Shown here: piece by piece, positions 1 through 26,277 of the stretch | Layout: every line of letters begins with the position of its first letter | How positions within the stretch are numbered: the first letter of the stretch is position 1 | Source of the DNA: a virus | DNA length: 26,277 nt | IMG/VR virus record: IMGVR_UViG_3300046167_000310 | Location: 1 to 26,277 of that record | Strand: one strand, 5' to 3' | Position numbers and translations under genes: made by a program | The notes under the pieces: model-generated | The model's input: only the letters and a program-made list of their open reading frames with translations | Databases searched by the model: none | Told to the model about the DNA's origin: nothing

Positions 1-35
1 ACAATCGTCGCGCAAACCTGGACCGCCCCCACCCC

Positions 36-66
36 ACTGCACATTTGAGCACTACTGCACGTTTGA
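36..66. repeat. 13-bp direct repeat pair, one mismatch
   Basis: ACTGCACATTTGA at 36-48 recurs as ACTGCACGTTTGA at 54-66, a spacing of 18 bp. Together with the 10-bp pair at 86-117 it makes an iteron-like cluster in the leader. Confidence 0.6.
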
Positions 67-85
67 TTACTGCCGGCTGGCTGCC

Positions 86-117
86 GTGTGAAGGTTGTTT
101 TGTTTTTGTGTGAAGGT
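86..117. repeat. 10-bp perfect direct repeat pair
   Basis: GTGTGAAGGT occurs at 86-95 and 108-117, a spacing of 22 bp or about two helical turns, with a T/G-rich tract between. A pair of protein-binding sites on one face of the helix would look like this. The function is unknown. Confidence 0.55.
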
Positions 118-261
118 GATACATTAAGACTGTCTTACCAATTATTTGCGGGCAGTTTTTCAGGGCTTTTCAAGATCTTCTCAAGATCCTTCAAACTATT
201 GACTTTGAGTATTCAGAGTTAGGGCAAGGGTTTGCCTAGAAAAATAGTTTTAAAAAATGTG

Positions 262-290
262 TTGACGGTGACACGGATTTTCTCTCTTAT
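262..290 (+). promoter_or_regulatory. Sigma70-like early promoter 1 with GTGACAC element
   Basis: TTGACG at 262-267, a 17-bp spacer and TCTTAT at 285-290, preceded by an A/T-rich UP-like tract at 241-260. The spacer starts with GTGACAC, a small palindrome directly after the -35 box. The same architecture recurs at 1483-1511 (TTGACA, GTGCCAC, 17-bp spacer), so this is probably a shared, co-regulated early promoter with an overlapping operator. It should drive the genes starting at 363 and 581. The -10 box is weak. Confidence 0.5.
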
Positions 291-362
291 CCATTTGAAG
301 CCAGCAATCTGCCGGTGTAACTTAGCCAGTTTGCGGCACTGATCAAAGCCGCCTTTTATAGT

Positions 363-551
363 ATGGAATCAGTAAAATATAAGAAAAACACTTATGGTGA
401 ACTGTGCGTGTACCTGGAAGGATTACTTGTCCGGAGTTTTTCGCACTCCGGCAGTGAGTTGGACGTGCAACGCGACGTCGCTGAGCGTATCAACGTAAAT
501 CCCGGAACGCTTCGCTTAAATCTAAGTAAGCTTGAGCGAGCTAACTCTTAA
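363..551 (+). CDS. Small HTH-like protein
   Basis: A 62-residue protein of unknown function and the first gene of the rightward block. The C-terminal half (about residues 36-59) reads like a helix-turn-helix: a helix with DVAERINV, a turn at NPGT, then a recognition-like helix LRLNLSKLER. With its position directly behind an early promoter this suggests a small DNA-binding regulator, which is inference. No Shine-Dalgarno sequence precedes the ATG; the bases just upstream are TTTTATAGT. The next gene follows after 29 bp. A toxin-antitoxin or structural role cannot be excluded. Confidence 0.6.
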   Translation: MESVKYKKNTYGELCVYLEGLLVRSFSHSGSELDVQRDVAERINVNPGTLRLNLSKLERANS

Positions 552-580
552 ACCAAAAACCTATAAAAGAAAGACACAAG

Positions 581-1219
581 ATGGAAAATAAAACAAAAAT
601 TGAAGTAGCACTGCCCTTTTGCGGCTTTTACGAAAGCGCGCTGTCGCACGAAATCGACAGGGAGTTAGAGAGCATATTTAATCCGGAATGTGGCTACGGT
701 GACATTCCCGATGGGATTGACAATGAGATTGACTATAATAAGTTGCATCAAAGCCTAGCAGCAACCTATGTTTCCGCGTTCAAGAAATGGCTAGCCAGGG
801 AGTGCGATTTGCCTATTGATCTTGAATTTGTCGAGATGACATCCCCGAGGGAATACAATTTCAGCACTGACAAGGTTTTTGTTAATTGCTCAGTATCGGA
901 TCTCAAAAAGGTTTTTAGTGCAGTGAAGGATGAGATGCCCGAAATGGTAAGGGAACGCTTCACTTCGAGGTCTGGCTTCATATCCTTTTACGAAGGCGAC
1001 TTTAACCTATGGTCTAAAAACCTTGAAGAGTGGGATCATAACGAAACGGGGACACTTTTCGAGTGCCTTTTTCAAGGTGAGTTTCAGGATGCAACCTTTG
1101 CCGTTTTGGAATATATGCAAGGAAACGGTGAAGTTGTCGATGCTATCTACAAAGCCTCTACTCAAAAAGGTATTGAACTTATGGACAAAGCTTATAGCGA
1201 CTACCTAGCAACCGCGTAA
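581..1219 (+). CDS. Conserved phage protein of unknown function
   Basis: A 212-residue acidic, soluble protein with no signal peptide or membrane segment. The stretch around residues 87-100 (MTSPREYNFSTDK) and the N-terminal LPFCGFYES motif recall a phage and plasmid family of unknown role that I have seen but cannot name; no function should be read from that. It is probably co-transcribed with the 62-residue HTH-like gene 29 bp upstream. A strong intrinsic terminator follows 35 bp after the stop, so the pair forms a self-contained early unit driven by the promoter at 262. Start ATG at 581 follows a purine-rich AAGAAAGACACAAG leader. Confidence 0.75.
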   Translation: MENKTKIEVALPFCGFYESALSHEIDRELESIFNPECGYGDIPDGIDNEIDYNKLHQSLAATYVSAFKKWLARECDLPIDLEFVEMTSPREYNFSTDKVFVNCSVSDLKKVFSAVKDEMPEMVRERFTSRSGFISFYEGDFNLWSKNLEEWDHNETGTLFECLFQGEFQDATFAVLEYMQGNGEVVDAIYKASTQKGIELMDKAYSDYLATA

Positions 1220-1254
1220 ATAGCCTATTTTATTGATCAGTAAGAAAAGACTAG

Positions 1255-1282
1255 GCCTCGCCTGAAAGGGCGGGGCTTTTTT
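1255..1282 (+). terminator. Rho-independent terminator
   Basis: GCCTCGCC (1255-1262) pairs with GGCGGGGC (1269-1276), 8 bp with one G-T wobble, over a 6-nt loop, followed by six T at 1277-1282. It lies 35 bp after the stop of the 212-residue gene and closes the first transcription unit. The stem resembles that of the terminator at 11204-11242. Confidence 0.85.
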
Positions 1283-1482
1283 GTGCCCATTTGCCAGGGC
1301 TTGCCCGGTTTATACGTGCCATTACGCAAGGATAAAGCCCTAGGAAGCCGCACAAGGCGTTTTGATCTGCAATTAATACCAACACACTTACAAGCAAGTA
1401 AAAGACCGTGAAGGGCAATTTAAGAGACGCTAGGAGCAATCCGGGAAAGTTGCGAAAAATGTGCAGAAAAATAAAAAAGTGG

Positions 1483-1511
1483 TTGACAGTGCCACAAATT
1501 CAATCTTTAAC
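1483..1511 (+). promoter_or_regulatory. Sigma70-like early promoter 2 with GTGCCAC element
   Basis: TTGACA at 1483-1488, a 17-bp spacer beginning GTGCCAC, and TTTAAC at 1506-1511, preceded by an A-rich UP-like tract (1464-1480). It aligns base for base over about 22 positions with promoter 1 at 262-290, including the GTG-N-CAC palindrome after the -35 box. It should drive the small genes from 1564 on. Confidence 0.6.
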
Positions 1512-1563
1512 GATTAGCGAAAGCTGGCAAGTGCCAGTAAATAAAACCGAAAGAAAGGAAATA

Positions 1564-1704
1564 ATGAACTGCTGGAAAGTATATGCTCAATTTGAAAATC
1601 GATGGTTCATAGTCAGCACCGGAAGCCTTTACTGGTCAGACGCCAAAAAGCTGGAGCGGGATTTGAGGGAATCGTACGGATTGCCTTTATGTATTGCCAT
1701 TTAA
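1564..1704 (+). CDS. Small phage protein, 46 residues
   Basis: The protein starts MNCWKVYAQFENRWF and is rich in aromatic residues (five W or F and three Y in 46). I do not recognise a family. An in-frame extension reaches back to 1408, but the ATG at 1564 is preferred: it has a GAAAGGAA ribosome-binding sequence just upstream, and the extension would run across the promoter at 1483-1511. The next gene starts 32 bp downstream. Reasonable as a real early micro-gene, function unknown. Confidence 0.55.
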   Translation: MNCWKVYAQFENRWFIVSTGSLYWSDAKKLERDLRESYGLPLCIAI

Positions 1705-1736
1705 TCCACAAGATAAAACCTAACGAAAGAGAAACA

Positions 1737-1988
1737 ATGAAAGAAGAAAAGTGCAACGGATGGACCAACTACGCAACCTGGAGAGTCAACCTGGAGATTA
1801 TTGACGGTCTGGAGTTTGAAATTGACGGTGAAAAAGTAACGGCTGATCACTGCAAGGACTACGCAGTAGAGGTAGTCAGTGACGGAGCGGATGGCTTCGC
1901 ATTGGACTACGCGCTTGCATTCCTGGATGAAGTAAACTGGCAAGAGATCGCCGAACACATCAACGAAGGACTGACAGAAAATGCTTGA
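1737..1988 (+). CDS. Small NGWTNYATW-family phage protein
   Basis: An 83-residue protein whose N-terminus (CNGWTNYATWRVNLE, residues 6-20) matches a motif found in many phage and plasmid proteins of unknown function. The rest is acidic and predicted helical. ATG 1737 is chosen over the open frame extending to 1602 because the family motif sits right at this N-terminus and an AACGAAAGAGAAAC purine-rich leader precedes it. Its stop overlaps the start of the 25-residue membrane peptide at 1981. I cannot assign a role. Confidence 0.75.
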   Translation: MKEEKCNGWTNYATWRVNLEIIDGLEFEIDGEKVTADHCKDYAVEVVSDGADGFALDYALAFLDEVNWQEIAEHINEGLTENA

Positions 1989-2058
1989 ACTAGTACTTTT
2001 TATTGCGTGCTTCCTATTTATCCGCGACAGGATGACTAACCCTAGGTACGATGATTGA
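1981..2058 (+). CDS. Membrane micropeptide, 25 residues
   Basis: A short frame reads MLELVLFIACFLFIRD then a polar basic tail: one hydrophobic helix of about 13 residues with positive charges after it. Its ATG overlaps the stop region of the upstream gene (8 bp shared) and its own TGA overlaps the ATG of the next gene at 2051 (8 bp shared). That double overlap suggests translational coupling, and it fills an otherwise empty 62-bp gap. No homology is claimed; a chance frame remains possible. Confidence 0.4.
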   Translation: MLELVLFIACFLFIRDRMTNPRYDD

Positions 2059-2344
2059 AGATATTACACTCGAAGAAGTCGAGCTGCGTCCCGGAAAGTT
2101 TTGCGATGTATTCTTGCAAGTCAATCTGGAGCTTGTGGAGTGCGAATGCACCAGCGAATGCGGAGACGGAACGGTGACCGAAAGGTGGCAGGAAGTCGAG
2201 ATTCACGAAGTACACGTAGAAAGCGTGATGTACTGGACTGACAGCGACACTGGCGTGGAAATTCCACTGGTGGCCCTAGATGAGCAGGATCTTAAGCGCA
2301 TTGACGAACTCGCAGCCCAGAAAATCGAAAGCAGCCTACCATAA
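2051..2344 (+). CDS. Acidic hypothetical phage protein
   Basis: A 97-residue strongly acidic protein (many E and D, net negative). Residues 29-38 contain a CECTSEC cluster: three cysteines in a short stretch that could bind a metal, though no matching pair is seen elsewhere. It then runs into a beta-like EVEIHEVHVESV segment and ends with a helix. Early acidic phage proteins sometimes act as DNA mimics or host-enzyme inhibitors, but nothing here proves it. The start is coupled to the 25-residue membrane peptide upstream. A repeat-rich non-coding stretch follows. Confidence 0.65.
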   Translation: MIEDITLEEVELRPGKFCDVFLQVNLELVECECTSECGDGTVTERWQEVEIHEVHVESVMYWTDSDTGVEIPLVALDEQDLKRIDELAAQKIESSLP

Positions 2345-2346
2345 GA

Positions 2347-2447
2347 AGTCAGTTTATGGCTGCCTACCTTATGACTGCCTGTTTTTTTATACAAAAAAAA
2401 AACTAACTGCCAAGGACTGACTACCAAGGACTGACTGCCTTAAGGTA
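2347..2447. repeat. Repeat and hairpin cluster around A/T tracts
   Basis: CCAAGGACTGACT occurs twice in direct orientation at 2410-2422 and 2424-2436 (14-bp period). AGTCAG at 2348-2353 is the reverse complement of the CTGACT in those repeats. TACCTTA at 2365-2371 is the reverse complement of TAAGGTA at 2441-2447. In the middle a T7 tract and an A10 tract face each other (2382-2402). The whole can fold into nested stems. It could terminate the upstream unit or act as a regulatory RNA or operator array. Confidence 0.5.
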
Positions 2448-2493
2448 CGCAGCCGGAAAAGGTGCTGTCAAGACTAAAACACAAGGTAATTTT

Positions 2494-2634
2494 ATGAACC
2501 AACAGAAACACGAAGAAAATGACGAACTAGTACGGGGCGGCAACGCTGTCCTTGAATCAGCAGCAACAGTTTTAGCTTGCATTTGCGGGTCAATGCTGGT
2601 GCTTTTTGTAGCGATCCTTATCAGTAAATTATAA
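2494..2634 (+). CDS. Small single-pass membrane protein, 46 residues
   Basis: The frame from ATG 2494 encodes a charged N-terminal part (about 18 residues with EENDELVRGG) followed by one clear membrane helix (LACICGSMLVLFVAILI, roughly residues 27-43) and a short SKL tail. It has an AAGG sequence 9 bases before the ATG and sits between the repeat cluster and the next gene. Possible roles for such early phage peptides include superinfection exclusion or envelope modification. No family is recognised. Confidence 0.5.
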   Translation: MNQQKHEENDELVRGGNAVLESAATVLACICGSMLVLFVAILISKL

Positions 2635-2651
2635 CCAACGAAAATAAATAT

Positions 2652-2936
2652 ATGAAAATCAAAATACATACTTACCCGGACGGACCAGCCGACAACCTGG
2701 ATCCGTACGACGAAATTCTTAGAATCAACGAGGGGCGATTCGTTGTTCAGCAGGCAGGCGAAGGCCTTGTTGAAGGTGACCAGTACGCACTAAGCCCGCA
2801 GCAGCAACTACCAGCACGGAAAGCCGAGGATGTCTTGGACTTCATTGCATCTCGTAGGCTTCGCTTTACCTGGGTGGACGCGCTCGCGCCCGGATCGACT
2901 GGGACCACTAGGAGAGGATTCACTGATTGTCTGTGA
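2652..2936 (+). CDS. Hypothetical protein, N-terminal part (likely frameshifted)
   Basis: This frame gives 94 residues starting MKIKIHTYPDGPADNL. Up to about residue 65 (ARKAEDVLDFIAS) it reads like a normal protein; the end is basic and less natural. The frame that continues at 2830-3045 is shifted by one base and ends in a convincing C-terminus (CDHKLDDIHKSS, then LREAVEFIMDQEEL). Removing one base somewhere around 2850-2905 would give a single 130-residue protein ending at 3045. The start lies in the AAATAAATATGA context seen at several genes here, without a Shine-Dalgarno sequence. Function unknown. Confidence 0.55.
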   Translation: MKIKIHTYPDGPADNLDPYDEILRINEGRFVVQQAGEGLVEGDQYALSPQQQLPARKAEDVLDFIASRRLRFTWVDALAPGSTGTTRRGFTDCL

Positions 2937-3045
2937 CCACAAGTTGGATGACATCCACAAGTCCAGTTTTGACCCAGCGGTGGACAAGCGCAGCACAGTA
3001 CTCCGCGAGGCGGTGGAATTCATTATGGACCAGGAGGAACTATGA
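2830..3045 (+). CDS. C-terminal part of the 2652 gene, or an overlapping gene
   Basis: A 71-residue frame that overlaps the 2652 frame by about 107 bases in another phase. Its second half (about residues 29-71) looks like a genuine soluble acidic C-terminus; the first 27 residues look like out-of-frame reading. The likeliest reading is that it is the continuation of the 2652 gene after a one-base insertion. A separate overlapping gene starting at ATG 2830 (GAGG directly upstream) is the alternative. Its stop TGA overlaps the ATG at 3042 of the repeat protein, as expected for the true end of the upstream gene. Confidence 0.45.
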   Translation: MSWTSLHLVGFALPGWTRSRPDRLGPLGEDSLIVCDHKLDDIHKSSFDPAVDKRSTVLREAVEFIMDQEEL

Positions 3046-3428
3046 GAAAACTAAGTGACACATTAAAAGAACTAGGTGTTGTCTTTAGCTTCCCTATTAA
3101 GATTATGGATGCCAATGGTAACGTGACTTACTCCGAGGAGAGCGATGGCGACTGGTGTAAGGTTGACTACGATGCCAATGGTAATCGGACTTACTTTGAG
3201 GATAGAGATGGCTTCTGGGAGAAGTCAGAATACGATGCCAACTGTAATGAGACTTACTTCGAGGACAGCAATGGCTACTGGTGGAGGTCTGAATACGATG
3301 CTAATGGTAATCAGACTTACTCCGAGGACAGTGACGGTGTAAAGAAGGGAACACCTCGTTCATCAAAGTCCTGCAACGGTAAGGTCATTGAGGTAGATGG
3401 TAAAAAATACAAACTAACGGAACTATGA
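3042..3428 (+). CDS. YD-like 21-residue repeat protein, copy 1
   Basis: A 128-residue protein with a leader (MRKLSDTLKELG...FSFPIKI), then four tandem 21-residue repeats at residues 23-106 (DNA 3108-3170, 3171-3233, 3234-3296, 3297-3359) of the pattern DANGNxTYxEDSxGxWxxxEY. The fourth changes to KKGTPRS. A basic tail follows. The pattern resembles the YD repeats of RHS-type proteins and similar units in other phage proteins whose role I do not know. A paralog with the same leader and same KKGTPRS end lies at 5869-6222. A GGAGG ribosome-binding site precedes the start, and the ATG overlaps the upstream stop (ATGA). Confidence 0.7.
   Translation: MRKLSDTLKELGVVFSFPIKIMDANGNVTYSEESDGDWCKVDYDANGNRTYFEDRDGFWEKSEYDANCNETYFEDSNGYWWRSEYDANGNQTYSEDSDGVKKGTPRSSKSCNGKVIEVDGKKYKLTEL
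3108..3359 (+). repeat. Four tandem 63-bp coding repeats
   Basis: Each unit begins GATGC(C/T)AA(T/C)(G/T)GTAA and is exactly 63 bp, in frame. The copies have diverged at synonymous and some non-synonymous sites, and the last is recoded after 40 bp. Unit count could change by slippage or recombination; the paralog at 5869 has about three units. Confidence 0.8.
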
Positions 3429-3601
3429 GCGACATCAGCAAAGCAATGGATGACTTCGCGGATCTCTACGAGATTGCGAAAGCTAACGAAAAAATTATGA
3501 ACGAAGGGCGCCGGGCGGTGGATTACTTCAAGGCTATGGGACTGATTGTTCCGCCAGTTAAATCCAACCGAGGGCGGCCAGCGAAGGGAGGTTCCAAGTG
3601 A
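3425..3601 (+). CDS. Small protein with AT-hook-like C-terminus
   Basis: A 58-residue protein, ATG at 3425 overlapping the upstream stop as ATGA. Residues 1-45 are predicted helical and mixed charge. The C-terminus reads NRGRPAKGGSK (residues 48-58), an RGRP core flanked by basic residues as in AT-hook minor-groove binders. A single small hook is weak evidence, but a DNA-binding accessory role next to an exonuclease gene is reasonable. Its stop TGA overlaps the GTG start of the exonuclease (GTGA), so the two are translationally coupled. Confidence 0.6.
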   Translation: MSDISKAMDDFADLYEIAKANEKIMNEGRRAVDYFKAMGLIVPPVKSNRGRPAKGGSK

Positions 3602-4203
3602 GTCACTTCTATAACTGCACAGACGTACTGGAGCCATTCTTTGAGGAGAATATCAAAACACCAGCGCAGGCGCGGAAGGTGCGGAGGGTCTATCCTTCCG
3701 TCACCACCGTCTTAAGCATTGTCAAGGATCCATTCCTGGATAGCATCTATAAGCCCAGAATGATTACTGCACTGGCTAGGGAGTACCCGGATTTAGCTTG
3801 GCAGGACGTTGAGCGATTGACCTACGGAACGCGAGAGCATCCGATCAGCGGTGACACCATTGAGTCCTCGGAGTTCGGCACAACTGTTCACAAGGTGATT
3901 GAGGACTTCATCAGCTATGATTACCTCGGAGCCGAGGAAGCACCAAAGGACACACCTTGGAATGAATGGGCGTTGCCATTCGTTGAATGGGTGCAGGAAT
4001 CCGGGGTTAAGCCATTGGCCTGCGAGAGGCTAGTTGCAAGTAACCGCATCAAGATTGCAGGCAGCGTGGACTTCATTGGATACGATTCCGATGACAAGCT
4101 ATTCCTAGCGGACTACAAGTGCAGGACGAATACCAAGGGGAAGGCTAAGACCTTACCCGAAGGACTGCCAGCAGCTCGCCTATTGAATCCTTTATGCTTA
4201 TGA
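3598..4203 (+). CDS. RecB-family PD-(D/E)XK exonuclease (frameshifted, main part)
   Basis: Likely a DNA exonuclease of the RecB/Cas4-like PD-(D/E)XK fold for recombination or DNA processing. In this frame: GTTVHK (H98), the acidic motif I AGSVDFIG (D158), and motif II ADYKCR (D172-Y-K174). After residue 185 the frame is wrong. Dropping one T near 4152-4153 restores YPKDCQQLAY, the QxxxY motif III, and dropping one T near 4183-4184 restores ESFMLMKEHS and the C-terminus ending at 4361. The repaired protein has 253 residues. Start GTG 3598 follows GGGAGG and overlaps the upstream stop. Sequencing error is more likely than decay because the whole frame is otherwise intact. Confidence 0.8.
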   Translation: MSHFYNCTDVLEPFFEENIKTPAQARKVRRVYPSVTTVLSIVKDPFLDSIYKPRMITALAREYPDLAWQDVERLTYGTREHPISGDTIESSEFGTTVHKVIEDFISYDYLGAEEAPKDTPWNEWALPFVEWVQESGVKPLACERLVASNRIKIAGSVDFIGYDSDDKLFLADYKCRTNTKGKAKTLPEGLPAARLLNPLCL

Positions 4204-4361
4204 AGGAGCACAGCTTGGACTACCTGCCGGAGTGCATCTCAGTAGTGATTGACTGCGATACTAAGAAGCACTACCACAAGACCTGGAGCGACAAGGAAGT
4301 CGCCGATGGAATTAAGGTTGCAAAGAAGTGCGCGGAACTGTACTGGATGTTAAGAATGTAA
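4200..4361 (+). pseudogene. C-terminal fragment of the RecB-family exonuclease
   Basis: In the third reading phase this stretch encodes MKEHSLDYLPECISVVIDC and onward to CAELYWMLRM, the natural C-terminal end of the exonuclease that starts at 3598. It is separated from the main part by two one-base insertions 31 bp apart, one before and one after the QQLAY motif. It is not a gene of its own: no ribosome-binding site lies in front of the ATG at 4200. The methyltransferase start follows 16 bp later. Confidence 0.7.
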
Positions 4362-4377
4362 TAGAAAGGAATTAAAT

Positions 4378-4935
4378 GTGGATACTACCAAAACAATTAC
4401 ACACCTCAGCCTCTGTAGCGGATACGAAGGCATTGGGCTTGGACTCCGAAGAGTTCTCCCAAATCTGCGAGAGATCGCTTACGTGGAGAGGGAAGGATTC
4501 CCGATCGCGAACCTGGTTGCAAAGATGGAAGCGGGAGAGCTGGATGCAGCACCTGTCTACACGGACGTTAAAACATTCCCATACGGAAAGTTTCGTGGAT
4601 GCGTGGACATCCTCTCTGGCGGATTCCCGTGCCAGCCATTCAGTGCTGCTGGAAAGCGTGAAGGCGTTGAAGACCCAAGGCATCTCTTCCCGTACATTAG
4701 GGACGGAATTAGAGCGTGCGAACCTCGAATTGTTTTCCTCGAAAACGTTGAAGGAATTATCTCAAGTAAGACCGCCGATGGAGAGTCGGTTCTCCAGTAT
4801 GTCCTCCGAGAGTTGGAAGGACTGGGTTACCGAGCAGAGGCAGGAATTTTCTCAGCGAGTGAAGTCGGCGCACCTCACCAGAGAAAGCGGGTCTTCATCT
4901 TGGGCTACTCCACAAGCATTCGATCACGTCAATAA
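4378..4935 (+). CDS. C5 cytosine DNA methyltransferase, N-terminal part (frameshifted)
   Basis: Transfers a methyl group from S-adenosylmethionine to cytosine C5 in DNA; in phages this often protects against host restriction. Visible motifs: I (SLCSGYEGIGLG, residues 11-22), IV with catalytic Cys85 (GGFPCQPFS, 81-89), VI (ENV, 122-124), VIII (HQRKRVFILG, 167-176). The frame then ends at 185 residues with nonsense after motif VIII. The target-recognition part and motif X continue downstream in other phases to 5353. GTG 4378 is used because the ATG at 4376 is out of phase; GAAAGGA lies upstream. Without repair the enzyme lacks its recognition domain. Confidence 0.85.
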   Translation: MDTTKTITHLSLCSGYEGIGLGLRRVLPNLREIAYVEREGFPIANLVAKMEAGELDAAPVYTDVKTFPYGKFRGCVDILSGGFPCQPFSAAGKREGVEDPRHLFPYIRDGIRACEPRIVFLENVEGIISSKTADGESVLQYVLRELEGLGYRAEAGIFSASEVGAPHQRKRVFILGYSTSIRSRQ

Positions 4936-5353
4936 CAGCCACCACAAGGGACTGGAAGGACACCAACGCAACAGGTTCCTCCGAGCCGTGCGAATCCATC
5001 CAAGCAAACACTTGGACAGAGGGTTGCACACGTTTCCCAGCTAGACCAAGGCGAACCACAAGCACAAATGGGAACAGCCAAGGGTCACAGCAGTGGGCGA
5101 CACCGAGAGCCAACAAGGTTCATCCAGTAATAACGGAGGAGAACCGAGCGCACCTAGCGAACCGCAAGAAGTCCAACCTAGAGGAGGACATTGCGGGTCA
5201 TTGCGGGAAAGCAACAGGCAAGCTGAACCCGGATTGGGTCGAGCAACTAATGGGGCTTTCAGTCGGGTGGACAGACTTAGGCTCCTGGGCAACGGAGTAG
5301 TTCCATTGACAGCGGCCAAGGCATTCGTAACCCTAATCAATAGATTCCTTTAA
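4936..5353 (+). pseudogene. Methyltransferase target-recognition region and motif X fragments
   Basis: Downstream continuation of the gene starting at 4378. One phase (about 4938-5300) encodes TTRDWKDTNATGSS, then QQWATPRANKVHP and LNPDWVEQLMGLSVGW, typical of the variable region and end of phage C5 methyltransferases. Motif X (RLRLLGNGVVPLTAAKAF) is read in another phase, about 5274-5353. The two phases read the same DNA near 5268-5285 as WTDL and as VDRL, so bases between two similar sequences may have been lost. A further shift lies at about 4905-4940. Either several sequencing errors or a decayed methyltransferase. Confidence 0.65.
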
Positions 5354-5357
5354 TCCT

Positions 5358-5564
5358 ATGATTGAGTACGAGATACTTACCCAGCACGACGATATGCCGG
5401 AGGGCTACGTTGGCAAGACGTTCAAGTGGGCGCACAACGAGAAGGATGCTGTCCTGCTTTTGCTAAAGAATAAACCAGAGAAGGACGGTCGCTGCGTATT
5501 TAAGCGCGGCGGCACTGGACGAATACTGGAAGTAAAAGAACTTGTAAAAATAAACACTAAGTAA
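5358..5564 (+). CDS. Small hypothetical phage protein, 68 residues
   Basis: Begins MIEYEILTQHDDMPEG and carries a basic C-terminal half (KNKPEKDGRCVFKRGG). The layout, an acidic N-terminus then a K/R-rich second half, suggests a compact alpha-beta fold. I do not recognise a family. It begins a few bases after the methyltransferase stop and ends 8 bp before the next gene, so it is part of the same run of co-directional genes. Confidence 0.6.
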   Translation: MIEYEILTQHDDMPEGYVGKTFKWAHNEKDAVLLLLKNKPEKDGRCVFKRGGTGRILEVKELVKINTK

Positions 5565-5572
5565 TTCAAGCA

Positions 5573-5872
5573 ATGTATGACACAACATCAGAATCAATCA
5601 GCCAGTTTATGAGCTGGGCTGCTTACAGAATCGCCAAGGAGGTTGAGGACAATGAGCGCATCGAGGCCGAGGCTGGCACGCGGGAGTTCATTCCGGGATC
5701 AACACCCAAGAGGCGGAGTGCGGTAAAGCCTTCATTGCAGGCAAAGCTGGTCAAGCGGATTGATGCCCTGCGAGCCGAGGGTCAGGACGCTACCTCAGCA
5801 GCCAAGGACTGCGGCGTAGGAGTAAGTGCTTACTACCGCTGGAAGAGAACACTACCAAAGGATTTACTATGA
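5573..5872 (+). CDS. Protein with C-terminal helix-turn-helix
   Basis: A 99-residue protein. The N-terminal third is acidic and helical, the middle is a basic linker (STPKRRSAVKPS, about residues 43-54), and the C-terminus (about residues 57-95) reads as a helix-turn-helix of the transposase-like kind: a first helix LVKRIDALRAEG, then SAAKDCGV, a turn, and VSAYYRWKRTL as a recognition helix. A transcription regulator or DNA-binding accessory protein is likely, target unknown. Its stop overlaps the ATG of the repeat protein at 5869 (ATGA), so the two are coupled. Confidence 0.65.
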   Translation: MYDTTSESISQFMSWAAYRIAKEVEDNERIEAEAGTREFIPGSTPKRRSAVKPSLQAKLVKRIDALRAEGQDATSAAKDCGVGVSAYYRWKRTLPKDLL

Positions 5873-6222
5873 AAAAATTAAGCGAGACGTATAAAGAACT
5901 AGGGATTGACTTCAGTTTTCCCATCGAGATTCGTAACCCCAATGGTAAGGAGGCCTACTACGAGGACAGTGAAGGCTTCTGGCGTAAGTATGAATACGAT
6001 TACAATGGTAAAGAGACTTACTTCGAGAACAGCAGTGGCTACTGGCAAAAGTATGAATACGATGCCGATGGTAAGGAGACTTACTTCGAGAACAGCGGTG
6101 GCTTCAAGAAAGGAACGCCACGGAGCCAGCCTAGCGAGAGACTAGTAACCAATTACGACGAGATAGCGGAGCTAAAGGGACAGATTACTGAGTTACGCAA
6201 GATGCTCGCCGAACACTTTTAA
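5869..6222 (+). CDS. YD-like 21-residue repeat protein, copy 2
   Basis: A 117-residue paralog of the protein at 3042-3428. The leader MKKLSETYKELG...FSFPIEI matches that of copy 1 closely. Then follow two full 21-residue units (residues 23-43 and 44-64; DNA 5935-5997 and 5998-6060) and a third ending KKGTPRS. The tail differs: residues 92-117 form a probable coiled coil (DEIAELKGQITELRKMLAEH), suggesting oligomerisation. The two copies flank the exonuclease and methyltransferase region. Function unknown. Confidence 0.7.
   Translation: MKKLSETYKELGIDFSFPIEIRNPNGKEAYYEDSEGFWRKYEYDYNGKETYFENSSGYWQKYEYDADGKETYFENSGGFKKGTPRSQPSERLVTNYDEIAELKGQITELRKMLAEHF
5935..6102 (+). repeat. Tandem 63-bp coding repeats, copy 2
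   Basis: Two complete 63-bp units and a partial third, each centred on AATGGTAA(G/A)GAG or GATGGTAAGGAG followed by (G/A)CTTACTTCGAGAACAGC. They are more alike than the units in copy 1, which fits recent tandem duplication. Confidence 0.7.
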
Positions 6223-6235
6223 TGCCTCACGGCAG

Positions 6236-6269
6236 ATACCCAAAGCCTTATGGCTGCGGTATGGTTTTT
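6236..6269 (+). terminator. Possible rho-independent terminator
   Basis: ATACC (6236-6240) pairs with GGTAT (6258-6262), and AGCC with GGCT inside, around a TTAT loop with a small internal mismatch. GG and five T follow (6265-6269). It lies 14 bp after the repeat protein. The stem is interrupted, so this is a moderate call. Confidence 0.4.
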
Positions 6270-6306
6270 CCCTCTTTCGCCCGATAAGTAAAGGGGATTT
6301 AATTTT

Positions 6307-6450
6307 ATGAACGAAGAACAAACAGTAAAACCCCCGCTGGGTATTGAGCCAATAGATCCCGATGCCGCTACCTTTGAAGTTACAATGACGAAGGAGGAGC
6401 ACGATATTATTCTTTCCCTGTGGGTGGATGCCAAGGATGAACCAAAATGA
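6307..6450 (+). CDS. Small acidic hypothetical protein, 47 residues
   Basis: ATG 6307, preceded by AAAGGGGATTTAATTTT (a GGGG core 8 bases upstream). The product is acidic: MNEEQTVKPPLGIEPIDPD, then a helix TKEEHDIILSLWVDAKDE. It is too short for family recognition. The gene is bounded by the possible terminator upstream and a regulatory-looking region with a palindrome directly after its stop. Confidence 0.5.
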   Translation: MNEEQTVKPPLGIEPIDPDAATFEVTMTKEEHDIILSLWVDAKDEPK

Positions 6451-6566
6451 CCTAAATTTAGGACAAAAAAGCATCCAAATTTGTCTCAAATTGGTCGCTT
6501 AAATTGTGACAAAACTACAGCCGAAATCAACCGAGGGTTAACCTTGGCGTTAACAATCCAAACAAT
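6451..6566. promoter_or_regulatory. Candidate operator region before the replication genes
   Basis: Immediately after a stop codon lies the perfect 12-bp palindrome CCTAAATTTAGG (6451-6462). Next is an imperfect inverted repeat, TTTGTCTCAAATT (6480-6492) facing AAATTGTGACAAA (6501-6513), with two mismatches per arm. Then come two GTTAAC sites 12 bp apart (6537-6542, 6549-6554). The A/T-rich sequence probably hides a promoter for the genes from 6567, but no -35/-10 pair is convincing. Confidence 0.45.
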
Positions 6567-7013
6567 ATGACTTACTTACCACAGAACAAAATCAAGGAGT
6601 ACAGGGATGCCAATAAGCCCATCTCCTGCCCGATACTGGACATCAAGACCAAGGACTGGGTGCTTGACCACGACCACCAGACCGGGCTTGTCCGAGGCGT
6701 TATCTCACGGCAGGCGAACAGTCTGCTGGGGAAGGTTGAGAACTTCTTCCTCAAGATGTGCAAGGGCAGGAAGGAAGATTTGCCCAATACCTTGGAGGCA
6801 ATGGCAGCCTATCTTGAGCGCGAGGCACTGGATGTCCTTCATCCTGTAGGGCTTACACAACTTACAAGAAAGTTTGCTAATAGCTTGACAGCGGCTGAAC
6901 AGGTTGCAGAGTTGAAAGCCATAGGGGGGAGTAAAGCAGAGATCGAAGCCTGCACTAACCTCAAGCACCGAAAGGAACTTTTCCGTAAACTAACCAAAAA
7001 TAAATATGAATAA
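6567..7013 (+). CDS. Endonuclease VII-like protein lacking zinc cysteines
   Basis: Resembles phage recombination endonuclease VII (T4 gp49 family), which cleaves Holliday junctions and branched DNA. The active-site signature is visible: WVLDHDHQTGLVRG (residues 31-44; D34, H35) and Asn51 in RQANSLLGKVENFF. The family normally has two CxxC zinc knuckles. Here the first is CPIL (only C21) and the second is SRQA (residues 47-50), so three of four zinc ligands are missing. Residues 100-148 form a helical tail. The start ATG 6567 has no Shine-Dalgarno sequence. Either a structurally adapted nuclease or an inactive DNA binder. Confidence 0.7.
   Translation: MTYLPQNKIKEYRDANKPISCPILDIKTKDWVLDHDHQTGLVRGVISRQANSLLGKVENFFLKMCKGRKEDLPNTLEAMAAYLEREALDVLHPVGLTQLTRKFANSLTAAEQVAELKAIGGSKAEIEACTNLKHRKELFRKLTKNKYE
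6991..7013 (+). repeat. 23-bp exact direct repeat, left copy
   Basis: The 23 bases at 6991-7013 are identical to 7353-7375. The repeat contains the last codons of one gene, the AAAAATAAATATGAA initiation sequence and the first codons of the next. The two copies flank the CHC2-like gene exactly. Confidence 0.85.
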
Positions 7014-7365
7014 AACAGAATCAAATAACTCCATCCTTTCGCTCGTATGCGAGATCGAGAGGAATGTTCCAATCAATGACGTTATCCGGGATTACGCTGG
7101 TGAGGGCGTAGAGCACTCTGGATATAGTACCAGGTATGTAAGTCCATTTGTCGAAAACGACGATGGGCGATCCCTCTTTGTTCACAACAATAGAAAGACT
7201 TGGCATTGCTTCAAGTCAGGCAAGGGGGGCAATGTTATTGATTTTGTAGTCAAAGCCAAAGAACTGGAATCCTTCATTGATGGGCGTTTCCCGAATGCGG
7301 AGTCCTACGCTTTTGCCATTGACCAGATCCTAGAAAAATACGGAGATGACCTTAACCAAAAATAA
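7006..7365 (+). CDS. CHC2-like zinc-finger domain protein with lost ligands
   Basis: A 119-residue protein whose middle (residues 44-82) aligns by eye to the CHC2 zinc finger of DnaG-type primases: YVSPFVENDDGRSLFV, then HCFKSGKGGNVIDFV, which matches the usual C-P-F-H ... C-F-G-C-G-K-G-G-D layout. But C is S46, H is V49 and the last C is S71; only C68 remains, so zinc is probably not bound. No primase catalytic domain follows. It may be a primase accessory or DNA-sensing relic working with the DnaB-type helicase downstream. The ATG sits in a 23-bp repeat and overlaps the upstream gene by 8 bp. Confidence 0.6.
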   Translation: MNKTESNNSILSLVCEIERNVPINDVIRDYAGEGVEHSGYSTRYVSPFVENDDGRSLFVHNNRKTWHCFKSGKGGNVIDFVVKAKELESFIDGRFPNAESYAFAIDQILEKYGDDLNQK

Positions 7366-7375
7366 ATATGAATAA
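7353..7375 (+). repeat. 23-bp exact direct repeat, right copy
   Basis: Identical to 6991-7013. Contains the end of the CHC2-like gene and the start (ATG 7368) of the annealing-protein gene. Recombination between the copies would cleanly delete or swap the gene between them while keeping a working start. Confidence 0.85.
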
Positions 7376-7817
7376 CCTAAATAAAAACATAAGACAAAAA
7401 CTCCAGGGAATCCAAAGTTCCCTGAAAGCCCCAAAGGGGCAGACCAATAAGTTCGGTGGTTACCGCTACCGTTCAGCCGAGGACATCCTTGAAGCCGTTA
7501 AGCCATTGCTTGGCGAGTGGGGATGCAGCCTCGTTATCCAGGACGATGTAGTAGAAGTAGGCGGACGTGTCTACGTTAAAGCTACAGCCAGCCTAGCTGA
7601 CAATGATACCGAACTTGCCATCTCAGCCACAGCTTTTGCTCGTGAGGCAGAGGTGAAGAAGGGTATGGATGACGCCCAGATTACTGGCTCCGCTTCCTCC
7701 TACGCTCGCAAGTACGCGCTGAATGGACTCTTTGCTATCGATGATACCAAGGATCCGGATGCTACTAACACGCACGGCAAGGGCAAAGCTCAGGCCGCTA
7801 CACCAACTGAATTTTAA
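7368..7817 (+). CDS. erf: ERF-family single-strand annealing protein
   Basis: Promotes annealing of complementary single strands during phage recombination. ERF-type features: N-terminal helix region (NIRQKLQGIQSSLKAP), the GYRYRSAEDILEAVKPLL block (residues 31-48), beta strands, and the hallmark MDDAQITGSASSYARKYAL (residues 101-119) followed by GLFAIDDTKDPDA. The length, 149 residues, is at the short end of the family, and the C-terminus is a short polar tail. Neighbours support the role: an SSB-like protein directly after and an exonuclease earlier, the usual annealase-exonuclease partnership. Start in the AAATAAATATGA context. Confidence 0.85.
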   Translation: MNNLNKNIRQKLQGIQSSLKAPKGQTNKFGGYRYRSAEDILEAVKPLLGEWGCSLVIQDDVVEVGGRVYVKATASLADNDTELAISATAFAREAEVKKGMDDAQITGSASSYARKYALNGLFAIDDTKDPDATNTHGKGKAQAATPTEF

Positions 7818-7831
7818 CCCAGAACATAAAT

Positions 7832-8080
7832 ATGGAATACGATAACACAAACTCCGGGACATTCTTCGTGAATGACCGCAAAGAAAAACCTAATCATCCT
7901 GACTATAGCGGGAAGATTAACGTCGAGGGCAAGGACTACTACCTCAAGGGCTGGAAGAAGCAGGCCAAGAGTGGTACTAACTTCCTCTCACTGGCGGTAA
8001 ACCCAGTGGACGGAGCATCCGCTCCTAAGTCAGCTCCAAAAGCTGCGAGTGCGCCAACCAACGACGACACCCCATTCTAA
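7832..8080 (+). CDS. SSB-like protein with acidic C-terminal tip
   Basis: An 82-residue protein. The first 58 residues look like a small beta-barrel (GTFFVNDRKEKP, YSGKINVEGKDYYLKGWKK, NFLSLAVNP) of the kind seen in short phage proteins that replace SSB. The linker is Ala/Pro/Ser-rich, and the C-terminus ends NDDTPF, very close to the DDDIPF tip that bacterial SSB uses to recruit partner proteins. Placed between the ERF annealase and the helicase. I infer single-strand DNA binding; the OB fold is not proved. Confidence 0.65.
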   Translation: MEYDNTNSGTFFVNDRKEKPNHPDYSGKINVEGKDYYLKGWKKQAKSGTNFLSLAVNPVDGASAPKSAPKAASAPTNDDTPF

Positions 8081-8083
8081 GCT

Positions 8084-8419
8084 GTGTCCTCATTCGATAA
8101 GCAATGGTGGGATAAATTCCGCCGTGATGAAGTGGACTCCATCCTAGCGATGACTGCCAATAAGAACACGGATTACACAGGAGGCGAGAGTTGCGATAAC
8201 CCCTTCGCTAACTTCGATGGCTCCTCCGAGTTCGGTGTTCATCCACTGACTGGAGTCTGTATTCGGATGCAGGATAAATTCCAGAGAGCTAAGGCTTTCT
8301 GTTTAGATGGTCAGCTGAAGGTATCAACCAACGGCGACCAGTCCAAGGACATATTCCGCGACCTGATTGGTTATTCATTGATAGCCATAGGGATGCTCGA
8401 AAGAGCAGAGGAGGAGTAA
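8084..8419 (+). CDS. DUF1599-like phage protein
   Basis: A 111-residue protein with a GTG start (8084) 3 bp after the previous stop. The block KNTDYTGGESCDNPFANFDG (residues 25-44) followed by GVCIRMQDKFQRAKAF and SKDIFRDLIGYSLIAIGML matches the pattern of a phage family (DUF1599-like, distantly related in layout to MazG-type nucleotide pyrophosphatases), often beside replication or nucleotide genes. A role in nucleotide metabolism is a family-level guess, not shown. No membrane segments. Confidence 0.65.
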   Translation: MSSFDKQWWDKFRRDEVDSILAMTANKNTDYTGGESCDNPFANFDGSSEFGVHPLTGVCIRMQDKFQRAKAFCLDGQLKVSTNGDQSKDIFRDLIGYSLIAIGMLERAEEE

Positions 8420-8436
8420 ATCCTTGTGCTATGATT

Positions 8437-8466
8437 CTTGACCCTTGCAATCCGGCTTGGGTCAAG
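8437..8466 (+). promoter_or_regulatory. Perfect 8-bp inverted repeat before the 8477 gene
   Basis: CTTGACCC (8437-8444) faces GGGTCAAG (8459-8466) across 14 bases. No T tract follows, so it is not a standard terminator. It ends 10 bases before ATG 8477, where an mRNA hairpin or operator could control translation. Its left half, TTGACCCTTG, also occurs at the -35 of the promoter at 11092. Confidence 0.45.
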
Positions 8467-8476
8467 TAATCTAAAT

Positions 8477-8689
8477 ATGACTAATAATTCACAACAAAAC
8501 CATAACGAAATGACTAAAATAAAAGAAGCTGCCGAAGTATCCCTATCACTTTATAACCAGATTGATGGCTATAAATTGAAGGAGGGTAATCGCATCACGC
8601 ATCAGTCCCTTGGACAGGTCCTTCGTTCTCTGGTAGCATTACTTGAAGATGAACCAACTGGACCTACTGATACACAATCAGCCGCATAG
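8477..8689 (+). CDS. Small hypothetical protein, 70 residues
   Basis: A hydrophilic helical protein starting MTNNSQQNHNEMTKIKEAAE. The open frame extends back to a TTG at 8438, but ATG 8477 is preferred because it has the TCTAAATATGA initiation context used by neighbouring genes and because the extension would lie in the hairpin. The end of the gene overlaps the helicase start (8649) by 41 bp in another phase, which suggests coupling. No family recognised; being directly before a helicase, an accessory or loader-like role is conceivable but unsupported. Confidence 0.5.
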   Translation: MTNNSQQNHNEMTKIKEAAEVSLSLYNQIDGYKLKEGNRITHQSLGQVLRSLVALLEDEPTGPTDTQSAA

Positions 8690-9983
8690 TGCTGACGCTG
8701 AAGAAAGACTAATTGCATCCTGCCTGCTGCCTGGGGACACCTCCGTATATGATACGGTGCGCCCAATGCTGGAGGTCGAGGATTTTTACACTCTCCGCTG
8801 CCAACTCCTTTATCGCTCGATAGGGGAACTGGCACTGGAAGGTAAGCCACTTAATGAGGTTGCGCTTCTCGAGCATCTGAAGGCTCTACAGGGCGTTGAT
8901 GAGGTCGGCGGTATGGCTGGGCTTATGTCCCTTATGGACGGGGCTTCTACGCCATCTGAGGCTCTTTTCTTTGCGCGTACAGTGGCAGAAAAAGCAAGGC
9001 TTCGTGAGATAATGAAGTCCTGCCGTATTGCTGTTGAGGAGGTGGAGTCCGAGACAAGGAGCTATGACGAGATCCGTAGTAAACTTGAGGCTGACATCAC
9101 GGCTAAGCCAATGCTTAGTCAAGATCGGGTTAACATTGGCGCATCAGCCAAGGAGCTGCTCGAGGACATCGCCAAGATGCAGGCGGGGGAGTACGAAGCG
9201 GACGTTGTTAAGACTCACACCAATCGTCTAGATGATTACCTCGGTAATCGTGGTATCGCGGCTGGTGAAGTAATGACGGTCGCTGCACCTACCTCCTGCG
9301 GTAAGTCCGCACTGGCACTTTACATTGTGTCCCAGGCTGTAGCCAAGGATGGTCACGCCTGCGGTATCTTCTCACTGGAGATGCCACAGAAGCAGTTAAC
9401 AAAGAGACTGACCCAAGTTATCTCAGGCGTTAACCTTCGCAGCGTAGAAGAGAATACCGCTACCGAGAACCAGATGCAGAGGGTTCACAAGACAATCACT
9501 GACCTCGGTGAGATGCCTATCTTTACATCGCACTGCGTCAAGAGCGCGGATGATCTATACAGCCAGACTCGGCAGTTCGTGCAGAAGCACGGCGTAAAGC
9601 TTCTGGTCATTGACTACTTACAGCTAATCCCGTTTGACTCCCGCAAGGGTAAGGCCGAGGGCATTGCCAGTATCTCGCACAAGATTAAGCAGATGGCCAT
9701 TGACTTAAATATCGCCGTCATCCTGCTGGCTCAGGTTAACCGAGAGGGAGCCAAGAGCGGTCATCTTAAACTGTATGACCTCAAGGACAGTGGTGATATT
9801 GAGAATGATGCTGACGTGGTACTGCTTATGTACCCATCCAAGGGTGACGTGGAGTCCTCAAAGGATGTAGACAGTCAGGGTTCCTTCACTAGCCTGAACT
9901 ACGAACTAGCAAAGAACCGCGAGGGTGAGAGAGACATCGGCGGATTCTTCAAGTTCTATCACTGCACCGGGAGGTTTGTATAA
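8649..9983 (+). CDS. dnaB: DnaB-type replicative helicase
   Basis: A 444-residue hexameric replicative helicase that unwinds DNA at the phage fork. The N-terminal DnaB domain (residues 12-110) begins HSADAEERLIASCLL. The RecA-like motor has Walker A APTSCGKSALAL (about 211-222), SLEMPQKQLTKRL, Walker B LLVIDYLQLIPF (about 317-328), a QVNREG sensor motif and NREGERDIGGFFKF near the end (arginine-finger region). Length fits the family. ATG 8649 is chosen over TTG 8643. No separate primase catalytic domain is seen in the window; the CHC2-like protein at 7006 is the only primase-related sequence. Confidence 0.93.
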   Translation: MNQLDLLIHNQPHSADAEERLIASCLLPGDTSVYDTVRPMLEVEDFYTLRCQLLYRSIGELALEGKPLNEVALLEHLKALQGVDEVGGMAGLMSLMDGASTPSEALFFARTVAEKARLREIMKSCRIAVEEVESETRSYDEIRSKLEADITAKPMLSQDRVNIGASAKELLEDIAKMQAGEYEADVVKTHTNRLDDYLGNRGIAAGEVMTVAAPTSCGKSALALYIVSQAVAKDGHACGIFSLEMPQKQLTKRLTQVISGVNLRSVEENTATENQMQRVHKTITDLGEMPIFTSHCVKSADDLYSQTRQFVQKHGVKLLVIDYLQLIPFDSRKGKAEGIASISHKIKQMAIDLNIAVILLAQVNREGAKSGHLKLYDLKDSGDIENDADVVLLMYPSKGDVESSKDVDSQGSFTSLNYELAKNREGERDIGGFFKFYHCTGRFV

Positions 9984-9985
9984 TT

Positions 9986-10396
9986 ATGACTGAAGCAGAA
10001 GTAGCTGAAAAGATAATGGCGGCCTTCCCTCGTATGAAGGAACTTCGCCAAGCAAGGGACGAATTCAGTCCCTTTGATTACGAGAGTGATGACTACCTGG
10101 TTGAGATTAAATCAAGACGCAAGGCTTATGATCCGTGGATTATTGAGCAGCTCAAGGTGGACACCAATGTCGCAATAGCCGAATCCGTTAAGAAGGACTT
10201 CATTTACGTGAATGCTTTTGAGTTACTCCTGTACATCTGGAATATCTCAAAGCTAATCCGGGAGGAATACGACTTCGGGTTCGAGGATAGGGAGATGCCT
10301 TGGACAACTGACTTCGAGGCAGTTCAAATCATAAGTAAGCGTACAGGATACCTGTACAGCAAGGATGCAATAATTGTTAACACGGAGGAGCTATGA
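9986..10396 (+). CDS. Putative PD-(D/E)XK-type nuclease
   Basis: A 136-residue protein starting 3 bp after the helicase. The core pattern FDYESDDYLVEIKSR (residues 30-44) gives D31 and E40-I-K42 on two strands, with a preceding helix containing E19 and a following helix WIIEQLKVDTNVAIAE; this is the layout of small PD-(D/E)XK nucleases. The C-terminal half has hydrophobic helices and strands. A DNA nuclease for processing replication intermediates or host DNA is likely, specificity unknown. Its stop overlaps the ATG of the HNH gene (ATGA). Confidence 0.6.
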   Translation: MTEAEVAEKIMAAFPRMKELRQARDEFSPFDYESDDYLVEIKSRRKAYDPWIIEQLKVDTNVAIAESVKKDFIYVNAFELLLYIWNISKLIREEYDFGFEDREMPWTTDFEAVQIISKRTGYLYSKDAIIVNTEEL

Positions 10397-11118
10397 TAAG
10401 TACTGAGACATCAAAGGATATAATTGTGGATGGAACCAGAGTAACCTGTTATTCCGATGGCAGTGTAACCGTTCACTCCCCTAGGAGCAAAGGTAGAACC
10501 TATGGCTACGATCACAAGAATGGGTACAGGTACGCAGCCTGGGGAAAGAAGAAGTACCGGGTTCACTCACTCATAGCTCAAGCGTTCCTTGGGGATCGAC
10601 CGGATGGTTTGGACGTGGACCACATTGACGGCAAGAAGGATAATAACGACCCATCAAATCTAAGGTACGTTACAAAAGAGCAGAACCTTCGTGGATACCA
10701 GAAGGTTAAGGGACGGTCAAAATACAGAGGCGTGTACCTCAAGAAAGATCACGACAAATGGTGCGTAAGCGTAGGTACAACTCTAAATGGCAAGCAGAAG
10801 AAAATTCACATCGGATACTTTGATAACGAGAAGGAAGCAGCGATTGCCCGTGATACCTATTGTTTCGAGGAGTTAAATTATCCACTCGAGGGACTTAATT
10901 TCCCGGACTTATTCGTTGACAAATCAAATGCAATGCACCAGCCTGAAACCGTGAAAGATAAAGAAGAAAACATTGAGCGTATCCAGACGCAGATCGAGAT
11001 GATCCGCCAGGAATCCAGGGTCCTGTCATATCGTATTGATCGTATGATGGAGCAGCGCAAAGATCTTTCGGAGGAAAAGCGCAGACTCAAATTGACCCTT
11101 GAAACGCTTGGTGTATAA
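10393..11118 (+). CDS. HNH endonuclease with AP2 domain
   Basis: A 241-residue HNH-AP2 protein, a class frequent among phage homing endonucleases. Domains: N-terminal strands (10-50); HNH core VHSLIAQAFLG, DVDHIDGKKDNN, PSNLRYVT (residues 57-94; H58, D76-H77, N85/N89); an AP2 DNA-binding domain (about 109-162: SKYRGVYLKKDHDKW, HIGYFDNEKEAAIARD); a highly charged coiled coil (190-238). The coiled coil is unusual for this class and suggests a dimer. It is translationally coupled to the nuclease gene upstream (GGAGG site before the ATGA overlap) and is the last rightward gene. Free-standing, with no intron visible. Confidence 0.88.
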   Translation: MISTETSKDIIVDGTRVTCYSDGSVTVHSPRSKGRTYGYDHKNGYRYAAWGKKKYRVHSLIAQAFLGDRPDGLDVDHIDGKKDNNDPSNLRYVTKEQNLRGYQKVKGRSKYRGVYLKKDHDKWCVSVGTTLNGKQKKIHIGYFDNEKEAAIARDTYCFEELNYPLEGLNFPDLFVDKSNAMHQPETVKDKEENIERIQTQIEMIRQESRVLSYRIDRMMEQRKDLSEEKRRLKLTLETLGV

Positions 11119-11119
11119 T
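11092..11119 (+). promoter_or_regulatory. Strong sigma70-like promoter at the end of the HNH gene
   Basis: TTGACC (11092-11097), a 16-bp spacer and a perfect TATAAT (11114-11119). The -10 box overlaps the HNH stop codon, so a transcript would begin near 11126, outside any rightward gene, and would run to the terminator at 11204-11242. This is the best -35/-10 pair I see in the window. It may drive a small RNA; a chance match inside coding sequence is possible for the -35 only. Confidence 0.55.
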
Positions 11120-11125
11120 ACAATT

Positions 11126-11243
11126 TCGAGGTAAGCTGTTGGAGTAATCCGCAGCGGGGGGATATGGTAGACGCCTCCTTATTAAGCCCTCGTTCGTTAG
11201 GTAGCCTCGCCCCTTTTGCTTATTTGGGGGGCGGGGCTTTTTA
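11126..11243 (+). ncRNA. Candidate phage small RNA of about 120 nt
   Basis: Bounded by the promoter at 11092-11119 and the terminator at 11204-11242, with no reading frame of note on the + strand. Possible internal pairing: CGAGG near 11125-11129 with CCTCG near 11188-11192, and GGGGG near 11155-11160 with CCTCC near 11174-11178. It is not a tRNA. It points into the 3' end of the leftward operon, so read-through could make antisense RNA to the last structural gene. Alternatively it is just spacer with a terminator for the HNH gene. Confidence 0.35.
11204..11242 (+). terminator. Strong rho-independent terminator
   Basis: GCCTCGCCCC (11204-11213) pairs with GGGGCGGGGC (11228-11237), 10 bp with one wobble, 14-nt loop, followed by TTTTTATTT. 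It serves rightward transcripts. On the minus strand no T tract follows, so it does not clearly end the leftward operon, whose last stop codon lies at 11241-11243. Confidence 0.85.
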
Positions 11244-13637
11244 TTTACTGATAATTGACTCGCCCTTCAGTCTAATCAGGATTGCCCTAATGTCGCCTCT
11301 CTTAAGTTTACCTCTATCGTAATCCTCCTGGAGCATACGGATTGCCATTGGCTCAGGCATTTTCTTAGCTAGATCAACGTAGCGTGTTCTTTTTTCCTGG
11401 CGATCGGAGATACTAACATTCGAGGATATTGGCATATCTGAAATTACGCCAGTCATAATCTCTTGAGTCTGGTCCTTACTGAATTTTTTCTTGAGTAGCT
11501 TTTGTATCTCCTCATCCGAAACCTCAAGAGTTCTCAAATTATTTGTATGGCGTATAGCTTCAGCTATATTCTGTTTATATATTGAGTTCTGCTTATTGTA
11601 ATCACCGGAGATGTCGCGATCATCAAATGTAGCACCAGCGTACTTTGATCGAAGTCCTTTGATATTCTTGTTAATATCATTGAACTTATATCTAGCTCCG
11701 TCCAATACATCCAAGTTCCGAACACGGTATCCAAGCGTATAGCGAAGCACGTTATCCATTGATTCGCGTTCATCTAGTTTCTTGAGGTCGGAAACAGTTC
11801 CTGGAGTAAATGTCTCACCTAAGTACCAGCCGATGAGATCCAAGTTCTTAGCCATACCGTCTATCTTATCCGATATTTGGCGACCACTTTGATCCATATT
11901 GTTCACTGCTGATACAATATTTTTCATATTGATTGTAAGGTCCCCGCCGAACTTACCCCACATTGAATCAATGGCTCTCCCAGCTGAGTCCATAAAGTTC
12001 TCACCCTTGAATCCGGACTCAACTATTGTTGACAGCTCAGCGGTTGGAATCTGGTAACCAAGGTTCGCAACTCTAACCTTGTTGCCGTCCTTACGAATGT
12101 GTAACGCCTGATCCTGTTCCCACGGAGCAAGGGCAGTCTCGCGAAGGGCGCGTTCCTTCTCCTCGTCAACACCACCCTCGCGGTTCATTACCATCGGTAT
12201 AGTTGATCCAGCCGTTAGTACAGCACTAAGAGCAGCAAATCGCTTGTAGCCCTCCCTCTGGATTCTCTTCTGGGTATCTTGATTGATACTTACTCCGTAC
12301 TTATCCTTGAGCATATTTGAGAAGTCCCCACTCACCATTGACCGAGCTAACTTAGCCTGGTTGTAGGTGGTTCTCATTAGCTCAAAATTAAATGCACCGA
12401 ACTCATTCAGGATGCCGTATCTGGACAATGAGCGCACACCCTTGTTGATGCGGTCATAATTCATATAGGTGTCATTGGTAAGGTCCGCAGACATCTGCTC
12501 GAACTCACGTTTACCCATACGCTTTATGTCAACATTTGGCACAACGTCATTCAGGAACCTCTTATAGTTCTCATAAACCGAGATACGTTGAGCTGTATCA
12601 AATGTATTGTAGGCATTGCCTACGCCCTTTACAGCCTTCTGGAATAACTTAGGCGTGATTCCATTCTTGAATCCGTCCCGAATGTCCGAAGCTGTTACGC
12701 CTTTATTAACAATCCCCAGTTCTTTGAGTCGATTGAGTTCAAGGATTGGAATCCTGCCACTCTTGTAACTATTAGGTAAAGTCTCATTGATCGCTACACG
12801 CATTCCTTTACCGTACGCGCGGAATGGATTGAAGCCTTGACCCGCAGTAAGTACGGCATTACCCACTAGCTGAACTGGATAAGAAGCGAGGTTCAAAGGA
12901 ACCCTGACGAACTTAGCGGCAGCCGTTGTGGATGAAAGTAAACCATCCACCAGTCGGCTAAACCACGGTCCAGAATCCCTCAAAGAACCACTGCCGTACA
13001 GCTCATTGAGTGCTCGATTCGCATCCTCTGGGACATAGATTGTATTTCCCTCCTGTAGCTTACTGGACTGAACGTAGCCATCAGGTGTTTTTAATTTACG
13101 CGGTACGCGCATATCACCCTCCCGCATCTCTCGACCACGAATAACTAGTGGTTCAAAACCCTCTGGCACTTCACCCGGAGCGAAGGTTTTACCAATATTG
13201 TTACGCAACATTTCATTAGCTATGCGGCGATTACCAGCTTCGTACGAAGCAAGTTTACCAAGACGTGAGATTGTTCCGAACATTCTTTCGCCGGCTTCCT
13301 TGTACTCACCAAGGTACTCAAGCATCTCATCACTCAGGCTTAAATCCTTTCGCTTAAATACGCGCTTATTGCCAGCAATGGTGTTCATCAGACGGACTGA
13401 ATCCGACCGACTATCCTGAAGATCCTGTAGGAACTTGTTGATTTCATCATCATTAGCTCCATCCTTCTTCATACTTATGCGGAGATTATTCTCAGCATCA
13501 GCGGATGGTTTGTAATTACTATCCTCATAGAACCTGTACTCACGAGTGAAGTAATTCTTGGAATCAATACTATCCTTTATTTTAGCAGCTATTCTTGGAT
13601 CAATGTCCAGCTCCCCGGACTTGTACATCTCGTACAC
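11241..13637 (-). CDS. Large internal virion-like protein, C-terminal part
   Basis: A 798-residue frame that is the continuation of the gene starting at 14695. The reading frame continues upstream past its first Met into ARKKIDQYQNTV and GIKDTLDG, without a start signal, so this is not a separate gene. Hydrophobic stretch AALSAVLTAGSTIPM (around DNA 12200) and amphipathic helices with NLASYPVQLVGNAVL recall polyvalent or DNA-ejection proteins of podophages. Polar, basic C-terminus. The joined protein would have 1151 residues. Probable role: internal virion protein released with the DNA. This is family-level inference; I see no lysozyme or transglycosylase motif. Confidence 0.6.
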   Translation of the reverse strand: MYEMYKSGELDIDPRIAAKIKDSIDSKNYFTREYRFYEDSNYKPSADAENNLRISMKKDGANDDEINKFLQDLQDSRSDSVRLMNTIAGNKRVFKRKDLSLSDEMLEYLGEYKEAGERMFGTISRLGKLASYEAGNRRIANEMLRNNIGKTFAPGEVPEGFEPLVIRGREMREGDMRVPRKLKTPDGYVQSSKLQEGNTIYVPEDANRALNELYGSGSLRDSGPWFSRLVDGLLSSTTAAAKFVRVPLNLASYPVQLVGNAVLTAGQGFNPFRAYGKGMRVAINETLPNSYKSGRIPILELNRLKELGIVNKGVTASDIRDGFKNGITPKLFQKAVKGVGNAYNTFDTAQRISVYENYKRFLNDVVPNVDIKRMGKREFEQMSADLTNDTYMNYDRINKGVRSLSRYGILNEFGAFNFELMRTTYNQAKLARSMVSGDFSNMLKDKYGVSINQDTQKRIQREGYKRFAALSAVLTAGSTIPMVMNREGGVDEEKERALRETALAPWEQDQALHIRKDGNKVRVANLGYQIPTAELSTIVESGFKGENFMDSAGRAIDSMWGKFGGDLTINMKNIVSAVNNMDQSGRQISDKIDGMAKNLDLIGWYLGETFTPGTVSDLKKLDERESMDNVLRYTLGYRVRNLDVLDGARYKFNDINKNIKGLRSKYAGATFDDRDISGDYNKQNSIYKQNIAEAIRHTNNLRTLEVSDEEIQKLLKKKFSKDQTQEIMTGVISDMPISSNVSISDRQEKRTRYVDLAKKMPEPMAIRMLQEDYDRGKLKRGDIRAILIRLKGESIISK

Positions 13638-13654
13638 CGTGTTCTGGTACTGAT

Positions 13655-14695
13655 CTATCTTCTTCCTAGCACCATCCAGTGTATCCTTGATTCCTTCAAA
13701 TCTTGATGGAGATCCTGGCTCTTGTTGAATATGTAATCATCCAGACCACTTAACTCCTTGTTGCTGGCTCCTTCACGCGCATCGTCGATAATACGTCTTG
13801 CACTTGCAGCTAAATCAACAGCAGCCTCAGCTTCGTTCTTGGCTCGGATAGCATCCATAGTTGCGTCCTTACCAACCAGCTTGGATGGGGCAACTCTCTC
13901 AAACGCCATACGCTTTAATCGACTACCCCTGCCGGTCGGGTTCTCGCCAGCTAATGTCTCCACAATCTGAGTCGCGTCAGGATCACCTTTCTCATAGGCT
14001 TCATTGAGTACATCGCCGCCCTTTCCTCCGAACTTAGGATAAGCCTTTTTCATTAGCTCACCCGCAGCACCCAGCCCAAGACCAAGTCCTCCACCAACAA
14101 AAACAGCACTTCCTAATTCCTCTGGAGTAAGTAACTCCCTGTCCTCAATGGCTTTTTCTATCTGTGCTCCGCTCGCGGATATAATAGCACCACCAGCGGC
14201 CCTCTTGGAACCCTCTTTAGCTAAGCGCGGAAGTACCCCTAAGCCCTTCTTAGCTTTACCTAGTCCTCCGGGAATAAGGTTAATCGCAGTATCCGCAGTC
14301 ACCCGACCCCAGGATACTTCGTCCCTACCTTCAATTTCCTGTGCTAGTAATGATCCACCTACACCTCCAGCTAAAGCACCGCTAACATAACCTACAGTTG
14401 CGCCAATGGCAGCACCAGCCGCTGAACCAACGGGTCCACCAACAGCACCCAGGGTAGCACCAGCCTTAGCTCCAGCTAAAGCCCCAGCGGCTTTTGACCC
14501 TTCGCCGATACCAATTTCAGCAAGTAAGCCAGCACCCACCCTTCCGAGCGATGGCTCAAGCTTAACCCGATCGGCGTACTCGGGGTACTTCTCGACTATC
14601 CTTTTGCTGAGGGTTACGTCATCAACGTCAGCGTACTCAGGATACTTCGCCTTAATCTTAGCGGCGAACTGTTGAGGCGTAAGTAAATCATCCAT
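13655..14695 (-). CDS. Large internal virion-like protein, N-terminal part (frameshifted)
   Basis: Frame of 346 residues. It opens with two copies of a KYPEYAD motif (residues 18-24, 35-41) typical of N-termini of big phage virion proteins. Then comes a long Gly/Ala-rich glycine-zipper region (about residues 48-118, e.g. AGALAGAKAGATLGAVGG) that could insert in membranes. The last residues are out of frame: adding one base near 13722-13727 joins DDYIFN to QEPGSPSRFEGIKDTLDG and to the 798-residue frame. The start overlaps the previous stop as TAATG. A deletion here, unlike the insertions elsewhere, still fits sequencing error. Confidence 0.65.
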   Translation of the reverse strand: MDDLLTPQQFAAKIKAKYPEYADVDDVTLSKRIVEKYPEYADRVKLEPSLGRVGAGLLAEIGIGEGSKAAGALAGAKAGATLGAVGGPVGSAAGAAIGATVGYVSGALAGGVGGSLLAQEIEGRDEVSWGRVTADTAINLIPGGLGKAKKGLGVLPRLAKEGSKRAAGGAIISASGAQIEKAIEDRELLTPEELGSAVFVGGGLGLGLGAAGELMKKAYPKFGGKGGDVLNEAYEKGDPDATQIVETLAGENPTGRGSRLKRMAFERVAPSKLVGKDATMDAIRAKNEAEAAVDLAASARRIIDDAREGASNKELSGLDDYIFNKSQDLHQDLKESRIHWMVLGRR

Positions 14696-16272
14696 TATAG
14701 ACCTAAACCAAGTGAATCCGTTGCTTCAGCATTAACGGGTGCAGTCAAAGAAAGACCCGAACCCAGCAGTTCCTCCACGTTGTATTCAAGCGCATCAAGG
14801 ATAGCTTCGGATCTTTTATCCTCAGGAATGATTCCTCCGGCTATGAGTCGATCAACCTCCTGTTCCGCTTCCTGGGTTTTATCGGGGTCCTTCTCTCGGG
14901 ACTTGATTAACTCCTGGTTTAGTTTGTTGAGGCGAGCCTGCGTTACTTCACTTTCAAGCTGGGCTGCAGCCGCTTTCGCTTGCTGTTCCTGGATCCTGAT
15001 TGGTTCCTCTGCCTGAATGCCCCTAGCTACAGCATTGATCTGATCGGCAGTTGGGTTCCTGTAACCTCTTTGTACCAGGATTGATTCAGCTTGCCTCTTG
15101 GCTTCCGAAAATGACATACCATCTGTTCCTAATTGTTTAGCCCTAGCTAACCTTGTATCTCTCTCGGCGGCTGATTCACCTGGACGGCGCGCAGCTTCAG
15201 CAAGTCTAGCCTCACGGGCTGCAGAAGCCTCAGCGAACGCTCCACGGGACTGCTGCTGCGTCATACGACCTGCACGAATGTCATCAGCTTCCTGTATTTG
15301 ACTAATGGTTGGTGCTCCGAACTCGCGGAGTAAAGCAGCGCGGGTTGCCTCAACCCTTGACTGAATGTCGGGGGACTGTTCTGTAACCCCAGTGAGTCCA
15401 GCAAGATTTGGAGTTGCGGGTGCTGTTGGTGCTACTGTCTCGTCACTTGATAGCCGTGATTGTAACTTAGCCAGTGCCTGGTCAATATCAACCATTTCTC
15501 CATCCTGGCGGATGCTAAGAAATGGTGTACTGTCGGCAAATGCACCCTCCATTTGATCAGCTATACCAGCATCAATTCTGGCAGCTTCCTCGGGGCTTAC
15601 GTTCCTAAAGAAAGGTGCGCCCTTGTAGGACGTTACGCCATCCTGGGTAACGAACTCATTGGGTAAATTGCGATACGCCTGTTGCTCAGCAGCTCTTTGG
15701 TCATACATTGATCCCAGTTCAGCAGCTTGAGCTTCTGATTGACCAGTGATTCCAGCTCGGTTAGCTAGATCCGCAGCTCCGATTAGTAAGGGTTCAGCCA
15801 TCGTCCCAGCTCCAGGACGTAATGCTATATTTGATAACACCGTAGGGGCAGTGCCAATTAGATTGCTTGCAGCGGATAAAGTTCCCTGAGTGGCTCCTCT
15901 AGCCATACCCGGTATATTTCGCAAGCCCTCACCCATACGTGATGCCATTTGACCAAAATTGATCGTATTGACAGCTCTTGGGGCTGATCCACTGACAGTA
16001 GGATTAACACCACCGGAAGGAAGGTTTCGACCTATGAGTGAATTTCCCCCGCGGTTAAGATTTACTGTACGCCCTTGGGTCAAAGGGAAGTCCCTCGCCG
16101 CTTGAGCCTGCTGGGCGATTGTTGCCGTGTCCGTAGGCATCCTTCCTGTCTGTGCAAAAAAGGCAGCTCCACCTAGACCTGCTCCGCCCATAAGCGCATC
16201 ATACAAGCTGACGGGTTGCTCCTGTTCCAGTTGACCAATCAGTGGTAATGGAGAATTTTCGTAAGGGTTCAT
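14695..16272 (-). CDS. Ala/Gln-rich structural protein, probably internal virion
   Basis: A 525-residue protein. The N-terminal third is Gly/Ala/Ser-rich with a hydrophobic stretch ALMGGAGLGGAAFFAQ (residues 26-41). The middle is low-complexity. Residues 330-490 are dominated by A, E, R and Q and predicted as long coiled coil (EASAAREARLAEAARRPG and similar). No enzyme motif. Its position just before the 1151-residue protein, and this composition, suit an internal core or ejection protein. The start has an extended -10 promoter ending 6 bases before the ATG, so its mRNA may be leaderless. Its stop overlaps the next start (TAATG). Confidence 0.6.
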   Translation of the reverse strand: MNPYENSPLPLIGQLEQEQPVSLYDALMGGAGLGGAAFFAQTGRMPTDTATIAQQAQAARDFPLTQGRTVNLNRGGNSLIGRNLPSGGVNPTVSGSAPRAVNTINFGQMASRMGEGLRNIPGMARGATQGTLSAASNLIGTAPTVLSNIALRPGAGTMAEPLLIGAADLANRAGITGQSEAQAAELGSMYDQRAAEQQAYRNLPNEFVTQDGVTSYKGAPFFRNVSPEEAARIDAGIADQMEGAFADSTPFLSIRQDGEMVDIDQALAKLQSRLSSDETVAPTAPATPNLAGLTGVTEQSPDIQSRVEATRAALLREFGAPTISQIQEADDIRAGRMTQQQSRGAFAEASAAREARLAEAARRPGESAAERDTRLARAKQLGTDGMSFSEAKRQAESILVQRGYRNPTADQINAVARGIQAEEPIRIQEQQAKAAAAQLESEVTQARLNKLNQELIKSREKDPDKTQEAEQEVDRLIAGGIIPEDKRSEAILDALEYNVEELLGSGLSLTAPVNAEATDSLGLGL

Positions 16273-16287
16273 AGCTGTATTATATCA
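16273..16287 (-). promoter_or_regulatory. Extended -10 promoter abutting the start codon
   Basis: On the minus strand TGATATAAT (16287-16279) is followed by ACAGCT and then the ATG at 16272-16270. With normal spacing transcription would begin at the A of ATG, giving a leaderless mRNA. The same arrangement occurs at 24611-24597. There is no clear -35 box, which extended -10 promoters can lack. Confidence 0.6.
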
Positions 16288-16301
16288 TAAGGGTGTTGAA
16301 T

Positions 16302-17198
16302 TTAAGTGTAAGTGTAAAAGTCGATGGATGTAGGCCCAGAGACGCTGAGCTGGAAGTCCACATCTCTGGATCTACTCTCTTCCGTCGAAGGATTGTAATA
16401 ATCCCAACTGTGACTGTATGATAATTGAACGCCATTTGTATTAAGAGTAATGCTCGGTGAGATTGACCAATTATAATAATTCGAACTACTAGGTTGAGAA
16501 AGCTCTCTTGCCCATCCCAGTCTGTACCGCACAAAGTGCATATCGTTGATAGTGCTAAAATCAGTGGACCTCTTATAAAAGGATTCATTGACGTTGCTGC
16601 TGGGATTCCGTATTATAGCTTCGTATTCTATTCTGCCCAAGCCCCAACCAACAGAGTCTGTGGTTAGGTCAGAACCGACGCTCGTTAAGTCAGCACCATA
16701 TCCCAGAAATTTATCTGAGTCATAAAATGCGTACAGTCTTGATATAAAATCACTAAAATAATAAAAAAAACGATGTGGCTGTATCGTCTCTGTCCCATAA
16801 TACCGGTTAATGTTACTATAACTTGCTGGACATATTCTGTTAATTGGTTCCGGTACGCTATCATCACCACTGCTTAAAGTCACGCTATCATTCCAGTTAA
16901 GGTCTATATCTTTCGTCGAGGAAAAATAGCTGTATGATCCTGATGAGCTTGCGCTTAGCCCATTTGACATAATTTTATTCCAATAAATGTGCATAGCCAT
17001 ATCCCTGGAGGAATCCACCTTCTGTGATAATGTTGCGCCATCGAATGAATTATAATTATCCGAATTTACCCCGCTTAGGGTTGTCCATTTAGAATTAGAA
17101 TAATAACTACTAGAAATGTCTATCTGATGAATATTGGTATGGCAGAACGGAAACCCGTTACCCCTTCCTAGTGCTGTGAATGAATCCGCTGTCGGCAT
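16302..17198 (-). CDS. Hypothetical Ser/Tyr/Asn-rich structural protein
   Basis: A 298-residue protein rich in S, Y, N, D and aromatic residues with few K/E, as in beta-rich virion surface proteins. The stretches YYFSDFISRLYAFYDS and HSWDYYNPSTEE illustrate the style. No motif or family recognised. It starts 3 bp after the previous gene (RBS GGAGGATCC in front of the ATG at 17198) and ends 29 bp before the promoter at 16273-16287, which makes it the last gene of the upstream transcription segment. Probably a tail or receptor-contact component, by context only. Confidence 0.6.
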   Translation of the reverse strand: MPTADSFTALGRGNGFPFCHTNIHQIDISSSYYSNSKWTTLSGVNSDNYNSFDGATLSQKVDSSRDMAMHIYWNKIMSNGLSASSSGSYSYFSSTKDIDLNWNDSVTLSSGDDSVPEPINRICPASYSNINRYYGTETIQPHRFFYYFSDFISRLYAFYDSDKFLGYGADLTSVGSDLTTDSVGWGLGRIEYEAIIRNPSSNVNESFYKRSTDFSTINDMHFVRYRLGWARELSQPSSSNYYNWSISPSITLNTNGVQLSYSHSWDYYNPSTEESRSRDVDFQLSVSGPTSIDFYTYT

Positions 17199-17201
17199 AC
17201 C

Positions 17202-17624
17202 TTATGGATCCTCCTTAAATAAAATCTTACCAGTAACCGCAGTCCCATTTTCACACAAGGTTACCGACGTCTCCACGTAACCGCTCGGTATTCCGCCGTC
17301 AGAGCCTCCCGTTACTATTGTAGGAACCTGTGGTGTGGATTCAGGCGCGGTGAACTGGTCAGTCCCCCTTTGCTGAATGTCGGACTCATAGTCCTCTTTA
17401 TTCTGCGATGGCTGATAGGATATGTCCAGGTCATATACAGCACCTTGGTAAGAAGTATCCGCCCATTCCTTGATTTGCCTGCGCTCCCTAGTGCTCCCGG
17501 CTCTCGATAATAATGACCTTTCCTGCCGTTGTATATTCCTTCTAGCACTGATTCGATCACGGGAAGCCCTCTGTCTCGCTAGGCTTTCCTCGTTTTCAAT
17601 ATCTATATCTTCCTGTCCAGGCAT
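17202..17624 (-). CDS. Small structural protein with charged helical N-terminus
   Basis: A 140-residue protein. The first 55 residues are very rich in R, E, Q and S (ESLARQRASRDRISARR) and probably form a helix or coiled coil. The rest is acidic, then Gly/Thr/Ser-rich (PTIVTGGSDGGIPSG) with a beta-like end. The start overlaps the preceding stop as TAATG, so it is translationally coupled to the tail-like gene. Unknown family; a linker or assembly protein is possible. Confidence 0.6.
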   Translation of the reverse strand: MPGQEDIDIENEESLARQRASRDRISARRNIQRQERSLLSRAGSTRERRQIKEWADTSYQGAVYDLDISYQPSQNKEDYESDIQQRGTDQFTAPESTPQVPTIVTGGSDGGIPSGYVETSVTLCENGTAVTGKILFKEDP

Positions 17625-19018
17625 TAGGAAACCGGGGTTGTGTCCGCTATTACGACCTGCTTCATATACGTGATATTTCCATCAATATCCTCGAATGCTT
17701 TCTTGATATTTACGTCCAGTACGTATCGCTTGCCCAAGGGATTCTCAGGTCCACCTTGTATTTTAATTTTACCGGAAGCACCATTATCGACATTCCGACC
17801 CTCGATCCAGAATCCCCTTCCAGATATACCAAATCCGGTATTTCCTGGAGAGGAGAGAGCGCCTAGCTCCTCATAGTTTGATGCCTCCAGCACATTGATT
17901 CCACTCCAGGTTGCATCCTGTGGCTCGTTTCCACCACCTGAACCAGTATGCAATGTCCCAGATGTCGTGCCACCTACATTTGTATAAGTCTCGGACCACG
18001 ATCCAGTCCTTAGACTGTAGGTATATGTATTATTACCGGATGTACCATCCGTTGCAACTGGGTCATCAATCTCATCGGTATAGTTGATTTCCCACTGGCT
18101 CCCGCTCCACTCCATATCAATGGTATATTTTCCCTTTACTAGATATGGCCCCCTGTGTACCACTACACCACCAGAAGAGAAAACCCTTTCAACAACATCA
18201 TAATCATAATGTATTGTTTGCCGATAGATGGATTTACCATTAGATAATTCTGTGGTCTCCTCCAGTTCGATTGATTCCGGGGTATATGTTTCCCCTCTGG
18301 ATCGAATCTGAGCACCGTTATCTCCAGTTACGGCAATTGACGTTCTGGTGCGGCAGCCCCGAATACCTTGAGCGTTAAAATAGGCCGGTTGGACAACATT
18401 ACTATCATTGACAAAACTATCGATAGTGCTTATCTTTTGACACCACTCAGACGGGTTCCATATTCCCAATGATCCATCAAGTGTGTAGTCACTTGACACA
18501 ATATCGGGCGAGCTTTGATAATATATTTGTACATCAGCTTTTACTTTTGCCTCCACCGGGGATCGAACCGCAGGAAATATATGGTTTTGCTCACGTACCA
18601 AATCAACTACACCGGGAAATGTAAACGGGACAAGTTGCTGGTATTCGTAATTAAGTTTAGACGCACCGCCCGATCCGGTTAAATCCGTCCCATCTGAACT
18701 CTGAAGGGTGGTAACAGTAATTGTTCTTAGACCATCGTAGCTACCAATCTCCCTACTGATAATGTCACCGCTGGTTGATCCCTCAACAGCTAGGAATGTA
18801 GTCGATACGCTACGTACTCCCTCATTTCTATTTTGAGTTCGCGTACTTAGGGTCCCAGCCTCCGCCCACTGCGTAGTGACTCGACCGATCTGAGTATCGG
18901 ACTTGGATTCAGTCTCATCTTTGAACCCAGCCAAATATAAAGTCTTACCTCCGTCGGTAATCGTACTTACCCCAATATCATCCTCATCGTAGGGAGCCGT
19001 AGCCTGTAATAACGGCAA
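17624..19018 (-). CDS. Tail-like protein, C-terminal part (frameshifted)
   Basis: Frame of 464 residues, Thr/Ser/Gly-rich and beta-like, read from a TTG at 19018, but it is more likely the continuation of the 18984-19403 frame. Removing one G near the shared sequence ACAGGCTAC (about 19000) yields VAVITATAPYDEDDIGVS and joins a matching context: ERSQ before and GGKTLYLAGFKDETES after. The joined protein has 592 residues ending at 17624. Segments such as EAGTLSTRTQNRNEG are reminiscent of tail proteins of marine phages. No enzymatic motif. The TAATG overlap with the next gene is intact. Confidence 0.6.
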   Translation of the reverse strand: MPLLQATAPYDEDDIGVSTITDGGKTLYLAGFKDETESKSDTQIGRVTTQWAEAGTLSTRTQNRNEGVRSVSTTFLAVEGSTSGDIISREIGSYDGLRTITVTTLQSSDGTDLTGSGGASKLNYEYQQLVPFTFPGVVDLVREQNHIFPAVRSPVEAKVKADVQIYYQSSPDIVSSDYTLDGSLGIWNPSEWCQKISTIDSFVNDSNVVQPAYFNAQGIRGCRTRTSIAVTGDNGAQIRSRGETYTPESIELEETTELSNGKSIYRQTIHYDYDVVERVFSSGGVVVHRGPYLVKGKYTIDMEWSGSQWEINYTDEIDDPVATDGTSGNNTYTYSLRTGSWSETYTNVGGTTSGTLHTGSGGGNEPQDATWSGINVLEASNYEELGALSSPGNTGFGISGRGFWIEGRNVDNGASGKIKIQGGPENPLGKRYVLDVNIKKAFEDIDGNITYMKQVVIADTTPVS

Positions 19019-19403
19019 CCTGTGAGCGTTCGACTAATCGTAACCCATTATCCGTAGAGGAAACTACATCCTCCAGTTCCTTTGTCCAGGTGTCAGTCAA
19101 CGTCTCATAAGTAAAAATTACGACGTATTCACCTGACCGCATATAGGAAGCTTCGGTCTTAACGAGCACCATATCGTCGTACGCTTCACCGGTACGCGCA
19201 TCAACACCATCTATTGACATTTGCGCTGAATACAATGATCCAAAATCAGCGAATATCTGATCCTTATTATCAAAGTACCAAGCCTTCGTGTTATTCTTAG
19301 CTACACATCGTACAACCATACGGTAACGATCACCGTACAGTTTTTCGATCTCTGGTCTCCCTCCAAATATTTGGAGCCTATGGGTTCTGTGAAAAGCAAG
19401 CAT
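18984..19403 (-). CDS. Tail-like protein, N-terminal part (frameshifted)
   Basis: A 139-residue frame starting MLAFHRTHRLQIFGG at 19403, overlapping the upstream stop as TAATG. It contains RYRMVVRCVAKNNTKAW, FADFGSLYSAQMSIDG and TLTDTWTKELEDVVSS, a beta-rich phage structural style. It ends ITGYGSLR just where the phase changes; the last seven residues are out of frame. Read with the 17624-19018 frame it makes one 592-residue protein. A programmed -1 or +1 frameshift is not supported: there is no slippery heptamer such as A-AAA-AAG or G-GGA-AAA at the junction. Confidence 0.65.
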   Translation of the reverse strand: MLAFHRTHRLQIFGGRPEIEKLYGDRYRMVVRCVAKNNTKAWYFDNKDQIFADFGSLYSAQMSIDGVDARTGEAYDDMVLVKTEASYMRSGEYVVIFTYETLTDTWTKELEDVVSSTDNGLRLVERSQVAVITGYGSLR

Positions 19404-20002
19404 TAACTATCCCCTTTGATGATTGCGAAATTTATAACTACGCTGATGCTCCCCGTGCTTTGGTTATGGGCATCCCCTACAGTAATATTACAGGAACCGT
19501 TTTCAGTGATAACAACCTGGTTATAAAGCTTAGCGTTACCATCCCTAAAACTAACAATAACTACATCATTTAATTCGATATAGCTGTTATTCAATGTGAA
19601 CTCCTGAATTTCGTTATTGCTGAAATCGTGCTGGACTAAAGTAATCTTGCCGCAGGGCTTGTTTAGCGTAACGGAGGAGTTAATGGTTCCTGTCTGGGTA
19701 ACTGATCCACCTGAACCCGCAGTGAATCCAATTTTATTGGTAGTTAATTTATCAGCTGAGTTCAGCACAGCTACCCAATTCTTTTCCTGCGGGACCATAA
19801 AAAAGCTGTCATTGATAGCCATCTGCATCGAGGAAACCCCTTCGACCGTCTGCCCACTAAGCGGAGTCAATGTAAGAATATCGGGACCGGCGTTCCGAAT
19901 ATAGAACGGTTCAGATACCGTGGTTGATGGTAACGTAGCCGACGTTTCGTCGGAGTAAATTCGGCACTGCGAACCATCGTAATATACTGAGTTAATAGGC
20001 AT
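19403..20002 (-). CDS. Phage structural protein with conserved beta C-terminal domain
   Basis: A 199-residue protein. The C-terminal half (about residues 102-197: VTQTGTINSSVTLNKPCGKI, then a run of beta strands ending SISVVINFAIIKG) belongs to a domain style repeatedly found at the C-terminus of phage tail and decoration proteins. The N-terminus (residues 1-90) includes PFYIRNAGPDILTLTPLSGQ, also beta. Likely a virion surface protein. Start and stop both overlap neighbours by TAATG. Confidence is good for structural, low for exact position in the virion. Confidence 0.65.
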   Translation of the reverse strand: MPINSVYYDGSQCRIYSDETSATLPSTTVSEPFYIRNAGPDILTLTPLSGQTVEGVSSMQMAINDSFFMVPQEKNWVAVLNSADKLTTNKIGFTAGSGGSVTQTGTINSSVTLNKPCGKITLVQHDFSNNEIQEFTLNNSYIELNDVVIVSFRDGNAKLYNQVVITENGSCNITVGDAHNQSTGSISVVINFAIIKGDS

Positions 20003-20247
20003 TAGCAGTCCCAGGCTCTACGGCTCCAGTAATTAGCTGACATTTTACTTTTTGCGCCCTTGATGCCTGCGCTCCGTGCGCAGTAGCTCTTCTTCCTCTT
20101 GGGCTGACTTTTCTTAATGCTCATATTAGCATCACCAAATCGAATGAGTTTTTCCTTACCACCCTCGCAGGCTTTCACGACGAACTTCTTCCCGCCCTGG
20201 ACTTCACGGCGTGGTACATTGCACTTCATCTTTGCTTTATCTGCCAT
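20002..20247 (-). CDS. Small basic phage protein of a widespread unnamed family
   Basis: An 81-residue, Lys/Arg-rich protein. Motifs VKACEGGKEKLIRFGDANM (residues 24-42) and KRKKSYCARSAGI with SANYWSRRAW at the end match a small family I have seen in many phages, of unknown function. Four cysteines. The charge suggests nucleic acid binding. It follows a 90-residue basic protein (gap 2 bp) and precedes the tail-domain protein (TAATG). Two further basic small genes sit upstream. Confidence 0.7.
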   Translation of the reverse strand: MADKAKMKCNVPRREVQGGKKFVVKACEGGKEKLIRFGDANMSIKKSQPKRKKSYCARSAGIKGAKSKMSANYWSRRAWDC

Positions 20248-20249
20248 TG

Positions 20250-20522
20250 TTATTTCTTCTTAACGGGTTTAACTCGACGGGGCTTTCCTGCTGGTTGCCC
20301 CAGTTTCTTCTTCTCAGTTATCCGCTTTTTCTTTTGTGCGGTAGTAATCTCGGATGCAGTAACAGGGGTTCTTGCGCTGACACGTTTTGATGGTCTGCAA
20401 TAAGGCGTTCCTCGCTTCTCTCCCTCTTGTCGTCCGCAAGGCTTCCCGGATCGGACATCGACCCATTCTTCCTTGAACCACCTCTTGAGGTCCGCTCCCT
20501 TCTTGGTCTTCCGTACTGGCAT
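20250..20522 (-). CDS. Small basic protein, WFKEEWVDVRSGKPCGR family
   Basis: A 90-residue, highly basic protein. The core WFKEEWVDVRSGKPCGR (residues 15-31) with KRGTPYCRPSKRVSARTP resembles a small phage and viral family (I believe of the DUF6321 type; name not certain). The C-terminus is a Lys-rich tail. Cys29 and Cys42 could bind a metal or form a bond. The gene begins one base after the stop of the 46-residue gene upstream. Probably nucleic-acid associated or packaged with DNA, by charge only. Confidence 0.65.
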   Translation of the reverse strand: MPVRKTKKGADLKRWFKEEWVDVRSGKPCGRQEGEKRGTPYCRPSKRVSARTPVTASEITTAQKKKRITEKKKLGQPAGKPRRVKPVKKK

Positions 20523-20663
20523 TCAAACCTTCTTCCGTTTTGTTTTAGTTCCCCAGTTCTTGGCTCCTACCTTGCGGCACTTGGCAATAGCCCCGCTCGC
20601 ATAAGCAGAGGGGAATACCTTGTACCGTGCCTTGACCTTTTTATAGCAAGCGTCCTTGGGCAT
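20523..20663 (-). CDS. Small basic protein, KDACYxKVKARYKV family
   Basis: A 46-residue protein, MPKDACYKKVKARYKVFPSA then YASGAIAKCRKVGAKNWG and a basic tail. This sequence pattern is characteristic of a tiny phage protein family that I recognise but which has no known function. The ATG at 20663-20661 overlaps the stop of the upstream Cys-rich gene (TAATG), and the TGA is followed at once by the next start. The strong pattern makes it a confident gene despite its size. Confidence 0.75.
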   Translation of the reverse strand: MPKDACYKKVKARYKVFPSAYASGAIAKCRKVGAKNWGTKTKRKKV

Positions 20664-20749
20664 TATTTACCTTTCTTGCCGCAACCGCATCCACCGCGTT
20701 CTCCGCAGGAACCCTTGCCAGCCTTTACATTTGTTTTACGTCCGTACAT
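20663..20749 (-). CDS. Cys/Gly-rich 28-residue peptide
   Basis: ATG at 20749 gives MYGRKTNVKAGKGSCGER then GGCGCGKKGK. An upstream in-frame Met at 20854 exists but lies inside the preceding membrane-protein gene. The three cysteines and many G/K residues suggest metal or nucleic-acid contact. It is coupled by TAATG to the KDACY gene and sits 8 bp after the end of the membrane gene. Short, but consistently placed in this run of basic mini-genes. Confidence 0.5.
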   Translation of the reverse strand: MYGRKTNVKAGKGSCGERGGCGCGKKGK

Positions 20750-20757
20750 ATGTGTCC

Positions 20758-21156
20758 TTATTTTACTTGTGAAGAGCCGAAGTAGAACCCGACAATTGCT
20801 AGTGCAGTCTGGCGGATCTCTGGCAGGATAACGAATCCCTGCACAGTTTCCCATCTGACGCTCTTAAATAGCCCTAGAAAGCCGTTTGATTGATTTTGGA
20901 TACTTACCCCTACGTCAGTGAATGCAAAGACGAATGGGGCTACTACAATCGCAAACATTGTGCATACGACTAGAAAACGGCGGACAAGTACTCCACCCTC
21001 ACGTTGAGCAGCCCGGTCAGCGGAGTCATCCGCAGCCGCCTGCTTAGCAAGCATACGTTCAAAGATTGCCGCCTGACTCTGCATCTGAGTAGCGATCAGT
21101 TTCATTACGAAACCGCTCACACCTCCGCCGAGCATAGCTATCAGTTCAGTTGTCAT
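20758..21156 (-). CDS. Phage membrane protein, possible holin or spanin-like
   Basis: A 132-residue protein. Residues 4-23 are hydrophobic with Gly (IAMLGGGVSGFVMKLIA). Residues 24-56 are a charged helical region with several Q/A (MQSQAAIFERMLAKQAAADD). Residues 58-79 are a clear membrane helix (LVVCTMFAIVVAPFVFAF), and residues 114-128 a third hydrophobic segment. Size and two to three helices fit a holin, and its position among small late genes agrees, but no lysin is recognised nearby. Start overlaps the stop of the 56-residue gene upstream (ATGA). Confidence 0.6.
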   Translation of the reverse strand: MTTELIAMLGGGVSGFVMKLIATQMQSQAAIFERMLAKQAAADDSADRAAQREGGVLVRRFLVVCTMFAIVVAPFVFAFTDVGVSIQNQSNGFLGLFKSVRWETVQGFVILPEIRQTALAIVGFYFGSSQVK

Positions 21157-21323
21157 TTCTTTTTAATGATATGATGATACGCCAGTGCCAAAGATCCAAT
21201 GGCTCCGCAGATCTTAACAACAATACTAGCGACGATATGAAAGTCCTCGAGATTCCAAGCGGTAAGCTCCGCAAGGAATACCATTCCCCAGATTTTGAAA
21301 TGACCCATTATTTGCTCGTTCAT
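21153..21323 (-). CDS. Small membrane protein, 56 residues
   Basis: ATG at 21323, overlapping the upstream stop (TAATG) with GAGGAAG upstream. The product is MNEQIMGHFKIWGMVFLAEL, then a polar turn, then a hydrophobic segment VASIVVKICGAIGSLALAY (about residues 31-49) and a basic HHIIKKK tail. Two membrane passes are plausible. Its TGA overlaps the ATG of the 132-residue membrane protein. Together they may form a lysis pair (holin and partner), which is inference. Confidence 0.6.
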   Translation of the reverse strand: MNEQIMGHFKIWGMVFLAELTAWNLEDFHIVASIVVKICGAIGSLALAYHHIIKKK

Positions 21324-21553
21324 TATACTTCCTCACTTTCTAAAGGAGCATAGGTTTCAAACACCGCGTTCTCCTCGTAGTCATCAAGGTCATATTCCCG
21401 CACGTCCAATGCCCACTTGCCATCAGCCGTAGGCACTGGAGCCGTCAGCCAGCGTGTGCCTTTGCCCTCAGTCCAGTAAGAGAAGTTAAGGTACTTGCCC
21501 TCCTCGTCAGCGCGGTCAATGGCTCCTTGTTCGGTTTCGTAGATTAGGTACAT
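21323..21553 (-). CDS. Small acidic protein after the fibre gene
   Basis: A 76-residue acidic protein (MYLIYETEQGAIDRADEEG at the N-terminus, DLDDYEENAVFET near the end). It starts by TAATG overlap at the fibre stop and is followed by TAATG at the membrane gene. Small proteins directly after a fibre gene can be fibre chaperones or assembly factors; no motif shows this here. Aromatic and charged, predicted beta with a short helix. Confidence 0.6.
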   Translation of the reverse strand: MYLIYETEQGAIDRADEEGKYLNFSYWTEGKGTRWLTAPVPTADGKWALDVREYDLDDYEENAVFETYAPLESEEV

Positions 21554-24339
21554 TAGTAAATGTCGTATTGATTGTTAATGTTTGCCTCAATGGCAGGACG
21601 ATTGGAGGACTGGTCGGAGTTGTAGATGATAAGCTCTTTGAACGCACCGTCCGCAAATCGATCGCCAATGTGCCAGTTTCCAATTTTTAAACCTTCATCT
21701 AAACCAGTTGGAGCTGTTCCAATATCTCCCGACCCGGTCGACGTTCCATTCTTAAAAATAGAAGATGCTGTCGTGTTACCAATAGCAGTGAGGAGTGTTT
21801 CTTCACCTGTTACAGTAACGTCTGAAGTGACTGCCGTCCCAGCATTAAGTGCAGCAAGCCCGGCACTAGACGTGATGAACCTAAAGTCGGTAGTGCTTGC
21901 GCCAAAGGAAAAATAAGAACCAGCATTTCCAATGTTAGACACAATAAATGATGTAATCGGCTGGTCTGGCGCAAAAGATGAAGATGTGCTTAATTCGTCA
22001 TCCACCCCATCAAAGTCCAACCCACCCAAGAACGCGTGAGGCTGACCAGAAGTCACCTCGCCGACAATCTTCGGCTGGCTTGAGGCAGTCGCCTGCTCCG
22101 CGTCATTATCACTACCGCTCTGGTCGTACCACGTCTGCACGAATCCGTTGACTGTATCGTCAGCAGCAGGGATGTCAGTAATGCCGTAGGTCTCACCGAT
22201 GTTTGCCTCAAGGGCTGTACGGTTGTCGGTCTGGTCGGACTCATAGTAAATAACCTCAACCAGTTTCCCATTTGCTGCTCCATCGTTAACCTCAGTACCA
22301 AGCATTTGAAATGGCGAGGAACCAGAACCCACGTTCTGTTGACCACTGCTTGACTCAGTACCGTTAGCGTAAACCCTAGCGTTGTGGCTCGCGTCCTTGA
22401 GTACTGAAACAAGCCCCCGTGTGGATGCTACCGTAAAGTCCTGATTAACTTGGGGTGTATATGAACCAATTTGATAAGTTACGCTAGACGTGAGTCTAAT
22501 TCTAGGAACATTTAGATTGCCTTTTAGAATCATTGATGGACCATTAAACTCGTGGTAGGCAATGCAAGAGTAAGCTCCGCCAGTTGCCAAGTCACTAGTT
22601 AAATCCATATTGTCATTTACGTCATCAAAAACAATAGCTGGATTGTTCCTTGAATCCTTCAGGAGATTACCACCCTCAACAATCTTAGGCTGCTTTGCAG
22701 GGTCAGTCTGAGTTGCGTCATTCGTGCTGCCACTCTGGTCGTACCAAGTTTTGACTGTACCATCCCGCGAGAAGGCTGCTAGAGAAATGTCGTAGTGATT
22801 AGAGATGTTCTCCTCAATGGCTCGACGCTTATCGGATTGGTCGTCGGTATAAAGAATAAGCTCCTTTATGCCTCCATTCAGTGGATTAACGCCACTGAGA
22901 CTCGCATCTCCAATATCTAAGCGATTAAGAACCTCATCTCCAGTAGTTCCAGAAGTAGTAGTTCCATTTACACCAACTACGGAGTTAGCCCCATTGAATA
23001 AATCAAATCGCAGATAGTCCGTATCAACTACGTATGCGCTTCCTTTTAGCGCAGCACCACCAGTGCCCGACGAGTAAATGGCGTGCTCGTTAGAGGAGCG
23101 GTAGTAACTTGCTTGGTTGGCGTTTGTTCCGTAGATGCCGTGAGTTTGCCCAGCGAAATTTGTATTGCTTACGCTGAATACTGAGTTCGGCTGCGCAGAA
23201 CTCGTCAAAGTAATTGTTTGGAACTGTTGACTCCCGTCAAAGTCCACTTCTTCTAGATACGTCCCACCCTCAACAATCTTAGGCTGCTTTGCAGTATCCG
23301 TCTGCACTGCGTGATTGTCGCTGCCTGATTGGTCGTACCAAGTTTTGACGTGTCCGTCATACGTCCAAGGGACATCAATAGAAAAGTTCGTTATCTCAAC
23401 GTCTGCAGACGCGGATACAAATTGAAGAGCAACAAAATCAGATGTTGCTGTTAGTGTAAAAGATTTACTGCCAGATGAATTTATGGATTCAGAGTTAGAA
23501 ACCGATGAACCACTTTCAAATCCGTTTCGTAATTGAACAACAAATGACCCCGAATTTATAACAACATCAAAGGATACCTGAACTGAAGTACCACTTGAGC
23601 CAACTAAATCAAACCCGCAAGCACCTGCTGCTGATGTTGCGGCGTCAAAGCCAGTTGATGTTGCGGTAAAAGAATTCCAGTAGGCTACACTTGTACGATT
23701 TCTAGCTACTCCTACCGCATTCACCCAATTCTCCATCGTACCATCAGCAACCTCGGATGCAGTAAAGGATTGGACTGCGTTATCGCTTGAACGGCGTACC
23801 TCAACCACATTACCAGTGTAGCTTGAGCTAAGGTTACGCAAGGAGTAAGCCGCTGCTGCTCCTGTAGCTTGGTCAAGAGGAAGCTCGTTATCAAAGCTGG
23901 CATTAACAAAACTCTCCAGCGTTCCGTCAGTAACCTCGGCAGCGGTAAAGCCCTCAGTCTCCCCGTCCACGTTACGGCGTACCTCTACAACGTCACCAGT
24001 GAAGTCCTCCTTCAGTTTACGCAGGGAGTAAGCGGCGGCTGCTTCAATCAAAGCACCATCGCGCTCACCTGTATTCGTGTCCAGTTCCCGAAGGTCAAGC
24101 GGCAGCGTAGGCTGCTCATTGACCCAGCGAGCCATCTCGCCTGATTCAATCTGACTCCCGGAGAAGTCCTTTTCCGTGTTGTCGCTTTCACGGCGTACAC
24201 GTACCACGTCAGGATCACCCCCAGTGAGACTCCGTAGGCTGTACGCAGCAGCAGCATCAGGTGCTATCTGAAGTACGCTCTCGCCCACCGAGTTCAGCCG
24301 TTTCTGGCGACCCAGTGCTGAATCAAGGCTGATGTGCAT
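21553..24339 (-). CDS. Large modular tail fibre or receptor-binding protein
   Basis: A 928-residue protein made of modules. N-terminal third: three copies of a module beginning AAAYSLR(S/K/N)L and ending in W/F-VN (about residues 29-74, 99-146, 161-208), each with V(V/E)VRR. Then three blocks headed V(K/Q)TWYDQSGS, with QPKIV following (about residues 328, 528 and 731), each leading into a beta-sandwich, LamG/concanavalin-like stretch that ends in N-x-YDI or similar. This arrangement is known from phage and marine fibre proteins; carbohydrate binding is likely. The 31-bp DNA repeat at 22670-22700 and 23264-23294 shows recent duplication. Its stop overlaps the next gene (TAATG). Confidence 0.8.
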   Translation of the reverse strand: MHISLDSALGRQKRLNSVGESVLQIAPDAAAAYSLRSLTGGDPDVVRVRRESDNTEKDFSGSQIESGEMARWVNEQPTLPLDLRELDTNTGERDGALIEAAAAYSLRKLKEDFTGDVVEVRRNVDGETEGFTAAEVTDGTLESFVNASFDNELPLDQATGAAAAYSLRNLSSSYTGNVVEVRRSSDNAVQSFTASEVADGTMENWVNAVGVARNRTSVAYWNSFTATSTGFDAATSAAGACGFDLVGSSGTSVQVSFDVVINSGSFVVQLRNGFESGSSVSNSESINSSGSKSFTLTATSDFVALQFVSASADVEITNFSIDVPWTYDGHVKTWYDQSGSDNHAVQTDTAKQPKIVEGGTYLEEVDFDGSQQFQTITLTSSAQPNSVFSVSNTNFAGQTHGIYGTNANQASYYRSSNEHAIYSSGTGGAALKGSAYVVDTDYLRFDLFNGANSVVGVNGTTTSGTTGDEVLNRLDIGDASLSGVNPLNGGIKELILYTDDQSDKRRAIEENISNHYDISLAAFSRDGTVKTWYDQSGSTNDATQTDPAKQPKIVEGGNLLKDSRNNPAIVFDDVNDNMDLTSDLATGGAYSCIAYHEFNGPSMILKGNLNVPRIRLTSSVTYQIGSYTPQVNQDFTVASTRGLVSVLKDASHNARVYANGTESSSGQQNVGSGSSPFQMLGTEVNDGAANGKLVEVIYYESDQTDNRTALEANIGETYGITDIPAADDTVNGFVQTWYDQSGSDNDAEQATASSQPKIVGEVTSGQPHAFLGGLDFDGVDDELSTSSSFAPDQPITSFIVSNIGNAGSYFSFGASTTDFRFITSSAGLAALNAGTAVTSDVTVTGEETLLTAIGNTTASSIFKNGTSTGSGDIGTAPTGLDEGLKIGNWHIGDRFADGAFKELIIYNSDQSSNRPAIEANINNQYDIY
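22670..22700 (-). repeat. 31-bp exact repeat in the fibre gene, copy A
   Basis: Identical to 23264-23294, in the QPKIVEGG part of the TWYDQSGS module. Similar, diverged sequence recurs near 22070. Indicates module duplication or gene conversion inside the fibre. Confidence 0.85.
23264..23294 (-). repeat. 31-bp exact repeat in the fibre gene, copy B
   Basis: Identical to 22670-22700. The next module part, TGGTCGTACCAAGTTTTGAC, also occurs at both sites, so the homologous block is longer than 31 bp when a few mismatches are allowed. Confidence 0.85.
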
Positions 24340-24340
24340 C

Positions 24341-24596
24341 TTAGACCTTGTGAAGTGCTACTAGACCGCCACTGATAGTAACGGAAGAGAACTGACCATA
24401 GATGATCGTACCAGCTCCAAAGGATGTAAGAAGTTTATCTGAGTTCGTCATCTTGGCTGCTGTTACCTGCACTGATCGTTGAATCCTTTAGGAATTGGAT
24501 TGCACCGAAGTTACCGGCAGTAGCTCCAGCGGCGGAGTCAATAATGACTGAGCCAGCGGATGAGAACTCCAAAGCGTTATTTCGTGAACTTGCCAT
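24341..24596 (-). CDS. Small conserved structural protein (frameshifted)
   Basis: Starts MASSRNNALEFSSAGSVII at ATG 24596. As written the frame stops at 24435 after 53 residues. Removing one G (the CC on the + strand at 24466-24467) joins DSTISA to VTAAKMTNSDKLL and FGAGTIIYGQFSSVTISGG, giving 84 residues that end at 24341. GNFGAIQFLKDS and GTIIYGQFSSVTISGG are recognisable features of a small phage protein that often lies beside fibre or capsid genes in marine phages; role unknown, possibly decoration or tail-tip. It has an extended -10 box ending 6 bases before the start, so the mRNA may be leaderless. Confidence 0.7.
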
Positions 24597-24611
24597 AGTC
24601 GTATTATATCA
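24597..24611 (-). promoter_or_regulatory. Extended -10 promoter abutting the start codon
   Basis: On the minus strand TGATATAAT (24611-24603) is followed by ACGACT and the ATG at 24596-24594, the same layout as at 16287-16273. ACCC lies 5-6 bases upstream of the TATAAT in both. The 24-bp gap between genes holds little else. Likely drives the small structural protein and fibre genes. Confidence 0.65.
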
Positions 24612-24620
24612 CAGGGTTTC

Positions 24621-25502
24621 CTAACGTGCCTGGCGGCTTACGTAGGTTGAGAATCGTTTGTTTACTGTATTGTTGTTCATTTTCTTGTCCACTCGGAATA
24701 TCTCGCGGTCAAGCATAAGGTCAGCTTGGGCAGCAGCGAGTGCCGCCTTTTCAGTCTGACCATCTCCAGTATAGAAGTCAGAAAGTGCAGTATAAATGAT
24801 GTAGTCCACGAACTCACTTGGTATGTCCGTGCTATCCTGGTTGAAACCAGTTACTAGTTCTTTTTTGTAAGTAACAAATGCTGCATCAGAATTACCCGAA
24901 ACTAAGTTTATTATATTCGCTCCATTTGAATCCACATAGAACTCGAACTCCAAAGCTGAGTCACGGGAGAATGGTTTGGACTTATGGATTCTTAAGAACT
25001 CGCCGATATTATCTTTGCTGGTCTCAGTATAAGGAATTGGCTGCACGACCTGCTTAAGGCTTACGCCGGCATCACTGAACTCACCGGTATTAAAATCAGC
25101 ATCCCAAGGATTAGTTGTTACTGGTGTGCCGCGCGTTGACTCAATATAGTAGTCTTGAGGTGATTCATAATCTTCTATTTTCCAATATCCACCGTTGCTA
25201 GATTCCCAAGATATTCTGTGGAAATTTGGACCCTCCCAAGTATTAGCTAAGGTGGAGCTTGGAACATATGAACCATTTGCGTTGGGTTCAGATGCTCCGC
25301 TTACTTCAATGTTGGATGGAATGCTGCGCTCCTCACCAACCACCAAGTACCGCGGCCAGCTATTGGATTCATTGTAAGCGCGGGATACCGCTCGGTTCAA
25401 TGAATTAACCAAGAAGAACTCATCAGCAGCGGTTAAGCTCTCCAGCCCTGCTATGGACTGGAAAGCATTTTTAACCTCAAGGAATGTTACATTAGATGGC
25501 AT
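24621..25502 (-). CDS. Adaptor-like structural protein, paralog A
   Basis: A 293-residue protein. The N-terminal helical part (FLEVKNAFQSIAGLESLTA, then FFLVNSLNRAVSRAYNES) aligns with the gene at 26260 (SIAGLAALETTDAAFL and VNRRIRTAFERYPW). Further matching blocks are RIHKSKPF, FVTYKKEL and GDGQTEKA. The pattern suits a tail-completion or head-tail adaptor. An internal insertion of about 45 residues (PNANGSYVPSS to DYESPQDYYI) distinguishes paralog A. Single frame intact. The start ATG at 25502 has no strong Shine-Dalgarno (AACAATAACGTGCAGTA upstream). Confidence is good for a virion gene, modest for adaptor. Confidence 0.65.
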   Translation of the reverse strand: MPSNVTFLEVKNAFQSIAGLESLTAADEFFLVNSLNRAVSRAYNESNSWPRYLVVGEERSIPSNIEVSGASEPNANGSYVPSSTLANTWEGPNFHRISWESSNGGYWKIEDYESPQDYYIESTRGTPVTTNPWDADFNTGEFSDAGVSLKQVVQPIPYTETSKDNIGEFLRIHKSKPFSRDSALEFEFYVDSNGANIINLVSGNSDAAFVTYKKELVTGFNQDSTDIPSEFVDYIIYTALSDFYTGDGQTEKAALAAAQADLMLDREIFRVDKKMNNNTVNKRFSTYVSRQAR

Positions 25503-25511
25503 TACTGCACG

Positions 25512-25883
25512 TTATTGTTCAGTGCTTTTTCTGGCTTGTTTACTGGTGATCCACCAGCCTGCACAGTTGTGACGGCGGAACTGGGTCTGTGGACGGTACT
25601 GAAGCACATCGTGGCGGAACTGACGGCTTTGATTACGTACCTTGTCAATTTCAGAAACTAGGATTAACTCAGCGTTCTGATCCTCAACTTGAGCCTTGTC
25701 AGTCTGACCATCCCCACGAAGGAAGTCAGCATAAGCACCAAATGCGCAGTACTCAAAGAATTGGTAAGGGATGTTTGGATTATCTCCGGACTCATCACCA
25801 AAGCTTCCTGATGTATAGCTACCACCGTCAGAGACGACTGATTCAAGATCCTTACGGTAAGTCACAATAGACATCCGTAGCAT
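25512..25883 (-). CDS. Adaptor-like protein, paralog B, C-terminal part
   Basis: C-terminal fragment, about 120 residues in frame, of the gene starting at 26260. VTYRKDLESVV, FFEYCAFGAYADFLRG and GDGQTDKA align with paralog A (VTYKKEL, YIIYTALSDFYTG, GDGQTEKA). The first few residues here are read from a wrong phase; removing one T near 25867-25872 joins NATDVY to VTYRKDL. The C-terminal tail (RQFRHDVLQYRPQTQFRRHN) is basic. Gap to paralog A is 9 bp. Confidence 0.6.
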   Translation of the reverse strand: MLRMSIVTYRKDLESVVSDGGSYTSGSFGDESGDNPNIPYQFFEYCAFGAYADFLRGDGQTDKAQVEDQNAELILVSEIDKVRNQSRQFRHDVLQYRPQTQFRRHNCAGWWITSKQARKSTEQ

Positions 25884-26187
25884 TAAGAACAGTTGGGTTA
25901 ATGATTTTTACGGATGGGTAACCTCCAGAATTAAGAATGGACACGTAAGTGTACTCCTCGGGGTAGCGAGTATCTGTTGGGTCCGACTTGTGGATTCGGA
26001 AAACAACATTGGAATCATTAGCTAAGTCCTTATCCGTTCCGTATGTTTGAATCGTATTATCATCAGCTGTAGCTAATGTAACTGATTCGCCAATTACGGT
26101 GAAGTCAGGCCAAGGATACCGCTCGAATGCAGTGCGAATACGACGATTAACTGCTTGTCCGCAGGAATGCAGCATCAGTTGTTTCAA
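25852..26187 (-). CDS. Adaptor-like protein, paralog B, middle part
   Basis: Frame covering the middle of the gene that starts at 26260. The genuine sequence begins near GQAVNRRIRTAFERYPWPD; the preceding MKQLMLHSC is out of phase. WPDFTVIGESVTL, FRIHKSDPTDTRYPEE and YPSVKIINPTVL form a beta-rich core. Phase changes at both ends, each explained by one extra base (near 26160 and near 25870). Repaired paralog B has 248 residues. Confidence 0.6.
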   Translation of the reverse strand: MKQLMLHSCGQAVNRRIRTAFERYPWPDFTVIGESVTLATADDNTIQTYGTDKDLANDSNVVFRIHKSDPTDTRYPEEYTYVSILNSGGYPSVKIINPTVLNATDVYCDLP

Positions 26188-26260
26188 GAGCAGCTAATCC
26201 GGCGATGGACTTGAATCGCTCCTCAAGGTTCTGGTATGTAATGGTTGGATAGTTTGCCAT
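26147..26260 (-). CDS. Adaptor-like protein, paralog B, N-terminal part
   Basis: ATG at 26260 opens MANYPTITYQNLEERFKSIA then GLAALETTDAAFL, and as written stops after 37 residues. Removing one base in CTGCGG (about 26158-26162) makes the frame run into GQAVNRRIR, which lines up position for position with FLVNSLNRAVSRAY of paralog A. The true start is therefore ATG 26260, and further upstream genes lie beyond the window edge (26277). Confidence 0.6.
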   Translation of the reverse strand: MANYPTITYQNLEERFKSIAGLAALETTDAAFLRTSS

Positions 26261-26277
26261 AGTTGTTCAGGTTAAAT

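Follow-up and report, generated by a model that had tools for sequence, protein, structure and literature searches.

The window, a stretch of 26,277 nt that comprises positions 1–26,277 of the IMG/VR record IMGVR_UViG_3300046167_000310, carries a rightward early block and a leftward structural block that converge on a short junction. The features of this junction are as follows.

10393–11118, + strand: upstream gene, last of the rightward early block, whose product joins an HNH/AP2 endonuclease domain to a ~55-aa coiled-coil protein
11092–11097, + strand: −35-like TTGACC, without conservation in relatives
11101–11104, + strand: GAAA box upstream of the −10, with GAA retained in 12 of 14 representatives at a distance that differs by no more than one base
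11112–11119, + strand: conserved TGTATAAT (−10), overlapping the stop codon of ORF 10393–11118
11116–11118, + strand: TAA stop of ORF 10393–11118
11126–11193, + strand: RNA core, a three-way junction backed by covariation (70.8 bits with covariance model R1)
11198–11243, + strand: intrinsic terminator with a 13-bp G+C-rich stem and a U-tract
11241–13637, − strand: convergent gene of the structural block, which varies among RNA carriers

The ~55-aa coiled-coil protein is encoded by a standalone gene in many relatives (L004, L008, L012 and L035), so the HNH/AP2 nuclease looks like an insertion at the 5′ end of the coiled-coil gene. Among the carriers of the RNA, the gene upstream is the coiled coil alone, the HNH/AP2-coiled coil fusion or others, and the protein opposite, on the structural side, also changes. 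Judged from these genomes, conservation of the RNA is independent of both the upstream gene and the opposite protein. A first-pass annotation of this DNA had suggested that transcription from the junction might form a collision barrier against the structural operon; that role finds no support, and conservation of the RNA does not depend on which structural protein faces it. The same annotation described the interval as gene-free, and we saw no convincing gene there: its sole ORF (11164–11322, 52 aa) was judged to be mechanical, and the loop of hairpin P3 (see below) varies freely in length among relatives. Elsewhere in the window, a C5 DNA methyltransferase-like frame at 4378–5353 is split into 4378–4935 and 5093–5353 in different frames, indicating a frameshift or a broken gene, and the products of 3042–3428 and 5869–6222 are small proteins that resemble each other and contain tandem YDANGN-TYFEDS-GYW-type repeats.

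The annotation had proposed a small RNA running from a TTGACC-16 bp-TATAAT promoter, placed over the stop of the last rightward gene, to a very strong terminator about 110 bp downstream. Both elements lie as described: the TATAAT hexamer occupies 11114–11119, 16 bp from TTGACC, and the terminator hairpin at 11203–11238 (−26 kcal/mol, z −3.9) is followed by T5. The terminator is readable on the + strand only, as the opposite side lacks a T-tract. The promoter is not, as had been claimed, the best −35/−10 pair of the window, since two pairs score 11/12, the other being at 18493 (+). With 0.8 such pairs expected by chance per window under a first-order Markov null, the promoter match alone stands at chance level. 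Single-sequence folding of the core was also unremarkable (z −1.0). Thus, the window by itself cannot decide, and the feature is significant only through comparison with relatives.

Two relatives were first fetched through a structural protein. At the matching junction of L001, GAGGTAAGC-N5-GAGTAATCC was kept, and the stems had changed yet were still complementary. A pattern scan of IMG/VR returned 58 stretches, mostly with a 6-base gap, and all 20 that we checked were syntenic; a looser scan returned 113 stretches, 80 of which were listed. The covariance model confirms the RNA in more than 100 distinct IMG/VR records, where its position is almost always the end of the early block. A copy also lies at 12766–12835 on the − strand of a complete phage genome, C75C1 (OQ984151.1), where the early block has just ended and the structural block is opposite; this genome was reached by protein search only, and blastn of the junction against INPHARED gave no match.

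The conserved core is ~68 nt long and consists of the following parts.

11127–11131, + strand: 5′ strand of P1, CGAGG, pairing with 11188–11192 (96.5% paired in the alignment, two-sided changes at 3 of 5 pairs)
11132–11134, + strand: junction J1/2, UAA (rarely CAA, UGA or UUA in relatives)
11135–11155, + strand: P2 hairpin with a GUAA tetraloop at 11144–11147 (GCAA in L271)
11156–11179, + strand: P3 hairpin with a variable loop and a closing G-U pair, G11156/U11179
11180–11187, + strand: junction J3/1, UAUUAAGC, consensus nnUUnAnn
11188–11192, + strand: 3′ strand of P1, CCUCG

An alignment of 26 sequences (A3) was made and covariance model R1 was built. In A3, 92.1% of the cells were paired, against about half when the partners were slid, and P1, P2 and P3 were all supported, with 69 two-sided changes compared with 21 in shuffled alignments. 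In the larger set of 62 distinct members, an alignment that was fitted to the model and so leans towards it, 92.5% of 1108 cells were paired versus about 41–55% with partners slid by 1–3 columns, and 12 of the 18 pairs had two-sided changes. A covariance check on related junctions had been put forward in the first-pass annotation, and the RNA passed it, with 155 two-sided changes in these members against 46 in shuffles. RNAalifold, run unaided, returned a matching fold in which P3 gains a basal G-U pair, and when divergent members were folded one at a time, the results agreed with the three-way junction. Members fetched by their helicase added further variants, for example P1 as AGUAGG/CCUACU, P2 as GACAG/CUGUC, and A-U in place of G-C in a loop stem. 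At the paired columns of A3, G-U cells outnumber A-C cells by 57 to 5, which identifies the + (rightward) strand as the RNA. Compensatory changes in several helices, together with this strand preference, are what is expected of a conserved structured non-coding RNA.

The invariant alignment columns (5–6, 9–10, 18–19, 21–23, 30, 33, 68, 75, 77 and 80–81) belong nearly all to the GNRA loop or to the junction and its flanks, and the other loops and the linkers are variable. Since the tetraloop is GUAA in 61 of the 62 distinct members and GCAA in L271, every member has a GNRA loop. A terminator follows the core in nearly all carriers, although the spacing between the two and the terminator sequences vary. 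An intrinsic terminator of its own is what an independent small RNA gene should have.

In the promoter, the −10 is conserved and the −35 is not. Of 64 distinct upstream sequences, 43 contain TATAAT, versus 5.9% per sequence expected in shuffles; it is nearly always part of TGTATAAT, so that the TG in front is conserved too, and a GAA box lies ~11–13 bases before it, retained partly because it is coding. In these 43 relatives the best −35 matches resemble background. The distance from TGTATAAT to P1 is 6–13 nt, except in the type of L064, L070 and L079, where the −10 stands 32–41 nt from P1 and an extra 5′ hairpin fills the gap. This hairpin was seen in L064, L070, L071, L079, L101, L128 and L132; its stems, CAGUGAG/CUCACUG and in L079 AGUGGG/CCCACU, show matched changes. 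The −10 is conserved also where the upstream gene stops before it (L006, L064 and L065 types). Exact TATAAT is absent from about a third of the distinct upstream sequences. Some of these belong to the L087/L103/L208 group, the L063–L085 group and L257, where, on reading the sequence, the upstream ORF enters the fold and terminates at the tetraloop UAA. As the RNA persists in such lineages, its fold overlapping the upstream coding frame, an independent promoter is not essential. As a promoter of the RNA's own, then, what we find is TATAAT in 43 of 64 sequences, a −35 at background and several lineages lacking the −10. Covariation, strand asymmetry and synteny strongly back a small structured RNA that has a −10 and a terminator of its own; the −35 and the best-pair claim of the first-pass annotation find no such backing.

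Upstream of some leftward structural genes, ~6 nt from the ATG, stands a conserved AACCCTTTATGA-TATAAT. These sites lie as follows.

Window, − strand: 16284 and 24608
Relatives, − strand: L012 11197, L015 10545 and L101 6296
Relative, + strand: L066 1139

At only ~6 nt from the ATG, they suggest that the structural-gene transcripts may be leaderless. This class of promoter may be related to the one before the RNA; the likeness between AACCCTTTATGA-TATAAT and GAAnnn...TGTATAAT is only partial.

Phages fetched with helicase as bait also carried the RNA (L136/L137, L173, L178, L185, L187 and L190–L193). We mapped it on a helicase tree (FastTree, 109 rows), which needs three changes of the RNA presence label, a label biased towards presence because many carriers had been fetched by the RNA pattern. 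In the 58-row clade that includes the window, every sampled row has the RNA. It is also found in C75C1, L090, L127, L102, L257, L272 and L072, some of which are on long branches, so that their placement is unsure. Among the helicase-fetched close relatives that reach the junction, all have the RNA except L204. In that relative the sequence departs after the 136-aa gene and no RNA follows; the contig is possibly chimeric. The RNA is absent from the L002/L211–L250 lineages and others, which keep the terminator and often the coiled-coil gene too. Relatives that retain a terminator only had been named in the first-pass annotation as evidence that would count against an RNA; such relatives do exist, all of them outside the clade to which the window belongs. 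In GTDB species genomes, the strict pattern gave two matches, one of them due to chance and the other true (L208). Since this single true match is on an all-phage 11-kb contig, the RNA looks phage-specific; the contig sits in a Lewinellaceae bin, which is weak evidence on the host.

Taken together, the comparison of carriers shows that a strand-specific fold, its position, the order of its modules and, in most lineages, the −10 are conserved. Our model is that the locus encodes a structured non-coding RNA that would act in trans through its shape, by binding a protein or a ligand, and we hold this to be somewhat more probable than all other readings combined. Transcription would begin near 11126, from the TGTATAAT promoter within the end of the last early gene, and yield a discrete transcript of ~117 nt reaching the terminator at ~11243. 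Its 5′ end would fold at once into the three-way junction of P1, P2 with its GNRA loop, and P3, the terminator hairpin after the core forming a separate module. The folded core would then be recognized in trans, in a structure-specific manner, by a phage or host protein or by a small ligand. We favor such binding over an antisense mechanism because nearly all invariant bases cluster around the junction or in the GNRA loop, and there is no conserved unpaired stretch of seed length. In lineages lacking the −10, the RNA is probably released by processing of the early operon mRNA at its 3′ end. A narrower and distinctly speculative version has the core confer specificity on a ribonucleoprotein that would redirect a host machine, be it RNA polymerase, the ribosome or an RNase, during infection. 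We found no gene that tracks the RNA across phages. An 83-aa gene at 8438–8689 had looked like a co-occurring gene and was rejected: it follows phylogeny and is present in the RNA-less L287 and L289.

The main rival arises from the lineages without a promoter. The core could be a cis-acting 3′-UTR element of the early operon mRNA, stabilizing or destabilizing the upstream message or serving as a processing site, with the promoter being secondary; we consider this a serious possibility, albeit clearly less probable than action in trans. The core does come last in the early block, directly before the terminator, in several lineages the −10 is missing and the fold overlaps the last ORF, and structured 3′-UTR domains have precedents (PMC2864571). 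In contrast, most of the clade retains the −10, even where the upstream gene ends earlier (L006, L064 and L065 types). Moreover, the gene upstream changes between carriers (L062, L085, L095 and L257), so there is no single target message common to them.

A −10 of its own and an intrinsic terminator are also the classic layout of a base-pairing regulatory sRNA or a sponge, which would repress or protect phage or host mRNAs. We think this improbable, as column conservation reveals no unpaired conserved stretch of at least 6 bases; unpaired conservation is limited to UAA and nnUUnAnn, and the P3 loop and the linkers vary. The sponge role once suggested for the junction is therefore unsupported, for want of a conserved unpaired stretch long enough for an antisense seed.

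Slightly less probable still is a riboswitch, an attenuator or a put-like antiterminator controlling the adjacent terminator in cis. The terminator after the core in nearly all carriers would suit it, as would L257 and L272, where a rightward ferredoxin-like gene comes after the terminator; this is the one arrangement we saw in which an attenuator would make sense. The site in question is 7409–7469 in L257 and 3587–3647 in L272, and the ferredoxin-like gene matches phrog_3704 (tested in L257). However, most genomes have nothing in sense orientation downstream, the spacing from core to terminator varies, and pairing between the 5′ strand and the terminator arm is mostly 4–5 bases with no one conserved pairing. 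In the window, CGAGG of P1 complements CCUCG of the terminator arm, and we discarded terminator switching by the 5′ strand as this pairing is not conserved. The early/late switch raised in the first-pass annotation fares no better, with no conserved alternative pairing of the terminator and mostly no sense gene downstream.

We regard as very unlikely a decoy of the 16S rRNA 3′ end (helix 45 region). With filters off, one of the best R1 matches in an rRNA operon was the E. coli 16S 3′ end (11.2 bits, E 0.12), to which L079 aligns well, but a minus-strand match scores higher (13.1 bits), and for many members other parts of 16S, such as the region around 543–617, give an equally good or better alignment. 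Free covariation in P1 and P2 means that no rRNA sequence is retained, and a 16S 3′-end mimic was rejected as no better than background. Lastly, a terminator with a chance promoter and no RNA gene would agree with the chance-level promoter score and with the sister lineages that keep just the terminator, but covariation and synteny across more than 100 contigs contradict it, leaving it practically no probability.

More than 100 phage contigs keep the three-armed shape despite their differing sequences, which suggests that the RNA matters to the virus. The shape and the invariant bases are kept while carrier helicases fall to about 41% identity, and the RNA is present throughout the 58-row clade; thus, it is likely important in the infection programme. 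Its carriers form a large, almost uncultured phage group, and the ~68-nt core offers a compact target for pull-down and structural work. More broadly, convergent phage junctions, commonly taken for mere terminators, can harbour RNA genes.

Finally, we compared the RNA with known families and systems. At gathering scores, no Rfam 15 family matched anywhere in the window, and at E up to 10 on 11050–11260 all matches were far below those scores. ARAGORN found no tRNA or tmRNA in the window, and a tRNA-like reading of GGTAGAC at 11166–11172 was dropped, this motif lying in the variable P3 loop. Searches of the open-access literature yielded no description of the window RNA. The kind, a phage structured non-coding RNA, is known, and the family described here appears to be new. 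The T4 species 1 and 2 RNAs and the phi29 pRNA are phage-encoded small structured RNAs. Like them, the window RNA is short, non-coding and phage-encoded with a defined fold; unlike them, it has another fold and another genome position, and no Rfam family matches it. Elements of the lambda sib type are defined by a cis effect on the upstream mRNA through RNase III processing. The lambda sib retroregulator and the L17 downstream element are the precedents for structured 3′-UTR domains (PMC2864571), and they too are structured, at an operon 3′ end and adjoining a terminator. We found no match to them in sequence or fold, and the window RNA differs in having its own conserved −10 in most lineages and an inconstant upstream gene. 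Weinberg et al. 2010 described the phage-associated c4 antisense RNA, manA and wcaG motifs (PMC2864571), none of which has an Rfam match in the window. These motifs are likewise structured, were found by covariation and come partly from marine phages; manA and wcaG were described as gene-regulating domains (PMC2864571), whereas the window RNA stands at a convergent 3′ junction.
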